Shown here: piece by piece, positions 1 through 64,000 of the stretch
How the letters are laid out: each line of letters starts with the position of its first letter
Position numbering within the stretch: the first letter of the stretch is position 1
Origin: Bacteroidota bacterium
GTDB lineage: Bacteria > Bacteroidota > Bacteroidia > Chitinophagales > Chitinophagaceae
Assembly (NCBI GenBank): GCA_026391435.1
Contig: JAPLEJ010000040.1
Span: 1-64,000, forward strand
Reading direction: 5' to 3'
DNA: 64,000 nt
Made by a program: the position numbers and the translations under genes
The notes under the pieces: model-generated
Databases searched by the model: none
Told to the model about the DNA's origin: nothing
Seen by the model: the letters and a program-made list of their open reading frames with translations, nothing else

Positions 1-1
1 C

Positions 2-529
2 GCTGAAGTTGCGGGATTAATGACCTTATTTGTTGATACGATTTCGAAAGAAGTCCCAGATTTGCATAAAAATAACATCAAATTGCACTTTATTGGCAAT
101 CTTTCCCTACTGCCAGAGGATGCTAAATTAGCCTTAGAGAAGGCTACTTTGACCACTTCAAAAAACACGGGTTTAGAGCTAATAATAGCCCTTAGTTACA
201 GCAGTCGATGGGAGCTGATTCAAGCCATCAAAAATATTGCAGAAATGGTACAATCAGGAGAATTAGCGACTGCTGATATTAAAGAGGCTACTCTGGAGGC
301 AGCCCTTTCTACCAGTGCATTTCCGGACCCCGAACTCATGATTAGGACCAGTGGAGAATACCGAATAAGCAATTTTTTATTATACCAATTGGCCTACGCT
401 GAATTGTACTTTACAGAAACCCGTTGGCCTGATTTTAGAAAAAAGGATTTAATCGAAGCCCTTCTCGATTTTCAATCTAGAGAGCGCCGATTTGGAAAGA
501 CTAGCGTTCAGATTCATACAAATGATTAA
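2..529 (+). CDS. uppS: Isoprenyl (undecaprenyl) diphosphate synthase, 3' part
   Basis: The reading frame is open to the left edge, so this is the C-terminal ~175 residues of a protein usually near 245 residues. Cis-prenyltransferases of this family condense isopentenyl diphosphate with farnesyl diphosphate to make the C55 lipid carrier for peptidoglycan and O-antigen. Seen: the conserved RTSGE-RISNFLLYQ-AYAELYF-WPDF block near the end and the ERRFG motif. The N-terminal catalytic Asp region (MDGNGRWA type) lies outside the window. It is followed by bamA about 100 bases on, a common Bacteroidota order. The identification is secure; the true start cannot be seen. Confidence 0.95.
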   Translation, partial: AEVAGLMTLFVDTISKEVPDLHKNNIKLHFIGNLSLLPEDAKLALEKATLTTSKNTGLELIIALSYSSRWELIQAIKNIAEMVQSGELATADIKEATLEAALSTSAFPDPELMIRTSGEYRISNFLLYQLAYAELYFTETRWPDFRKKDLIEALLDFQSRERRFGKTSVQIHTND

Positions 530-629
530 AAAAAATAATATACTTTTTTAAGGTTTTAACAAAGACTTTGAAATATTACGAGTAATTTGCGACACTTTTA
601 AAATTATAAATGATTTAGCCCCTTTGCAG

Positions 630-3368
630 ATGCAGAAATATCTTCCATTTTATATAGGATCTTTATTGGTTCTTTTTTTGTCCTCGACATCTTTTGCACA
701 GGTGATTCCTGTGAAGGATTCGGTTTCGCAAATTAATGTCAAATTGATTAATATTTTTAATCAAAAAACACCTGCCAAATATAAAATTCGCGCCATCAAG
801 GTGGTGGGTAATAAGGAATTTGATGAAAATTTATGTTTGTCTCTTTCTACTTTAAATATAGGGGATGAAGTCATGCTTCCCGGTACTGATAATTTTGCAA
901 AAGCCATCCATAAATTAATGGATCAAAATTATTTTAGTGATGTAAGTGTATACATTACTGATTTAGTGAATAATGAAATTGATGTTGAAATTAATGTAGT
1001 GGAACGCCCTCGTTTATCTAAGTTTAATTTTATAGGTGTTAAAAAATCGGAGACGGATGAATTGTCTGGTAAAACTGGTTTAACACCCAATAGGATCATA
1101 ACCGAAAATATGAAAATCACAGCAGTTGAAGGAATTAAAAAGTTTTATGCTGACAAAGGTTTTCAAGATGTAAAAGTATTGATTCGTGAAAAAAAGGATG
1201 CCTCTAAAAAAAATAGTTTACTCTTAGACTTTGATGTACGCCGCGGACCTAAAGTGCGTATTAATAATATTAATTTTGGAGGTAATAAGGTGGAAGAAGG
1301 GAAGTTGAAAAAAAGCTTAAAGGAAATACATGAGAAATCTAGGTTGACTCTTTTCCCATTGAATGACAAGCCCATGATTGTTAAAACCACTCCTTATACT
1401 TTTGAGCAATATGTTAAGGAAAATGGGTATTTAACCTTTACCAAAACAAGAAAGATTTTAAATCCATATATGCGATTTAAATTATCATCTTCCAAATTCA
1501 GCGAAAAAAAATATGACGAAAGCAAGGATAATTTAATGAACTACTATAATTCATTGGGCTTTCGTGATGCAGTGGTTGAAAAGGATACTGTTTATCATAA
1601 TGCTGCAGGAAATTTAAATATTGACATTCAGTTAAAGGAAGGCCGAAAATATTATTTTGGTAATATTAGTTGGAGAGGTAATACGAAATATCCTGATTCC
1701 ATTTTGAGCAGCATATTAAATATTAAAAAAGGAGATATTTACAATCGTGAAATTCTTTTTAATAAATTAGGAAAAACACAAACGGCCGAAGGAGGTGATA
1801 TAAGTGGTTTATACCAAGATGATGGGTATTTATTTTTTAATGTTGATCCTATTGAAACTGCCGTTTATAATGATACCATCGATTTTGAAATAAGAATGAG
1901 AGAAGGTCCTCAAGCAACCATCAAAACCATTCGTATTGCAGGTAATGAAAAAACAAAAGACTTTGTCATTCGTCGTGAAATAAGAACTATTCCAGGCGAT
2001 AAGTTTAGTCGTACATTACTTGTTCGTTCTCAAAGAGAAATTTCTCAATTAAATTATTTTGATCAAGAGAAAATTAAAATTGACCCTATACCCAATCCAG
2101 AAGATGGGACGGTGGACATTAATTATACTGTGACTGAAAAATCAAGTGATCAACTTGAGTTAAGTGCAGGTTGGGGTGGCTATATTGGTCTTACAGGAAC
2201 AATCGGAGTTACTTTTAATAATTTTTCATCAAAAAATATATTTAAAAAAGCTGCTTGGGATCCATTGCCAATGGGAGATGGCCAAAAATTGAGTTTGAGG
2301 GTGCAAAGTAATGGTAAAGCTTTTAGATCAACCAACTTCACTTTTACGGAACCTTGGTATGGTGGAATAAAGCGTAACACTTTAACTGTAAGTGTGTTTA
2401 ATACTAAATATGGTCAAACTTATGACTTAAACACTGGAGCATATGATCCAAATGCAGCGGATGCTCGATATATTTCTACAACAGGGGTTACTGTTTCTTT
2501 TGGTCGTCAGTTATTATGGCCCGACGATTATTTTTCATTGAGCTTGGGGGTTAACTATACTCGTTATACTTTAAAAGAGTATGCCATTGATCCTTATAAC
2601 TTACCTAATTTTTCAAACGGTAACGTCAATAACATCAATTTTAGAGTTGCATTACAACGTACTTCAATTGACCAACCTTTATTTCCAAGAACGGGATCTA
2701 CCTTTTTATTGAGTGCTCAATTGACGCCACCTTACTCTTTGTTTAATCCAAATATTGGTTCAGCATCCAATCCATATGAATTATTAGAATACCATAAATG
2801 GCGTTTTAATGGTGAATGGTTTGTTCCATTAGGAAGGCCTAAAGGCGAGGATCACAACAAACAATTTGTTTTACGTTTTGCTGCTAAATTTGGACTTGTA
2901 GGTCGTTATAATTCCAAATTAGCCATTTCGCCATTTGAACGTTTCCAATTAGGAGATGCAGGTTTAAGTAATCAGATGGCATTATTAGGTTATGATATTA
3001 TTGCACAAAGAGGATATCCAGTTTATGAAACTTCTGATACTAAAGTGAATCCTGATCAACAAACGGCTAGACAGCATTTTACTATGTTTAATAAATATGC
3101 AATAGAAATAAGGTATCCATTAAGTTTGGCTGCAAGTAGTACTATTTATGCTTTAGGATTTTTTGAAGCCGCTAATGGATGGTATAGCACGAAAGAATAT
3201 AATCCTTTTAATTTACGCCGTTCAGTAGGCTTAGGTATGCGTTTTTACCTTCCTATGTTTGGATTGTTAGGGTTTGACTATGGTATCGGATTAGATCGTA
3301 TAAATGGTACAGGTACATTGAAAGATGCCGGAAGATTTACCTTCATGTTAGGGATTGAACCAGAATAG
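630..3368 (+). CDS. bamA: Outer membrane protein assembly factor BamA
   Basis: BamA is the central subunit of the machine that folds beta-barrels into the outer membrane. The protein has about 912 residues, longer than the ~800 of E. coli. It starts with a signal peptide ending at SSTSFAQ, followed by several POTRA repeats (recognisable FxGNxK and VxExPx blocks up to about residue 480) and a C-terminal Omp85 barrel. I chose ATG at 630, which gives a clean signal peptide; an in-frame TTG at 624 would add only two residues. The last residues are MLGIEPE, without the usual terminal aromatic. The order uppS-bamA-ompH-ompH supports the call. Confidence 0.95.
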   Translation: MQKYLPFYIGSLLVLFLSSTSFAQVIPVKDSVSQINVKLINIFNQKTPAKYKIRAIKVVGNKEFDENLCLSLSTLNIGDEVMLPGTDNFAKAIHKLMDQNYFSDVSVYITDLVNNEIDVEINVVERPRLSKFNFIGVKKSETDELSGKTGLTPNRIITENMKITAVEGIKKFYADKGFQDVKVLIREKKDASKKNSLLLDFDVRRGPKVRINNINFGGNKVEEGKLKKSLKEIHEKSRLTLFPLNDKPMIVKTTPYTFEQYVKENGYLTFTKTRKILNPYMRFKLSSSKFSEKKYDESKDNLMNYYNSLGFRDAVVEKDTVYHNAAGNLNIDIQLKEGRKYYFGNISWRGNTKYPDSILSSILNIKKGDIYNREILFNKLGKTQTAEGGDISGLYQDDGYLFFNVDPIETAVYNDTIDFEIRMREGPQATIKTIRIAGNEKTKDFVIRREIRTIPGDKFSRTLLVRSQREISQLNYFDQEKIKIDPIPNPEDGTVDINYTVTEKSSDQLELSAGWGGYIGLTGTIGVTFNNFSSKNIFKKAAWDPLPMGDGQKLSLRVQSNGKAFRSTNFTFTEPWYGGIKRNTLTVSVFNTKYGQTYDLNTGAYDPNAADARYISTTGVTVSFGRQLLWPDDYFSLSLGVNYTRYTLKEYAIDPYNLPNFSNGNVNNINFRVALQRTSIDQPLFPRTGSTFLLSAQLTPPYSLFNPNIGSASNPYELLEYHKWRFNGEWFVPLGRPKGEDHNKQFVLRFAAKFGLVGRYNSKLAISPFERFQLGDAGLSNQMALLGYDIIAQRGYPVYETSDTKVNPDQQTARQHFTMFNKYAIEIRYPLSLAASSTIYALGFFEAANGWYSTKEYNPFNLRRSVGLGMRFYLPMFGLLGFDYGIGLDRINGTGTLKDAGRFTFMLGIEPE

Positions 3369-3413
3369 TAATACAGAAAATCAAATCGAATTTTAATTTT
3401 AAAATCATAGAGC

Positions 3414-3938
3414 ATGCATTTAAATAAAGTTTTTTTAGTTTTAGCTATAACGCTCATGTCTGTATTTTCTACACATGCCCAATCGCGTTATGCAATCATT
3501 AACACAAAGTATATATTGGATAAAATTCCTGAATATAAGGAAGCAGATAAAAAATTAAAAGCGCTAGGTGATCAATGGCAACAAGAAATTGATCAAAAGC
3601 AAATGACGCTTGATAAAATGTATAAAAACTATGAGGCTGAACAGTTTATGCTTTCGGATGACCTTAAAAAAAAGAGAGAAGATGAACTTTTTATAAAAGA
3701 AAAAGAACTGAGAGATCTGCAGAAAAAAAGATTTGGGTATGAAGGTGATTTGTTTAAGGAGCGCCAAAAAATGGTTAAACCCATTCAGGATAAGGTATAT
3801 AATGCCGTTCAAAAATTGGCTACTGCTAGGTCTTATGACTTCATTTTAGACAAAAGTGAAGGAATTACCATTATATTTGCAGACCCGAAACTGGACAAAA
3901 GCGATGATGTTTTAAAAGAATTGGGGATTAATAATTAA
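3414..3938 (+). CDS. OmpH/Skp family periplasmic chaperone 1
   Basis: Skp-like proteins form trimeric coiled-coil clamps that carry unfolded outer membrane proteins through the periplasm to BamA. The 174-residue product has a signal peptide ending near STHAQ. It then has the family opening (RYAIINTKYILDKIPEY), a charged Lys/Glu-rich helical stretch at about residues 45-125, and a closing strand region with YDFILDKSEG. It lies 45 bases after bamA, probably in the same transcript, and is the first of two adjacent paralogues. Confidence 0.92.
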   Translation: MHLNKVFLVLAITLMSVFSTHAQSRYAIINTKYILDKIPEYKEADKKLKALGDQWQQEIDQKQMTLDKMYKNYEAEQFMLSDDLKKKREDELFIKEKELRDLQKKRFGYEGDLFKERQKMVKPIQDKVYNAVQKLATARSYDFILDKSEGITIIFADPKLDKSDDVLKELGINN

Positions 3939-4017
3939 TAAAAAACAAAAAAGTAATTTTTATGCTATGCGCCTAGAATAGGCAAATGACATAAAACAAA
4001 CAAAAAAACAATAAGTT

Positions 4018-4647
4018 ATGAAAAAAGGTTTCCTATTTGCTGCCATTTTATTTGTTGCAGCTTCATTCAACAACACCATTTCTGCCCAAAGCAAAATTGG
4101 TTATTTTGAAGATCAAAGTGTCATTGCTTTATTTCCTGGTATCCAAAAAATAGATACTGTTTTAAGATCATACCAACAGGATTCATTGCAAGACGAGTAT
4201 AACTATACTTTAAAGGATTATCAAGTGAAGGATAGTATTTACAGAAAAGATTCAGTTGATTTATCTAAGCGTCCAAAAGCTTTACAAATGGCAACTGATG
4301 ATTTAAATCGTTTGAAATACAAATTGATTAATTGGCAACAATATTCTCAACAAGCGATGGAGCAAAAACAAGAAGCTTTGTTATTGCCTTACAGACAAAA
4401 AATTGCTGCAGCATTAGCCGAAGTAATTAGAGAACAAAAATATGATTTTGTATTAAAGCAAGAATCTTTATCACCTTATACCAACCCTTCTATTGCAGAC
4501 AATTTAACCATTCGTGTTGCAATGAAGTTGAAATTAGCTTTACCAAAGGAAGTAGAAGAAGCATTTAGAGTGGCTACAGGTGGAGCACCTGCTTCAAAGG
4601 CGCCAGCTACTGCTCCTGCAGTTAAAGCACCTGCTAAAAAAGGATAA
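4018..4647 (+). CDS. OmpH/Skp family periplasmic chaperone 2 with Ala/Pro/Lys tail
   Basis: This is the second OmpH/Skp paralogue, 209 residues, with a signal peptide ending near NTISAQ. It keeps the family features (KIGYFEDQSVIALFPGI, a helical middle, YDFVLKQESL). It differs from the upstream copy by a low-complexity C-terminal tail of about 25 residues rich in Ala, Pro and Lys. Such tails may be flexible or bind the cell wall, but that is inference. A strong hairpin terminator follows directly, so the bamA transcript probably ends here. Confidence 0.9.
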   Translation: MKKGFLFAAILFVAASFNNTISAQSKIGYFEDQSVIALFPGIQKIDTVLRSYQQDSLQDEYNYTLKDYQVKDSIYRKDSVDLSKRPKALQMATDDLNRLKYKLINWQQYSQQAMEQKQEALLLPYRQKIAAALAEVIREQKYDFVLKQESLSPYTNPSIADNLTIRVAMKLKLALPKEVEEAFRVATGGAPASKAPATAPAVKAPAKKG

Positions 4648-4668
4648 TATTTTAAAATATATTTTACC

Positions 4669-4705
4669 AAGAACCTCGTTGTTTACAACGAGGTTCTTTA
4701 GTTTT
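4669..4705 (+). terminator. Rho-independent terminator after the second ompH gene
   Basis: A perfect 13-bp stem (4669-4681 with 4686-4698) closes a 4-base loop and is followed by a T-rich run. It lies 22 bases after the stop codon and before murI. Confidence 0.88.
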
Positions 4706-4723
4706 ACTAAATAAATTAAATAT

Positions 4724-5548
4724 ATGCTGACTGCGCCAATTGGTGTTTTTGATAGCGGATACGGAGGTCTTACTATTTTAAAGGAACTAAAAAATAGTTT
4801 GCCTCAGTATGATTATATTTATTTAGGCGACAATGCTAGAGCACCTTATGGTCCTCGCTCTTATGATACAGTATATCAATACACATTAGAAGCAGTCAAT
4901 TGGTTTTTTAATCAAGGTTGTTCATTGGTTATTTTAGCTTGCAATACAGCCTCAGCCAAAGCACTACGAACCATCCAGCAAAAAGATTTACCTATTCTAG
5001 CACCTGACAAAAGGGTATTGGGTGTGATTAGACCCACCACTGAAATTTTAGGTCAATTTTCTACCACTCAACAAGTGGGCATCATGGGAACCTTAGGTAC
5101 CATTCAAAGTGACAGCTATCCTATTGAACTTGCTAAATTTTTTCCTACACTTAAAGTATTTCAACAAGCATGTCCTTTATGGGTGCCTTTGATTGAGAAT
5201 GGTGAATATGATAAGCCAGGCGCAGACTATTTTGTTCATTCTTATTTGGATCAGCTATTTGCCCAATCAGCCAACATTGATACCATTTTATTAGCCTGCA
5301 CCCATTACCCACTTATAGCAGACAAAATAAGGGCATTTATGCCCAAAGGGGTAAACTTGGTTACCCAAGGGGCTATCGTGGCCAATAGCCTAGCTAAATA
5401 CCTTGAAAGCCATCCGGATTTGGCTCAAAAATGTAGTCAATCGGGTAAGTTAAGTTTTTACACGACCGACAACCCCCAAGCCTTCGAATTACAAGCCAGT
5501 ACCTTTTTTGGACAAAAAATTGAGGCAAAACATACAGTTTTAGCTTAA
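4724..5548 (+). CDS. murI: Glutamate racemase
   Basis: This cofactor-independent enzyme interconverts L- and D-glutamate and supplies D-Glu for peptidoglycan. The protein has 274 residues, normal for the family. Visible: the N-terminal FDSGYGG block with Asp10, LGDNARAPYG, and the two catalytic cysteines, Cys73 in ACNTAS and Cys192 in ACTHYP. Its ATG is 7 bases after an in-frame-independent AT-rich stretch, with no strong ribosome site. A terminator separates it from the bamA group, so it likely has its own promoter. Confidence 0.95.
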   Translation: MLTAPIGVFDSGYGGLTILKELKNSLPQYDYIYLGDNARAPYGPRSYDTVYQYTLEAVNWFFNQGCSLVILACNTASAKALRTIQQKDLPILAPDKRVLGVIRPTTEILGQFSTTQQVGIMGTLGTIQSDSYPIELAKFFPTLKVFQQACPLWVPLIENGEYDKPGADYFVHSYLDQLFAQSANIDTILLACTHYPLIADKIRAFMPKGVNLVTQGAIVANSLAKYLESHPDLAQKCSQSGKLSFYTTDNPQAFELQASTFFGQKIEAKHTVLA

Positions 5549-5565
5549 AAAATAAAAAAATACCC

Positions 5566-5573
5566 TATTTTTG
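5566..5573 (+). promoter_or_regulatory. Putative -7 box for rpmH
   Basis: TATTTTTG matches the Bacteroidota -7 consensus TAnnTTTG, about 95 bases before the rpmH start. A clear -33 TTTG is not visible, so this is tentative. Confidence 0.4.
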
Positions 5574-5668
5574 CCGTCCTTTCACAGGTAGTGGTATGGT
5601 GACTGCTATTAAGAACAGGACGAAAACGAAATTTAAAGTACAGAAAAGAAAAAAATTTAAGACATACT

Positions 5669-5824
5669 ATGAAACGTACATTCCAACCACATAAGCGTCG
5701 TCGTAAATCTGTTCACGGATTCCGTCAACGTATGGAAACTGCTAATGGTCGTAAAGTATTAGCTAGCCGCCGAAAGAAAGGACGCAAAAAACTTACAGTA
5801 TCAAGTGAAAAAGGATTAAAATAA
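5669..5824 (+). CDS. rpmH: 50S ribosomal protein L34
   Basis: This is a short 51-residue basic protein of the large ribosomal subunit. Translating from ATG at 5669 gives [18 protein letters not shown] and then a run of Arg/Lys that matches the universal L34 pattern (KRTFQPS-RKR-HGFR-RM-T-GR-VLA-RR-KGR). It is slightly longer than the usual 44-48 residues because of a C-terminal SSEKGLK extension. It is followed by a hairpin terminator and then rnpA, the classic rpmH-rnpA-yidD order. Confidence 0.96.
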
Positions 5825-5867
5825 TTAATCCCTAGGATTTCCCTCATTCACTCGAAATTCAATAATT

Positions 5868-5903
5868 TTAAAGTCCTTCCCAAAAAACGGGAAGGACTTT
5901 TTT
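5868..5903 (+). terminator. Hairpin terminator between rpmH and rnpA
   Basis: An 11-bp stem (5871-5881 with 5889-5899) with a 7-base A-rich loop is followed by a run of T. It lies about 45 bases after the rpmH stop, so part of the transcription probably ends before rnpA. Confidence 0.85.
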
Positions 5904-5922
5904 AATGCCGTTATTTTAATAT

Positions 5923-6327
5923 TTGTCAAAATTATTTACATACCAAAAAAAGGATAAGCTCAAAAGCCGAAAACAAACTCAATTTTTGTTTTCTAAAGGA
6001 GCATCTATCACGATTCAACCTATCCGATTATTATACACAATCGAAAAGGAAGAAACGGGTTTATATCCTAATGGGTTATTGCAAGCAGGGGTAGGGGCGC
6101 CCAGCAGGCAATTTAGAAAAGCAGTGCAACGAAATAAAGTGAAAAGATTATTACGTGAAGGCTATCGATTAGAAAAACCCAATTTTATATCGATGTGCCC
6201 ACTATCCAATAAAAAATTGAATTTATTTTTTTTATATGTTGACCTTAAAGTACTAACCCAAAAAGAAATCCAATCTACTATAAAATTAGTGTTGCAAAAA
6301 TTGACCGATAAGTTAAATGCGGCGTAG
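5923..6327 (+). CDS. rnpA: Ribonuclease P protein component
   Basis: RnpA is the protein subunit of RNase P, which trims the 5' ends of tRNA precursors. The 134-residue product has the diagnostic basic helix RNKVKRLLREGYR near residues 66-78. The start is decided by context: an in-frame stop at 5917-5919 lies just upstream and the first usable codon is TTG at 5923, giving MSKLFTYQKKDKLKSRK, the normal N-terminus. It is nearly fused to yidD, with 3 bases between them. Confidence 0.92.
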   Translation: MSKLFTYQKKDKLKSRKQTQFLFSKGASITIQPIRLLYTIEKEETGLYPNGLLQAGVGAPSRQFRKAVQRNKVKRLLREGYRLEKPNFISMCPLSNKKLNLFFLYVDLKVLTQKEIQSTIKLVLQKLTDKLNAA

Positions 6328-6330
6328 TGT

Positions 6331-6594
6331 ATGCGTAAAAATTTCAATACGAATCAGATCATGCAACTAATAAAAAAAATAAGTGCGTTTCCGTTTATAT
6401 TATTAATTCGGTTTTATCAATATGCTTTATCACCTTATTTGGGAGGCAGTAAATGTAGATTTACGCCCACTTGTTCTCAATACACCGCCCAAGCCATTGA
6501 AAAATTTGGCCCTATCAAAGGGATCTATTTAGGAATCAAAAGATTAAGTAAATGCCGCCCTGGTGGTGGACATGGCTATGACCCTATACCATAA
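6331..6594 (+). CDS. yidD: Membrane protein insertion efficiency factor YidD
   Basis: YidD is a small inner-membrane-associated protein that helps YidC insert proteins. The product has 87 residues. It shows the family signature [24 protein letters not shown] and [18 protein letters not shown], with three conserved cysteines. The start at 6331 is 3 bases after rnpA; an internal ATG at 6361 (MQLIKKIS) would give a more typical N-terminus and is equally possible. yidC, often next in line, is absent here. Confidence 0.92.
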
Positions 6595-6632
6595 AAAAGT
6601 CCCGACTACACAAAGCAATTGGGACTTTTTTT
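6593..6632. terminator. Bidirectional terminator between yidD and superoxide dismutase
   Basis: An inverted repeat AAAGTCCC / GGGACTTT is flanked by A-run and T-run, with a ~17-base loop. It can serve both convergent genes. Confidence 0.75.
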
Positions 6633-6643
6633 ATAAAATTTAT

Positions 6644-7249
6644 TTATTTAGCAGTTGACATTCTTTCTGCTACCACAGACCAATTCACTACATTCCAAAA
6701 AGCACCTAAATAATCTGCACGACGATTTTGATATTTTAAATAGTAAGCATGCTCCCAAACATCTGCTCCTAATAAAGGAGTTCCTTTTACTTCGGCAACA
6801 TCCATTAATGGATTGTCTTGATTTGGGGTAGAGCTCACTTCTAATTTCCCCTCTTTTAATATCAACCAAGCCCAACCACTTCCAAAACGCGTCATACCTG
6901 CTGCACTAAATTTTTCCTTAAATGCATCAAAACTTCCAAAAGCAGTATTAATGGCTTCAGCTAAAGCTCCAGTTGGATTTCCTCCAGCATTGGGTGCTAA
7001 GCTTGCCCAAAAAAAACTGTGGTTCCAATGTCCACCTCCGTTGTTGCGAACTGCCGGACTAATGCTACCTGCTACTGCAACTAATTCTTCTAATGTTTTG
7101 CCTTCGTTAGGTGTACCCGCCACTGCTTTGTTTAAATTATCGACATAAGCTTGGTGGTGTTTTCCATGATGTATTTGCATTGTCAAAGTATCAAAATGGG
7201 GTTCTAGTGCTTCGTGTGCGTAGGGTAAGGCTGGTAAAGTAAATGACAT
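6644..7249 (-). CDS. sodA: Superoxide dismutase (Mn-type)
   Basis: This enzyme dismutates superoxide to peroxide and oxygen, probably in the cytoplasm because no signal peptide is seen. The product has 201 residues. Metal ligands fall at His27, His77 (NHSFFW), Asp163 and His167 (DVWEHAYY). Gln144 in STPNQDNPL and the GGGHWNH block favour the manganese or cambialistic type over the iron type. A -7-like box lies about 35 bases upstream of the start. Confidence 0.95.
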
Positions 7250-7283
7250 ATTTTTTTAATTTATTGTTTTTGTAAATGAACTA

Positions 7284-7291
7284 CAAATTTA
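7284..7291 (-). promoter_or_regulatory. Putative -7 box for the superoxide dismutase gene
   Basis: On the minus strand this reads TAAATTTG, matching TAnnTTTG, about 35 bases before the start codon. No convincing -33 element is visible. Confidence 0.35.
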
Positions 7292-7354
7292 CACTGCTTT
7301 CCTTTGATTTAAGCGAAGACTTTGCTTTTTTTCCCTAAATAGAAAGAGAATGAA

Positions 7355-7795
7355 TTATCTTTTTGCTTTAAAAAAGGACTGCATCAGCGCAGCACATTCT
7401 TCCTGTAAGATGCCACCTAATAAAGTAGTAGAGGGGTGGAATGGATTTTTTTCTGTCACTCGGCGATAACTATTTTTTTCATCGTAAGCGCCAAAAACAA
7501 TATGACCTATCTTATTCCAATACAGTGCGCCTGCGCACATCAAACAAGGTTCTAAAGTAACATATAAGGTAGCTTCAGGTAAATACTTAGATTGTAAATT
7601 TTCACAAGCACTACTTATGGCTAAAATTTCAGCATGTGCTGTTACATCTTTTAATAGCTGAACTTGATTATACCCCTTTGCAATGACTTGGTTATTCATG
7701 ACAATGACTGCTCCAACGGGGACTTCATCTTCGTCAAAGGCCCTCTTTGCTTGTAAGAGGGCCTGACGCATAAATTGTTCATGAATATCGTTCAC
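7355..7795 (-). CDS. tadA: tRNA-specific adenosine deaminase
   Basis: TadA converts A34 to inosine in the anticodon of tRNA-Arg(ACG). The 146-residue protein has the zinc deaminase motifs HAE (His54, Glu56) and PCLMC (Cys84, Cys87), plus the NPFHPS and C-terminal helix typical of TadA rather than cytidine deaminases. It lies 9 bases downstream of the cytochrome c gene and looks like the last gene of that minus-strand operon, though it has no metabolic link to it. Confidence 0.92.
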   Translation of the reverse strand: MNDIHEQFMRQALLQAKRAFDEDEVPVGAVIVMNNQVIAKGYNQVQLLKDVTAHAEILAISSACENLQSKYLPEATLYVTLEPCLMCAGALYWNKIGHIVFGAYDEKNSYRRVTEKNPFHPSTTLLGGILQEECAALMQSFFKAKR

Positions 7796-7804
7796 TAATT
7801 CTAA

Positions 7805-8209
7805 TTATTTTTTTAATAATAGAACATACTTCACCATCGCTTCTGCATCTTCTACTTTAATTTGAGGATGCGGTGTCATTGGTATAGCGCCCCATACACC
7901 ACTGCCGCCTTTTATAACTTTAGAAGCCAACATTTTAATATTGCTTTCTGTGGCTTCGTATTTTGCTGCTACATCTTTATAAGCAGGTCCAATTAATTTT
8001 TCACTTGTTTTATGACAGGTTAAACAATCGCTACCTGCTACCAATGCTAATCCTTTTTGATAATCTGGATTTTCAGATAAGGGTTTGGGTGCTGCTGCTA
8101 CCGCTTTTGTTTCTGTTGCTGCTGTTGCAGTTGCCTCTTTTTTTCCTTCTCCACTTCCACATGCCATTAAAACGACTACTGCTACAATTGTTCCTAAAAC
8201 CTTTTTCAT
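7805..8209 (-). CDS. Cytochrome c lipoprotein
   Basis: This is a 134-residue monohaem cytochrome c. The N-terminus has a lipoprotein signal with Cys17 in VLMACG, an Ala/Thr/Lys linker to about residue 45, then the haem motif CLTCH (Cys62, Cys65, His66). Met111 in GAIPMTPHP is the likely axial ligand. It resembles the small cytochromes of the c551/c552 type found with sugar dehydrogenases. It sits 32 bases after a sugar isomerase and an oxidoreductase on the same strand, so a role as periplasmic electron acceptor is plausible but inferred. Confidence 0.88.
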   Translation of the reverse strand: MKKVLGTIVAVVVLMACGSGEGKKEATATAATETKAVAAAPKPLSENPDYQKGLALVAGSDCLTCHKTSEKLIGPAYKDVAAKYEATESNIKMLASKVIKGGSGVWGAIPMTPHPQIKVEDAEAMVKYVLLLKK

Positions 8210-8241
8210 ACTGTTTGTAATTTAAATATTAATTGAATTGA

Positions 8242-9294
8242 TTAAATGCCTAGAATTTTTTTGTTAAATGCCTCATCAGATCCCGTATTCGCAAAATCAT
8301 CAAATGCTTTTTCGGTGACTTTGATGATATTTTTTTGAATAAAAATGGCACCTTCAGCTGCACCCACTTCAGGATGTTTAATGGCACATTCCCATTCCAT
8401 AACAGCCCATCCTTTAAAATCATAGGCGGCTAATTTGCTAAATATATTTTTGAAATCAACCTGCCCATCACCTAAAGATCTAAATCGGCCTGCACGGTCA
8501 ATCCAATTTTGATAGCCACCATACACGCCTTGCTTTGCAGTGGGATTAAATTCTGCATCCTTTACATGGAACATTTTAATGCGCTCATGAAATGCATCAA
8601 TGTATCCTAAGTAATCCATGCACTGTAAAACAAAATGGGAAGGATCATATAATAAACAAGCACGAGGGTGCTGATTTACTTTTTCTAAAAACATTTCATA
8701 AGTGACCCCATCATGTAAATCCTCACCTGGATGAATTTCATAACAAACATCAACGCCTACTTTATCAAATTCATTTAAAATGGGCAACCATCTTTTAGCA
8801 AGTTCTGTAAATCCAGTTTCAACTAATCCTGCAGGGCGTTGCGGCCAAGGATATACCGTATGCCATAATAAAGCACCACTAAAAGTAGCATGTGCATTTA
8901 ATCCTAAATTTTGTGAAGCCTTAGCTGCATATTTTAATTGTTGTATTGCCCAGTCTGTTCTTGCTTTTGAATTTCCGTGTACTTCCTTGGGAGCAAATCC
9001 ATCAAACTGCGCATCATAAGCAGGGTGCACTGCAATTAATTGCCCTTGTAAGTGCGTCGACAATTCGGTGATTTCCATTCCTGCACTTGCTACAATTCCT
9101 TTAATTTCATCAGCATATGTTTTACTCTCAGCTGCTTTTTGTAAATCAATACACCTTGTATCCCAACTTGGAATTTGAACGCCTTTGAATCCTAATGATG
9201 CTGCCCATTTACATATACTTTCTAAATTATTAAAGGGTGCAACATCTCCCATAAACTGCGCCAAAAATATGCCGGGTCCTTTTATTGTGGTCAT
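8242..9294 (-). CDS. Sugar phosphate isomerase/epimerase-type TIM-barrel protein
   Basis: This 350-residue AP-endonuclease-2-like TIM barrel has no signal peptide and so is probably cytoplasmic. Candidate metal ligands are in YEIHPGE, LLYDPSHFV, MFHVKDAEF and VMEWEC. Members of this family isomerise or epimerise sugars and often pair with Gfo/Idh/MocA dehydrogenases, as here: the dehydrogenase gene lies 50 bases upstream. The substrate is unknown. Confidence 0.85.
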   Translation of the reverse strand: MTTIKGPGIFLAQFMGDVAPFNNLESICKWAASLGFKGVQIPSWDTRCIDLQKAAESKTYADEIKGIVASAGMEITELSTHLQGQLIAVHPAYDAQFDGFAPKEVHGNSKARTDWAIQQLKYAAKASQNLGLNAHATFSGALLWHTVYPWPQRPAGLVETGFTELAKRWLPILNEFDKVGVDVCYEIHPGEDLHDGVTYEMFLEKVNQHPRACLLYDPSHFVLQCMDYLGYIDAFHERIKMFHVKDAEFNPTAKQGVYGGYQNWIDRAGRFRSLGDGQVDFKNIFSKLAAYDFKGWAVMEWECAIKHPEVGAAEGAIFIQKNIIKVTEKAFDDFANTGSDEAFNKKILGI

Positions 9295-9344
9295 AGTACT
9301 TGTTTAAATAAATTAATCAAATCGTTTTTTATTCACCTATTTTT

Positions 9345-10511
9345 TTATAAAACGTTAGGTGTCCATTTTTTATCAGACTGTGATGAGGCTACCACATTAT
9401 CAATGAAAGCCATTCCTCTTAATCCATCTTCGATAGAAGGGAAATCCAACATTTCAGCGGTAGGTGTTGTGCCATCTATTTTACAACCTAATGTTAATGC
9501 AAAATTACGATAGATATTTGCAAAGGCTTCAAGATAACCTTCTGGGTGTCCGCCCGGTGTTCGACAATTATGTATAGCAGCTGGGGATAGATGCGCACCA
9601 TAGTTGCCACCTGCTCTTAATATTTGTGTTGGTTGATCCAACCATTTTACAAGAAGGGTATTGGGTTCGTGTTGCGCCCATTCTATGCCACCACGTTCAC
9701 CATACACTCTAATTTTTAATGCATTTTCCTCACCTGCGGCCACTTGCGATGCCATTAAAACACCTTTTGCACCATTGTCAAATTTTAACATCACTGCGCC
9801 ATCGTCATCTAATAAACGTCCTTCCACCATTGTATTTAATTCGGCACACACATCGGTAATTTTAGCGCCAGTAATATATTCTGATAAATGCGCGGCGTGG
9901 GTTCCAATATCTCCCATCACCGAACTCTTGCCCGATTTTTTGGGATCTGTTCTCCAAGCGGCTTGTGTATTTCCTTCGCGTTCTGACAATGTGCTGAGCC
10001 AACCCTGCGGATATTCGACCCAAACTTTTCGGATCTTTCCTAGTTTACCTTCTTTCACCATCGCCTTAGCTTGTTTCACCATTGGATAACCTGCATAGGT
10101 ATGCGTTAGGCAAAGTGTTAAACCTGTTTCTTCTAATTTTTGTTTTAATTGTTTGGCTTCGTCTAATGAAAAGGTGATCGGTTTTTCAATGACCACATGA
10201 AATCCATATTCTAATGCCATCATCGCAGGTGCAAAGTGGGCAAAATTAGGAGTTACAATGGTTACAAAATCGATGCGTTCAGAAGCGGGTAAACTTGCCT
10301 CTTTTTTTATCATCTCATCATAGGTTAAGTATATTCTTTCCTTTGGCAGAAACAAAGCTTCACCAGAAGCGACTGCTACTTCCGGACGAATACTTAAAGC
10401 ACCACAACTAACTTCGATAAGGCCATCCATATTGGCTGCCAAGCGATGAATAGCCCCAATAAAGGCATCTTTTCCACCCCCTACCATACCCATGCGTAAT
10501 TTTCGGTTCAT
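9345..10511 (-). CDS. Gfo/Idh/MocA family oxidoreductase (cytoplasmic)
   Basis: The 388-residue product has an N-terminal Rossmann fold with GMVGGGKDAFIG, the family EKP motif (VVIEKPITFSLDEA) and a C-terminal substrate domain with GDIGTHAAHL. These enzymes oxidise or reduce sugars, inositols or their keto forms with NAD(P). No signal peptide is present. It heads a minus-strand operon: oxidoreductase, isomerase, cytochrome c, tadA. It is divergent from a Tat-exported isomerase gene across 184 bases. Confidence 0.9.
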   Translation of the reverse strand: MNRKLRMGMVGGGKDAFIGAIHRLAANMDGLIEVSCGALSIRPEVAVASGEALFLPKERIYLTYDEMIKKEASLPASERIDFVTIVTPNFAHFAPAMMALEYGFHVVIEKPITFSLDEAKQLKQKLEETGLTLCLTHTYAGYPMVKQAKAMVKEGKLGKIRKVWVEYPQGWLSTLSEREGNTQAAWRTDPKKSGKSSVMGDIGTHAAHLSEYITGAKITDVCAELNTMVEGRLLDDDGAVMLKFDNGAKGVLMASQVAAGEENALKIRVYGERGGIEWAQHEPNTLLVKWLDQPTQILRAGGNYGAHLSPAAIHNCRTPGGHPEGYLEAFANIYRNFALTLGCKIDGTTPTAEMLDFPSIEDGLRGMAFIDNVVASSQSDKKWTPNVL

Positions 10512-10695
10512 TTTGACTTTTTTTAAGCGAATAATTCGATTTCAAATCCAATTAACATTGATGGATTGTAACTCAAGCAATTTCCTTATTATTTCGCAAA
10601 TAACCCCCATTTTTAACTTAAAACTTTACAAAAAACAACAAAAAAAAATTATATTTATCCAATCATTATTCGTTGTTACTTAATAATTATCTGTA

Positions 10696-11601
10696 ATGTC
10701 ATCAAATGTGAATAGACGCAATGTTATAAAACAAGTTTTAACTGGATCGGCTGCCTTGGCAACAGGAGTGGCGGTCCCCTCAAATTTAATAGCAGCTGTG
10801 AAAAAAGGTTTAGACAATCAAAGCAAAAAGATTTCTCTGAAAGGAAAAATCAATCATTCGGCCTGTAGATGGTGTTATAGTGATATACCCATTGACCAAT
10901 TGGCTAAAAACTTTGCGGCAATGGGAATGATAGGCATGGATTTAGTAGGTCCCTCCGAATGGCATGTGTTAAAGGAAAATAATTTAATTTCCACTATGTG
11001 CAATGGCGCCGAAATAGGTTTAACCAAAGGGTTTAATGAGCCTAGTTTTCATGATACTTTAGTAAAAAATTATACAGATCATATTAATTATGTAGCAGAT
11101 GCAGGCTATACTAATTTAATTTGTTTTTCAGGAAGTAGAAATGGGATGGATGATGAAACAGGATTAAATAATTGCGTAAAAGGGCTTAAAAGAATTATGG
11201 CCCAGGCCGAAAAAAGAGGTGTGATGATTCAAATGGAATTATTAAACTCAAAAGTGGATCATAAGGATTATATGTGCGATAGATCGGTATGGGGCGTTGA
11301 ATTATGTAAACGAGTGGGTTCTCCTAATTTTAAATTACTATTTGATATTTATCATATGCAAATTGATGAAGGAGATATCATTAGGACAATTAATAAGAAC
11401 CACGAATATTATGGTCATTATCATACAGGAGGTGTTCCAGGGCGCAATGAGATTGATGAACGCCAAGAATTATATTATCCTGCCATCATGCGCGCTATAG
11501 TTGCTACTGGATTTAAGGGGTATGTTGCTCAGGAATTTATTCCAGCCGATAAGGATGCGATGGCGTCTTTAAAAAAGGCCATTCAAATTTGTGATATTTA
11601 A
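10696..11601 (+). CDS. Tat-exported hydroxypyruvate-isomerase-like TIM-barrel protein
   Basis: This 301-residue protein begins with a twin-arginine signal (NRRNVIKQ, then a hydrophobic stretch to about residue 33). The mature part is a xylose-isomerase-like TIM barrel related to hydroxypyruvate isomerase (MELLNSKVDHKDYMCD, LLFDIYHMQIDEGDI, GHYHTGGVPGRNEIDE, YVAQEFIP). Export would place the enzyme in the periplasm, unlike true hydroxypyruvate isomerase of glyoxylate metabolism. Its neighbours suggest action on an oxidised sugar; the reaction is not known. Confidence 0.85.
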   Translation: MSSNVNRRNVIKQVLTGSAALATGVAVPSNLIAAVKKGLDNQSKKISLKGKINHSACRWCYSDIPIDQLAKNFAAMGMIGMDLVGPSEWHVLKENNLISTMCNGAEIGLTKGFNEPSFHDTLVKNYTDHINYVADAGYTNLICFSGSRNGMDDETGLNNCVKGLKRIMAQAEKRGVMIQMELLNSKVDHKDYMCDRSVWGVELCKRVGSPNFKLLFDIYHMQIDEGDIIRTINKNHEYYGHYHTGGVPGRNEIDERQELYYPAIMRAIVATGFKGYVAQEFIPADKDAMASLKKAIQICDI

Positions 11602-11633
11602 AAAATAATTTAACGTAATCAAATTTATATTTT

Positions 11634-12200
11634 ATGATGAACCGACGAGATGCCTTAGCCAGAGTAGCCCTCATCATGGGTGGAACTGTTTTAGGGGCCG
11701 AAGCTTTTTTATCAGGATGTACAACTGCTAAAACCGGATTAAAATTTTCAGCAGACGATATCGCCTTTTTAAATGAAGTTGCGGAAACGATTATTCCTAC
11801 TACCAATACACCTGGCGCTAAAGAAGCGAAAGTGGGAGAATTTATGTCAGTCATGGTGACGGATTGTTACGATGAAAAAAATCAAACCATTTTTATGGAA
11901 GGGATTCGCACGCTTCAAACCAAAGATGCAAAATCAAAGATTGGTAAATCATTTATGGAAGCCAATGCACAGGAGCGTCACCAATTGTTAGTGGATATTG
12001 ATAAAGAAGCAGCTGCTTATCAAAAAAATAAAAAATCACAAGATCCTAAACATTATTTTACAATGATGAAGGAGTTGTCACTTACAGGATATTTTACTTC
12101 AGAGATAGGCGCCACCAAAGCTTTGCGATACATAGCGGTACCTGGAAAATACGAAGGATGTATTCCTTATCATAAAGGTGATAAAGCTTGGGCCACTTAG
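11634..12200 (+). CDS. Gluconate 2-dehydrogenase subunit 3 family protein (orphan small subunit)
   Basis: The 188-residue protein has a Tat-like N-terminus (NRRDALARVAL) and a lipobox-like LSGC at about residue 29. The mature domain matches the small subunit of periplasmic GMC-type sugar dehydrogenases (FLNEVAETIIPTTNTPGAKEA, then a helical region and PYHKGDKAW). The small subunit normally escorts a flavoprotein GMC large subunit through the Tat pathway. No large-subunit gene lies beside it or elsewhere in the window, which is unusual. A second ATG three bases on (11637) is equally plausible as the start. Confidence 0.85.
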   Translation: MMNRRDALARVALIMGGTVLGAEAFLSGCTTAKTGLKFSADDIAFLNEVAETIIPTTNTPGAKEAKVGEFMSVMVTDCYDEKNQTIFMEGIRTLQTKDAKSKIGKSFMEANAQERHQLLVDIDKEAAAYQKNKKSQDPKHYFTMMKELSLTGYFTSEIGATKALRYIAVPGKYEGCIPYHKGDKAWAT

Positions 12201-12268
12201 TCAATCAACTTATTTCTACTTTTTCATCAGCTTCTCCAATCAAATTATTTACACCTTTAATTTATTTT

Positions 12269-13126
12269 ATGTCAAACTCAAGAAGAAATTTTTTACGCAA
12301 TACAGCCTTAGCTGGTTTAGCAATTAGCGCACCCTTTAAGAACGAATTATTTTCCATGGCGAATCCAAAAAATACTTTTGGCATTCAATTATGGACTGTG
12401 AAAGAAGCTTTAGCAAAAGATCCAATGGCTGTTTTAAAACACTTATCAAATTCAGGGTATCAACAAATTGAAAGTTTTGAAGGTGCGAATGGTATGTTTT
12501 GGGGTATGAAAAATACGGCCTTTAAAAAAGAATTAGACAATATGGGCATGAAGATCATTTCATCCCATTGTGATATCAGCAAGGACTTTGAGCGTAAGGC
12601 AGCAGAAGCTGGTGAAATTGGTATGAAGTATTTAATCTGTCCTAGTAAGGGTCCACAAAATTCTATTGATGACTTTAAAAAATTTGCAGATGAATTTAAT
12701 AAATGCGGTGAAATAGCAAATAAGCATGGCATCCGTTTTGCATATCACAATCACGATTATTCTTTTAAAGCAATGAAGGGTGGAATTCCTCAAGATGTGA
12801 TGATGGATTCCACAGATCCGAAATTGGTTGATTTTGAAATGGATATTTATTGGGTAGTGGCAGCGGGTGCTAATCCAGTTACTTATTTGAATAAATATCC
12901 AAATCGATTTAATTTATGTCATGTAAAGGACTTAGCTAAAATACCTACTGGACATGAATCTTGTGTGATTGGTAAAGGCACCATCGACTTTAAAAATATT
13001 TTAAAATTAGGTGCTCAAAAAGGATTACAATACTTTATCGTTGAACAAGAAGCTTATACAGGCACCAATGAATTAGATTGTGCTAAAGACAATGCAACAG
13101 CAATGTCTCAATTACATTGGAAATAA
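12269..13126 (+). CDS. Tat-exported sugar phosphate isomerase/epimerase-like protein
   Basis: I start this at ATG 12269, giving a clear twin-arginine signal (NSRRNFLRNTALAGLAIS). The frame is open further upstream to 12188 but those residues have no signal character and overlap the previous gene. The 285-residue product is a TIM barrel of the AP-endonuclease-2 type with YHNHDYSF, DFEMDIYWVVAAG, LCHVKDL and YFIVEQEAY blocks. It follows the orphan dehydrogenase subunit by about 70 bases and probably shares its transcript. Periplasmic sugar processing is inferred. Confidence 0.87.
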   Translation: MSNSRRNFLRNTALAGLAISAPFKNELFSMANPKNTFGIQLWTVKEALAKDPMAVLKHLSNSGYQQIESFEGANGMFWGMKNTAFKKELDNMGMKIISSHCDISKDFERKAAEAGEIGMKYLICPSKGPQNSIDDFKKFADEFNKCGEIANKHGIRFAYHNHDYSFKAMKGGIPQDVMMDSTDPKLVDFEMDIYWVVAAGANPVTYLNKYPNRFNLCHVKDLAKIPTGHESCVIGKGTIDFKNILKLGAQKGLQYFIVEQEAYTGTNELDCAKDNATAMSQLHWK

Positions 13127-13137
13127 TAAAGCCCTTT

Positions 13138-14307
13138 TTAAAAGCACGCTAATTTATTTTTTTGAATCAAATCACTTAAGGCATCGTAGAGTGCATTTAA
13201 GTCATCAATGCTATTAAAGGCATTGATGGAATACCTTAGGTATACATCCTTTTCCTGACGCATTATGGGCACTTCAATTTTATAGTCCGTAAATAAAGTT
13301 CGTTGTAGTATTTCGGGCTCGGTGGTTTTAATGGGGATACTTAACATTTGTCCAATCCATTCATTGGTTAAAGGGCTAATGGGTTGAGCACCTAATAAGT
13401 CATAAAAGCGTTGTGCATTTGCTAGTACCATCTCATGACATTGTTTACTTACGCTTACCCAATCATGTTGCTTCATAAATTCAATACAAGTGGGCACTGT
13501 TAAAAATGCCGAAAAGTCACGGGTGCCAATCATTTGGTTGTAGTCTAAGAAATTGGAATGCGATGGGTTTAATGCCTTATATCCCCAGCTTACAATCAAT
13601 GGTTCACACCATGTTTGAACGGACTTGTCGGCGTATAAAAAACTACATCCTTTAGGGGCCATCATCCATTTGTGGCAAGCGCCTGTATAAAAGTCGGCTT
13701 CAATTTCACTTATATTTAATGGAATATGCGCTGGCGCATGCGCACCATCCACAATAGTGAGGAGTCCTTTTGATTTAGCTATGGCACAAATTTCCTTAAC
13801 AGGAAAAATGAATGCAGTGGAACTTGTAATATGACTTATAAAAATCGCCTTGGTGGTAGGACGAAGGCCTTCAAAAAAATTGGCAATAAATTGTTCTTTA
13901 CTTGTGATGGGTAAATTTATTTTTTGTCTTCGATAGGTAGCTCCTGCTTTTTCGCAATAAAAATTCCAAGTTCGATCACAAGCACCATATTCAATATCGG
14001 TGGTTAATATTTCATCCCCTTTTTGTAATGGAAAATTTTTAGCAATTAGATTAATAGCAAAGGAAGGGTTGGTCACATAGACCAAATCATCTTTATCAGC
14101 GACCCCTACAAAATTGGCTAGTGCTGCACGGCTATCGGCTAAATATTGATATCCATCGAATGCTATAAATTGAACGGGCTCTGCTTCCAGTAACCTTTGC
14201 CAATGTTGGTAATTTTCAAAGATAGGTTTTGGGGTTGCACCAAATGAACCAAAATTTAAAAAATGTATTTCGGGGTTTAATAAAAACTGGTCGCTTAAAT
14301 TTTTCAT
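13138..14307 (-). CDS. Class V PLP aminotransferase (isopenicillin-N-epimerase-like)
   Basis: The 389-residue fold-type I PLP enzyme has the lysine that binds the cofactor at Lys213 (GACHKWMMAPKG) and VDGAH (Asp187, His190), which contacts the pyridoxal ring. This subgroup resembles isopenicillin N epimerase and cysteine desulfurase-like proteins, and its members often have unknown substrates. No signal peptide is seen. It is convergent with the Tat isomerase with only 11 bases between stops. Confidence 0.87.
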   Translation of the reverse strand: MKNLSDQFLLNPEIHFLNFGSFGATPKPIFENYQHWQRLLEAEPVQFIAFDGYQYLADSRAALANFVGVADKDDLVYVTNPSFAINLIAKNFPLQKGDEILTTDIEYGACDRTWNFYCEKAGATYRRQKINLPITSKEQFIANFFEGLRPTTKAIFISHITSSTAFIFPVKEICAIAKSKGLLTIVDGAHAPAHIPLNISEIEADFYTGACHKWMMAPKGCSFLYADKSVQTWCEPLIVSWGYKALNPSHSNFLDYNQMIGTRDFSAFLTVPTCIEFMKQHDWVSVSKQCHEMVLANAQRFYDLLGAQPISPLTNEWIGQMLSIPIKTTEPEILQRTLFTDYKIEVPIMRQEKDVYLRYSINAFNSIDDLNALYDALSDLIQKNKLACF

Positions 14308-14379
14308 GACTCAAATTTATAACTTTAAAGATAGCCTTCACTAGTAAGGTTAAAGTTACCACTTAATTGAGCGATATAA

Positions 14380-14414
14380 AAAACCCTTCTACCAAATTAA
14401 GGTAAAAGGGTTTT
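14380..14414 (-). terminator. Terminator after the Tat-exported oxidoreductase
   Basis: The inverted repeat of 14380-14393 with 14401-14414 has 13 pairs, one mismatch and a 7-base loop. It ends in a T-run on the minus strand, downstream of the 14435-15910 gene. Confidence 0.75.
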
Positions 14415-14434
14415 AACATTATATTGATTAGATA

Positions 14435-15910
14435 TTAAACTCCCAAACTCCAGCCGTCGCGATAATTGCGTTTCACAAATTGATTGGCTTCGTCGAAGTT
14501 GGTGATTTTCATATTAGGACCATCCCATTGTAATTGAATGTTTCTTCCTGGATAGGTAGTTCTTCCTGCTTTATCCGTTGACTTGATGTCATAACTTCTG
14601 ATGGCTAAGTTCCCCATTAAAACAGATTCAGTTAAAGGACCAGCAATATCAAAATTAGAACTCAAGTTTTTAGCTAGTTCACTTCCAGCACCAGCGATAC
14701 AAGCTTCTACCCATGCAGCATAGTGACCATTATCTCCATCTTTAACAAGTGCAACAGTTTTAGGTACTGTCGTTGTTTTTGTTAAACTTGTTGGTAATAA
14801 TTGGGGATTCACGCCATAAGTACCTGCCATCATTTTTCCTTTTGTACCTTCAAAAATGATACCATTGCCGCCATCACCCATTTGCTCATTAGGTCCTAAT
14901 TCAGCTGGTCTTTCTGGTTGAATTCCGCCATCCATCCAATGTAATTTAATTTCTGTTTCTTTATTTTTACCCTTGTGTTTGTTGAAAGGTCCTTTAAAGG
15001 TTAATATAATATGCGATCCCATTGGGGGACTATCTGGCGCATCTAATTTTTGCCAAGGGGCAGTATATCTTGTAGCAATACTACATTCAGCTGCTACTGG
15101 ATAACCTAAGCCCAATACTGCAAATCCAGGTGCCATAATATGACAAGCCATATCGCCTAATGCACCGGTTCCGTAATCCCACCAGCCTCTCCAGTTAAAT
15201 GGCAGCAAGCCATCGAAGTAATCTTTTTTAGGAGCAGTACCTAACCATAAATTAAAATCTAATTCAGCTGGAATCACAGAAGGTGTTGCTGGACGAATAG
15301 CACCTTGTGGCCATACTGGACGATCGGTATAACAATAAATAGTATGCACATCTCCAATTAATCCTTCGTTATACCAATCTTGTAACATACGAACCCCATC
15401 TCCTGACGCACCCTGGTTTCCCATTTGTGTTACTACATTATGTTTTCTTGCCGCTTCGGTCATCATCCTTGCTTCAAAAATATCGTGCGCGATTGGTTTT
15501 TGTACATAGACATGCTTTCCTAATTGCATTGCTGCCATAGCTTGTACTGCATGCATATGATCGGGCGTAGAAACGGAACAAGCATCAAAATGCTTATGTT
15601 CTTTATCTAACATTTCTCTATAGTCCTTATAGTATTTTGCATTCGGATAGCGTTGACGACTTTTAACCGCTTGTCTGTCATCTACATCACATAAAAAAGC
15701 GATATCTGCTTTCCCAGAATTGTAAAAGTTAAACAAATCACTTTCTCCTTTTCCGCCAGAACCTATTCCAGCAACTTGTAATTTATCACTTGGCGCAATA
15801 AAACCTTTTCCTCCTAGCACTTGTCTAGGTAAAATATAAAATCCACCCATGGCAAGGGCTGAATTTTTAATAAAATTTCGTCGACTGTTATTTGATTTGT
15901 TCTTAGACAT
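14435..15910 (-). CDS. Tat-exported Gfo/Idh/MocA family oxidoreductase
   Basis: This 491-residue enzyme carries a twin-arginine signal (NSRRNFIKNSALAMGGF), so it should act in the periplasm with a tightly bound nucleotide. The Rossmann part has VAGIGSGGKGESD and the EKP-equivalent VYVQKPIAHD. The C-terminal half has GALGDMACHIM and an inserted loop with WMDGGIQPERP. Exported oxidoreductases of this size are abundant in Bacteroidota and some are linked to keto-sugar chemistry; the substrate here is unknown. It is divergent from an aldehyde dehydrogenase gene. Confidence 0.9.
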   Translation of the reverse strand: MSKNKSNNSRRNFIKNSALAMGGFYILPRQVLGGKGFIAPSDKLQVAGIGSGGKGESDLFNFYNSGKADIAFLCDVDDRQAVKSRQRYPNAKYYKDYREMLDKEHKHFDACSVSTPDHMHAVQAMAAMQLGKHVYVQKPIAHDIFEARMMTEAARKHNVVTQMGNQGASGDGVRMLQDWYNEGLIGDVHTIYCYTDRPVWPQGAIRPATPSVIPAELDFNLWLGTAPKKDYFDGLLPFNWRGWWDYGTGALGDMACHIMAPGFAVLGLGYPVAAECSIATRYTAPWQKLDAPDSPPMGSHIILTFKGPFNKHKGKNKETEIKLHWMDGGIQPERPAELGPNEQMGDGGNGIIFEGTKGKMMAGTYGVNPQLLPTSLTKTTTVPKTVALVKDGDNGHYAAWVEACIAGAGSELAKNLSSNFDIAGPLTESVLMGNLAIRSYDIKSTDKAGRTTYPGRNIQLQWDGPNMKITNFDEANQFVKRNYRDGWSLGV

Positions 15911-16061
15911 AGCAAATGGTTAATGGTGGATAAATCTATTTAAATTTAAGTATGTTAAATTATAGAAAAAATGGGATAATTTGAAATAATTTTTATGAAG
16001 GTGAAAAGCGCTAGCCAATTTGCCCAATTAAGCTTAAATTGCTGCATAATTTCATACCATC

Positions 16062-17426
16062 ATGTCAAATTTAAACATGCTAAGGGACTATTTTAGTTCA
16101 GGCGCAACGCAGCCATACGCCTTTAGATTACTTCAATTACAAAGGCTAAAAAAAGTAGTTTTAGAATCTGAAAAATTATTATATGAAGCTTTGTATGCCG
16201 ATCTAAAAAAGACCGATGAAGATGCCTGGGCTACTGAGGTAGGATTTTTCTTAAGTGAATTAAATTATACTATTAAACATTTAAAGGAGTGGATGGAACC
16301 TAAATCGGTTGCGACCAACTTGGTCAATATGCCCTCCACAAGTTATACCATACAAGAACCTTTGGGCGTGGTTTGTATTATTGCTCCTTGGAACTATCCA
16401 TTTCAGTTATTGTTCACTCCATTAATAGGAGCTATTGCAGGAGGTAATTGTGCAGTATTAAAACCAAGTGAATTTGCGCCAGCTACAGCTAAGGTAATGG
16501 GTAAAATAGTGGACGCTTTATTTCCTAATCATTATATACTTTATTTAGAAGGGGAGGGCGCTACGATATTACCTCCTTTGTTAACAGAAAATAGATTTGA
16601 TCATATTTTTTATACAGGAAGCACACAGGTAGGAAAAATAATTTATAAATATGCTGCTGAAAAATTAGTTCCAGTTACTTTAGAATTGGGCGGTAAAAGT
16701 CCTGCTGTTATTACTTCTAGTGCGAATTTAAGAGTGGCAGCGCGCCGTTTAGCGAGTCCTAAGTTTTCAAATTGTGGTCAAATGTGTATTGCACCGGACT
16801 ATATTTTAGTACCTAATGAATTAAAGGATAATTTAATTAAAGAGCTAATCATCGCCATTCAATCATTTTATGGGGCAGATGCAGAAGCATCGGAACATTA
16901 TGGCAAAATTATCAATGACAAACAATGGTTGCGTATCACTAGTTATTTGTCGGAAGGGGAAATTGTTTATGGTGGAAAATCAAATAGAGAAAAATTATTT
17001 ATTGAGCCCACTATTATGACGGGCGTTCATGCAGATGCAAAAATAATGCAGGATGAAATTTTTGGACCTATTCTTCCTATTTTGACTTATCAAACCAAAG
17101 AAGAAGCGTTGGCGATCATACAAAAAAATCCAAACCCATTGGCATTTTATGTTTTCACTGAAAATAAAGCAGATGAAGATTATTGGTTAACCAATGTACC
17201 TTCAGGAGGGGCTTGCGTTAATAATGCGACCATGCATATTACCAATCATGATTTACCCTTTGGGGGCAGGGGTTTTAGCGGCACTGGCGGCTATCATGGT
17301 AAATTAAGTTTTGATACCTTTACGCATACTAAGTCGGTATTGAAAACACCCACCTGGATAGACCCTAGTTTTAAATATCCTCCTTATAAAGGCAAGGCTT
17401 GGTTGCTTAAAAGATTAATTGGGTAA
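16062..17426 (+). CDS. Aldehyde dehydrogenase (class 3-like)
   Basis: The 454-residue NAD(P)-dependent enzyme has catalytic Cys242 (NCGQMCIAPDY) and general base Glu208 (TLELGGKSP), with the PWNYPFQL cofactor entry motif. The short length and C-terminal region with basic and hydrophobic residues resemble class 3 and fatty aldehyde dehydrogenases. It is translationally coupled to the next gene: the stop TAA and the ATG share one base. The pair may detoxify lipid peroxides and aldehydes (inference). Confidence 0.93.
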   Translation: MSNLNMLRDYFSSGATQPYAFRLLQLQRLKKVVLESEKLLYEALYADLKKTDEDAWATEVGFFLSELNYTIKHLKEWMEPKSVATNLVNMPSTSYTIQEPLGVVCIIAPWNYPFQLLFTPLIGAIAGGNCAVLKPSEFAPATAKVMGKIVDALFPNHYILYLEGEGATILPPLLTENRFDHIFYTGSTQVGKIIYKYAAEKLVPVTLELGGKSPAVITSSANLRVAARRLASPKFSNCGQMCIAPDYILVPNELKDNLIKELIIAIQSFYGADAEASEHYGKIINDKQWLRITSYLSEGEIVYGGKSNREKLFIEPTIMTGVHADAKIMQDEIFGPILPILTYQTKEEALAIIQKNPNPLAFYVFTENKADEDYWLTNVPSGGACVNNATMHITNHDLPFGGRGFSGTGGYHGKLSFDTFTHTKSVLKTPTWIDPSFKYPPYKGKAWLLKRLIG

Positions 17427-18109
17427 TGAAAAATAAAAAAATGATCATGATAAAAATTGCTATTGCTTTTGGCATTTTAGTGTCGGCTACTTTAATGATG
17501 AAAAAAAAGGACATGTCGTATCGCCAATCTGTTTTAAAAACCTTGTATCCTATGATCATGTGGTCGAGCCACTCTAATGGGGCCAAGCAGGTTTTAAGCA
17601 ATCAGCAATCTGTTACGCCTCCTGTTTCTTTTTATACTTTACACACAAAAATGATAGACGGGACCGATTTTGATTTGTCTGCTTATAAAGGAAAAAAAGT
17701 TATGATTGTCAACACGGCAAGTGATTGTGGATTTACTGGTCAGTATGAAGCACTTGAAAAATTACAACAACAATACAAGGATGAATTAGTGGTCATTGGT
17801 TTTCCAGCAAATGATTTTAAAGAACAAGAAACCAAAGACAATCAAAACATTGCAGCATTTTGTAAAAAAAATTACGGAGTCACATTCCCTTTAATGGAAA
17901 AATCTATTGTGATCAAAAAGAATCATCAAAATGAAGTACATAAATGGCTTTCAGATATGAGTTTGAATGGCTGGTGTAATCAAGAACCTGCTTGGAATTT
18001 TTGTAAATATTTAATTAATGAACAAGGGGTTTTAGTCAACTATTTCCCAATGACCATTGATCCTTTGGATCCAATCGTCATTGCAGCGATAGAAAAAAAG
18101 AATGATTGA
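17426..18109 (+). CDS. Glutathione peroxidase family protein with N-terminal membrane anchor
   Basis: The C-terminal ~160 residues form a thioredoxin-fold peroxidase with Cys101 (TASDCGFTG) in place of selenocysteine, Gln134 (KEQE), Trp190 and Asn191 (AWNF), which is the full catalytic set. The usual FPCNQF is FPANDF here. The N-terminal ~30 residues contain a hydrophobic segment (IAIAFGILVSATLMM), which suggests anchoring in the membrane. A further ~35 residues with no known domain precede the peroxidase. It probably uses thioredoxin. The start overlaps the aldehyde dehydrogenase stop. Confidence 0.9.
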   Translation: MKNKKMIMIKIAIAFGILVSATLMMKKKDMSYRQSVLKTLYPMIMWSSHSNGAKQVLSNQQSVTPPVSFYTLHTKMIDGTDFDLSAYKGKKVMIVNTASDCGFTGQYEALEKLQQQYKDELVVIGFPANDFKEQETKDNQNIAAFCKKNYGVTFPLMEKSIVIKKNHQNEVHKWLSDMSLNGWCNQEPAWNFCKYLINEQGVLVNYFPMTIDPLDPIVIAAIEKKND

Positions 18110-18113
18110 TTCA

Positions 18114-19154
18114 CTAATTGATAGGGCAGTGCTCGTGGTAATTTTCTAATACAATATGGCCAGATTCAATTACCATGTCCTTGTATTTTTCTTTTATTTC
18201 ATCCAAGATGGCTTCTACTTCCTGTTGTTCGGTAATACGAACTAATTTATTTCTGTATTCTTTAATATTAGGTAAGCCTCTTAAATAATTGGCATAGTGT
18301 CTGCGCATTTCGTTGATACCTGCAATGGGTCCTTTCCATTGCATGGATTTTATTAAATGCTTTCGCGCTACTTCAACGCGTTCTTCGATCGTTGGATCGG
18401 CACGTTTAGTACCCGTTTCAACAAAATGTTTTATCTCTCTAAATATCCAAGGATATCCAATGGCGGCGCGACCAATCATAATACCGTCTACGCCATATCT
18501 GTTTTTATATTCCAACGCTTTTTCAGGAGAATTGATATCTCCATTACCAAAGATGGGTATATGAATTCGAGGATCATTTTTTATTTCTCCAATCAATGTC
18601 CAATCTGCTTCTCCTTTATACATTTGCGTGCGGGTGCGTCCGTGAATCGCCAATGCTTTGATGCCCACATCTTGTAATCTTAAAGCGACCTCATGTATAT
18701 TTTTTGTACTATCATCCCAGCCTAATCGAGTTTTTACAGTGACAGGTAGGTTGGTACTTTTCACCACCGCTTCTGTTAATCTAACCATTAAATCTAAATC
18801 CCTTAATACACCTGCGCCTGCACCTTTGGTCACCACTTTTTTGACCGGACACCCAAAATTGATATCAATTAAATCAGGATTTACGGTGTCTACAATTTTA
18901 GTACACATGGCCATTGCTTCTTCATCTCCCCCAAATATTTGAATTCCAATAGGGCGCTCATAGTCAAATATGTCTAATTTTTGTCGGCTCTTGATAGCAT
19001 CTCTAATGAGGCCTTCACTACTGATAAATTCAGTATACATTAAGTCAGCGCCATTATCCTTGCATACCGCTCTAAATGGCGGATCGCTGACATCCTCCAT
19101 CGGCGCTAATAATAACGGGAAGGAGGGAAGTTGTATTGGACCTATAGAAACCAT
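18114..19154 (-). CDS. dusB: tRNA-dihydrouridine synthase
   Basis: The 346-residue flavoprotein reduces uridines in tRNA D-loops. Motifs: LAPMEDVSDPPFR at the FMN site, NFGCPVKKVVTKGAGAG with the catalytic Cys, TVKTRLGWD, AIHGRTRTQMYKG and GNGDI. The family assignment to the DusB type rests on overall pattern. It is convergent with the peroxidase gene, with 4 bases between stops, so read-through must be tolerated. Confidence 0.93.
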   Translation of the reverse strand: MVSIGPIQLPSFPLLLAPMEDVSDPPFRAVCKDNGADLMYTEFISSEGLIRDAIKSRQKLDIFDYERPIGIQIFGGDEEAMAMCTKIVDTVNPDLIDINFGCPVKKVVTKGAGAGVLRDLDLMVRLTEAVVKSTNLPVTVKTRLGWDDSTKNIHEVALRLQDVGIKALAIHGRTRTQMYKGEADWTLIGEIKNDPRIHIPIFGNGDINSPEKALEYKNRYGVDGIMIGRAAIGYPWIFREIKHFVETGTKRADPTIEERVEVARKHLIKSMQWKGPIAGINEMRRHYANYLRGLPNIKEYRNKLVRITEQQEVEAILDEIKEKYKDMVIESGHIVLENYHEHCPIN

Positions 19155-19191
19155 ATGAATTCATTATCTTGCACCTAACCTGGCGCGGTTG

Positions 19192-19199
19192 CAAAGGTA
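19192..19199 (-). promoter_or_regulatory. Putative -7 box for dusB
   Basis: On the minus strand this reads TACCTTTG, matching TAnnTTTG, about 38 bases before the dusB start. Confidence 0.38.
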
Positions 19200-19217
19200 C
19201 CAATAAATTGCATTTAC

Positions 19218-20135
19218 ATGTCTACTTCGGATACATCCATTTTTAGTATGAGCCCCGGCCCTAAATTGGCCGTTTTTATAGGTTTAACCGGCATATGCCT
19301 CATTCTAGGTGGTTTTGTTAGTTTTTCTATTGTGGCGGCCATCCTGCATGTTCATTTTAGCGATATTCAATCGATTATTTTACAGCCTCAATATGTCAAT
19401 ATTACTCAATTTGCTAATGCGTTGGCTTCCATCATTGCATTTGGTTTGCCTAGTATTGGAGTTGCTTTATTAAATAAAGATAAAATAGGTAGGGTTTTGG
19501 GTTTTTCATCTATTCAATCCATGCGTCAAGTGGGCTTGGTTATTTTAATTGCGATGATCGGTTTATTTTTAAGTGCCTCATTAGGCGATTTAACTACCAA
19601 AATTCCAATTCCTGTTTCATTTAAAAATTGGGCTACTCAATTAGAAGATCAGTATAAAAAAGCTTTGTATGCCATGATGCAAATGAAATCAATGTTTGAT
19701 TTATTGTTTGCCTTGATCGCTGTTGCAGTCATACCTGCCATTGTAGAAGAACTTTATTTTAGAGCTACTTTGCAAAAAATATTATCACAGTGGATAGGTA
19801 AACCTTATCTAGCCATTGTAATCACCGCTGTTTTATTTAGTGCATTTCATTTTTCTTATTTTGGGTTTTTATCTAGAATGTCATTGGGCATTATCATTGG
19901 CTTAGTATATCACATTACTAAAACAATTTGGCTGCCTATGTTGATGCATTTTATCAATAATGCGATAGGAGTGTCTGCTTTATATTTTTTAAGAAATCAA
20001 CCTGAGAAAATGGAATCAGTGATCGAAGGGAACCTTACTTATTATTGGGCCATCATCGCTATATTCGCAATCATTATTTTATGTAGACAATTAAAAAATA
20101 ACTCTCATGACTTTGGATTGGAAAAAAGTATATAG
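19218..20135 (+). CDS. CPBP family intramembrane metalloprotease
   Basis: This 305-residue polytopic membrane protein has about seven hydrophobic segments. The CAAX/Abi motifs are present: EELYFRATL (paired Glu and Arg), HFSYFGF and the later HFINNAIG. Such proteases cleave within the membrane, but their bacterial substrates are mostly unknown. The next gene begins inside its 3' end, so the two are coupled. Confidence 0.9.
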   Translation: MSTSDTSIFSMSPGPKLAVFIGLTGICLILGGFVSFSIVAAILHVHFSDIQSIILQPQYVNITQFANALASIIAFGLPSIGVALLNKDKIGRVLGFSSIQSMRQVGLVILIAMIGLFLSASLGDLTTKIPIPVSFKNWATQLEDQYKKALYAMMQMKSMFDLLFALIAVAVIPAIVEELYFRATLQKILSQWIGKPYLAIVITAVLFSAFHFSYFGFLSRMSLGIIIGLVYHITKTIWLPMLMHFINNAIGVSALYFLRNQPEKMESVIEGNLTYYWAIIAIFAIIILCRQLKNNSHDFGLEKSI

Positions 20136-20307
20136 TAGCTCACAATTATCTGTAGCTTCCATTGTGGCGGGCTTATTAAGAGAGCAGGACATTCAAGCTA
20201 ATGTTTTAAATAAGATAGACTCATCCTATGTATTTTTAGGGGAAGTGGAGGTTTATGTCCCTGCAAATGATTATGAAAAAGCAATAACGATTGTAAATTC
20301 TTTTTAA
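20107..20307 (+). CDS. DUF2007-type small protein
   Basis: The 66-residue soluble protein fits the DUF2007 pattern: YSSSQLSVASIVAGLLREQDI, NVLNKIDSSY, GEVEVYVPANDYEKA. Its role is not established. It overlaps the protease gene by 29 bases in another frame and lies 57 bases before cdsA, which makes it a probable operon member. Confidence 0.82.
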   Translation: MTLDWKKVYSSSQLSVASIVAGLLREQDIQANVLNKIDSSYVFLGEVEVYVPANDYEKAITIVNSF

Positions 20308-20364
20308 ATTTATTTTTTTCATAATTTTACTTTTAAATTCCTTCATCATTAAAATAAAAATTTT

Positions 20365-21225
20365 ATGGCAATTGATTTTCCGGTTTTAAAAACAAGAATG
20401 CTTTCGGCAGTTATTTTTGCAGCCCTTATGTTAGGAGGTATCTTATGGAATCAGTGGTCCTTTTTTATTTTATTTACAGTAGTACAAATAGGTTGTTTAT
20501 TTGAATTTCAAAAATTGATGCGCATCATTACACCTGAGTATGCAGCTATTAGCAAATTACATCAATGGGGGACTTTGTGCTTGGGTATTTTTGTTATGAT
20601 TGCTTTTGCATTTCAAAATATTACTTTTAGAGGGGTAAGTATTGATCAATATTGCAATTATGCTTTTATTGGAATAACTGTCCTTATTTTATTAGTGGAT
20701 CTAATATCAAAAAAAATCAATTTTAAAACCATTTTGGTTTCAGCAGCCGGATTAATTTATATTTCATTAGGGCTTGCTTTATTATTTCCATTAAGAGATA
20801 TTATGAGCCATTCATTTGTAGGTGATATTGGCTATACCATTCCTCTTGTGCTAGTGCTTTCCATTTGGATCAATGATAGCGCTGCCTACTTAGTGGGCTC
20901 CCTAGTAGGTCGTAAACCCTTATCACCAATTTCTCCCAATAAAACTTGGGAGGGTACAATAGCGGGTGTCATTATTTCTGTTTTATTGGTGACGAAGCTG
21001 ATGGGTCAATATATTCCACCGAATGAAAAAGCCATTTTTTTAATTAGTATAGTCGCTTGCATTGCAGGCACTATGGGGGACTTAGTAGAAAGTAAATTAA
21101 AAAGATGGGCTAATGTAAAGGACAGTGGGTCAATGATGCCTGGCCATGGAGGGTTTTTAGATAGATTTGATTCTATTTTATTAGCCACTCCTTTTGTTTG
21201 GTTGCTTATTCAACTTCTGTATTAA
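20365..21225 (+). CDS. cdsA: Phosphatidate cytidylyltransferase
   Basis: This integral membrane enzyme makes CDP-diacylglycerol from phosphatidic acid and CTP, the branch point for phospholipids. The 286-residue product has several membrane segments. It ends with the family signature SPNKTWEGTIAG, GDLVESKLKR and KDSGSMMPGHGGFLDRFDS. psd follows, so the pair covers two steps to phosphatidylethanolamine; phosphatidylserine synthase is not in the window. Confidence 0.95.
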   Translation: MAIDFPVLKTRMLSAVIFAALMLGGILWNQWSFFILFTVVQIGCLFEFQKLMRIITPEYAAISKLHQWGTLCLGIFVMIAFAFQNITFRGVSIDQYCNYAFIGITVLILLVDLISKKINFKTILVSAAGLIYISLGLALLFPLRDIMSHSFVGDIGYTIPLVLVLSIWINDSAAYLVGSLVGRKPLSPISPNKTWEGTIAGVIISVLLVTKLMGQYIPPNEKAIFLISIVACIAGTMGDLVESKLKRWANVKDSGSMMPGHGGFLDRFDSILLATPFVWLLIQLLY

Positions 21226-21256
21226 TGTTTTACATTTGCACTTTAAAATTATTCAT

Positions 21257-21913
21257 ATGACCATTCACAAGGAAGGAACAGCAACCATTTCATTGACAGC
21301 CCTATTTATAAGTTTATTGAACCTTGCTAATTTCTCCTATTTATTTCCAGTAAGCGTAGTAGGTGCCTGGGCCGTATTTGTAATTACTTTGGCTTTCTTC
21401 TTATTTATTGTTTCTTTTTTTAGAATGCCCAATAGACAACTTACGATGAATGAATCTTCGATTATTGCACCCGCTGATGGTAAAGTGGTGGTGATTGAAG
21501 AAGTACAACCAGATGAATTTTATACTGACAAGCGTATTCAAATAAGTGTTTTTATGAGTCCTGCAAATGTGCATGTGAATCGTTTGCCCATTTCCGGAAA
21601 TATTATTTATAATCAATACCACCCAGGAAAATTTTTAGTCGCCTGGCATCCTAAATCATCTACTGACAATGAAAGATGGTCGGTGGTGATTGAAAATAGC
21701 AAGGGTAGTATTTTATGTAAACAAATTGCAGGCGCTTTAGCTAGACGTATTTGTAATTATAGTTCAGTGGGGCAATCCTTTAACCAATGCGATGAATATG
21801 GCTTTATTAAATTTGGTAGCCGAGTAGATTTATTATTACCCGTTGGCGCAAAAATTCACACAAAAATTGGCGACGCCGTTCAAGGAGGTGTCACTGTATT
21901 AGCAAGCTGGTAA
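21257..21913 (+). CDS. psd: Phosphatidylserine decarboxylase proenzyme (short type)
   Basis: This enzyme makes phosphatidylethanolamine using a pyruvoyl group formed by self-cleavage. The start at 21257 (MTIHKEGTATIS) is preferred over an upstream in-frame start inside cdsA. The 218-residue protein has two N-terminal hydrophobic segments, PADGKV, SVFMSPANVHVNR and the cleavage site KFGSRVDLLLP, where the Gly-Ser bond breaks. The length fits the short archaeal/Bacteroidota form. Confidence 0.93.
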   Translation: MTIHKEGTATISLTALFISLLNLANFSYLFPVSVVGAWAVFVITLAFFLFIVSFFRMPNRQLTMNESSIIAPADGKVVVIEEVQPDEFYTDKRIQISVFMSPANVHVNRLPISGNIIYNQYHPGKFLVAWHPKSSTDNERWSVVIENSKGSILCKQIAGALARRICNYSSVGQSFNQCDEYGFIKFGSRVDLLLPVGAKIHTKIGDAVQGGVTVLASW

Positions 21914-21927
21914 TAACTTCTTGTAGA

Positions 21928-22623
21928 TTACAAAATATTTTCAAGTTCTTGTAAATGCGTGATGGTATAGGTAGCAGGCAATGTAGGTTCAACTTGTAAA
22001 TGATTTACAAATATGGTATCCATTCCTATATTAATACCGCCTTGTATATCTGCAGTTTCATTGTCTCCAATCATAATGCTTTCCTTTAATTGAGCATTGG
22101 CGCTTTTTAAAGCATACTCAAATATTTCCTTGTTGGGTTTTAAACTATTACTTGCTTCTGAAGTAATGACTTCGGAAAAAAAGTGCGCTATTTCGGCATT
22201 TTCTATTTTTTTAAATTGAACCGATTCGAAGCCATTGGTAATTAAATGCAATTTGTATTCCTTGTTCTTCAAATAATTTAAAATTTCAATAGTATGCGGG
22301 AATAATTTTTTTTTTGTGGGCAAAATACTTAAAAAAGAAACCGACATTTCTTTTGATAATTTCTCATTCGCCACTTTAAAATCTAAAAGACTTAAATAAA
22401 TTCGTTTCCATCTTAATTCATCTTGCTTAATAAATCCCTTGGCATATCTATCCCATAATCGATGGTTGTGCGCCGTATAAATAGTAAAGAATGCATCAAA
22501 ATCGGTAATCCCTAAACCAGCAATACCATAAGTGATGTATAATTCCTGCATGGTTTCCTTTGAATTTAATTCAAAGTCCCATAAGGTATGGTCCAAATCA
22601 AAAAATAAGTCCTTATAGGGCAT
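21928..22623 (-). CDS. yjjG: HAD hydrolase, YjjG-type nucleotidase
   Basis: The 231-residue haloacid-dehalogenase enzyme has the nucleophile motif DLDHTLWDF, motif II LITNG and motif IV IGDNETADIQGG. The YjjG group consists of 5'-nucleotidases acting on non-canonical pyrimidine nucleotides; the exact substrate here is inferred. It is convergent with psd, 14 bases apart. Confidence 0.85.
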   Translation of the reverse strand: MPYKDLFFDLDHTLWDFELNSKETMQELYITYGIAGLGITDFDAFFTIYTAHNHRLWDRYAKGFIKQDELRWKRIYLSLLDFKVANEKLSKEMSVSFLSILPTKKKLFPHTIEILNYLKNKEYKLHLITNGFESVQFKKIENAEIAHFFSEVITSEASNSLKPNKEIFEYALKSANAQLKESIMIGDNETADIQGGINIGMDTIFVNHLQVEPTLPATYTITHLQELENIL

Positions 22624-22687
22624 GGTGGCGTATTAAGAATTGCTAAAATACAATTTTGCTTCCTATCTTTAATCAATAATTTTGAAT

Positions 22688-23386
22688 ATGATTGTAGTAA
22701 TCACTGGGGCTTCACAAGGAATCGGATATGCGATAGCAAATCAATTCGCTCAGGCAGGAAATACCTTATTAATGTGTAGTAAAACACAGGCTAATATGGA
22801 GCTTGCAGCAAAAAATTTAGCGGCGCAATACCCTGATGCCACAGTCCATTTTACCAAAGCGGATTTATCCATAAAGGAAGATTGTCTTCAATTTGCGCAA
22901 TGGTGTTTAGACAAAGGGACGCCCGATATTTTGGTTAATAACGCTGGCTTTTTTTTACCAGGTCATATTCAGGATGAATCAGATAATATTTTAGAGCAAC
23001 AGATGGCTGTTAATTTATATTCTGCTTATCATACTACTCGTGCATTACTGCCTTCGATGTTAAAAGTAGGGAAGGGTCATATTTTTAATATTTGCTCCAT
23101 TGCCTCCTTGGATGCATATGCGCAAGGCGGATCTTATAGCATTAGTAAATTTGCTTTACTTGGGTTTTCTAAAAATTTAAGATTAGAATTAAAAGACAAA
23201 GGCATAAAAGTAACTGCTGTTTGTCCTGGCGCAACATATACCCATAGTTGGGATGGGAGTGGAGTGGAACCTAGTCGTATTATGGAAGCCAACGATATTG
23301 CAAAAATGATTTTTGCAGCTGCTCATTTAAGTCCACAGGCAGTAGTCGAAGATATTATTATGCGACCACTTAAGGGAGATTTATAA
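22688..23386 (+). CDS. Short-chain dehydrogenase/reductase
   Basis: The 232-residue Rossmann enzyme has TGASQGIG for NAD(P) binding, NNAG, and the catalytic Ser and YSISK (Tyr and Lys). I chose ATG at 22688 over a TTG two codons upstream. The substrate is unknown; the overall look is of a 3-oxoacyl-reductase-like member. It is convergent with the next gene, with 4 bases between stops. Confidence 0.9.
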   Translation: MIVVITGASQGIGYAIANQFAQAGNTLLMCSKTQANMELAAKNLAAQYPDATVHFTKADLSIKEDCLQFAQWCLDKGTPDILVNNAGFFLPGHIQDESDNILEQQMAVNLYSAYHTTRALLPSMLKVGKGHIFNICSIASLDAYAQGGSYSISKFALLGFSKNLRLELKDKGIKVTAVCPGATYTHSWDGSGVEPSRIMEANDIAKMIFAAAHLSPQAVVEDIIMRPLKGDL

Positions 23387-23390
23387 AAAA

Positions 23391-23708
23391 TTAAAGTCGT
23401 TCAGCTCCTTCGTCATCCGTATTAACAGGGCCCTCTATTTCTGGTGTTGAAGTAGTCTTATTTTGATTCGAAAAACTTTCTCTCGCTTTTTTTGCCATCG
23501 CTAATCTTTCAATGATTAAGTCAGCAATTAAGGAGGCGGCATCTTCATTCGGATTTTCTTGAAGTACCTTTTTAAGCTTTGCTTCGGAAACATCAATTCG
23601 ATATAATAATTGAACCACTTTTGAAAAATCATTTTTAATGTACTCATTCAAGTAGTCAATTAATTTCTCTTTCGACAGATTTTCTAAACTGAGTAATGAT
23701 AATTCCAT
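23391..23708 (-). CDS. Conserved hypothetical small acidic protein
   Basis: I do not recognise a named family. The 105-residue protein is helical and charged, with no membrane segment or signal. Its first ~75 residues look ordered (LSLENLSKEKLIDYLNEYI, VVQLLYRIDVSEAKLKKVL), and the C-terminal ~30 are polar and probably disordered. Its ATG shares one base with the stop of the TIGR02757 gene, so it is the third member of a tightly coupled operon. Confidence 0.7.
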   Translation of the reverse strand: MELSLLSLENLSKEKLIDYLNEYIKNDFSKVVQLLYRIDVSEAKLKKVLQENPNEDAASLIADLIIERLAMAKKARESFSNQNKTTSTPEIEGPVNTDDEGAERL

Positions 23709-24487
23709 TAGTTGAATTTTTCAATAACACCTAAACTAAATAAAGCGAAATCATATTTGACTGGGTCTTTGCTGTCCAAAGTTCGGCAATAATTAGTCAA
23801 TTCCAATGCAGTTAACCAATCAGTTTGCTTGCGCTTAATCATTCCTAATGACCTTGCCACTCTTGCCACATGCACATCAACAGGACAGATCAGTTCAGCG
23901 GGCTTTATGGATTTCCAGATACCAAAATCAACTCCTTGTTGATCATTTCGGATCATCCACCTTAAATACATATTTAGTCTTTTGCAGGTGGATCCAGAAA
24001 CAGGATGGGCAATATGTTTTTTGGTACGATGTGGCGCATCTTCTAAAGAAAAAAAATATTCATGAAAATGGGTAAGTGCCATTTCAACATTTTTTATTTT
24101 TTCTCCCGTCACTTGATGCTTAAAAAAAGCAGTTTCTAAACTTGTTTGATTTGTATAATGCTGCTTAAAAAACTCAATGACATATAATAAGTCCGTATCG
24201 TTAAATGTACGATGAACAAATCCTAATAATTTTTTTAAATCCTTGGGTTGATGTTGGGTGCAAAAAGCATAAGGCGCATTGTCCATTCTATCTAGCAACT
24301 CCCTACTTTTATTAATAATGGTCGTTCTATTTCCCCAGGCAAAAATAGCTGCAAAGAAGCCCGCTATCTCAATATCTTGCTGCTTTTTAAATAAATGGGG
24401 TATGCAAATAGGATCCTTCGATATAAAGGAGATTTGGTTGTACTGCTTTACCTTTTGATTTAAAAGTGTTTGAATATCATTTGACAT
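23708..24487 (-). CDS. TIGR02757 (DUF2400) family protein
   Basis: The 259-residue cytoplasmic protein matches a conserved Bacteroidota and proteobacterial family of unknown function. Blocks include FFAAIFAWGNRTTIINK, RFNDTDL-like GFVHRTFNDTDLLY, KRLNMYLRWMIRND and CPVDVHVARVARSLG. The helix-hairpin-like end with conserved Asp recalls DNA glycosylases, which is speculative. It overlaps both neighbours by one base (TAATG), so it is translationally coupled. Confidence 0.85.
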   Translation of the reverse strand: MSNDIQTLLNQKVKQYNQISFISKDPICIPHLFKKQQDIEIAGFFAAIFAWGNRTTIINKSRELLDRMDNAPYAFCTQHQPKDLKKLLGFVHRTFNDTDLLYVIEFFKQHYTNQTSLETAFFKHQVTGEKIKNVEMALTHFHEYFFSLEDAPHRTKKHIAHPVSGSTCKRLNMYLRWMIRNDQQGVDFGIWKSIKPAELICPVDVHVARVARSLGMIKRKQTDWLTALELTNYCRTLDSKDPVKYDFALFSLGVIEKFN

Positions 24488-25626
24488 TATCCAATGGCTT
24501 GCGCTAAGTCCGATATTAAATCTTCTGCATCTTCTATGCCTACACTTAATCTTATCAAGCCATCTGATAATCCATTTGCAATTCTTTGTTCACGAGGTAT
24601 GGAGGCATGGGTCATACTTGCTGGGTGATTGATCAATGATTCTACACCACCCAAGCTTTCGGCCAATGAAAACACTTTGGTACTAGATAATACTTTAGTA
24701 GCAGCTGCTACAGTATCGTCTTTCAAGGTAAAACTCATCATACCCCCAAATCCACGCATTTGTTTTTTTGCAATGGCATGATTGGGATGGTCTTCAAAAC
24801 CACACCAATACACTTTACCAACTTTAGTATGCTGACGTAAATAATGGGCTACTTTTTCACCATTCTCGCAATGTCTTTGCATTCTAACATGTAAAGTTTT
24901 AATTCCTCTTAACACTAAAAAACAATCCTGTGGTCCTGGAACCGCACCTGTACTTTTTTGAATAAAATACAATTGATCACGCAAGGCTTCATCATTCATC
25001 ACTAAGCAACCTTGTATGACATCGCTATGGCCTCCTAAATATTTAGTGGCAGAATGCATGACAATGGTTGCGCCAAAGTCCAATGGATTTTGTAAATAGG
25101 GGGATGCAAAAGTATTATCAACACAAACGATGCAATTATTCTTTTTACCAATAGTCGCTACCGCTTCAATATCGGTAATATTCATCAATGGATTGGTGGG
25201 GGTTTCTACCCATATTAATTTTGTAGTCGGACTGATTGCATTTGAAACATTTTCTGCATTCGAAGTATCAACATATACAAATTTGATACCCATTTTTTCG
25301 TGCACTTTTGAAAACAAACGAAAAGAGCCACCATACATGTCATGTGCAGCAATCACTTCATCGCCAGGTACTAATAATCTCATCACTGCATCCGTAGCAG
25401 CTACACCACTTGCAAAAGCCAATCCAAACTTTCCATTCTCTATTACTGCAAACGCTTCTTCTAAAGCAAATCGAGTTGGATTTTGACTTCGGGCATATTC
25501 ATACCCTTTATGCACGCCCGGCGCGGATTGAACATAAGTAGATGTTTGATAAATAGGCGTCATAATTGCTCCCGTACTTGGATCGGGATGAGCACCTGCA
25601 TGTATGTATTTTGTACCTAGTTTCAT
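24487..25626 (-). CDS. Cystathionine gamma-synthase/lyase family PLP enzyme
   Basis: This is a trans-sulfuration enzyme with PLP lysine Lys195 (HSATKYLGGHSD), EYARSQNPTR and the C-terminal SLGGVESLINHPASMTH. The start at 25626 (MKLGTKYIHAG) fits the family; an in-frame ATG seven codons upstream adds no conserved sequence. The 379-residue length is normal. It could be MetB (cystathionine from activated homoserine and Cys) or a gamma-lyase; sequence alone does not separate these. It leads the operon with TIGR02757 and a small protein. Confidence 0.9.
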   Translation of the reverse strand: MKLGTKYIHAGAHPDPSTGAIMTPIYQTSTYVQSAPGVHKGYEYARSQNPTRFALEEAFAVIENGKFGLAFASGVAATDAVMRLLVPGDEVIAAHDMYGGSFRLFSKVHEKMGIKFVYVDTSNAENVSNAISPTTKLIWVETPTNPLMNITDIEAVATIGKKNNCIVCVDNTFASPYLQNPLDFGATIVMHSATKYLGGHSDVIQGCLVMNDEALRDQLYFIQKSTGAVPGPQDCFLVLRGIKTLHVRMQRHCENGEKVAHYLRQHTKVGKVYWCGFEDHPNHAIAKKQMRGFGGMMSFTLKDDTVAAATKVLSSTKVFSLAESLGGVESLINHPASMTHASIPREQRIANGLSDGLIRLSVGIEDAEDLISDLAQAIG

Positions 25627-25667
25627 AACCGTCTGATTTAGGTACAAAGATGCCGAATTTTAAGCAA

Positions 25668-26330
25668 CTATATGGGTTGATTTCCGTTTTTAAACATACG
25701 GTAGGAAAAAATAGTAGGCACTAAAACCATCACTAACATAAGGGCCATAAACACGATAAAGGAAGGGGTAGCTGGCAACAAAATTCCTGCAATCAACTGA
25801 AGGATACCTCCGTAAACCCATACCTTGCCCGCTACTTTATGTGTTGCATTCCAGTTATTTTCGTTTTCTAATGTCCATGGTAATTTGAATCCTGCGAAAT
25901 AGTTTTGTTTTAATTTAGGTAGATAGGCGCCCATTAATGCAAAACCTAATCCTAATAAGGGGAATATTAGTTTTCCCATATTAAAGCTAGGGTGTGTGGT
26001 CATATATAAAATCGCCATCGATAAAACGGATAAAAACAACACTGTAAAAAATCCCATTTTTTTAAATAAGCTATCATCCATTTTTTCACTTCGCTTGGGA
26101 TCAATTTTTTTAATATTCGCCAATAAAAAATAGGTAAATAAACCTGCTACTGCCATGATAGCCGGCCCCAAATAAATAGTATCTCTGCCGCCAAAGCCAT
26201 CTGCTTCGCCCTTCAAATTAAAATGGGTAGGTATGATGGCAGGTAAACTTGGGTATAAATAATAGGCATACATAAAGGGGATACCTAAACAAGCAAAGAC
26301 TGCGATGAGGGTATAGTTTGTATTTTTCAT
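25668..26330 (-). CDS. SdpI/DUF1648 family membrane protein
   Basis: The 220-residue protein has about six membrane segments. The N-terminal DUF1648-like motif (LPAIIPTHFNLKGEADGFG) is followed by the SdpI-like part (GAYLPKLKQNYFAGFKLPWTLENENNWNATHKVAGKVWV). SdpI of Bacillus confers immunity to the SdpC toxin and senses it; no toxin gene is adjacent, so an immunity role is not supported here. Confidence 0.85.
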   Translation of the reverse strand: MKNTNYTLIAVFACLGIPFMYAYYLYPSLPAIIPTHFNLKGEADGFGGRDTIYLGPAIMAVAGLFTYFLLANIKKIDPKRSEKMDDSLFKKMGFFTVLFLSVLSMAILYMTTHPSFNMGKLIFPLLGLGFALMGAYLPKLKQNYFAGFKLPWTLENENNWNATHKVAGKVWVYGGILQLIAGILLPATPSFIVFMALMLVMVLVPTIFSYRMFKNGNQPI

Positions 26331-26404
26331 AATGGCTTATTTGTGACCACAAGGTAGTTTTTTTCCTATTTAAATCATTCGGCCTTCAAGTCGGTAAAAA
26401 AATT

Positions 26405-26412
26405 TACTTTTG
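26405..26412 (+). promoter_or_regulatory. Putative -7 box for the deoxyhypusine-synthase-like gene
   Basis: TACTTTTG matches TAnnTTTG, about 17 bases before the ATG, which implies a very short leader. Confidence 0.4.
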
Positions 26413-26428
26413 CTTCAAATTTATTAAA

Positions 26429-27403
26429 ATGAGCAAAGGACCCGTTTCGCAGTTTATTGAGCATCATTACAGACATTTTAATGCAGCTGCCTTAGTGGAT
26501 GCTGCAAAAGGCTATGAGACCCATTTATTAGAGGGTGGTAAAATGTTAGTGAGTTTAGCAGGTGCGATGAGTACCGCTGAGTTAGGCATTAGTTTAGCCG
26601 AAATGATTCGACAAGATAAAATTGCCATCATTAGTTGTACTGGTGCCAATTTGGAAGAAGATGTAATGAACTTAGTAGCACATAGTCACTATAAGCGTGT
26701 TCCTAATTATCGTGATTTGACTCCACAGGACGAGTGGGATTTATTAGAAAATCATTACAATCGTGTGACAGATACTTGTATCCCTGAAGAGGAAGCATTT
26801 AGAAGATTACAAAAACATATTGTGAAGTTTTGGAAAGCAGCTGAAGAAAAAGGCGAACGCTATTTTCCTCATGAATTTTTATACCAAGTTATTTTAAGCG
26901 GAGAACTAGAGCAATATTATGAGATTGATCCTAAGGATAGCTGGATTGTTGCTGCTGCAAAAAAGAATATTCCTATTGTGGTTCCAGGTTGGGAAGATAG
27001 TACGACTGGAAATATTTTTGCTAGCTATGTAATCAAAAATGAATTAAAAGCTTCCACTGTTAAAAATGGTATTGAGTATATGGTTACTTTAACAGAGTGG
27101 TACCGTGCCAATAGTGGCGGTAAGGGGGTAGGGTTTTTCCAAGTGGGTGGAGGTATTGCAGGGGATTTCCCTATTTGCGTCGTTCCAATGATGTACCAGG
27201 ATCTAGAATGGCACGATGTTCCTTTTTGGAGCTATTTCTGTCAAGTGAGTGATAGTACCACTTCCTATGGTTCTTATTCAGGCGCAGTTCCTAATGAAAA
27301 AATTACCTGGGGTAAATTAGATATTCATACACCTAAGTTTATTGTCGAAAGCGATGCTACCATTGTGGTGCCATTGATTTTTGCTTACATTTTAGGACAA
27401 TAG
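26429..27403 (+). CDS. Deoxyhypusine synthase-like protein (candidate homospermidine synthase)
   Basis: The 324-residue protein keeps deoxyhypusine-synthase features. They are an N-terminal nucleotide-binding start (LAGAMSTAELGISLAEMIR), SCTGANLEEDV, GGGIAGDFPI, and the catalytic lysine Lys296 in WGKLD, equivalent to the lysine that forms the enzyme-aminobutyl intermediate. Bacteria lack eIF5A, the usual target. In a cyanobacterium a homologue is required for homospermidine formation, so a polyamine role is the best guess. It stands alone between strong signals: a -7 box upstream and a bidirectional terminator after it. Confidence 0.88.
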   Translation: MSKGPVSQFIEHHYRHFNAAALVDAAKGYETHLLEGGKMLVSLAGAMSTAELGISLAEMIRQDKIAIISCTGANLEEDVMNLVAHSHYKRVPNYRDLTPQDEWDLLENHYNRVTDTCIPEEEAFRRLQKHIVKFWKAAEEKGERYFPHEFLYQVILSGELEQYYEIDPKDSWIVAAAKKNIPIVVPGWEDSTTGNIFASYVIKNELKASTVKNGIEYMVTLTEWYRANSGGKGVGFFQVGGGIAGDFPICVVPMMYQDLEWHDVPFWSYFCQVSDSTTSYGSYSGAVPNEKITWGKLDIHTPKFIVESDATIVVPLIFAYILGQ

Positions 27404-27413
27404 GATTTCAACT

Positions 27414-27454
27414 AAAAAAAGAAGCCTCTCGATTTCGAGAGGCTTCTTTTTTTT
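27414..27454. terminator. Bidirectional terminator between the deoxyhypusine synthase-like and M28 peptidase genes
   Basis: A near-perfect 11-12-bp GC-rich stem (27421-27432 with 27435-27446) is flanked by seven A and eight T, so it can end transcription from both sides. Confidence 0.92.
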
Positions 27455-29000
27455 AACGACCTGGCATATTCAACTTCAAGTCTCTTTTCAACATATCATC
27501 TCGTTGTGTCATATCGCAAGCAGTATAGTAAATCATCAATACTCTTTTTTGCATTAAATCAAAATTGATTTTTTCTATGGTGTCGGTAGGTTTATGATAA
27601 TCAGCTAACAACATACCATCGTAAAAAAATAATACAGGCACTCCTTTTTTTGCAAAGTTATAATGGTCGCTTCGGTAATAAATTCTGTTTTTATCGTTAG
27701 GATCATCAAACGTATAATCTAATGTGATATTACTAGAAGCTTTATTTGCTGCTTCATTGATAATAGGTAAGTCGGTACTTAATTTATCATGTCCAATAAC
27801 ATATACATAATTCAAAGAATCTCCCATTTTTCTTTCTGTATCAACACGACCAACCATATCAATATTTAAATCAACTGTTGTTTGATCTAGTGGGAAAATA
27901 GGATGCTCTGAATAATACTCTGAACCCCACAAACCTTTTTCTTCACCGCTCACTGTCATGAATACAATCGTGCGTCTAGGTTGTTTTCCTTTTTTTGCAG
28001 CTGCCGAAAAAGCTTCTGCAATTTGCATCACACTTACTGTACCTGATCCATCATCATCAGCACCATAGTATATGACATCACCTCTTTTTCCTAAATGATC
28101 GTAGTGGCCAGTAATCATAACATATTCCTCTTTTTTATCTGTACCAGGTAATACCGCAATCACATTACTACTTTCTACATTTTCTGTTACTTTCTTTGCT
28201 GTGATATTAATATCAACAGGGTAGTTTGCTTTTTTAATATCCTTGAAATCAGCAACTGTTAATTTGTTGGTACTAACGATAGGGGTCATATTGGCAGCTA
28301 CTTCAGGCGAAATAGAAGCAGATAAGAAACTCGCACCTGTGTTTGCTTTTAAATACATACCTCCTTTGGTTTCAGAAGGTGATTTTTTTGGAAAATCAGG
28401 TGAGATAATTAATAAACCTGCCGCGCCTTTTGATGCTGCTGTTCTCATTTTAGCAAAGGAAGATGCAGGATTGTTGAACATGCCTCTTCCGCCAGCGGCT
28501 GCTGCTGGAGCTGAACCACTACCATCCAATACTACTACTAGTTTTCCCTTTACCTCTAAATTTTCAAAGTCATTGACACTCTTGCTTGGATCCACAATAC
28601 CATAACCTGCAAATACAACTTCAGTAAAGTTCCAGTTGCCATTTGAGATTCCTTGCAATGAAAAATTAAAGTCTTTATCCCATTCAAATGATTTTCCGTT
28701 TACAACTAATTTTTTATCTGATAAAACATCTTGGTATACTGGATATACTTGTTGGTAGCTTTGGCCATTACCTGGCTGTAAACCCATTCTCTTGAATTCA
28801 GACTCAATATAAGCTGCCGCTTTTTTTTGTCCTGGAGAACCCGTTTCCCTTCCCTCCATCTCCCCACTTGCGATGATGGATAACTTTTGTTTTAAACCTG
28901 CTGCAGTAATGACTTTACCATATTTTGTAAGTGCATTACTTGTTTGAGCAAAACTCATATTGCTAGTTAATAGCAATAAGATCCATAGCATTTTTTTCAT
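27453..29000 (-). CDS. Exported M28 family metallopeptidase with PA domain
   Basis: The 515-residue protein has a signal peptide ending near NMSFAQ. An inserted protease-associated domain lies at about residues 120-260, and the two-zinc peptidase domain follows. Candidate ligands are His299 (GHYDHLG), Asp316 (GADDDGSG), Glu353/354 (SGEEKG), Asp381 (NIDMVG) and His446 (SDHYNF). It is probably an aminopeptidase acting in the periplasm. I chose ATG at 29000; an ATG two codons upstream is also possible. Confidence 0.92.
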   Translation of the reverse strand: MKKMLWILLLLTSNMSFAQTSNALTKYGKVITAAGLKQKLSIIASGEMEGRETGSPGQKKAAAYIESEFKRMGLQPGNGQSYQQVYPVYQDVLSDKKLVVNGKSFEWDKDFNFSLQGISNGNWNFTEVVFAGYGIVDPSKSVNDFENLEVKGKLVVVLDGSGSAPAAAAGGRGMFNNPASSFAKMRTAASKGAAGLLIISPDFPKKSPSETKGGMYLKANTGASFLSASISPEVAANMTPIVSTNKLTVADFKDIKKANYPVDINITAKKVTENVESSNVIAVLPGTDKKEEYVMITGHYDHLGKRGDVIYYGADDDGSGTVSVMQIAEAFSAAAKKGKQPRRTIVFMTVSGEEKGLWGSEYYSEHPIFPLDQTTVDLNIDMVGRVDTERKMGDSLNYVYVIGHDKLSTDLPIINEAANKASSNITLDYTFDDPNDKNRIYYRSDHYNFAKKGVPVLFFYDGMLLADYHKPTDTIEKINFDLMQKRVLMIYYTACDMTQRDDMLKRDLKLNMPGR

Positions 29001-29021
29001 AAACATTATTTTATAATTTTT

Positions 29022-29477
29022 TTAAGCACAACTAATTTTAGTAACTCTATTTTGATGCCTACCACCTTCAAAGGCAGTAGTCATAAATATTTCTAGCATT
29101 TCTTTTGCCATTTCAATGCTCACATATCGAGCAGGAATGCAAATAATGTTGGCATCATTATGTGATCGAGTAAATTCAGTCACTTCGGGACGCCAGCATA
29201 AACCAGCTCTAATACCTGCATGTTTATTGGCTGTCATCGCAACGCCGTTCGCTGTACCACAAAATAAAATTCCGAAAGCAGCTTCCCCTGTTTCGATACT
29301 TGTAGCAGTAGGGTGGGCAAAATCAGGATAATCTACTGAATCGGTATTGTAAGTACCGAAGTCCTTTGTAGTGTATCCTTTTTCTTGCAACCAACTAATA
29401 ATATCATTTTTAAATTGTACTCCTGCATGGTCTGCGCCTAATGCAATAGGCTTGGAAGCATCAAAAACATATGCCAT
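29022..29477 (-). CDS. rpiB: Ribose 5-phosphate isomerase B
   Basis: The enzyme interconverts ribose 5-phosphate and ribulose 5-phosphate. Starting at 29477 (MAYVFDASKPIALGADHAG) gives a normal 151-residue protein and removes an apparent overlap with tatC. The active-site Cys73 lies in FCGTANGVAMTANK, and His106 in RSHNDANI. It lies 25 bases downstream of tatC on the same strand. Confidence 0.92.
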   Translation of the reverse strand: MAYVFDASKPIALGADHAGVQFKNDIISWLQEKGYTTKDFGTYNTDSVDYPDFAHPTATSIETGEAAFGILFCGTANGVAMTANKHAGIRAGLCWRPEVTEFTRSHNDANIICIPARYVSIEMAKEMLEIFMTTAFEGGRHQNRVTKISCA

Positions 29478-29502
29478 AAAAATAAATTTTCTATTTAAAA
29501 TT

Positions 29503-30357
29503 TTAATCCCACTCTTCATCTTCTGATTTTTTTATTGACTTGTGCGCCCATCTTGAAACAAAAATACTAAACTCGAATAAAGTATATAAAGGAATGAAAA
29601 CAATAGTTTGACTATACCAATCTGGACTTGGTGTAATAAAGGCAGCTACAATCAATATAACGACAACCGCATATTTACGTGTGGTCGTTAATAACTTAGG
29701 TGTAACAAATCCAATTTTAGTTAATAAAAATACAATCACAGGCAACTCAAATGCAATTCCGCAGCCCAATATTAAATTGGTTAAATTATCAAGATAATCT
29801 GCAAAAGTGGGAATCGTGGAAATGACCCCTCTAGTACCTAATTGGAAGCTGGCTAAAAAATTAAAAGTAAAAGGACCTAATACAAAGAATCCAAAAGCAG
29901 CGCCTAAAAAAAAGAAAAAGGAAACCCAGAAAATCATGAAGCGTGTATTCTTTAATTCTTTCTCTTTTAAAGCTGGTTTAATAAATGCCCATATTTGATA
30001 AAATACATATGGGAAAGCAACAATAATTCCACCTACAAAAGCCATACTAATACTGCTCAAAAATTGTCCACCAAATGTGGTGCTTTGCATGGACACTTTC
30101 ACTGGAGGCATACATAAAGAGTCTCCCAAATGTAAAAGGTGACTTAATTTACAAAAAGCGCGGTAGGTAATAAAATCGGGATTGATGGGACCTGTTATAA
30201 CATAGTCCATGATCCAATCCCTATATATAAATAAAACAAGAGAGGTAATTAAAATGGCACTCAATGATTTTACAATGGTACTTCTTAAAACTTCTAGATG
30301 ATCGATGAAAGTCATCTCTGAATTATCGCTATTACTAAAACGGTCAAATATTGCCAT
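29503..30357 (-). CDS. tatC: Sec-independent protein translocase TatC
   Basis: TatC is the receptor for twin-arginine signals in the inner membrane. The 284-residue protein starts with a polar N-terminus and the conserved MTFIDHLEVLRSTIVKS. It has six membrane segments, with FYQIWAFIKPAL-KE and FELPVIVFLLTKIG. It is directly relevant to the four twin-arginine proteins at 10.7-15.9 kb. tatA is not in the window. Confidence 0.95.
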   Translation of the reverse strand: MAIFDRFSNSDNSEMTFIDHLEVLRSTIVKSLSAILITSLVLFIYRDWIMDYVITGPINPDFITYRAFCKLSHLLHLGDSLCMPPVKVSMQSTTFGGQFLSSISMAFVGGIIVAFPYVFYQIWAFIKPALKEKELKNTRFMIFWVSFFFFLGAAFGFFVLGPFTFNFLASFQLGTRGVISTIPTFADYLDNLTNLILGCGIAFELPVIVFLLTKIGFVTPKLLTTTRKYAVVVILIVAAFITPSPDWYSQTIVFIPLYTLFEFSIFVSRWAHKSIKKSEDEEWD

Positions 30358-30428
30358 GTGTCAATTTCAATGAGGGCTAAAGTTAAGGTTTAATGGGGAA
30401 AATGGGCGGTCAAAAGTGAAAAATAATA

Positions 30429-31664
30429 CTAGTGAATTTTTATTTTCACTTTTTCGATTCGGGTATCGCTCACTGATAATATTTCAGCATCAAAATGGGT
30501 TAAATGTATGACCTGTCTTAATCTAGGGATGGCCTCATTTTTATGAATTAAATATCCACTTAAGGTCTCTGCGCTATCCGCTGAAAAATCTATACCATAT
30601 TTTTCATATAGGTAATCTAGTTCCAAGCGCCCACTAAATACATATTCTGTGTCAGATAATTTTTTCTCTAAAAACTCCTGTTCGTCATATTCGTCATCTA
30701 TTTCTCCAAAAATCTCCTCTAAAACATCTTCCATCGTCACGATACCAGCTGTGCCTCCAAACTCATCCACCACCCATGCAATACTTTTTCGTTTTTTTGT
30801 GAATAGATTGATTAAATCCGCCGCATTCATACTTTCGGTGACCAGTGGAATACTGTGTAGGATGGTGGCAATTTTTTCAGGCTTTTTAAATAAATCTAAT
30901 TGATGCACATACCCGACAATATTATCTAATGAATCCTCAAATACAATAAGCTTACTTAGCTTAGTCTCCATAAAAACAGCGGTTAAGTTTTCGATGGTGG
31001 TTTGTAATTCTACACCCACAATTTCAGTACGAGGCACCAGACATTCTCTTATTTTAATATCGGGAAGGCTTAATGCGTTTTCAAATAATTCGGTATTTAA
31101 TTCTTGTTGTTCCTTTTGGTCCTTGGTTTGTTGTACAAAATGCGCCAAATCTACTTTAGTAAATGCTTCTTTTTTATATACCATTTTAACCTGAAATAAA
31201 TTACTCAATACCCATTGAGCCGAATTCACTAATAGACTGGTGAGGGGCCTAAATAAAATATGGAAAAAATTAGCTAAAGGTGCAAAAGTATTAATCATGG
31301 AAGCCGCTCTAGCCTTGAATATAGCCTTGGGTCCTAATTCGCCAATCAACAAAATGACAAGGGTAGATAAAATGGTGTTTCCAAGTAAAATGGAATAATT
31401 GCCCACTTTTAAATGATTCCAAATAAGCTGGTCCAGTATTTCTTCAAATAAAATACCAAATACGACTAAAGAAATATTTAAGCCAATCAAACAAGTACCA
31501 ATAAATTGAGTGGGTTCTTCCAAAAATTTGGCTATGATTTTACCCGATCGATTGCCTTGTTTTTTTTTAAGCTCTAAGCTTAATCGATTGGCACTAACGA
31601 ATCCAATTTCATATCCTGAAAAGAATCCGATTAAAGCAAGCGAGGCGATGATAGCGAAAATCAT
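30429..31664 (-). CDS. CNNM/CBS/CorC-type membrane protein (hemolysin family)
   Basis: The 411-residue protein has an N-terminal DUF21/CNNM transmembrane domain (about residues 1-170), a pair of CBS domains (starting near IRECLVPRTEIVGVE) and a C-terminal CorC_HlyC domain. Relatives act in divalent-cation transport or, as GldE, in gliding. The gld gene context is missing, so the gliding role is not supported. Its downstream position near lptC and coaX resembles other Bacteroidota. Confidence 0.9.
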   Translation of the reverse strand: MIFAIIASLALIGFFSGYEIGFVSANRLSLELKKKQGNRSGKIIAKFLEEPTQFIGTCLIGLNISLVVFGILFEEILDQLIWNHLKVGNYSILLGNTILSTLVILLIGELGPKAIFKARAASMINTFAPLANFFHILFRPLTSLLVNSAQWVLSNLFQVKMVYKKEAFTKVDLAHFVQQTKDQKEQQELNTELFENALSLPDIKIRECLVPRTEIVGVELQTTIENLTAVFMETKLSKLIVFEDSLDNIVGYVHQLDLFKKPEKIATILHSIPLVTESMNAADLINLFTKKRKSIAWVVDEFGGTAGIVTMEDVLEEIFGEIDDEYDEQEFLEKKLSDTEYVFSGRLELDYLYEKYGIDFSADSAETLSGYLIHKNEAIPRLRQVIHLTHFDAEILSVSDTRIEKVKIKIH

Positions 31665-31682
31665 AATTTAAAAATTAAGTTA

Positions 31683-32672
31683 CTAATACTCTGGTAACTT
31701 TGGTTTTGTTTCAACAATTACTTCGATTTGTTCCATAATTTCTGGCGTCAATAAAGTGGCAGTTGCTAATGCAGTTAAATTATCCATTAACTGTGCTTTA
31801 CTTGTGGCCCCTAATATAGCAGTGGTCACATTCGGATTTTTGATACACCAAGCTATACTCAAAGAAGCGGTGCTTACTTTAAGTGCTTTGGCTATGGAGG
31901 CCAACTGTTGTACTTTATTAATCTTATCCTGCATTAACCATCTGTCTCTTAGCCATTCAAAACCTTCAATTTGAAATCTTGAACCTTCTGGAATGCCATC
32001 ATTGTATTTTCCAGTTAATAAGCCTGCTGCTAATGGGCTCCAGATAGTTGTTCCTAGTCCAACATTCTTATAAATTTCAAGGTATTCGGCGTCTACTTTA
32101 GTACGCTCAAATAAATTGTATTGCGGTTGTTCCATTGCTGGACCAATGAGTCGATAGGATTCTGCAATTCGGTGTGCTTCCATGATCTCAACGCCACTCC
32201 ATTCGCTGGTACCCCAATATAATATTTTACCTTGCTGGATTAAAGTATTCATGGTTTGCACTACTTCCGCTATAGGTGTATTTTTATCTGGTCGGTGACA
32301 AAAATATAAATCTAAATAATCGGTTTGTAATCTTTGCAAAGCCTCATGACATGCTTCTGTTAAATGTTTGCGGCTTAATCCTGTTTGATTGGGTTTATTT
32401 TGCTTTCCCCTCCATCCAAAATAAGCTTTCGATGAAAGCACGATAGAAGTACGGTCCCAATTTTTTTTACTTAAAACTCGGCCCATCATTTTTTCACTTT
32501 CTCCTGCCGCATATACTTCGGCGTTATCAAAAAAATTAATACCCTCGTCATATGCAATCCCCATTAACTCATCTGCTACCTGATCGTCAATTTGTTTATG
32601 AAAAGTGACCCAGCTTCCAAAGCTTAAAGTACTTAACTGTAGACCAGTTTTACCCATTTGTCTGTATTCCAT
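31683..32672 (-). CDS. Aldo/keto reductase (Kv-beta-like)
   Basis: The 329-residue NADPH-dependent TIM-barrel enzyme carries the catalytic set: Asp and Tyr in FDNAEVYAAGESE, Lys in LSSKAYFGW, His in YFCHRPD. The C-terminal TTAILGATSKAQLMDN binds the cofactor. The overall form resembles YghZ/Kv-beta channel subunits. The substrate is unknown. It lies 7 bases downstream of lptC on the same strand. Confidence 0.92.
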   Translation of the reverse strand: MEYRQMGKTGLQLSTLSFGSWVTFHKQIDDQVADELMGIAYDEGINFFDNAEVYAAGESEKMMGRVLSKKNWDRTSIVLSSKAYFGWRGKQNKPNQTGLSRKHLTEACHEALQRLQTDYLDLYFCHRPDKNTPIAEVVQTMNTLIQQGKILYWGTSEWSGVEIMEAHRIAESYRLIGPAMEQPQYNLFERTKVDAEYLEIYKNVGLGTTIWSPLAAGLLTGKYNDGIPEGSRFQIEGFEWLRDRWLMQDKINKVQQLASIAKALKVSTASLSIAWCIKNPNVTTAILGATSKAQLMDNLTALATATLLTPEIMEQIEVIVETKPKLPEY

Positions 32673-32679
32673 CTTGTTA

Positions 32680-33273
32680 TTATTTAGGGGTTAATCCACT
32701 ACTATCATTGATAATGGCAAAGCTGTTTGATTGCGGCTTTAGTATGTGAATATCGGTTAAATTTTGATTTGCTTCAAATCCCTTTCCATATATTTTAGCA
32801 ATGGGGCTGTGCTGTTTAACAATTACATCTTTATCGGTATGGAACATACTTGTATTTTGATCCCAATACATTTCCTTACACCATATGGTATCTCCTAAAA
32901 CATTATACACCACCACATCATCACGTAAAAAAACTTTATTATCCGCTTCTATGTAGTTAGCATATTTAGCAAACAACTTACTTTCGACGAGCAAACTATC
33001 TTTGTAAAAATCTACTTTTAAAGTGCCTGGAAACTCAATCATCTTTCCACTATCCAATAAATATTTATTCATGAGTGGCGCCATTAATTTAGCCGTAATT
33101 TTCCCACCTGTACTAATATAAATGGCGACATCTTTTCCTACATCTATACCACCCACCCTTGAACCAAGTGACTTTACTTCATTGACATTATTTTCACAAG
33201 ATGCAAAAAAAATGCAGCTACTCATAAAAGCAACTGCTATTTTTAAAAAGATATTGAATTTGTAATTAGTCAT
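32680..33273 (-). CDS. lptC: LPS export ABC transporter periplasmic protein LptC
   Basis: LptC links the LptBFG transporter to the periplasmic bridge that carries LPS to the outer membrane. I start at 33273 (MTNYKFNIFLKIAVAF), giving 197 residues with a lipoprotein-like FFASCEN. The family's beta-jellyroll pattern follows (KVDFYKDSLLVESKLFAKYANYI). The start overlaps the upstream outer membrane protein gene by 8 bases, so translation is coupled. Confidence 0.85.
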   Translation of the reverse strand: MTNYKFNIFLKIAVAFMSSCIFFASCENNVNEVKSLGSRVGGIDVGKDVAIYISTGGKITAKLMAPLMNKYLLDSGKMIEFPGTLKVDFYKDSLLVESKLFAKYANYIEADNKVFLRDDVVVYNVLGDTIWCKEMYWDQNTSMFHTDKDVIVKQHSPIAKIYGKGFEANQNLTDIHILKPQSNSFAIINDSSGLTPK

Positions 33274-34651
33274 ATTTACGTTTATTGAACCAAATATCAC
33301 TTAAGCTATAGCCCAAAGTAAATTGAATAAAACTCTCATTAAAATTATTGACACTTGTACCTCTTTGTCCAAATTGTAATGCTAAATTAATGACGGTGAA
33401 TTGATAATCATAGGAACGATATTTTCGAATAGGTAATCCCATGCCTACAGTCACACCCGATACCTTTAATCCATTATTGTCAATATTAGCATAATCCTTT
33501 CCAGTAAAAAATCCTACGCGATATACAACGGTTGACCAATAGCTTTCAAAATTACTTGGATTAGGACAGTATTGACCACCCAATCGGAGCATCCATGAAT
33601 TAGAGAGTAAATCTTTTTGTCCGTAAAATTGATAAGTATCCTTCCAAGCTGCACCTGTGTACTCAAGTCCTACAACCCATTGGTCATATATGGCTCTCGG
33701 ACTTATTTCTCTTTTATGAAAAGCAACGCCTAAGCTGTAGGTGGTTGGTAATTTTATGGTTCCACCTATGTCTGATTGAGAAAAGGCGGTGTCTATGGGT
33801 AAAGTATTGACGTTGTTATATACTCCTGTTGTTCGCAGTATATCCTGTCTCGCATTTAAAGTTTGAGAAAGGTTGGCAGTGGCACCTACACTTAAACTAT
33901 ATTCTGTTTTTTCAGTAGGATTTTTATGATTTATACTTTTTAATGGAAACTCACCTTGCAAACCGATTTTTAAAAAGGCTCCACCATACATTGTATTCGT
34001 ACTAGATAATGTTTGATAAAAATAATTGGAATCGGTAGAATTATTAAAAGATTTTATGGCTTCAATACTTTTACGACCAAAATTATAACCTGTATTAAAA
34101 CCAACACTAAAGCGTTTCCATGATTTTCCTAATCCAAAAAACACTTGATTTAATCCTCCACTTCCTTTAAAATTTGTAAATAAGGTATCCTGTGTGTTTG
34201 TTAAAAAGCTTTGTTCATTAACAGAGTAGTTGATTTGTGAGAGTGGTCTTAGTCCAAATGCCATCCCTATCTTTTTAGCCTTACTGATTGGAACTCCAAT
34301 GGCAATATAATTAGGATATAAATAGTTTGATTTTTCTCGACCAAGTGGATCGTTTCTTTTTAAAGTGTAACTATTGAAATTAATTCCTAAATCAAAAGTG
34401 GTCAAATATAAACTACCATAAGTAGCAGGGTTATTAAAATTAATACTTTGACCATAACTACCATTCATGCTTGGAGTGAATGCAGTGGAAAATCCACCCA
34501 TTCCCTGACTTGCAGCATTTTGGTTATTGAATATTTCATTACCTAGTCCATATCTGGAAAAGGGAGAATTAATTTGTGCTTGAGTAGGGGTTAAAAAACA
34601 CACTAAACATACGATAGCTGATAACCTAGTTATTTTTTTTGCAAATAGCAT
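33266..34651 (-). CDS. Outer membrane beta-barrel protein, FadL/PorV-like
   Basis: The 461-residue exported protein has a signal peptide ending near PTQAQ. It has many alternating hydrophobic strands, the opening INSPFSRYGLGNE and a glycine-rich QGMGGFSTAF block found in Bacteroidota barrels next to coaX. The exact cargo is unknown; it may be a lipid transporter. It overlaps coaX by 26 bases and lptC by 8. Confidence 0.75.
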   Translation of the reverse strand: MLFAKKITRLSAIVCLVCFLTPTQAQINSPFSRYGLGNEIFNNQNAASQGMGGFSTAFTPSMNGSYGQSINFNNPATYGSLYLTTFDLGINFNSYTLKRNDPLGREKSNYLYPNYIAIGVPISKAKKIGMAFGLRPLSQINYSVNEQSFLTNTQDTLFTNFKGSGGLNQVFFGLGKSWKRFSVGFNTGYNFGRKSIEAIKSFNNSTDSNYFYQTLSSTNTMYGGAFLKIGLQGEFPLKSINHKNPTEKTEYSLSVGATANLSQTLNARQDILRTTGVYNNVNTLPIDTAFSQSDIGGTIKLPTTYSLGVAFHKREISPRAIYDQWVVGLEYTGAAWKDTYQFYGQKDLLSNSWMLRLGGQYCPNPSNFESYWSTVVYRVGFFTGKDYANIDNNGLKVSGVTVGMGLPIRKYRSYDYQFTVINLALQFGQRGTSVNNFNESFIQFTLGYSLSDIWFNKRKYD

Positions 34652-35351
34652 ACAGTCCTTTAAATATTAAATTTTCGTCGGCAAATATCCTCTTTTTTAT
34701 GTGAGGTACAAAATAACTAATATCGCCACCGGTTAATAGCACGTTAAAGTTCTCATATTTAAGCAGATATGAATCAATTATCCCATCTATTTCGGCCGAA
34801 ATACCCAAAATGACCCCACTAAGTAGATTGGTTTTAGTATCATAGCCTACTAATGTAAACTCATTGGAGGCCTCAATGTATGGCAAAAGGGCGGTTTGTT
34901 CATGCATGGCTTTAAAGCGCATTTGCATACCTGGGGAGATGCTACCTCCAAGGAATTCATGGTCAATATTGACAAAATTATAAGTAATACAGGTGCCTAG
35001 GGAGATGACTAAATTGTGTTGCTTGGGGTAAAGATCAACCGCTGCGGCGACCAAGGCGAGTCGATCCGCCCCGATCGTCTCTGGCTTACCTACTGGCGTT
35101 GTAAAATTAAGCAAGCTAGCAGGACCTAATAGGTGAAAAGAGGCCTCTTTTGCCAAGAAGCTTTCAATGGCTTTATCATGATGTATGACTGAAGATAAGA
35201 TGGTTTGATTGGGCTTTATTTCATCAAGCAGGGCTTGCAAGCTTTCTATATTAGCATTGGCTAATACACGAACTTCCACCAACTCCTTATTATTGAAAAT
35301 TGCAGCTTTTAAACGGGTATTACCAAAATCAAAACAAATAGTGACTGACAT
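34626..35351 (-). CDS. coaX: Type III pantothenate kinase
   Basis: CoaX phosphorylates pantothenate in the first step of coenzyme A synthesis. The 241-residue ASKHA-fold protein has FDFGNTRLKAA, GADRLALVAAA and ISLGTCITYNFV, then LGGSISPGMQMRFKAM. The length is typical. It is the promoter-proximal gene of the coaX, barrel protein, lptC, aldo/keto reductase run, all of which overlap or nearly touch. Confidence 0.94.
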   Translation of the reverse strand: MSVTICFDFGNTRLKAAIFNNKELVEVRVLANANIESLQALLDEIKPNQTILSSVIHHDKAIESFLAKEASFHLLGPASLLNFTTPVGKPETIGADRLALVAAAVDLYPKQHNLVISLGTCITYNFVNIDHEFLGGSISPGMQMRFKAMHEQTALLPYIEASNEFTLVGYDTKTNLLSGVILGISAEIDGIIDSYLLKYENFNVLLTGGDISYFVPHIKKRIFADENLIFKGLYAICKKNN

Positions 35352-35584
35352 CGTATTAATTGAATTTCAAATTTAATCTCTTTACTTGAAAATGGCTTTA
35401 AAAATTCAATACTGGCTATAAAAATTTCTAAATATTGGGATTGATTCCTAAAATGACTAAAATTGGGTATAATTTCGCAAAAGCAATTAGGTTAAAAAAT
35501 ATAAAGCACAGAACCAGCATTAATGAAACTAAGTATTGAAAGAAAAAAAGTATCTTTTTACAATTATAAAATTATAAGAAAATA

Positions 35585-36490
35585 ATGTTGTTCTCCAAAG
35601 ACGATATTAACGATGAATTGTTGAAGGGCAATTTTTTAAAATTAGCAAAAACCATATCTAGTATTGAAGATAGGGATGCTGCTTCTAAAAGCTATCTGGA
35701 GGCGTTATCTCCCAGAAATACCCCTATTATAGGTATCACAGGTCCTCCCGGTGCAGGAAAAAGTACACTTATTTCAGCGATGATAGAAATATGGATCTCT
35801 GAAGGGAAAAGAATCGCTGTATTATCCGTTGATCCTTCTTCCCCATTTCATCATGGTGCTATTTTGGGTGATAGAATTAGAATGAAAGATTGGTATTTGC
35901 ATCCAAATGTGTTTATTAGATCACTGGCTTCCAGAGGTCACTTAGGAGGATTGACAAGTTCTATGATTGAATTGACAACACTATTACAGTCTTTAAGCTT
36001 TGATATTATTATATTAGAAACGGTTGGGGTGGGGCAATCGGAGGTTGAAATCGCCTCTTTGGCAGATACAACAATTGTGGTATTAGTTCCAGAAGCTGGG
36101 GATGATGTGCAAATGATGAAATCTGGATTGATGGAAGTTGCTGATTTGTTTGTAGTGAATAAAAGTGATCGACCTGATGCACAAATTTTTTCAAATCATT
36201 TGCAACAAATGATAATGACCAATTCAAATAGTTCCAAAACACCTAAAGTCATTGCAACCATCGCAGCTCAGAAAATAGGAGTTCTTGAATTAGTGCATGC
36301 TATTGATGAGCAGCAGTTATTAGAAAAATCGGACCAAAAATTAAGAGGAATGATGGCTAAGGTGATTCAGATTATCACAGCACATCAATTAAATAAACTC
36401 GACTATCAATTTATTGAGAATAGTGTAAAAAATGAAATAGCTAATGGAAATACTAATTTATTTCATATCGCCAAGCAATTTTTTATTTAG
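35585..36490 (+). CDS. meaB: MeaB-type methylmalonyl-CoA mutase-associated GTPase
   Basis: The 301-residue G3E-family GTPase has a P-loop GITGPPGAGKST at residues 50-61, SVDPSSPFHHGAILGDRIRM, the ETVGVGQSE switch and NKSD for guanine recognition. It protects methylmalonyl-CoA mutase during catalysis and cobalamin loading. The mutase genes are not adjacent, and the gene stands alone after 230 bases of AT-rich non-coding DNA, so it may be transcribed separately. Confidence 0.92.
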   Translation: MLFSKDDINDELLKGNFLKLAKTISSIEDRDAASKSYLEALSPRNTPIIGITGPPGAGKSTLISAMIEIWISEGKRIAVLSVDPSSPFHHGAILGDRIRMKDWYLHPNVFIRSLASRGHLGGLTSSMIELTTLLQSLSFDIIILETVGVGQSEVEIASLADTTIVVLVPEAGDDVQMMKSGLMEVADLFVVNKSDRPDAQIFSNHLQQMIMTNSNSSKTPKVIATIAAQKIGVLELVHAIDEQQLLEKSDQKLRGMMAKVIQIITAHQLNKLDYQFIENSVKNEIANGNTNLFHIAKQFFI

Positions 36491-36506
36491 GAGCTCCCTT
36501 TAATTT

Positions 36507-37244
36507 TTAATCATTTCTGATAAAAAATCCATTACTTAAAACAAAATGCTTTAGTTCGTATCCATTGTCTGTTAATAATTTGTATACTTTACTTTCTTGT
36601 GCTTTATCAATTGTGAAATCAAGCATTTCAATAACAATTAAATAGGGCTTGTATTTATCCAGATCTATCGAGCTTAGCACTTCAAAGTCGTGATTTTCTA
36701 CGTCAATACAAAGTAAATCAATATATTTTTTGTTATTATAGTGCTCAAGCAAAATAGTGTTTAGGGTTTTTGTTATCATCTTTGTTTTAAGATGATCTGG
36801 AAATTTATCTTCCCCTAATGAGCTCATGTGATCTAGGTCAATAGTTGAAATTTTATCTTTATAAGATAAATTGAAAACAACTTCTTCTTCTTTATTTGAA
36901 ACTAATTGGTGAAGGTTTATATCTTCTTTTCTAAATTTATTATATAACTCAATAAGCGAACCATTGCCATCAATATTGATACCTCTCCATCCTTTTAAGT
37001 AAAGCAAATAGGTATTATTATATTCTATAGGATGATTACATCCCACATCAACAAATACACCATTTTTTCTTTTTGCGTTTTTTAAAATTATTTCAATAAT
37101 TGTATCTTCTGAAAATTGCGAAAGTGAAACTTTTGCAAATACACCTAAAAGCTTGAAGAAACCTCTTAATAATCGGTAGTAAAAAGGCAGCAAATATCCT
37201 TTGAGTAAAACGTTGCTATAAAATTGGTAGAGAGATCTAAACAT
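36507..37244 (-). CDS. FkbM family methyltransferase
   Basis: The 245-residue SAM-dependent methyltransferase has VFVDVGCNHPIEYNNTYLLY for cofactor binding and LLCIDVENHDFEVLSSIDL. Its N-terminal ~40 residues are basic and hydrophobic. Such genes commonly methylate sugars or O-antigen units. It is convergent with meaB and divergent from a glycosyltransferase, and its codons are AT-rich. Together with that gene it could be a small polysaccharide-modification patch gained by transfer (inference). Confidence 0.85.
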   Translation of the reverse strand: MFRSLYQFYSNVLLKGYLLPFYYRLLRGFFKLLGVFAKVSLSQFSEDTIIEIILKNAKRKNGVFVDVGCNHPIEYNNTYLLYLKGWRGINIDGNGSLIELYNKFRKEDINLHQLVSNKEEEVVFNLSYKDKISTIDLDHMSSLGEDKFPDHLKTKMITKTLNTILLEHYNNKKYIDLLCIDVENHDFEVLSSIDLDKYKPYLIVIEMLDFTIDKAQESKVYKLLTDNGYELKHFVLSNGFFIRND

Positions 37245-37368
37245 ATATGATGTATTTAAGAATTAAAATTTTGTCTATTTATTTGTAAATGATTTTTTTT
37301 AAAGACAACTAACATATCGTTATGTAATTTATAACAAATATATACATTTTAATGATTTTTTGAAGCCG

Positions 37369-37380
37369 TATGTTAACATA
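37369..37380. promoter_or_regulatory. 12-bp palindrome in the divergent FkbM/glycosyltransferase spacer
   Basis: TATGTTAACATA is a perfect palindrome, about 58 bases before the glycosyltransferase start. It could be an operator, but AT-rich DNA makes chance palindromes likely. Confidence 0.25.
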
Positions 37381-37437
37381 TGTTTTTATTAGGTTGACTT
37401 TGTAATTATTTAGTATATTTAACAAAACAAATAGGTA

Positions 37438-38202
37438 ATGAGTACAATTTCATTTATTGTTATTACTTACAATGAAGAGAAGAACATAGGACGCTGCTTG
37501 GAGAGCGTTTCGTCAATTGCAGATGAAATTGTTATTATAGATTCCTATTCTAAAGATGGTACTGAGTCAATTTGTAATCAATATAAAGCTAAATTTATAA
37601 AACGTGCATTTACAGATTATGCTGATCAGCGAAATGCGGCATTTCAGCTAGCTACAATGGACTACTTATTTTTTTTAGATGCCGACGAAGAGTTGAGTGC
37701 AACTTTGAAAAATAGTTTGTTGCAACTTAAAAAGTCAGGCATGCATCATGATGCATATAAGCTGAATCGGTTTAATAATTTTTGTGGAAAATGGATTAAG
37801 CATGGCATGTGGTATCCTGATATGCTAGTTAGAATGGTAAGAAACGGCAAGGGGACTTGGACTGGTCGAATTCATGAAATTATGCAAATTGCTCCTGGAG
37901 CAAGCGTCCAAAAATTAAAAGGCGATTTGTTACATTACGCCTATACGAATATTGAATCACTAGTATTTAAGTGTAATCATTATACAACCTTGCAGGCTGT
38001 TCAAATGTTTGAGCAAAATAAGAAAGCCCCATTATTTAAATTGTATATAAATCCAATTTGGGCATTCTTCAGCGGGTATTTTTTAAAACTTGGCTTTTTA
38101 GATGGATGGGAAGGATATCTAATACATAGGACCATTGCTTTTCAGACAATGATTAAATATGCAAAATTAAGACAATTGATTTTGCAAAGTAATAGGAATT
38201 AA
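37438..38202 (+). CDS. Family 2 glycosyltransferase
   Basis: The 254-residue GT-A enzyme has SFIVITYNEEKNIGRCLESV, VIIDSYSKDGT and the metal-binding FFLDADEEL. The later NNFCGKWIKHGMWYPD and GRIHEIMQ resemble LPS core glucosyl/heptosyl transferases of the WaaE/KdtX kind. A C-terminal hydrophobic stretch suggests membrane association. Its stop overlaps the stop of the next gene on the other strand (TTAA). Confidence 0.88.
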   Translation: MSTISFIVITYNEEKNIGRCLESVSSIADEIVIIDSYSKDGTESICNQYKAKFIKRAFTDYADQRNAAFQLATMDYLFFLDADEELSATLKNSLLQLKKSGMHHDAYKLNRFNNFCGKWIKHGMWYPDMLVRMVRNGKGTWTGRIHEIMQIAPGASVQKLKGDLLHYAYTNIESLVFKCNHYTTLQAVQMFEQNKKAPLFKLYINPIWAFFSGYFLKLGFLDGWEGYLIHRTIAFQTMIKYAKLRQLILQSNRN

Positions 38203-38402
38203 GCTTTCTCTTGCCTCCACCACTTATAGGCAATGTATCCAGCAATACCAAATGGCATGGCGGCTAAATATAAAATACCCGCATTGAATCCTTTGCCTGC
38301 TTCTTCTCCGATTTGTGCGGCAGATTTAGTGCAAATAGAACACTGTGCGAATGATTGCAATGTGGTTAAAGACAATAAAATTAAAATGAATACTGATTTC
38401 AT
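38199..38402 (-). CDS. Small exported membrane protein with CxxC
   Basis: The 67-residue protein has a signal peptide (LILLSLTTLQSFAQ), a CSIC pair just after it, a short glycine-rich link and one membrane helix (ILYLAAMPFGIAGYIAYKWW). I recognise no named family, though similar short proteins occur in Bacteroidota. The cysteines may bind metal or form a disulfide. Its stop overlaps that of the convergent glycosyltransferase gene. Confidence 0.72.
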   Translation of the reverse strand: MKSVFILILLSLTTLQSFAQCSICTKSAAQIGEEAGKGFNAGILYLAAMPFGIAGYIAYKWWRQEKA

Positions 38403-38446
38403 ATTTAATGGATCTTATTTTAGTAAACTAGCGTAACAATAAAAAA

Positions 38447-38494
38447 TCCCTCAAAGAGTCCTTCCTTATTTGGTTTATTGGATTCGTTGAGGGA
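38447..38494 (-). terminator. Likely terminator after the THX gene
   Basis: On the minus strand TCCCTCAA (38494-38487) pairs with TTGAGGGA (38454-38447) and a T-run follows. The loop is long (32 bases), with a second short stem possible inside. Confidence 0.55.
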
Positions 38495-38511
38495 GTATTT
38501 ATTAAATAAGA

Positions 38512-38643
38512 TTAAGCACTTGCTTTAGTCGCTGCTGCAGTTGCTGCTTTTTTCCCTTTTGTAGCCACTTTGTGTGGTCTGCTTTTGCCAAAAGAACCTT
38601 GGAATCTTTTCCCTTTAGCTGTTTTTTTATCTCCTCTTCCCAT
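38512..38643 (-). CDS. 30S ribosomal protein THX
   Basis: This is a very short (43-residue) basic protein. Translating from ATG at 38643 on the minus strand gives MGRGDKKTAKGKRFQGSFGK, then SRPHK and a Lys/Ala-rich tail. This matches THX, a small 30S-associated protein known from Thermus and conserved in Bacteroidota (MGKGDKKT-RGK-GSYG-RP pattern). The gene is easily missed because of its size. A TAnnTTTG box lies 34 bases upstream. Confidence 0.88.
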   Translation of the reverse strand: MGRGDKKTAKGKRFQGSFGKSRPHKVATKGKKAATAAATKASA

Positions 38644-38676
38644 GGTGTTAATGTGTTTTAATTAAGTGAATGGCTA

Positions 38677-38684
38677 CAAAAGTA
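38677..38684 (-). promoter_or_regulatory. Putative -7 box for the THX gene
   Basis: The minus strand reads TACTTTTG, matching TAnnTTTG, about 34 bases before the start. It abuts the T-run of the HU gene's terminator. Confidence 0.4.
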
Positions 38685-38721
38685 AAAAAACCCCTTGAAT
38701 ATATGGATATCCGAGGGGTTT
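38684..38721 (-). terminator. Terminator after the HU gene
   Basis: The repeats AAACCCCT (38688-38695) and AGGGGTTT (38714-38721) form a stem, and on the minus strand seven T follow. It lies 44 bases past the HU stop codon. Confidence 0.8.
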
Positions 38722-38764
38722 AATTTCAAAAAATAGATAGTTTACTGCCTTTTGGGCTGTAGAA

Positions 38765-39034
38765 CTACAACTTTCCGCTTAATTCTTTACCAGCTTTGAA
38801 TTTTGCAACTTTCTTAGCTTTGATTTTGATAGCAGCTCCAGTTTGTGGATTGCGGCCCATACGAGCTGCACGCTTAGAAACTGAGAATGTACCAAATCCT
38901 ACTAAAGTTACTTTATCGCCTTTTTTCAAAGCTTTTGTAACTGCTTCGATAAAAGCGTCTAATGCTGCATTAGCTTGTGTTTTTGCGATCTCTGCATTGT
39001 CAGCAATGTGAGCGATCAATTCTGCTTTGTTCAT
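38765..39034 (-). CDS. hup: HU family DNA-binding protein
   Basis: HU bends and wraps DNA in the nucleoid. From ATG 39034 the 89-residue product begins [18 protein letters not shown] and has the signature [25 protein letters not shown] (GFGxF and GRNPxTG), ending in the usual basic arm and AGKEL. An upstream in-frame ATG would add 12 residues that do not fit the family. Typical free-standing gene with its own promoter and terminator. Confidence 0.95.
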
Positions 39035-39067
39035 AGATGTGTTTTTTATAGTTTTAAAACGATGAAA

Positions 39068-39075
39068 CAAATTTA
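39068..39075 (-). promoter_or_regulatory. Putative -7 box for the HU gene
   Basis: The minus strand reads TAAATTTG, about 34 bases before the start. The remaining 220 bases of this AT-rich spacer show no clear gene or RNA. Confidence 0.35.
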
Positions 39076-39294
39076 TTAGGTTTTATCAATTTCAACAATA
39101 TTTTTTTCAAATAATTATTTTTATCTTTCCCTTGAAACCCTTAAATAGTAAGGATTTCATACAAAATTGACATTTAGGGGGTATGTTTTTTATTAATTTA
39201 AAACTGTTGAAAGCCTTATCTGTATTGAGTTACAGCTATTTGTGGGCTGAAATATAGGCCTGTGGCGGTTTTCGGCCATTTAATATATCCACAT

Positions 39295-39597
39295 TCAATT
39301 CACAATTTGCATATTAGTGCTAAAATACAAGCATTGTTCACCCCAATGGTTATAAAGCGCTTGTAATAGAGGATCGGCATACTGGCTATGGAACAGGTTT
39401 AATTGGTCCTTATTGACAGTATAAAGTTGTAAAGTGTAGGTTGGGTTTTGATCCTCTGTCACTTCTATTTGATACCATTTGGTATCCGTAAAACAATGGG
39501 TAGCGTTTAATTCTGGAAGAAAATTTGTTTTCATCCATTCCATCCAAGCTGCTTGGATAGCATGGTTTACTTGAAAGCTGATATTACAAACATGCAT
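39295..39597 (-). CDS. DUF4286-type small protein
   Basis: The 100-residue cytoplasmic protein resembles DUF4286: an opening VCNISFQVNHAIQAAWMEWMK, a W-Y pair and LYTVNKDQLNLFHSQYADPLL. It looks like a ferredoxin-fold dimeric alpha/beta barrel. Its function is unknown. It lies 7 bases downstream of the exonuclease III gene. Confidence 0.8.
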   Translation of the reverse strand: MHVCNISFQVNHAIQAAWMEWMKTNFLPELNATHCFTDTKWYQIEVTEDQNPTYTLQLYTVNKDQLNLFHSQYADPLLQALYNHWGEQCLYFSTNMQIVN

Positions 39598-39604
39598 GTT
39601 ACAC

Positions 39605-40372
39605 TTATTTTATATCTATGACAATCGGACAATGGTCGCTGTGCTTTACTAAAGGTAAGATAGAAGCGTCATTAATGCGATTAGATAAAGAGTCGGTAGT
39701 ACACAAATAATCAATACGCCAACCTTTGTTTTGTAAACGGACAGATGGAAATCTTTGACTCCACCAAGAATAAGCGCCCGTGGTCGTTGGATTAATTTTT
39801 CTAAAACTATCTATCCAGCCCGCTAATAAAAAAGATTCCATCCATGCTTTTTCTTCCGGTAAAAATCCAGATGATTTTTTGTTACCCTTGGGATCATGAA
39901 TATCAATATCACGATAGGCAATATTATAATCACCTGCTAAAATAATATGAGGCCGTTCTTTTTTTAATTCTTGTATCCAAATAAATAATTCATTTAGCCA
40001 TTGGTATTTATAAGATTGTCGCTCTGGGCCACTTGTCCCTGAAGGGAAATAAGCATTAATGATAGTCAGCTCACCAATATCTATTCTTACGACTCGTCCT
40101 TCTGCATCACTCATCTCATATCCATTACCATACACTACTTTATTCGGTTTTACTTTACTAAAAATGGCCACTCCGCTGTATCCTTTTTTTTGAGCAGGAT
40201 ACCAAGCAATATGGTAGCCCATGGAGGTAAATAAGGTCAAATCAATATCAGTGGAACTGGCCTTGGTTTCTTGCACACAAAATACATCAACTGGATATTC
40301 GGTTAACCATTCTATCAATCCTTTTTTAATGGCTGCTCGAATTCCATTTACATTATAACTTACTATTCTCAT
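39605..40372 (-). CDS. xth: Exodeoxyribonuclease III / AP endonuclease
   Basis: This DNA-repair enzyme cuts at abasic sites and removes 3' blocks. The 255-residue protein begins MRIVSYNVNGIRAAIKKG. It keeps the metal Glu in VQETKAS, AGDYNIAYRDIDIHDP, and the catalytic HSDHCPI near the end. It is paired with a DUF4286 gene downstream and a large unknown exported protein upstream (16-base gap). Confidence 0.95.
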   Translation of the reverse strand: MRIVSYNVNGIRAAIKKGLIEWLTEYPVDVFCVQETKASSTDIDLTLFTSMGYHIAWYPAQKKGYSGVAIFSKVKPNKVVYGNGYEMSDAEGRVVRIDIGELTIINAYFPSGTSGPERQSYKYQWLNELFIWIQELKKERPHIILAGDYNIAYRDIDIHDPKGNKKSSGFLPEEKAWMESFLLAGWIDSFRKINPTTTGAYSWWSQRFPSVRLQNKGWRIDYLCTTDSLSNRINDASILPLVKHSDHCPIVIDIK

Positions 40373-40388
40373 ACATTTTTATTAAAAG

Positions 40389-41759
40389 CTATACAGGCAA
40401 TTGAAAAATTTCACTAAAGGCCATTTGCAATAAAAAATTTCTTAGTTCCATATCCTGATTGCTTTTAGAAGTGACCATTTGATAAGGCTTGCTTTTACCA
40501 TCAGCGATGATGGCCATTTTATCATCTATATAAATTGTTTTTAAATTAGTTTCATAGTTGATTAAAATTCTAAATGAATGTGATTTAAATTTTCCTTCGA
40601 TCACTTTTTCTGAAATGATTTTTCTTTTTTCATAAAAAGTGCCAATATTGATTTTTTTAGTGGAATCAAAACCATTAAAAATTTCGTTAGTATTAAAAAA
40701 TTTATCCTTCTCCACTACATTTTCTTGCACATTGAAATAACCAATACTATCTTGATCTAAAAAAATAGAATGAACATTTCCCGGTATAAAGCCAATCGGC
40801 GAAGTAAATGAGTTTCGTTCATTACTATAGAGCCTAAATTCGATATAGGTTTCAATACTGTAATCCTTATTATTGTTCACATCTCTTAGTGGCTGTATTA
40901 CATGGTAGTATTCGTTTTCGTCGTTATAAGGTCTTTTTTTGATAAGAGGAAGCATGTCGATATAAGGGTTGTTTAATGACTTATCCCTTTGGTTAATTTT
41001 AGTCATTTTCGCAGCTGGTGTCCTAAGTAAATAACTGCCTTCCTCGTTTCTATAAGTGACATAGGGCTTGCTGGTATCAAACATAATGCGAGGTTGATTA
41101 TGTATAAAAGGCATCCATAAATTATCAGTTGCATAAGCAGTAGGTACTTTTGCTTCGATATAATCCATGTCCTCCATATTGGGTGAAATATAGCCTAGCC
41201 CTTTTTGAAGTGCCTTAAAAATAAAGTGGGGGGTTGTTGAAGGTAAATTAATATTCAAACCCATACCAATACTTTTAGTGGCCATCATGCTTAACAAAAT
41301 GGTTTTTTTAAAAATCGCTTCTCTTTTTTGATTGTAGATATTACATGAAATGTACCAGATGGAATAGATGCTGTCTTTTTTTGATTCTGGAATTTGTACC
41401 AATTCTTTTTGATACATAAAATCCGGGGTCATTTCGTATAATTCAATGTAGGCATGAAATTTACTATCCATACTTCTTGACCAATCGATGTTAATTTTTC
41501 CTATTTGGTTAGCCTTGGTTAAATGAATGGCCAAAGTGTTATAATGGATGTCTCTAACAAAATTAAGTTGCTTAAATACACCAGAGTCTAATGCTTCTAA
41601 AAGTGGATGAATATCCTCGGTAGGATACCAGTAATTAGCTGTCGGGGACTGCAGTGAATAAGTTTGAATTTGTTCCACTACCACCTTAGACTGCGCTTGT
41701 AAACTCAAGGCACCGAATTGAATTAATAAGTAAAAGGTATATTTTAAAAATTGATTCAT
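40389..41759 (-). CDS. Unknown exported protein
   Basis: I do not recognise this 456-residue protein. From ATG 41759 it has a signal peptide (YTFYLLIQFGALSLQAQ). The rest is polar and beta-rich with many Tyr, Asn and Ser, no membrane helices and few cysteines. It may be surface or periplasmic. It ends 16 bases before the exonuclease III gene and is divergent from the LOG gene across about 100 bases. A frame extending to 41810 is open, but the signal peptide starts later. Confidence 0.65.
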   Translation of the reverse strand: MNQFLKYTFYLLIQFGALSLQAQSKVVVEQIQTYSLQSPTANYWYPTEDIHPLLEALDSGVFKQLNFVRDIHYNTLAIHLTKANQIGKINIDWSRSMDSKFHAYIELYEMTPDFMYQKELVQIPESKKDSIYSIWYISCNIYNQKREAIFKKTILLSMMATKSIGMGLNINLPSTTPHFIFKALQKGLGYISPNMEDMDYIEAKVPTAYATDNLWMPFIHNQPRIMFDTSKPYVTYRNEEGSYLLRTPAAKMTKINQRDKSLNNPYIDMLPLIKKRPYNDENEYYHVIQPLRDVNNNKDYSIETYIEFRLYSNERNSFTSPIGFIPGNVHSIFLDQDSIGYFNVQENVVEKDKFFNTNEIFNGFDSTKKINIGTFYEKRKIISEKVIEGKFKSHSFRILINYETNLKTIYIDDKMAIIADGKSKPYQMVTSKSNQDMELRNFLLQMAFSEIFQLPV

Positions 41760-41860
41760 GTCATTGGTTAAACTAATACTTTCAAATTTAGTTATTTTTA
41801 AATAACCCAAGTTCTTTATTTCATTTAACTTTAGGATCCAATCATCAATACCTATCAGCT

Positions 41861-42598
41861 ATGGCGAATTTGTCAAAGCGGCGTATTATTCCAGCCACAA
41901 AATCATATGAATTAGAAGGCCCCAAGCCTAGAATCAATGAGTTTTTATTTGCATTTCAAATATTTATTGAATTTATCAAAGGTTTTAGAGCATTGCATTT
42001 TATTGGACCCTGCGTTACCGTTTTTGGTTCAGCTCGATTTAAAGAAGACCATCCTTATTATAAACAAGCTAGAGAGATAGGCAAAAGAATTGCTGAATTG
42101 GGTTTTGTAACGATGACGGGTGGGGGACCTGGTATCATGGAAGCAGCCAACAGAGGCGCTTTTGAAAACGGAGGCAAGTCCATTGGTTGTAATATTAAGT
42201 TGCCATTTGAACAACAGCCCAATCCTTATGTACAAAAGTCAATAACATTTAGTTTCTTTTTTATTCGAAAAGTATTGTTGGTTAAATATTCTTATGCTTT
42301 CATCATTATGCCGGGAGGATTTGGTACACAAGATGAATTTTTTGAAACCTTAACTTTAGCACAAACTAAAGTGATTAACGATTTCCCTATTGTCGTGATG
42401 GGGCGTCAATACTACGAACCCTTTCAACATTGGATGGAACATATGATTCAAGAGGGGACCATTTCACCTGAGGATAAAAAATTCGTACTATTTACAGATA
42501 GTTGTGAAGAAGCCATTCAACACATTAGCACTTATGTGAATCAGCATTATGTAGTGAAGCCACGAAAACGCTTGTGGTGGTTATTTGAAAAAGTATAA
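41861..42598 (+). CDS. LOG family protein (cytokinin riboside 5'-monophosphate phosphoribohydrolase-like)
   Basis: The 245-residue protein has the PGGxGTxxE motif (PGGFGTQDEFFE) and GGGPGIMEAANRGA that define the LOG/TIGR00730 family. In plants this family activates cytokinins; bacterial members act as nucleotide N-glycosidases or have unknown roles. The C-terminal ~30 residues are basic. It is convergent with metH, 15 bases apart. Confidence 0.9.
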   Translation: MANLSKRRIIPATKSYELEGPKPRINEFLFAFQIFIEFIKGFRALHFIGPCVTVFGSARFKEDHPYYKQAREIGKRIAELGFVTMTGGGPGIMEAANRGAFENGGKSIGCNIKLPFEQQPNPYVQKSITFSFFFIRKVLLVKYSYAFIIMPGGFGTQDEFFETLTLAQTKVINDFPIVVMGRQYYEPFQHWMEHMIQEGTISPEDKKFVLFTDSCEEAIQHISTYVNQHYVVKPRKRLWWLFEKV

Positions 42599-42613
42599 TA
42601 ACAAAACAACGAT

Positions 42614-45325
42614 TTATTCAATCACAGGTTGTAACCATCTTGTGATGTACTCCAAGCTTTGATTTTTTCTCTTGGCATAGTCCACTACTTGATCTTGTTG
42701 AATTTTTCCTAATCCAAAATATTGACTTTTTGGATGCGCAAAGTACCATCCACAAACACTTGAAGCTGGATACATTGCCAAGCTTTCAGTTAATGTGATC
42801 CCTGTATGTTTTTCAACTTCTAATAAATTAAATAAGGTATATTTTTCAGTATGGTCTGGACAAGCAGGGTAGCCTGGTGCAGGGCGTATCCCAACATATT
42901 GTTCACTGATTAAGGATTCATTGCTTAATGTTTCATCCGCAGCATAACCCCAAAATTCTTTACGAGTTTTAGCATGTAAATACTCTGCAAAGGCTTCGGC
43001 TAATCGATCGGCGAGTGCTTGTAAAATAATTTTATTATAATCATCTAAATTTTCCTCGAAGTGTTTGATGTGTTTTTCGATACCATGAATGGTCACTGCA
43101 AAAGCACCTACATAATCTTTTTTATTTTCACTGGCAGGACATATAAAATCAGCTAATGAAAAATTAGGTTGTCCTGCAGCTTTGATGGCTTGTTGTCTTA
43201 AAAAGTGCAATGCTACTTTTTCAGATCCATTTTCAACGATCACATCATCCTCAATAGCATTGGCTGGCCAAAATCCAACAGCACCCTTGGCTGTCAACCA
43301 TTTTTCTTTCACAATAGTGTTCAGTAAATTGGTTGCATCCTGATATAATTTAGTGGCCACTTCTCCTACTTTTTCATCCGTTAAGATGGCAGGAAAATGA
43401 CCATGCAATTCCCAAGCAATAAAAAATGGTTTCCAATCAATATAGTCAACCAAAACAGAAAGGTCCGTTATTTCAATTTCTTTATTTCCTAAAAATTGAG
43501 GTGGTGGGGCAACAAAATGACTCCAATCAATCGGGGCTTTATTTTTTAAAGCATTCACATAAGGTAATGATTGCTTGGTCGTCTTTTTATTATCAAAATC
43601 TGATTTAAGCGAAATATAGGCAGTACTTAATTCTTTTAAGAAAGGCGCTTTTTGATCTTTGTTCAATAATGAACTTGCAACAGTGACGCTTCTTGAAGCA
43701 TCTAAAACATGTATCACACCTTCGCCATATTCAGGTGCAATTTTAACCGCCGTATGCATGCGTGAAGTAGTAGCGCCGCCAATCATTAATGGAATATTCA
43801 TGCCTCTTCGTTTCATCTCCTTTGCGATATACACCATTTCATCTAGGGAAGGCGTAATCAATCCACTTAATCCAATAATGTCTACTTCCTGTTTTTGTGC
43901 TTCGGCTAATATTTTATCTGCTGCCACCATCACACCCAAATCAATGATTTCATATCCATTACAACCCAATACCACCCCCACAATATTTTTTCCAATATCA
44001 TGTACATCACCTTTTACAGTGGCTAATAATATTTTAGCAGGTCCTTTCGACGCACCTAGTGGGTTAATAGATGCTAATTTTTTTCTTTCTTTTTCGGCTT
44101 CAATAAAAGGGGTTAAAACTGCCACACTTTTTTTCATTACCCTTGCACTTTTTACCACCTGAGGTAAAAACATTTTACCAGATCCAAATAAATCTCCCAC
44201 TTGATTCATCCCAGCCATTAAGGGTCCTTCAATGACTTCTAAGGGTTCATTGTATTTTAATCTTGCTTCTTCAGTATCTGCATCAATAAAGTCAGTGATC
44301 CCATTGATTAATGAATGGGCTAATCTTTCTTCAACAGTGCCTTCGCGCCATGCAGCACTTTTTACCTCTACTTTCCCTTTTGCTTTTACGGTATCGGCAT
44401 ATTGTATTAATGCTTCGGTGGCTTCATTGTTATCATTATTTCTATTCAAAATAACGTCCTCACATAAATTACGTAGTGTAGGTTCAATTTCATCATACAC
44501 TTCTAATTGACCTGCATTCACAATACCCATATCCATACCCGCTTTAATGGCATGATATAAAAACACAGCGTGAATGGCTTCTCTCACTGCATCATTCCCT
44601 CTAAAGGAAAAGGACACATTCGATACCCCACCACTTACTTTAGCTAAGGGCATTTTTTGTTTGATCACTCTTGTTGCTTCAATAAAATCGACCGCGTAAT
44701 TATTATGCTCTTCAATACCAGTGGCTACTGCAAAAATATTGGGATCGAAAATAATATCTTGTGGATCAAAGCCAACCTGCTCTACTAATATTTTATAAGC
44801 GCGTTCGCAAATTTCTATTTTACGATCTTTTGTATCTGCTTGTCCTTTTTCGTCAAAAGCCATTACAATAACGGCAGCGCCAAAAGCCTTACAAATATGC
44901 GCTTGCTCAATAAATTTAGCTTCTCCTTCCTTCATCGAAATGGAATTCACAATACATTTTCCTTGCACACATTTTAAACCTGCCTCAATGATTTCAAATT
45001 TAGAACTATCAATCATGATAGGAATTTTAGCGATATCTGGTTCGCTTTGTACTAAATTTAAAAAAGTGGTCATGGCAAGTACGCCTTCTAATAAGGCATC
45101 ATCCATATTAACATCAATAATTTGTGCACCACTTTCAACTTGATTACGTGCTACGGATAAAGCTTCCTCGTACTTGTTTTCCTTAATAAGTCGCGCGAAT
45201 TTTTTAGAACCTGTTACATTAGTTCGCTCACCTACATTGACAAAATTAGTTTCAGGACGGATGACCAACGGTTCTAATCCGGCTAATCTCAAAAAGGGTT
45301 TAATATGTATTATTTCTTCACTCAT
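42614..45325 (-). CDS. metH: Methionine synthase, pterin/cobalamin/activation part
   Basis: This is the large piece of a two-gene cobalamin-dependent methionine synthase (903 residues). It has a pterin-binding TIM barrel (about 20-290, opening [17 protein letters not shown]) and the B12-binding module with DVHDIGKN near residue 435, whose His coordinates cobalt. The C-terminal AdoMet activation domain has [15 protein letters not shown]. The homocysteine-binding domain is encoded by the upstream gene, three bases away. The pair together equals the single MetH of other bacteria. Confidence 0.95.
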
Positions 45326-45328
45326 AAT

Positions 45329-46342
45329 TTATATAGTAGGGTCTAAAATAGGTAATGGTCTTGGCGTCATATTTTTTACATTATCTGCCATATGCTTAAT
45401 ATGTTCAGGTGTAGTGCCGCAGCAACCGCCTACAATATTTACAAATTTATTTTTAGCCCACTCTTCAATAAAGTGTGCAGTTTGGTGTGGCGCTTCATCA
45501 TATTCTCCCATAGCATTAGGTAGGCCAGCATTGGGATACGCAGATGTATAACAACTTGCAATTTGTGATAGTTCTTCGATATGGCTTCTCATTTCCTGAG
45601 CTCCTAAGGCACAGTTCAGCCCCACACTTAAAGGTTTGGCGTGTTCAATAGAGGTATAAAAAGCTGCTAAGGTTTGTCCACTTAAAGTACGACCCGATGC
45701 ATCCGTTATGGTGCCACTAATCATGATGGGCAATTCCGGAATTTGTTTTTTTCTAAAAAATTCTTTTACAGCAAATATCGCGGCCTTCGCATTTAAAGTA
45801 TCAAAGATGGTTTCAATTAAAATCACATCCACACCTCCATCTACTAAGCCTCTAATTTGTTCTGTATAAGCCGTAACTACTTCATCAAAAGTGACTGCAC
45901 GAAAACCTGGATTGTTTACATCTGGAGATAAGCTTAAAGTTTTATTTAAAGGGCCAATAGAACCTGCTATATATTTTTCTGTTGCGTTAGGATGTTTGGA
46001 TTTGTATTGGCCAATGGCTTCTTGCACACATTTAGCTGCTGCCACATTTAATTCATAAGCCAATGATTGCATATCATAATCGGCCATGGCAATAGAAGTG
46101 CTACTGAAAGTATTGGTTTCAATAATATCGGCACCTGCTTCTAAATATTGCAAATGAATTCCTGTAATGATAGAGGGTTGGGTAATGCTTAATAAATCAT
46201 TATTCCCTTTAAGATCAGAAGGCCAATCGGCAAAACGCGTACCTCGGTAATCTGCTTCCGATAATTTATGGCGCTGAATCATGGTACCCATGGCACCATC
46301 AATAACCAATATTCTTTTTTTGAGTGTCTCTTGAATTGACAT
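45329..46342 (-). CDS. metH: Methionine synthase, homocysteine-binding part
   Basis: The 337-residue S-methyltransferase TIM barrel holds the zinc-binding cysteines in GLNCALG and [11 protein letters not shown]. From ATG 46342 ([11 protein letters not shown]) the protein opens with DGAMGTMIQ and follows with TNTFSST. It transfers methyl from methylcobalamin bound by the downstream protein to homocysteine. Splitting is seen in several Bacteroidota. A long (about 150-base) leader precedes it. Confidence 0.93.
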
Positions 46343-46389
46343 AAATAAATTTTTATGCATTGATCCAAAAGAAAAAGCGAGTAACTAAA

Positions 46390-46423
46390 TAATACTATTA
46401 AAAATGGGGGGGTGTAAATAGTA
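46390..46423 (-). promoter_or_regulatory. Hairpin in the metH leader
   Basis: The repeats ATACTATT and AATAGTAT form an 8-bp stem with a 17-base loop that includes a run of seven G/C. No standard SAM or cobalamin riboswitch core is recognised. A regulatory role is speculative. Confidence 0.35.
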
Positions 46424-46495
46424 TCGTTTATTAGTTCTTTTTTTTCCTTTCGGAAAGCAGGTTGAACAATAAACAAATCCGCCTGCAATGCCGTG

Positions 46496-46527
46496 CAAAG
46501 TTAATACACTATTGCATTGTAGCCAAA
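46496..46527 (-). promoter_or_regulatory. Putative promoter for metH
   Basis: On the minus strand TTTG (46527-46524) and TAACTTTG (46503-46496) are 20 bases apart. This fits the Bacteroidota -33 / -7 pattern (TTTG, 19-21 bases, TAnnTTTG). It would start transcription about 150 bases before the metH start codon. Confidence 0.6.
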
Positions 46528-46556
46528 TAAAGCACCTGTTTATGGATTGCTGTAAC

Positions 46557-47087
46557 TTATTGGTAGGTAGCGGTAATGTCGATATTGATTTTATCGGCTA
46601 CTAATTTTATTAAAATACCTCCAATTTTAAAGTCTTTTAAGGTGACTGTAAATTGAGCAGTGGTAGTAGGAATACCCTTTTTTATTTCTAGCATGCCATT
46701 CGTTTGCATGGCTTTATTCACGCCATGTACTTGCATCGTGCCCGTAACCGTGATAGGATACTTGCCGTCTTTTGCAAAATTGACACTTGCGAAATTGGTG
46801 ATTTTACCATTGAAAAAAGCGCGTGGGAATTGATCGATTTCTAAATATTCTTCATTGAAATGTTTTTGCATGCCTTCCATTTCAAATTTAAAATCTTTAA
46901 TAAGCATGATGAAACTTAAGTCACCATTGGATTGTAGACGACTCACTACATTTTTATTCACTGCATCAATATCATTATCATCTACAGCGGTAAAATGTAC
47001 TTCAGCTTTTGAAGCACTGTAATTTTTTTGCGCCCATGCGGCAGGCTGTATGCTTAATAATATTGCTAAAACGTAGATTTGTTTCAT
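46557..47087 (-). CDS. YceI family protein
   Basis: The 176-residue exported lipocalin-like protein has a signal peptide ending near PAAWAQ and the YceI hallmarks FKFEMEGMQKHFNEEYLE, KYPITVTGTMQVHG and QFTVTLKDFKIGG. YceI proteins bind isoprenoid-like lipids in the periplasm; some are acid- or stress-induced. The role here is unknown. A -7-like box lies 18 bases upstream. Confidence 0.88.
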   Translation of the reverse strand: MKQIYVLAILLSIQPAAWAQKNYSASKAEVHFTAVDDNDIDAVNKNVVSRLQSNGDLSFIMLIKDFKFEMEGMQKHFNEEYLEIDQFPRAFFNGKITNFASVNFAKDGKYPITVTGTMQVHGVNKAMQTNGMLEIKKGIPTTTAQFTVTLKDFKIGGILIKLVADKINIDITATYQ

Positions 47088-47104
47088 ACTTAATGTTTAA
47101 ACAT

Positions 47105-47112
47105 CAAAATTA
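47105..47112 (-). promoter_or_regulatory. Putative -7 box for the YceI gene
   Basis: The minus strand reads TAATTTTG, about 18 bases before the start. Confidence 0.35.
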
Positions 47113-47132
47113 AATCATTCTGGAGCATCTTC

Positions 47133-47747
47133 CTATTTTATATACTGCTGAATAGGTTGGCGGTTGGAAATACTCTTGCCAAGGGTCATTTCATCGGCAT
47201 ATTCTAACTCACCTCCAAAGGCAATACCCCTTGCAATGGTGGTAATGATGCATTGGGATTTTGCGAGCTTTTTTTGAATATAATAGATGGTCGTATCCCC
47301 TTGAATATTTGGGTTTAAGGCAAAAACCAACTCATTCACTTCTTCGTTTTTTACTCTTTCTATGAGGGGATTGATGGTAAGTTGTTCTGGTCCAATTCCA
47401 TCCAAGGGAGAAATGATACCACCTAAGACATGGTAAGTACCATTGAATTGTTGGGTATTTTCGATCGCAATGACATCTCTGATATTTTCAACGACACAAA
47501 TTGTATTTTTTTGACGACCCGAATTAGCACAAATGGAACAAATAGTGCCATCACTGATATTGTAACAACGTTGACAAAATTTTATTTCCTTTCTCATTTT
47601 TTGTAAGATCTCACTAAAATGAGTGGTGACTTCGGTGTCTTGCTTTAATAAATGCAATACCAAGCGGAGTGCCGTTTTTTTACCAATCCCCGGTAATTTT
47701 GAAAATTCAGCTACTGCGTTTTCTAATAAGGTGGAGGGTAATTGCAT
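47133..47747 (-). CDS. recR: Recombination protein RecR
   Basis: RecR works with RecO and RecF to load RecA at gaps. The 204-residue protein has the helix-hairpin-helix LPGIGKKTALRL, the four-cysteine zinc finger (Cys58, 61, 70, 73) and the Toprim domain with VVENIRDV and YHVLGGIISPLDGIGP. The length and motifs are normal. It lies 21 bases downstream of a lipoprotein gene on the same strand. Confidence 0.96.
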   Translation of the reverse strand: MQLPSTLLENAVAEFSKLPGIGKKTALRLVLHLLKQDTEVTTHFSEILQKMRKEIKFCQRCYNISDGTICSICANSGRQKNTICVVENIRDVIAIENTQQFNGTYHVLGGIISPLDGIGPEQLTINPLIERVKNEEVNELVFALNPNIQGDTTIYYIQKKLAKSQCIITTIARGIAFGGELEYADEMTLGKSISNRQPIQQYIK

Positions 47748-47768
47748 ATGGTTATAATCAAAGTAAAA

Positions 47769-49184
47769 TTACTTATTAATAATTATATTTAATTCATTCT
47801 CCCAATTGGCTCTGAGAGATAAAACTTCTGTAAGTTGTTTTACTATTTCGGGTTGTAATTGAGTTCGGCCAAATTTACCCGTATCCCAATAGCCATTATC
47901 ATTATTGTCGGCTAATACCCTTAAAGAATATTCCCCAGGTGGCAACTTTTTAATTTGAACAATGGGTTGCTTTATAGGGTAGCTGTATTTTATTTTATTG
48001 TCTAATATTAAAAGTAAAACTGGATGATTCATGCTTTGATAACCAGATACACGTACTAATGCATTTGCATAAGCAGATTCGCTTTTAGTAATCATTTTTA
48101 TTGTATCGGCTTTTAAAAGTACATTTTGATTAGTGTCTCGAATACTGTTTTTGGGAACAATTAAATGCATCGGAGTTGATTCGGCCCATTCATAATGTAT
48201 GTTCACTATTCTTTTGGTAAGCGTATCTATAGAAACCGTATAATTAGATAAGGGCTTATTGAGCGTATCGCATAATAAGATGGGAAAGCTGTCGTTTAAT
48301 TTTATAGGTGTTTCGAAACTTAAACGGAGGTCTGATAATAAATCTTGTTCATTGCCTTCTAGGCTTCTTGAATACTTTAATCCTGCGGTTACTTTTTTTA
48401 CATTTTTATTGGCTGTCGTATTTAATTTTTTCTTTTCTACTTTTTTATAGGCTTCAAAAACATAAAGTTGCTGCGAATCCGTTTTGGAGCTAATGGTAAT
48501 TGGACTGTTTAAAAATCCAATTAATTTTGTACTGTCATCGTACTTTTTATTATAATCATTAGGAAGCGCATAAACTGAATATGGGCGTGTCGGTAAAAAA
48601 TTAAATTTAAATTGCCCCTTCCCGTTTACTTTTGAATAATATAATGGCTTGTCTTTATAAATGGCCGAGTCCTTGCCAACAGGGTGGAGTACGACAATCA
48701 AATTACTATCAATGGCACCTGTTTCAGCAATGCGCACATTCCCATTAAAGGAGCCGGAATCTAAATACTTTCCTGTACTAAATACATAAGTAAAGCCTTT
48801 TACTATGTTACCCTCGTTGACATCTTTGATGGCATTCCCAAATTGGAGACTATAAGTTGTATTTTTTTCTAAGGTATCATTGATTCTGATGCGCAACATA
48901 TTTAAGCGCGCATCAATTAAGGGAGTTGTTTTGATACTTGGAGAAAATATTAAATTTTCTTGGATAGATTCTGCTGTAATATATTCATTAAAAGCAATCA
49001 CAATTTCCTTAGGTTGAATATTTAAGCTGGAGTCTTTTGGTTTTGCCACTACTAAATAGGGAGGTAAACTGTCTCTAGGCCCTCCTGAAGGGGGAACAAT
49101 ATTAGCGCAACCCTCCATCTGTAAGGCGGTGATGCCCACTCCTACAATTAATACCAACCATTTTATAAATGAACCCTTCTTCAT
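47769..49184 (-). CDS. Lipoprotein with N-terminal Big_5-type Ig-like domain
   Basis: The 471-residue protein starts at 49184 with a lipoprotein signal ending ALQMEGC. An Ig-like Big_5 domain follows (LPPYLVVAKPKDSSLNIQPKEI, AFNEYI and a strand with FTYVFSTGKYLDSG). The remaining ~300 residues have beta-rich segments that I cannot name, with RVLADNNDNGYWDTGKFG near the end. It is probably cell-surface or periplasmic. Its function is unknown. Confidence 0.78.
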   Translation of the reverse strand: MKKGSFIKWLVLIVGVGITALQMEGCANIVPPSGGPRDSLPPYLVVAKPKDSSLNIQPKEIVIAFNEYITAESIQENLIFSPSIKTTPLIDARLNMLRIRINDTLEKNTTYSLQFGNAIKDVNEGNIVKGFTYVFSTGKYLDSGSFNGNVRIAETGAIDSNLIVVLHPVGKDSAIYKDKPLYYSKVNGKGQFKFNFLPTRPYSVYALPNDYNKKYDDSTKLIGFLNSPITISSKTDSQQLYVFEAYKKVEKKKLNTTANKNVKKVTAGLKYSRSLEGNEQDLLSDLRLSFETPIKLNDSFPILLCDTLNKPLSNYTVSIDTLTKRIVNIHYEWAESTPMHLIVPKNSIRDTNQNVLLKADTIKMITKSESAYANALVRVSGYQSMNHPVLLLILDNKIKYSYPIKQPIVQIKKLPPGEYSLRVLADNNDNGYWDTGKFGRTQLQPEIVKQLTEVLSLRANWENELNIIINK

Positions 49185-49252
49185 ATACTGCAAACTTAAT
49201 TGATAATCGAATAGCTTACCCAAATTCAACCCTATTTTGGCTTTAATTTATT

Positions 49253-52200
49253 TTATTCCTCCTGTGTTTCGCTTTCGGCCTTTATTTCATGTAAAGCCAC
49301 TGCTAATTCATTTGTTTTTACAAAATGACACCAATGACAATCTGCCTTACCGCAGCCTGTATAAAAATCCTTTTGTTGAATTTTTGTCCAAACGGCTTGT
49401 ATTTGCTGATTGACTGTCGTGATATCTGCTTCGGTGATAGGAACGACTATTTTTTCAAACTCCTTTTTTTTATTGGGTTCTACAAAATCAAATTCGGCAG
49501 TGGTCACATCCCAGTTTTTAGGATGGTGCTTTAATAATATTTTATAAAATACGGCTTGTCTCCAATAATCTCCTCCAATAGGATTTTTATCATGCGGGCC
49601 TTTTAATTTTTCACGCGCATTGTCGATATTGCCTGTTTTGTAATCTACCACGACTACTTGCTTTCCATTAAATTCAATTTTATCAATAGCACCTTTTAAA
49701 GGAATCTCATTCACTACTACGTTTGTAATTCGATATTCGGTGGTGACTACTTTATTCCATTCGTTGACATAGTAATCATAATACTTGATTAATACCGTTT
49801 CGCCCAATTCCATTTTATCTTTAAACTCCTGTAAAGTAAAAGCCTCCCGATGTCGATGCATATAGTAATTAAAGTCCTGAATCAATGTTTGCTTATCCGG
49901 AAAATCATGCGTAGCCGAATCCTGCATTTTTTTAAATAATTTATTTAAGGCCTCATGAATAGCCGATCCGAAAGTAGTGGCTTCTGATTTTCCAGAGGGC
50001 ACCCTAATTAAACTATTATAATAAAAATGTAAAGGGCATTTTAAATAGTTATTTAAAGCCGTTACATTCATCGAAAACTTTTCTAATTTCGATTGTATAA
50101 AATCCTCCTCTAATTGTTGTATTTCCGGCATTGGAGCCGTTTGTAATCGAAGTAATTTATAAGTGGTTTTAATCGTGGGCTCTAATTCCATTTTTTGTAT
50201 AGCCGCTTCCTTGCCTTCGAGCAATTCAATAATAAATTGACTTGGTTCCGCTTCCTTTCCGTCTGCTTTGTATTGGCTATAGGAAATATTTAAAAACTGT
50301 TTAGCACGAGTAATCGCAACATAAAATAGTCTTCTTAATTCTTCCTTATCGTCGGCGTGCTCTAAACTATTAATCACCGTATCGGGCAGTGTATAGCCTG
50401 CAGTGGCAGTACTTCTCTTTTTTTCCCAATAGTGGGCATTTGTACCTGCTAAAAATACATGCTTAAATTCCAATCCCTTACTGCCATGGGTGGTCAACAA
50501 ATTAACCCCCGCTTCGTTTCCTGTAGTGATAGGTAAGGGTAGGCGAATCTCTTCACGACGCATTAATTTTAACATATCCACTAAGGCATTCAAATCTAAG
50601 CTAGGGTGGCGATGCGTTTCATCTTTAATAAAATCAAAAAAATGACTTACTAATTCTAATTCATAACCCTTATCTATTCCGGTTAATACGCCTTGAATGA
50701 TGCCTGTTTTTTGTAAAACCTGTTCTACTAAATTGAGTAATGTGACATTCGCTACTTGACTTATCAAGTCCTCTAATACTTTCATCGCTTTTGCTACTTC
50801 TACTAGGCCGCCTTCGGTAAATAAATTAGTTTGTGCAACATTGGTTTTATCTAATAGGACTTTCCTAAAAGTATTTGTTGCGCTATTGTATTTTAATTGA
50901 TTGGCCTCTACCGTTAAAGTGGCAATGGTAATAGGGGAGATGTTCCACCATTTAAAATGTAGTATTTCAAATAATATATTGGCTCCTTCATTGGGTTGAT
51001 CCCACTCACATGCTAGGTAATCTAAAATTTTTATGATTTGTTGTATCAATACCTGATCAAATAAATTGGCAGTTCGTTTACTGTATAATGGTATATTTTT
51101 TTGCTTTAAAAAATGTGTAATTTCTTCACCATATTTATTTTCCTTGAACAAAACAGCAATATCCTTAGGTTCGGTACCTGTTGTAACTAATACATTGATT
51201 TGTTCTGCAATGGAAATCATTTCTTCCTGCGGATCGTTATAACAATAAATGTTCGGTGGTGTATTAATGGCTTCATTTTCTGGAAGGGCTGCCTTTAAAT
51301 TTTTAGATAAGCCTTCCATTTTATTGACCAACCTTTCTTGGTTATTATTAATTAATAAAGTAGAAGCATCTAAGATAGGTTGCGTGCTACGGTAATTATT
51401 TTCTAATACAATGGTTACAATGTCTTGCTGGTATTGCTTTTGATAATGCAACATGTTTTCGACATTTGCACCTTGAAATCTAAAAATACTTTGATCGTCA
51501 TCTCCCACTACAAATAAATTAGGCTGCTCCCAAAAATTCACTAATAATTCAACTAACTGATTTTGTGTACCACTGGTATCTTGATATTCGTCTACTAAAA
51601 TATATAAATATTTTTCCTGGTATTGAACAAGTAAATTTTTATTTTCTTTAAATGCGGTGATCACCCAATTGATCATATCATCAAAGTCATACCTGCTGTG
51701 GTCCTTCATGAGCTGTTGGTAAATATCAAAGGCGCTCACCGCTGCTTTTAATTTTTCCATTTTTTCGATCGCAGCATCTACAAGACCTTGCTTTAATGAA
51801 CCTGCTTCAAACTGTTTATATTTTCTTCTGTATATAAATTCATCTCTTGTAGGAATATCAATGACATAACGATCAATTTGTTGAATCAAATAAGTACTTG
51901 TCCAACCTTCTTTTTTCATGGTACTAAATAAACGACTCAGGTTGCCCATTTCGTAATACACATCACCACGGTATCTTTTTAATGGATTTTTTTTATCAAA
52001 TTGGTCAATGAGTTTTTTTAAGAGTTCTATTTTTTCTAATTCAGAAATGGGGTCTAAGCTTGGTTTGTCAAATAAGGATAGATTATCTTGAATGATGTCA
52101 TTGCAAAAAGAATGAAATGTAGCAATATTAACTTTATAGGCACTCGCACCTATAAAACCCACCAGTCTTTTGCGCATGGCAATGGCCCCTGCGTCGGTAT

Positions 52201-52408
52201 AGGTTAAGCATAATATATTTTCAGGAGCGGTATCGGTTTCCAATAAAATTTTTCCAATACGGGCGCCCAAAATTTGGGTCTTACCTGTTCCTGGACCAGC
52301 AATCACCATCACCGGTCCGTCGATGGTATCTACCGCTTTTTTTTGTTGTGCATTCAAAGCAGCATAAACTGCTTCAAAGGCTTTTTGTTGTGCGGCTTTG
52401 GTTATCAT
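49253..52408 (-). CDS. UvrD/Rep-type helicase with C-terminal PD-(D/E)XK nuclease
   Basis: The 1051-residue protein opens with a superfamily 1 helicase (Walker A VIAGPGTGKTQ at about 36-46, LVDEYQDTS for Walker B, GDDDQSIFRFQGA). It closes with a RecB/AddB-like nuclease domain containing VVVVDYKTGN. Cysteines in LKCPLHFYY and later GCGKADCHWC could hold an iron-sulfur cluster, as in AddB. It is thus probably a double-strand-break or mismatch-related helicase-nuclease. AddA/RecC partners are not seen nearby. Confidence 0.9.
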   Translation of the reverse strand: MITKAAQQKAFEAVYAALNAQQKKAVDTIDGPVMVIAGPGTGKTQILGARIGKILLETDTAPENILCLTYTDAGAIAMRKRLVGFIGASAYKVNIATFHSFCNDIIQDNLSLFDKPSLDPISELEKIELLKKLIDQFDKKNPLKRYRGDVYYEMGNLSRLFSTMKKEGWTSTYLIQQIDRYVIDIPTRDEFIYRRKYKQFEAGSLKQGLVDAAIEKMEKLKAAVSAFDIYQQLMKDHSRYDFDDMINWVITAFKENKNLLVQYQEKYLYILVDEYQDTSGTQNQLVELLVNFWEQPNLFVVGDDDQSIFRFQGANVENMLHYQKQYQQDIVTIVLENNYRSTQPILDASTLLINNNQERLVNKMEGLSKNLKAALPENEAINTPPNIYCYNDPQEEMISIAEQINVLVTTGTEPKDIAVLFKENKYGEEITHFLKQKNIPLYSKRTANLFDQVLIQQIIKILDYLACEWDQPNEGANILFEILHFKWWNISPITIATLTVEANQLKYNSATNTFRKVLLDKTNVAQTNLFTEGGLVEVAKAMKVLEDLISQVANVTLLNLVEQVLQKTGIIQGVLTGIDKGYELELVSHFFDFIKDETHRHPSLDLNALVDMLKLMRREEIRLPLPITTGNEAGVNLLTTHGSKGLEFKHVFLAGTNAHYWEKKRSTATAGYTLPDTVINSLEHADDKEELRRLFYVAITRAKQFLNISYSQYKADGKEAEPSQFIIELLEGKEAAIQKMELEPTIKTTYKLLRLQTAPMPEIQQLEEDFIQSKLEKFSMNVTALNNYLKCPLHFYYNSLIRVPSGKSEATTFGSAIHEALNKLFKKMQDSATHDFPDKQTLIQDFNYYMHRHREAFTLQEFKDKMELGETVLIKYYDYYVNEWNKVVTTEYRITNVVVNEIPLKGAIDKIEFNGKQVVVVDYKTGNIDNAREKLKGPHDKNPIGGDYWRQAVFYKILLKHHPKNWDVTTAEFDFVEPNKKKEFEKIVVPITEADITTVNQQIQAVWTKIQQKDFYTGCGKADCHWCHFVKTNELAVALHEIKAESETQEE

Positions 52409-52474
52409 AGGATAAAATTAATGGCTTTAAGGGGAATTATTGCAACAAAAACCTTTTTGCTTTGTTATACTTTT

Positions 52475-52948
52475 ATGTCAAAAGTTTATTCCATTCACAC
52501 CGAGCAGTTTATTCCCATTACATTAGCAGAAGCCTGGGATTTTTTTAGTAGTCCGGCCAATTTAGCCAAAATCACTCCTGCGAAAATGGGGTTTAACATT
52601 ATCAGCAAACACCATGGTTCAAAAATGTACCCAGGTCAAATCATTGAATACACGGTAAAGCCAATTTTAGGTATCCCATTATATTGGATGACCGAAATTA
52701 CCCATGTGCAGGAAGGTGCCTATTTTGTAGATGAGCAACGCTTTGGGCCCTATACCATGTGGCACCATCAGCATCACTTTGCCTCTGTTCCGGGGGGTGT
52801 AAAAATGGAAGATATTGTGCATTACAAAATTCCATTGGGCTTTTTGGGAGATATTGCACAAGTGATTTTGGTCAAAAAGCAGTTGCAAGGCATTTTTGAT
52901 TTTAGGTTTCAGGCAGTGGAACAAAAATGGGGTACTTACAAGCCTTAG
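52475..52948 (+). CDS. SRPBCC family protein
   Basis: The 157-residue START-like domain begins MSKVYSIHTEQFIPITLAEAW, with a buried-ligand pocket pattern (TPAKMGFNII, PILGIPLYW, DIVHYKIPLGFLG). This start avoids overlap with the helicase gene on the other strand. Ligand and function are unknown; members often handle hydrophobic small molecules. An imperfect hairpin lies 12 bases downstream. Confidence 0.88.
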   Translation: MSKVYSIHTEQFIPITLAEAWDFFSSPANLAKITPAKMGFNIISKHHGSKMYPGQIIEYTVKPILGIPLYWMTEITHVQEGAYFVDEQRFGPYTMWHHQHHFASVPGGVKMEDIVHYKIPLGFLGDIAQVILVKKQLQGIFDFRFQAVEQKWGTYKP

Positions 52949-52959
52949 TAAAAATAAAT

Positions 52960-52984
52960 GGGGGTATTTCCAAAATACTTCCCC
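52960..52984 (+). terminator. Hairpin after the SRPBCC gene
   Basis: A GTATTT/AAATAC stem is extended by GGGG/CCCC with two unpaired T, and the loop is CCA. There is no strong T-run after it, so termination is only possible. Confidence 0.45.
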
Positions 52985-53042
52985 TGTTTGATGGTTTGTA
53001 TGTTTAATTTTAATGAACTTCGTCCTCAATTTACTTTGATTC

Positions 53043-55013
53043 ATGGCACATACAACCAATGGGCATACACACAAATTCTCAGTAGCAGGCTTATTAGTTA
53101 CTTTAGGAATTATTTACGGAGACATTGGAACCTCCCCTTTATATGTGTTTAGTACCATTATCAATCACAAAGTAATTACAGAACAATTAATCTACGGTGC
53201 TATTTCTTGCGTCTTTTGGACACTGACTTTGCAAACTACTTTCAAATATGTTTTATTAACCCTTCGCGCTGACAACAGGGGAGAGGGCGGTATTTTTTCT
53301 TTGTTTGCATCGATTCGCCGTTACGTTAAATGGATTTATATACCGGCTATCATAGGAGCTGCCATGTTATTAGCAGATGGTATGATTACACCACCCGTTT
53401 CTGTGTCTTCCGCTATTGAAGGATTGGCGGGAATTAAAGGGTTGGAGAAAATTATTGTACCAGGTAATAACTTAACCGTAGGTATTGTTTTAACAATTAT
53501 CTCTTTACTTTTTTTCTTTCAACGTTTTGGTACAAAAATTATTGGTTTTGCATTTGGCCCAATTATGTTGATTTGGTTTTCTATGATTTTAATTTTAGGC
53601 TTGATTCAGGTATTTGGTAATATCTCTATTCTTAAATCATTGAATCCTTATTATGGGCTTGATTTATTAGTGAATTACCCGAAAGGTTTTTGGATTTTAG
53701 GTGCTGTGTTTTTATGTACTACTGGAGCCGAGGCTTTATATAGTGATTTAGGTCATTGCGGCCGTAAAAATATACAGGTAAGCTGGATGTTTGTCAAATT
53801 CGCTTTGGTCATGAGTTATATGGGACAAGGTGCTTGGTTATTAAATCATGTTGGAACTGTCTCTAATGGTATTAATCCTTTTTTTGAAATAATGCCTCAT
53901 TGGTTTTTGTTACTTGGTATTGGTATTGCAACCATTGCAACCATTATTGCTAGTCAGGCTTTAATTAGTGGTTCTTTTACTTTGATCAATGAAGCCATCA
54001 GTTTAAATTTTTGGCCACGTGTCACTGTAAAATTTCCAACAGATCAAAAAGGTCAAATTTATATCCCAAGTTTAAATTTCATATTGTGGGTGGGTTGTGT
54101 TACTATGTTATTGTATTTTAGAAAAAGTGAGCACATGCTAGCCGCTTATGGATTCTCTATTATCATTACGATGATTATGACTACCGTCTTAATCAATTTT
54201 TACATGTTAAATGTTAAAAGATGGAATCGCTGGGTGGTAGCGTTTATCATTCTTATTTTTAGTATTGTTGAGATTTCATTTTTTGTAGCTAACGTAGTAA
54301 AAATACATGAAGCACTTATAACATTTGTCTTTTCATTCAGTATGATATTTGTGATGATGATTTGGCACCGTGCACGAAAAATCACCAATCGCTATTTGGA
54401 TTTTGTAAAATTAAAAGATTATTTAGAGCCACTTGCTGAATTAAGTGCAGATAAGGATATACCAAAGTATGCCACACATTTAGTTTACTTAACCAAGGCA
54501 AATAATCATAGAGAAATTGAGCATCGTATCATTGATTCTATTTTAAATCGAAAACCAAAACGTGCTGACATCTATTGGTTTTTACATATTGACCGAACCG
54601 ATTCTCCTTACGGCATGGAATATTCCATTCGTGAATTAGTAGATGACAAAGTGATGCGCGTTGATTTTAAATTAGGATTCAGAATTCAGCCCCGTGTTAA
54701 TTTGTGCTTTAAAAAAGTAATGCAGGAGTTAAATGAAAGTCAGGAATTGGGGATTTATAGTAAATATGAATCATTGAAAAGTAAGGATTTCCACACTGAT
54801 ATTACTTATGTTATTATAGAAAGTTTCTTCTCAATCGAAAATGAATTATCCTTTAAGGAAGATTTTATTATGGATGTCTATTTTAATATTAAGCATTTAT
54901 CTCAAAGCGATCAAAAAGCCTTTGGATTGGATAATGATATGACTGTTGTTGAGCATGTGCCATTGCTTATCAAAGCCAATGAGCAGTCACTATTAAAAAG
55001 AGTTTACGAATAA
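53043..55013 (+). CDS. kup: KUP-type potassium transporter
   Basis: The 656-residue protein has 12 predicted membrane segments in the first ~450 residues and a soluble C-terminal domain. Key motif: GIIYGDIGTSPLYVF near residue 22 and DNRGEGGIF. It takes up K+ with protons in low-affinity fashion. The length and motifs are normal. Confidence 0.95.
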   Translation: MAHTTNGHTHKFSVAGLLVTLGIIYGDIGTSPLYVFSTIINHKVITEQLIYGAISCVFWTLTLQTTFKYVLLTLRADNRGEGGIFSLFASIRRYVKWIYIPAIIGAAMLLADGMITPPVSVSSAIEGLAGIKGLEKIIVPGNNLTVGIVLTIISLLFFFQRFGTKIIGFAFGPIMLIWFSMILILGLIQVFGNISILKSLNPYYGLDLLVNYPKGFWILGAVFLCTTGAEALYSDLGHCGRKNIQVSWMFVKFALVMSYMGQGAWLLNHVGTVSNGINPFFEIMPHWFLLLGIGIATIATIIASQALISGSFTLINEAISLNFWPRVTVKFPTDQKGQIYIPSLNFILWVGCVTMLLYFRKSEHMLAAYGFSIIITMIMTTVLINFYMLNVKRWNRWVVAFIILIFSIVEISFFVANVVKIHEALITFVFSFSMIFVMMIWHRARKITNRYLDFVKLKDYLEPLAELSADKDIPKYATHLVYLTKANNHREIEHRIIDSILNRKPKRADIYWFLHIDRTDSPYGMEYSIRELVDDKVMRVDFKLGFRIQPRVNLCFKKVMQELNESQELGIYSKYESLKSKDFHTDITYVIIESFFSIENELSFKEDFIMDVYFNIKHLSQSDQKAFGLDNDMTVVEHVPLLIKANEQSLLKRVYE

Positions 55014-55029
55014 TACTTTTATTTTTCGA

Positions 55030-56496
55030 CTAAGGCAATAACACTAATTTACTTATTTGATTTTGTTTGCCTATTGCTACTATCCAATAGTAAGCGTCTT
55101 GATTTTTTTGAATCCCTAATTTTTTGAATTGGATAGAAGTGATGGGACCATTGATCATCGCTTCTACGCTGTATATATCGTTTTCTTTTTTTAAGATAGC
55201 GTATTGCTTGATGCCTGTTTTTTGCGTATTGTTAATGGCATATTCGGTCGCTGATTTTTTAACTACAATAGGCGTTTCCATTGCGTATTGAACTAGCCAA
55301 GGCATGGGAGGCAATAAGGCGGGCCTTTGATAATAATGTTGTTGCAAACTGTCATTCCATCCATTGGCATTCGTACTGAAACTTTTACTACTAAAGTAGA
55401 TACTACCATTGGTGTTTTTTAAGGAGCGTACCCGATTTATTTGATAGGGAATTTCATTTTTATCTTTCCAGCCTACATTAGTTCCGGCTCGATAAATGCC
55501 ATGTCCTATATATAAATTTTTACCATAGCTATTGTCATTCCACCAATTAATAAGTTCATCATAATCTGCCAATGGGTGCCCATGTTCCCAATATATTTGA
55601 GGAGTAACATAATCTATCCATCCTTTTTCTAACCATAATAAAATGTCGGCGTATAAATCATCGTAATTGGTTTGACCCGCTTTGGTATTACTTCCTTTAG
55701 GGTCAACTGATTTATTACGCCAAACTCCAAAAGGACTTATACCAAATTGTACACCAGGTTTGGCTTGTCTGATAGTTGCATTTAATTGCTTAATAATAGT
55801 ATCACAATTGCTTCTTCTCCAATCCTCTTTGTTTAGACCTCTTGTATTTTTAGTATAAGTGGCTTGGTCAGGAAATTCTTTTCCTGCAATCCGATAAGGA
55901 TAAAAATAGTCATCCATGTGAATAGCGTCAATATCATATCGATTCACTAAATCGCGTACCACTCGATTGGTGTGTAACCATACTTCGGGTAAGCCCGGGT
56001 TAAAATATTTTTTATCACCATAGGTTAAAAACCAATCTGGATGCAATTTCGTTAAATGATTAGGAGAGATACTTGATTTATTGATATTAAAAACGGCACG
56101 ATAAGGATTGATCCAAGCATGAAATTCCATACCTCGTTTATGCGTTTCTTGTATCATAAATAGCAATGGATCGTAAAATGGACTTGGTCCTAAGCCCTGA
56201 GTTCCCATTAAATATTCACTCCATGGTTCCAATGTGGACGGGTACATCGCATCACCCGATGGGCGCACTTGCATCACAATGGCATTCATGCCGTTTTGTT
56301 GGTGCTTATTTAATAAGGCGATGAATTCATTTTTTTGTTCTTCATTACTTAAACCTCTTTTACTTGGCCAGTCAATATTTTCTACAGTAGCCACCCAGAC
56401 ACCTCTAAATTCAAAAACATTTTTATCATTCGTTTTTGGTTGACCGTTGGTAAAAATAAAAAATCCTATAAATAGGATACTAAAAATGAATCGCAT
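55030..56496 (-). CDS. Exported glycoside hydrolase 10-like (GHL10/YngK-type) protein
   Basis: The 488-residue protein has a signal peptide ending FTNGQ and a TIM barrel related to GHL10. Blocks: FRGVWVATVENIDWPS, MHLDDY-like IHMDDYFYPYRI, FGISPFGVWRNKS, DYVTPQIYWEHG. These conserved acidic and aromatic residues suggest it acts on polysaccharide, perhaps peptidoglycan, but this is not proven. It lies 10 bases downstream of a MarR gene on the same strand. Confidence 0.88.
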   Translation of the reverse strand: MRFIFSILFIGFFIFTNGQPKTNDKNVFEFRGVWVATVENIDWPSKRGLSNEEQKNEFIALLNKHQQNGMNAIVMQVRPSGDAMYPSTLEPWSEYLMGTQGLGPSPFYDPLLFMIQETHKRGMEFHAWINPYRAVFNINKSSISPNHLTKLHPDWFLTYGDKKYFNPGLPEVWLHTNRVVRDLVNRYDIDAIHMDDYFYPYRIAGKEFPDQATYTKNTRGLNKEDWRRSNCDTIIKQLNATIRQAKPGVQFGISPFGVWRNKSVDPKGSNTKAGQTNYDDLYADILLWLEKGWIDYVTPQIYWEHGHPLADYDELINWWNDNSYGKNLYIGHGIYRAGTNVGWKDKNEIPYQINRVRSLKNTNGSIYFSSKSFSTNANGWNDSLQQHYYQRPALLPPMPWLVQYAMETPIVVKKSATEYAINNTQKTGIKQYAILKKENDIYSVEAMINGPITSIQFKKLGIQKNQDAYYWIVAIGKQNQISKLVLLP

Positions 56497-56506
56497 GAAT
56501 TATTTT

Positions 56507-56965
56507 TTATTCGTTGTTGGCAGATCTGATTTTATCCAAAATTTGGTTTATCATGACTGCTTCTTTTTCGTCAATCCCTTTTATTATGGTATCTATTTGG
56601 TCATTAAATTGATCTAGTTTTTCAACCAATTGAATTCCTTTTTTAGAAAGAGTGATGTCCACTAATCGTTTGTCCTTCACACAAGTATTTTTTTCAACCA
56701 ATCCTTTGGCGATTAGACGGTCAACAATGCGGCTGGTATCGCTCATTTTATCCAACATGCGTTCCCTAATTTTTAGGGTACTTAATGGGGCATCACTACC
56801 GCGTAAAATTCTTAAAATATTATATTGCTGTTGGGTGATTTCTTCATTACCTAAAATTTGAGCAATTTTTTCATTTAACCAGTTGGCGGTATAAATGATG
56901 TTGATACCCATCTTTTGGTACTCATTTCTGAAATTAGGTTGTTGTATGTCTTTTTCAATCCCCAT
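56507..56965 (-). CDS. MarR family transcriptional regulator
   Basis: The 152-residue winged-helix protein has the expected helix pattern (ITQQQYNILRILRGSDAPLS, DTSRIVDRLIAKGLVEK, KDKRLVDITLSKKG). It may regulate the GH10-like gene or the VanZ-gcvH group beside it, which is inference. No operator can be named from this sequence. Confidence 0.9.
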   Translation of the reverse strand: MGIEKDIQQPNFRNEYQKMGINIIYTANWLNEKIAQILGNEEITQQQYNILRILRGSDAPLSTLKIRERMLDKMSDTSRIVDRLIAKGLVEKNTCVKDKRLVDITLSKKGIQLVEKLDQFNDQIDTIIKGIDEKEAVMINQILDKIRSANNE

Positions 56966-56978
56966 TATTTAAATGTAC

Positions 56979-57395
56979 TTATTTTATAAATGATTGTGCA
57001 TACATTTTTTTGAAAAAATCAAATACAGGTAGTCCGCATAAAGCACCCATGGCATCGGCTAGCATATCTAATACTTCAAATCCCCTACTAGGGACATAAT
57101 ATTTTTGGTAGTATTCCATCCCAATCCCATATAATATACACGCTATGAGTGCTAGGGCCTTTGTTCGAGTTGTTTTTAGTGATGACTTCTCACTCATTTC
57201 AAAATGGAAAAATAGGGATAAGGCCAAACTCCCAAACAGTGCCATGTGCACTATTTTATCTGCAAAAGGCAAAGACATAATAACAGATATCCAACTATTA
57301 GGATCAGGCATATCACTTCCAGGCAAACTCAATAAAATAAAAATGAGTATCAATTCAGCAATGACCCAGCATAAAGTTTTTAATGAGGTTGCCAT
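56979..57395 (-). CDS. VanZ family membrane protein
   Basis: The 138-residue protein has four likely membrane helices and the VanZ pattern PFADKIVHMALFGSLALSL and EYYQKYYVPSRGFEVLDMLADAMGA. It is of unknown function; VanZ itself gives teicoplanin resistance. It starts 6 bases after gcvH, an arrangement found in other Bacteroidota. Confidence 0.88.
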   Translation of the reverse strand: MATSLKTLCWVIAELILIFILLSLPGSDMPDPNSWISVIMSLPFADKIVHMALFGSLALSLFFHFEMSEKSSLKTTRTKALALIACILYGIGMEYYQKYYVPSRGFEVLDMLADAMGALCGLPVFDFFKKMYAQSFIK

Positions 57396-57401
57396 AATGG
57401 A

Positions 57402-57779
57402 TTAATGCACCAATTGGCTGTATGCCTCACTTGTCATAAGTTGCTCTACATCAGCAGCGTTATTCAGTGTTACTTTTACCATCCAACCGTCACCATATGG
57501 GTCAGTATTCACCAGCTCCGGTTGATTTGCTAAGGCAGGATTTATTTCTGCAATGGTACCCGCAACTGGTAAAAATAAATCACTTACCGTTTTAACTGCT
57601 TCTACTGTTCCAAAAACAGCTTCGGCAGAGAGGCTTTTGCCCACAGTGTTGATATCGATGTATACAATGTCGCCCAATTCGCCTTGCGCAAAATCGGTAA
57701 TGCCAATAGTGGCAGTGTTTCCTTCTACTTTAATCCATTCATGGTCCTTGGTGTACCTTAAATCAGCTGGGAATTGCAT
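57402..57779 (-). CDS. gcvH: Glycine cleavage system H protein
   Basis: GcvH carries the aminomethyl group on lipoyl-lysine during glycine breakdown. The 125-residue protein has the lipoylation site Lys63 ([16 protein letters not shown]) and the C-terminal GDGWMVKV. The gcvT and gcvP genes are not nearby. It lies 54 bases after an uncharacterised gene. Confidence 0.95.
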
Positions 57780-57833
57780 ATACTTATTTTTAATTGTTGC
57801 AAAGATTCATAAAAAACACAAAAAAACAATGCC

Positions 57834-58181
57834 CTAAAAATTATTGTTGGCAAAATAGAGCAAAATATGATCCTTTAAAAAGGCCTCTTGTTCTATTAAA
57901 TTCATAACAGGGGTATTCTTGATTTGTTTAAAATGGGGCCAACCCTCCTCATCCTTACCCTCATTGACATAATAACCACTAGGGGAAAGGATGGTACAAA
58001 TGGCCACATGCATCAAATCCTGTTTTTGTTCCTTGCTTATTTTTTCACGGATATAGCCAGTTTCTTGTAACCCCACTAAAAACAGCACGGCCTCCACATC
58101 GGGCTTTTTGCCAAATTTGTCCATTAATTTTTGCTCTAAAGCCCACCATCTGCTCTGAAAATCGTCTGCGATTGATGCCAT
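57834..58181 (-). CDS. Conserved hypothetical protein
   Basis: The 115-residue soluble protein has W-rich and helical segments (FQSRWWALEQKLMDKFGKKPDVEAVLFLVG, then QKQDLMHVAICTILSPSGYYV). I do not recognise a named family, though its form suggests a conserved Bacteroidota protein. There is no signal peptide. It is divergent from serS across about 90 bases and upstream of gcvH. Confidence 0.72.
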   Translation of the reverse strand: MASIADDFQSRWWALEQKLMDKFGKKPDVEAVLFLVGLQETGYIREKISKEQKQDLMHVAICTILSPSGYYVNEGKDEEGWPHFKQIKNTPVMNLIEQEAFLKDHILLYFANNNF

Positions 58182-58270
58182 GTATTTCTTTTTTCAAATT
58201 ATTAAGCAAAGGTAGGGGATATCTAGGCGTAGTTGTATGCTTTGATTATCTTTGAAAAAATATTGTTGAC

Positions 58271-59542
58271 ATGTTACAGGTTAATTTTTTACGCCAAAAC
58301 CGCGAAATAGCAAAGCAGAAATTGGCTATTAAGCATTTTGGGAACCCCGATTTAGTGGATACCGCCATTGAAATTGATGATGAACGCAAGCAATTACAAG
58401 CTGCTTTTGATGAAACCCAAGCGAAGGTGAATGCGGCTTCCAAAGAAATTGGGGGATTGATGGCAAAGGGAGAACAGGACAAAGCGGCGGCCTTAAAAAA
58501 TGAGGTGGCAGATTGGAAAAAGCAATTAGATCCTTTAAAAATAAAGATGGGGGAGGTAGAAACAAAATTACAAAATACCTTGGTCCAATTTCCTAATTTA
58601 CCCCATGATTTAGTGCCCTTGGGTAAAACCCCTGAAGAAAATGTATTAGTAAAGGAAGCAGGTTCCAAACCAAATTTACATTCAGGGGCATTGCCTCACT
58701 GGGATTTGATCAAAAAATATAATTTAGTTGATTTTGAAACTGGGGCTAAAATTACGGGTAGCGGTTTCCCTTTATACATTGGTAAAGGGGCAAAGTTTCA
58801 ACGCGCATTAGTACAATACTTTTTAGATTTTAATATTGCTGCAGGTTATACCGAATACATTCCACCGTTTATGGTGAACGAAGCATCTGCATTTGCAACA
58901 GGACAATTGCCTGATAAGGAAGGTCAAATGTATCATGCTACTGCAGATAATTTTTATTTAATTCCAACAGCTGAAGTACCCGTAACAAATATTTTCAGAG
59001 ATGTTATTTTAAAAGACAGCGATCTACCAATACAAATGACGGCTTATTCTCCTTGCTTTAGAAGAGAAGCAGGAAGTTTTGGAAAAGAAGTACGAGGTTT
59101 GAATAGAGTACATCAATTTGAAAAAGTAGAAGTCATACAACTTGTTCATCCCGATAAAAGTGATGAAGTTTTAGATGAGATGGTAGCCCATGTTGAAAAA
59201 TTATTAATTAGCTTAGGACTTCCTTATCGTATTTTAAGATTATGTGGAGGGGATATGGGATTTGCTTCAGCCATCACCTACGATTTTGAAGTGTATAGTG
59301 CAGCGCAAGCAATGTGGTTAGAAGTAAGTAGTGTTTCAAATTTCCAAGCATACCAAACTTATCGAATGAAATGTCGCTTTAAAGATGCAGAAGGCAAAAC
59401 CCAATTTGCACACTCCTTAAATGGAAGTTCCTTGGCCTTGCCTCGTATTTTTGCTGCTATTGTAGAAAACTATCAAACCGAAAATGGAATTGCATTACCA
59501 GAAGCGTTGCAATCTTATTTTGGAGCGACTCATTTAGTATAA
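58271..59542 (+). CDS. serS: Seryl-tRNA synthetase
   Basis: The 423-residue class II synthetase has an N-terminal tRNA-binding coiled coil (about 30-100) and the catalytic core with motif 2 (PCFRREAGSFGKE) and motif 3 (NGSSLALPRIFAAIVENYQ). The length is normal. It is convergent with the beta-barrel gene, 8 bases apart. Confidence 0.97.
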   Translation: MLQVNFLRQNREIAKQKLAIKHFGNPDLVDTAIEIDDERKQLQAAFDETQAKVNAASKEIGGLMAKGEQDKAAALKNEVADWKKQLDPLKIKMGEVETKLQNTLVQFPNLPHDLVPLGKTPEENVLVKEAGSKPNLHSGALPHWDLIKKYNLVDFETGAKITGSGFPLYIGKGAKFQRALVQYFLDFNIAAGYTEYIPPFMVNEASAFATGQLPDKEGQMYHATADNFYLIPTAEVPVTNIFRDVILKDSDLPIQMTAYSPCFRREAGSFGKEVRGLNRVHQFEKVEVIQLVHPDKSDEVLDEMVAHVEKLLISLGLPYRILRLCGGDMGFASAITYDFEVYSAAQAMWLEVSSVSNFQAYQTYRMKCRFKDAEGKTQFAHSLNGSSLALPRIFAAIVENYQTENGIALPEALQSYFGATHLV

Positions 59543-59550
59543 CCAAGCTT

Positions 59551-60534
59551 TTAAAATATACTGAACCTTAGCCCAAAAGCAAATGGGTACATTTCAAAGT
59601 AAGTAGCTTGTTTGTCAAATAAGTTGGTTAGTCCGTAGGATCCAAACAGACGAATACCTCCAATGCCTAATTCTCCAATAGTAGCGACTCTCCAATTATT
59701 TAGATTAAAGTTACCATTGTATTTTTGTTTCCCTCTTTCGGCGCTAATTTGTTTGTTACGAGCACTAATCAAATAACCTGCACTTAGACCTGCACTAACA
59801 TAAAAGTTCCTTTTATTTTGAGGATTCGGTTGATAGTTCAATTGGATGGGCATTGTTAAATATTCGGCAAACAATTTATTTTTTGAAAAAGAAATATTGT
59901 CCATGATCATTTTAGAAGGCAGGTCATTTCTAAAACTTACTGGTTGATCAAATCTAAAATTAAACATCTCAAGACCAATACCATATTTTAAATTGAGTTT
60001 ATGTTGGTATAAGTTTACTTTTTGTTGCACAATCCATAGATTAAAATTACTTGACTTGCTGTTATTTAATTTTAAGTTATTAGGGGTTACAGTGTTTGAA
60101 GGCATGTTGCCTGGGTATAATTGCATGATATATACTAAAGAAGGAGATTCGTCGCGATAGTTGGCAAATCCCAAATCAAAAACAAACCAATTGGTAGTAA
60201 CTTCTTTTAATTTTCTAGGAGTTTTATAAATTTTGACACCACCAAATTCACCTTTGATCCAGCCATTATTAAAATGGGTAGTACTGTTTTCAGATTTGAC
60301 AATTTTATATCGTCCTAATTGAAGCGTATCTGAGTTGTACATGACAGTGGTATCTTGATTGCTTTTAATTAATATTCTCAGGTCTTTACTTCCTTGTCCT
60401 TTAATAATAGAAATGCTCCCCACTTTAATAGTATCCGATTCGATTGATATTATTTTTTTGGCGCTACTATCTTCTTGTGCCTTTAACCCACCTGTAATTA
60501 ATAAAATAGTGGCTACTAGTAATGTCTTTTTCAT
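59551..60534 (-). CDS. Outer membrane beta-barrel (PorT-like) protein
   Basis: The 327-residue protein has a signal peptide (TLLVATILLITGGLKAQ). A leading ~90 residues are not obviously barrel, and they are followed by strand-rich sequence ending FGLRFSIF with a terminal aromatic, which is typical for outer-membrane insertion. It lies 6 bases after the anti-sigma gene on the same strand, so it may be the target or sensor of that system. Confidence 0.8.
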   Translation of the reverse strand: MKKTLLVATILLITGGLKAQEDSSAKKIISIESDTIKVGSISIIKGQGSKDLRILIKSNQDTTVMYNSDTLQLGRYKIVKSENSTTHFNNGWIKGEFGGVKIYKTPRKLKEVTTNWFVFDLGFANYRDESPSLVYIMQLYPGNMPSNTVTPNNLKLNNSKSSNFNLWIVQQKVNLYQHKLNLKYGIGLEMFNFRFDQPVSFRNDLPSKMIMDNISFSKNKLFAEYLTMPIQLNYQPNPQNKRNFYVSAGLSAGYLISARNKQISAERGKQKYNGNFNLNNWRVATIGELGIGGIRLFGSYGLTNLFDKQATYFEMYPFAFGLRFSIF

Positions 60535-60540
60535 AATTTT

Positions 60541-61509
60541 TTATTTTTCCTTCTCTAATTTATTTCTTTTAAAAAGTGCTGATATTTTACGACCTACCTC
60601 CCTAAACTTAGTCTTATCAATTTCCAAATTTCCAATATATAAAATACGATCCTCGTCTTCTTGTTCTATATCTAATTCCTTGTAGGTGATTGGAATAGCG
60701 GTCGGTTCAGAAAGCGATTTATTTTCGATTTCTATTGGATTTATAGCTGTTATAGCTTCAGGCAAAGTAATTTTGGGTAGTTCAGTATTATACGCAACTT
60801 CATTTCCAACTGACTCGTTGTGTAGTATTGTAGCAGGCTCTAAAGTGAGGTTAGTTGCAGGGGTCCATTGTTTATGATTCACTATAACGCTGCTGCGTAT
60901 TAGTTGGACCACTTCATTATTAAGGACGGGCTTATTTATAGGCGTTTTAGGAATTGCAGTTCTTGTCAATACAATATCGGTCGTATTTTTTTTTGTCGTA
61001 TTCAATATTTTGTATCCTAAAAACAACATTAAAATAGCTGCAACTGAACCCATGCCGTATTGGGCATACCATCCCCATAAAGGTTTTACGTTAGCTTCTT
61101 TTTTATAGAGCGTATTTTTAAAGGCAGGGTCTAAAGTCAATTCATCTTCAATAGTAAACTTGCTTTTTCTCCATTGTGTAAGTGATAAGGTAAGGCTAAG
61201 GTTCACCTGAAGCGATTGTTCAAATTTTTTAATTTCACTAGCGGACATTTCGTTGTCTATATATGCTAAGCATTGCGTGTCGAGTTCACTGATTTGGTAT
61301 AAACTTAATTTATCTTCATAAATTAAGTTCTCTTCTCCAGTCAAATCATTATTTGAAACTAATTTTGAATTTTGTAAAAGAGACAATTCGTTTTGATAGA
61401 AAGGATTTTGCTGAACAAACAATTCGACTGCTGCTTTTTCCTTCGCAGAAAGTTCGTTGTCAACATACAACAAAAAATAGGTTTCGTAGTTATGTATATT
61501 GACTATCAT
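60541..61509 (-). CDS. Putative anti-sigma factor with duplicated N-terminal module
   Basis: The 322-residue protein has a cytoplasmic N-terminal half, one membrane helix near residue 155 (VAAILMLFLGYKIL) and a periplasmic half. Residues ~9-50 (YVDNELSA... FVQQNP) and ~77-118 (YIDNEMSA... ) are clearly similar, an internal duplication. Its ATG overlaps the sigma gene by 4 bases (ATGA), the standard sigma/anti-sigma coupling. Confidence 0.8.
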   Translation of the reverse strand: MIVNIHNYETYFLLYVDNELSAKEKAAVELFVQQNPFYQNELSLLQNSKLVSNNDLTGEENLIYEDKLSLYQISELDTQCLAYIDNEMSASEIKKFEQSLQVNLSLTLSLTQWRKSKFTIEDELTLDPAFKNTLYKKEANVKPLWGWYAQYGMGSVAAILMLFLGYKILNTTKKNTTDIVLTRTAIPKTPINKPVLNNEVVQLIRSSVIVNHKQWTPATNLTLEPATILHNESVGNEVAYNTELPKITLPEAITAINPIEIENKSLSEPTAIPITYKELDIEQEDEDRILYIGNLEIDKTKFREVGRKISALFKRNKLEKEK

Positions 61510-62000
61510 GATTGATTCATTTTTTCATTTCCCATCAATCTTGTTTTCAAAAATAATCGAGCGCGATGCAAATACACTTTAACTTGACTTTCCGATAAGT
61601 TCATAATTTCACCAATTTCCAAATAAGAATACCCTTCATAGTCTTTCAATAACACCAAGCTTTTTTGTGTTGGATTTAATTCATTGATGGCTTTGAGTAA
61701 TATTTGTTTGAGTTCATTGTTGGTGGATGGCTGTGTCACAAAATCCGATTCATGAAATTGATCTAGCGTGTGATTTCTTTTTTCTTTTCGAATGTGATCA
61801 ATCATTTGATGATAGGCGACTGTAAACAAATAAGATTTTCCTTTTTCGGAGGTTACATTATGTTTATTCATCCACAATTTTTCAAAAGCAATTTGTACAA
61901 TATCTTTGGCATCTTCTTCATTGCGCAAGTTTTTAACCATAAATCGGTATACTCCATCGGAGTATTCGTCTACACATACATTGTATTGCTGTTCTGTCAT
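61506..62000 (-). CDS. ECF-type RNA polymerase sigma factor
   Basis: The 164-residue sigma-70 protein has region 2 (AKDIVQIAFEKLWMNKH) and region 4 (YEGYSYLEIGEIMNLSESQVKVYLHRAR). It has the compact ECF size. It heads a three-gene run with an anti-sigma factor and a barrel protein, so it probably answers an envelope signal. Target promoters cannot be named. Confidence 0.93.
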   Translation of the reverse strand: MTEQQYNVCVDEYSDGVYRFMVKNLRNEEDAKDIVQIAFEKLWMNKHNVTSEKGKSYLFTVAYHQMIDHIRKEKRNHTLDQFHESDFVTQPSTNNELKQILLKAINELNPTQKSLVLLKDYEGYSYLEIGEIMNLSESQVKVYLHRARLFLKTRLMGNEKMNQS

Positions 62001-62102
62001 GGATAAAATAGGGGGATGGCCTCCTTGTAAATCGTTAAACGAAATTGGGTTGAAAATGTTACAACACTATTTGCCTTTTTTTCATCCTTAAGCTATTGAC
62101 TC

Positions 62103-63227
62103 TTAATAGTTAATGATTTGCTCCTGAATATTGACAGGGAGTTCACGCCATTCATATTGTTGGTTGCGAAGTTGTGGTTCGAAACCTGCTTCTGCAATGG
62201 CTTCTTGGATGGATTTGTAAGTGAATCGATGAGGAGCACCCGCAGCACTCACTACATTTTCTTCTAGCATAATACTTCCAAAATCGTTGGCACCTGCTTC
62301 TAAACAAACTTGGGCTGTTGCTTTTCCAACGGTTAACCAACTTGCTTGAATATTTTTAATATTAGGCAGCATAATTCTACTAATGGCAATCATTCGGATA
62401 TATTCTTCGGTGGTCGTTAAATTATGAACACCTCTAATTTTAGTAAGTAATGTATCTACATCTTGGAAGGTCCAAGGAATGAATGCTAAAAATCCTTTGG
62501 CATCTTTTGGTTTTTTATCCTGTACTTCACGAATTCGTACCAAGTGAATAAATCTTTCTTCTAAAGTTTCTACATGACCAAACATCATGGTAGCACTCGT
62601 TGTAATATTTAATTGATGTGCAGCTGCCATAACATCCAACCATTCATCTGCGCCACATTTACCATTGGATACTAATTTACGAACACGATCCACTAAAATC
62701 TCGGCACCCGCGCCTGGTAAGGAATTCATGCCTGCTTCCACTAATGCTTTTAATACATCGGTGTGACTCATTTTTTCTAACTTGGCAATGTGTGCAATTT
62801 CAGGGGGTCCTAAAGTGTGTAATTTGATATCAGGAAATTCTGCTTTGATTTGTTTAAAGATCCCTGTATAAAAATCCAAGCCTAATTCAGGATGGTGTCC
62901 TCCTTGTAATAGTAATTGATCGCCACCCCATGCAATGGTTTCTTTAATTTTTTCTCTGTAAGTAGCCATATCCGTGATATAGGATTCAGGATGTCCTGGT
63001 ATGCGGTAAAAATTACAAAACTTACAGTTGGCTATACAAACATTGGTGGTATTTAAATTACGATCTATCTGCCATGTTACTTTTCCATGGGGCACTTGCT
63101 TTTTTCTTAATTCGTTGGCAACATAACTCAATTCAGCCAACGGGGCATTTTCGAATAAAAACATCCCTTCTTCCTTGCTTAAATGTTCAAAATTTAAGGC
63201 GCGTTGGTAAAGTGTTTCAAGCTGCAT
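62103..63227 (-). CDS. mqnC: Cyclic dehypoxanthinyl futalosine synthase
   Basis: MqnC is a radical SAM enzyme of the futalosine route to menaquinone. Starting at 63227 (MQLETLYQRAL) gives 374 residues. The cluster cysteines are Cys64, Cys68 and Cys71 in TNVCIANCKFCNFYR. Later blocks LPGAGAEILVDRVR, TTSATMMFGHVET and ANDFGSIMLEENVV match MqnC rather than MqnE. The longer upstream frame overlaps the divergent M16 gene and is rejected. Confidence 0.93.
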   Translation of the reverse strand: MQLETLYQRALNFEHLSKEEGMFLFENAPLAELSYVANELRKKQVPHGKVTWQIDRNLNTTNVCIANCKFCNFYRIPGHPESYITDMATYREKIKETIAWGGDQLLLQGGHHPELGLDFYTGIFKQIKAEFPDIKLHTLGPPEIAHIAKLEKMSHTDVLKALVEAGMNSLPGAGAEILVDRVRKLVSNGKCGADEWLDVMAAAHQLNITTSATMMFGHVETLEERFIHLVRIREVQDKKPKDAKGFLAFIPWTFQDVDTLLTKIRGVHNLTTTEEYIRMIAISRIMLPNIKNIQASWLTVGKATAQVCLEAGANDFGSIMLEENVVSAAGAPHRFTYKSIQEAIAEAGFEPQLRNQQYEWRELPVNIQEQIINY

Positions 63228-63248
63228 ATCTATACTTTTAAATGTCAG

Positions 63249-63256
63249 CAAAGTTA
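63249..63256 (-). promoter_or_regulatory. Putative -7 box for mqnC
   Basis: The minus strand reads TAACTTTG, matching TAnnTTTG, 22 bases before the start. A TTTC lies 18 bases further upstream as a weak -33 candidate. Confidence 0.42.
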
Positions 63257-63365
63257 CATGATTAACACCTTGTTGAAAAGCACTATTTTGGTTGATTTTA
63301 TCGGTTTTCGATAAAATTAAATGACCATAGCAAGCAATAGAAAAGGAACTATTGTACTTATTAAG

Positions 63366-63373
63366 TAATTTTG
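63366..63373 (+). promoter_or_regulatory. Putative -7 box for the M16 peptidase gene
   Basis: TAATTTTG matches TAnnTTTG, 9 bases before the ATG, so the leader would be nearly absent. Confidence 0.32.
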
Positions 63374-63381
63374 ACCTCTTT

Positions 63382-64000
63382 ATGATACAATTTGAAAAAT
63401 TTGAACTTGCCAATGGCCTAAAAGTCATTGTACATCAGGATAGCAGCACACCTATGGCCGTGGTGAATGTTTTGTATAATGTAGGTGCGAAAGATGAGGA
63501 CCCTAAAAAAACAGGCTTCGCCCACTTATTTGAGCATTTAATGTTTGGGGGTAGTGTCAATATACCTGTGTATGATGAGCCCTTGCAACGCGCAGGTGGC
63601 GAAAACAATGCTTATACCACCAATGATTTAACCAATTATTATTGTCAAATTCCTGCCGAAAATATTGAAACTGCATTTTGGTTAGAAAGTGATAGAATGT
63701 TATCACTTGCTTTTAGTGAAAAAAGTTTAGAAGTACAACGCAAAGTAGTTTGCGAAGAATTTAAAGAACATTATATCAATAAGCCCTATGGAGATGCTTG
63801 GCATAAAATGAGGGAGTTGGCATACACAAAGCATCCTTATCGTTGGATGACCATTGGCGCTTCACTAGCCCATGTGGAAGATGCAAAAATGCAAGATGTA
63901 AAAGATTTCTTTTTCCAATTTTATCGACCTAACAATGCCATTTTAGTTGTCACAGGAAATGTTACCACTGCTCAAGTAAAACAATTGGCTGAAAAATGGT
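63382..64000 (+). CDS. M16 family zinc peptidase, 5' part
   Basis: The frame starts at ATG 63382 and is open to the right edge, so only the N-terminal ~206 residues are seen. The inverted zinc motif HxxEH is present as HLFEHLMFGG, with a later glutamate in VCEEFKEHY that would be the third ligand. M16 peptidases usually come as pairs of such domains, often processing periplasmic peptides; the partner, if any, is outside the window. Confidence 0.9.
   Translation, partial: MIQFEKFELANGLKVIVHQDSSTPMAVVNVLYNVGAKDEDPKKTGFAHLFEHLMFGGSVNIPVYDEPLQRAGGENNAYTTNDLTNYYCQIPAENIETAFWLESDRMLSLAFSEKSLEVQRKVVCEEFKEHYINKPYGDAWHKMRELAYTKHPYRWMTIGASLAHVEDAKMQDVKDFFFQFYRPNNAILVVTGNVTTAQVKQLAEKW

Follow-up and report, generated by a model that had tools for sequence, protein, structure and literature searches.

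The gene at positions 26429 to 27403 of the window, by which we mean the whole 64,000-nucleotide stretch of Chitinophagaceae DNA analyzed here, encodes a protein with the fold and catalytic lysine of deoxyhypusine synthase (DHS). With a probability of about 0.7, we regard it as an NAD-dependent homospermidine synthase that would join two putrescines, its acceptor being a free diamine and not a protein. In our best reading, the role is biochemically ordinary and the subfamily is unusual, and the homospermidine suggestion of the original prediction was right in direction. A wider scenario is tentative and somewhat doubtful: besides the two known bacterial types, Bacteroidota and their phages could have a third class of DHS-fold enzymes for amine coupling, deeply separate and with an active-site chemistry of its own, which might be the source of the homospermidine long known from flavobacteria and their kin, might have been captured more than once by large phages to supply homospermidine in infection, and in some hosts might be controlled by a small structured RNA leader that may sense a polyamine.

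The DHS-like gene and its protein

26429..27403, plus strand: DHS-family protein, candidate homospermidine synthase (open reading frame; PF01916, 141.7 bits; DHS fold by AlphaFold2 and Foldseek)
27314..27316, plus strand: codon of catalytic Lys296, equivalent to Lys329 of human DHS (lysine in 91 of 91 aligned sequences)

The reading frame is intact, opens with ATG, and encodes 324 amino acids, whose sole Pfam match is to PF01916 (DS), at 141.7 bits against a cut-off of 27; a PF01916 profile search of the window's own genome (84% complete) returned this one gene. An AlphaFold2 model computed from the window protein and 37 relatives reached a pLDDT of 92.1, and the best 50 PDB matches found by Foldseek were all archaeal or eukaryotic DHS (TM 0.70–0.78, identity 16–21%), with a TM of about 0.76 to the best archaeal and human DHS chains. 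Lys296 had been named correctly as the catalytic residue: it aligns with Lys329 of human DHS (by an 8-residue numbering offset computed by hand) and was invariant in the 25 sequences of a first alignment as well as in the 91 of a later one. By score, fold, and catalytic lysine, the protein is thus a member of the PF01916 superfamily, and its identification as a DHS homologue stands. A search for eIF5A with PF21485 gave no match in any of the 148 genomes sampled from the phylum (four archaeal control genomes were positive; the window's own genome, included here, is 84% complete).

Genomic context and candidate regulatory elements

26405..26412, plus strand: TAnnTTTG promoter box, starting 24 nt before the ATG (pattern in 52 of 79 relatives)
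27414..27454, no single strand: bidirectional terminator hairpin, common to the DHS-like gene and the convergent M28 peptidase gene (folding against shuffles)
27453..29006, minus strand: M28 peptidase gene, convergent to the DHS-like gene (profile match)

In the window, the DHS-like gene is single and flanked by two minus-strand genes, encoding an SdpI-like protein and the M28 peptidase. The nearest named records carrying the gene come from two MAGs, one labeled Chitinophagaceae and one Sediminibacterium (proteins 98% identical in the best segment), and have the same gene order, namely a 259-aa protein, cystathionine synthase-like, SdpI-like, DHS, M28 peptidase, rpiB, and then a gene that we take to be tatC, and none of the searched neighbors in this lineage was a polyamine gene. 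The earlier description of the gene as standing alone holds for the window and its lineage and fails for many relatives, in which polyamine genes adjoin it (see below). A 3-kb contig labeled as a Comamonas MAG (L117) also encodes the protein in its Chitinophagaceae form (98% identity), again beside the M28 peptidase gene, and its label is probably a binning error.

The TAnnTTTG box, presumably the Bacteroidetes −7 consensus, is likely a real promoter element, as its pattern is enriched upstream of the gene: it occurred within 60 nt in 52 of 79 named relatives versus 3.0% of random 60-nt windows (79 of the 80 named loci were counted, L117 having too short an upstream region; a first pass gave 32 of 48 hand-picked loci). 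A scan for sigma-70-like sites gave no excess over shuffles (7 vs. a mean of 10.7). Downstream, the hairpin at 27414–27454 folds stably on both strands (−27.1 kcal/mol on plus and −28.2 kcal/mol on minus; z = −7.7 and −8.6 against shuffles), and it was not among the matches of the pattern scan. Both flanking elements of the original prediction, the promoter-like box and the bidirectional terminator, were therefore recovered.

In several Chitinophagaceae relatives, a small structured RNA element of about 45–60 nt lies between a promoter-like box and the ATG. Its outer stem is CCGC/GCGG, its inner hairpin is variable, and it carries the string TCTGAAG (in L154, TATGAAG). A model made from nine copies and searched against 97 of 253 loci (820,627 bases) gave 11 strong matches (E < 1e-6), all directly upstream of the DHS-like gene and two of them (L014 and L064) outside the model-building set, plus one further weak match (E 0.02):

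L127:1968-2022, L129:4934-4989, L133:4928-4987, L147:4936-4993: RNA element copies (RNA model)
L152:4937-4990, L154:4938-4992, L164:4921-4980: RNA element copies (RNA model)
L027:1385-1442, L029:1379-1442: RNA element copies (RNA model)
L014:2464-2515, L064:8982-9034, minus strand: RNA element copies (RNA model)

The window itself had no match to this model. Rfam searches gave nothing at the gathering threshold in 13 related loci and no more than sub-threshold matches around the window terminator. Because only six pairs are predicted and three of them covary, we rank the leader as no more than a candidate regulator.

A separate subfamily with its own active-site signature

The window protein fell below the cut-offs of all seven NCBIfam models that it matched, by a wide margin. 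A tree built from 80 sequences set the window type, together with its viral relatives, apart from the rest by a very long branch that had full SH-aLRT support; this was a quick search without bootstrap from which 11 near-duplicate viral rows were left out, and given a program warning about long branches meeting, its fine placements are unsure. The missed cut-offs led us to reject the names SpeY, CdmS, and DHS for this protein, and with the separate branch added, it is no orthologue of either curated bacterial subfamily.

Lys296, Trp294, Glu290, and Asp190 were kept in 91 of 91 aligned sequences. All 30 bacterial rows of the window type carried Asn195 at the site of human Asp243, Tyr283 at the site of human Asp316, and Asp246 as the residue following Gly245, whereas members of the other two classes, 13 of which were aligned, had Phe (7) or Met (6) at the 195 site, Leu (12) or Cys (1) at the 283 site, and Asn at the 246 site. 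The correspondence of Asp246 to the human His288 column depends on the alignment, with the two in register in MAFFT and shifted by one residue in the PDB profile alignment. Each of the 37 aligned relatives, among them phage copies, was at least 46% identical to the window protein. Mainly because of this signature (Asn195/Asp246/Tyr283) and the tree, we conclude from the sequence comparisons that the window type is a separate subfamily. As the spermidine-binding residues of human DHS are changed, its substrate is not readable from known active sites; deducing the substrate from individual residues was likewise rejected, given that archaeal DHS also has Leu at the human Asp316 site and that the His288 column shifts between alignments. 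Our literature search found no published description of this subfamily, nor biochemistry of any member.

Distribution and complementarity with spermidine-pathway markers

Across 148 genomes of the phylum, 119 had a DHS homologue, with one match each, and 29 had none. The PF01916 scores fell into three classes, at about 340 bits (58 genomes, lowest 277), 240 bits (7 genomes), and 140 bits (54 genomes, the window type), and these classes replaced one another, with never more than one match per genome. The classes were set by PF01916; the members checked with NCBIfam were L098 and L061, which pass NF002699, and L092, which passes NF001980. NF002699 describes the caldomycin synthase (CdmS) type and NF001980 a "homospermidine biosynthesis protein". 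In the window's own bacterial family, the gene was present in 56 of 60 genomes and in 52 of the 53 of good quality. The window type also occurred in records named Flavobacterium (MAGs), Empedobacter (E. brevis), Myroides, Chitinophaga, Hydrotalea, Sphingobacterium, and Mucilaginibacter; Hydrotalea flava was reportedly described with sym-homospermidine.

Markers of other triamine pathways were distributed in the opposite way. SpeD (PF02675) or nspC over cut-off was detected in 25 of the 29 genomes without a DHS homologue, compared with 12 of the 119 with one (Fisher, 2e-15) and 5 of the 54 of the window type (2e-12), the tests ignoring kinship; one of the 148 genomes (inferred to be G202) was entered as lacking a DHS homologue, SpeD, and over-cut-off nspC, with the match lists being complete. 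The same contrast appeared within a single family (f21), where SpeD was present in 10 of 11 listed genomes without a DHS homologue versus 1 of 7 with one. The exceptions are five window-type genomes that also have SpeD and four DHS-less genomes that have neither marker. SpeD and nspC are imperfect markers, because some SpeD homologues, often encoded next to speY, may decarboxylate arginine or ornithine instead, according to one study (PMC10407285), and because SpeE and homospermidine synthases (HSS) of the saccharopine- or carboxyspermidine-dehydrogenase type lay outside the search. In its distribution, the gene thus acts as a triamine route would for which other lineages substitute the synthesis of spermidine.

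Gene partners and the route to putrescine

The earlier view that no partner explains the role of the gene did not survive comparison with relatives. When the neighbors in 40 loci were clustered, decarboxylases formed a group represented in 13 loci, and agmatinases one represented in 8. In 25 of the 54 window-type genomes, an arginine-decarboxylase homologue was at most 5 kb away from the DHS-like gene, with a gap below 200 bp in 11; by rough arithmetic, such a placement would arise by chance in well under 1% of genomes of 3–4 Mb. Every one of the 54 genomes had a decarboxylase homologue, 41 of them short and 13 with a long frame. With the decarboxylase adjoining the DHS-like gene in locus L079 as query, strong homologues (E < 1e-150) were found in 41 of the 54 genomes versus two other genomes, and the other 13 window-type genomes gave weaker matches with frames of about 630–780 aa, which, judged by frame length alone, are probably full-length SpeA. 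The agmatinase gene lay between the decarboxylase and DHS-like genes in five genomes (G173, G185, G162, G144, and G117), and an arginase-like gene adjoined the DHS-like gene in G105. In L079, the agmatinase scored 224.8 bits against a cut-off of 174.3, and the short decarboxylase was below its NCBIfam equivalog cut-off. A protein with GNAT and carbon-nitrogen-hydrolase domains (the L071 member was searched) adjoins the decarboxylase, agmatinase, and DHS-like genes in three genomes (L068:6441-7958; L071:6453-7982; L074:6321-7853, minus strand).

The step from agmatine to putrescine varied. Agmatine deiminase (AIH) only was present in 20 of the 54 window-type genomes, agmatinase only in 20, both in 8, and neither in 6, with agmatinase counted over the TIGR01230 cut-off (lower-scoring arginase-family proteins occur in many genomes) and AIH at E < 1e-70. 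That this route is interchangeable while the DHS-like gene stays points to putrescine as the common precursor. In the window's own genome, three homologues of the route lie together within 7 kb on another contig (C55) than the DHS-like gene:

C55:13416-14843, strand not given: decarboxylase homologue (similarity to the L079 decarboxylase)
C55:18445-19230, strand not given: N-carbamoylputrescine amidase (NCPAH) homologue (similarity)
C55:19361-20362, strand not given: AIH homologue (Pfam 385 bits vs. a cut-off of 25)

All three scored below their NCBIfam equivalog cut-offs, so their roles, and with them the presence of putrescine-making genes in this genome, are assigned by similarity. The same genome (84% complete) gave no SpeD match and neither nspC nor agmatinase over cut-off, and its two arginase-superfamily matches were below the agmatinase cut-off.

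Copies on viral contigs

In IMG/VR, 54 viral loci (L195–L248) encode window-type relatives with identities of 44–80%. Among the 48 viral copies aligned (for the other six loci, no frame above 280 aa was picked), Lys296, Trp294, Glu290, and Asp246 were kept in all, Asn195 in 46, and Tyr283 in 47. A search with one terminase family in the records of 35 of these loci gave four long records over the cut-off (97, 116, 154, and 465 kb), one 15-kb record below it, and 30 without a match:

G205, G207, G209, G231, strand not applicable: long viral records bearing a terminase (terminase family match)

Of these four terminases, three were compared with PHROGs, which confirmed them, and a portal protein is encoded on the 97-kb contig as well. 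Where a DHS-bearing viral contig lacks a hallmark gene, it may represent host DNA. On the tree, the viral label needs six changes, of which at least three are forced by strong branches, and this suggests repeated exchange of the gene between bacteria and phages. None of 50,697 GenBank phage records matched the window protein at E 1e-3, so the viral evidence comes entirely from metagenomic contigs. In a published survey of viruses, BLASTP had turned up no DHS-like enzyme for homospermidine (PMC9992855), and phage contigs with this subfamily would change that null finding.

Several neighbors of the viral copies deserve mention. On the 465-kb phage contig G205, the copy is followed downstream (L197:5161-6831) by a metallophosphoesterase and by a class II tRNA-synthetase-like domain that stands alone, the latter with 43 bits in Pfam and far below the cut-offs of NCBIfam models. 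Another viral copy adjoins a gene (L218:5070-5597) with a weak, below-cut-off match to pyruvoyl-dependent arginine decarboxylase, making a two-gene polyamine cassette possible. On a 40-kb viral contig, the DHS-like copy is overlapped at its start by an agmatinase gene (L206:3168-3995), which scores over cut-off at 223.5 bits; that contig had no terminase match, and an origin from host DNA is possible.

Proposed pathway and alternative explanations

In the pathway that we propose, arginine would be decarboxylated to agmatine, which would be converted to putrescine by agmatine deiminase and N-carbamoylputrescine amidase in the window's own organism and by agmatinase in many relatives. The DHS-like enzyme would then oxidize one putrescine on NAD, keep the resulting aminobutyl group bound to Lys296 as an imine, and transfer it to a second putrescine, giving sym-homospermidine, which would be the main triamine of the cell. 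The homospermidine suggestion of the original prediction is supported by the gene neighborhoods, by the complementarity with spermidine-pathway markers, and by published polyamine profiles of relatives. In two Flavobacterium species, sym-homospermidine was the major polyamine, at 27.3 and 20.5 micromol per g dry weight, with putrescine and spermidine minor (PMC8570120). The Weeksella genome paper calls homospermidine the major polyamine of all Flavobacteriaceae (PMC3072086), and for Dyadobacter fermentans (Cytophagaceae), spermidine is given as the major polyamine (PMC3035232). Our search found no polyamine profile for the genus or family (Chitinophagaceae) of the window organism. Homospermidine is thus on record as the main polyamine of Flavobacteriaceae (PMC3072086), yet the gene reaches no NCBIfam cut-off and has the general PF01916 as its only Pfam match; with a clean candidate whose active-site signature is conserved, the question can be addressed directly in genetically tractable Flavobacterium.

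The founding members of the DHS fold modify a protein, and a class II tRNA-synthetase fold, in EpmA, modifies EF-P, so the position of one phage copy (L197) near a class II tRNA-synthetase-like gene could be read in favor of lysine aminobutylation in EF-P or another bacterial protein. We consider such a role extremely unlikely given the linkage of the gene to putrescine biosynthesis, its distribution complementary to other triamine-pathway markers, and the absence of eIF5A matches from all 148 genomes; a hypusine-like modification, which had been raised as an alternative, was rejected because there was neither an eIF5A match nor a conserved protein partner among the clustered neighbors. The divergent substrate residues might also mark a relic of DHS that has degenerated or moonlights and no longer transfers aminobutyl groups, but this is just as improbable for a gene present in 52 of 53 good-quality genomes of its family, with at least 46% identity of 37 aligned relatives to the window protein and invariant catalytic residues. 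A synthase like plant HSS, with spermidine as aminobutyl donor and putrescine as acceptor, would share the same fold and lysine chemistry; in 49 of the 54 window-type genomes, the window's included, no SpeD was found, and none of the 54 has nspC over cut-off, so spermidine is probably not made in those 49, and we hold this reading to be very unlikely.

An agmatine-coupling enzyme deserves more weight, although we still find it unlikely. It would join two agmatines into 1,9-bis(guanidino)-5-azanonane, from which a ureohydrolase would release homospermidine, and it has a precedent in CdmS, a DHS homologue of Thermus that couples agmatine (PMC10981699). The most frequent neighbor, an arginine-decarboxylase homologue, would be a source of agmatine, agmatinase adjoins the gene in several genomes, and the two arginase-superfamily proteins of the window's own genome leave room for the ureohydrolase step. 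On the other side, 20 of the 54 window-type genomes, the window's among them, have agmatine deiminase and no agmatinase over cut-off, and the required ureohydrolase is represented in the window's own genome only by arginase-family proteins below that cut-off. Phe204 and Leu286 of CdmS, singled out in the same paper (PMC10981699), correspond via human numbering to Asn195 and Tyr283 here, a weak argument in that archaeal DHS also has Leu at the second site. We therefore prefer putrescine over agmatine as the substrate. The fold, catalytic lysine, subfamily, gene linkage, complementary distribution, and lack of eIF5A matches were observed here; we infer a coupling chemistry in which putrescine would serve as both donor and acceptor and homospermidine would be the product.

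Comparison with known systems

The window type resembles eukaryotic and archaeal DHS (human DHPS, 8put, and 7cmc) in fold (TM about 0.76 to 8put and human DHS) and in the catalytic lysine. It differs in that the spermidine-binding residues Asp243 and Asp316 are replaced, in the lack of eIF5A matches in 148 genomes, and in its scores against the models of true DHS (94.9 bits for TIGR00321, cut-off 304.25; 110.5 bits for PRK00805, cut-off 434). With the bacterial HSS of the Blastochloris type, which is related to carboxyspermidine dehydrogenase, it would share the product homospermidine, and that enzyme is non-homologous to the DHS-like one (PMC9992855).

Closer counterparts are the two bacterial members of the DHS fold family. 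SpeY (NF001980) is like the window type in family, catalytic lysine, bacterial occurrence, and expected product homospermidine; the window protein falls far short of its cut-off (109.5 vs. 450 bits) and branches separately, and six aligned members have Met, Asn, and Leu where the window type has Asn195, Asp246, and Tyr283, a comparison that assumes, from the model name only, that the characterized Anabaena SpeY belongs to NF001980. CdmS (NF002699) likewise shares the fold family and lysine, together with a tie to arginine decarboxylation and homospermidine as end product (PMC10981699). The window protein reaches 92.8 bits against its cut-off of 500, seven aligned members carry Phe, Asn, and Leu (Cys in one) in place of the Asn195/Asp246/Tyr283 signature, and 20 of the 54 window-type genomes have agmatine deiminase instead of agmatinase.
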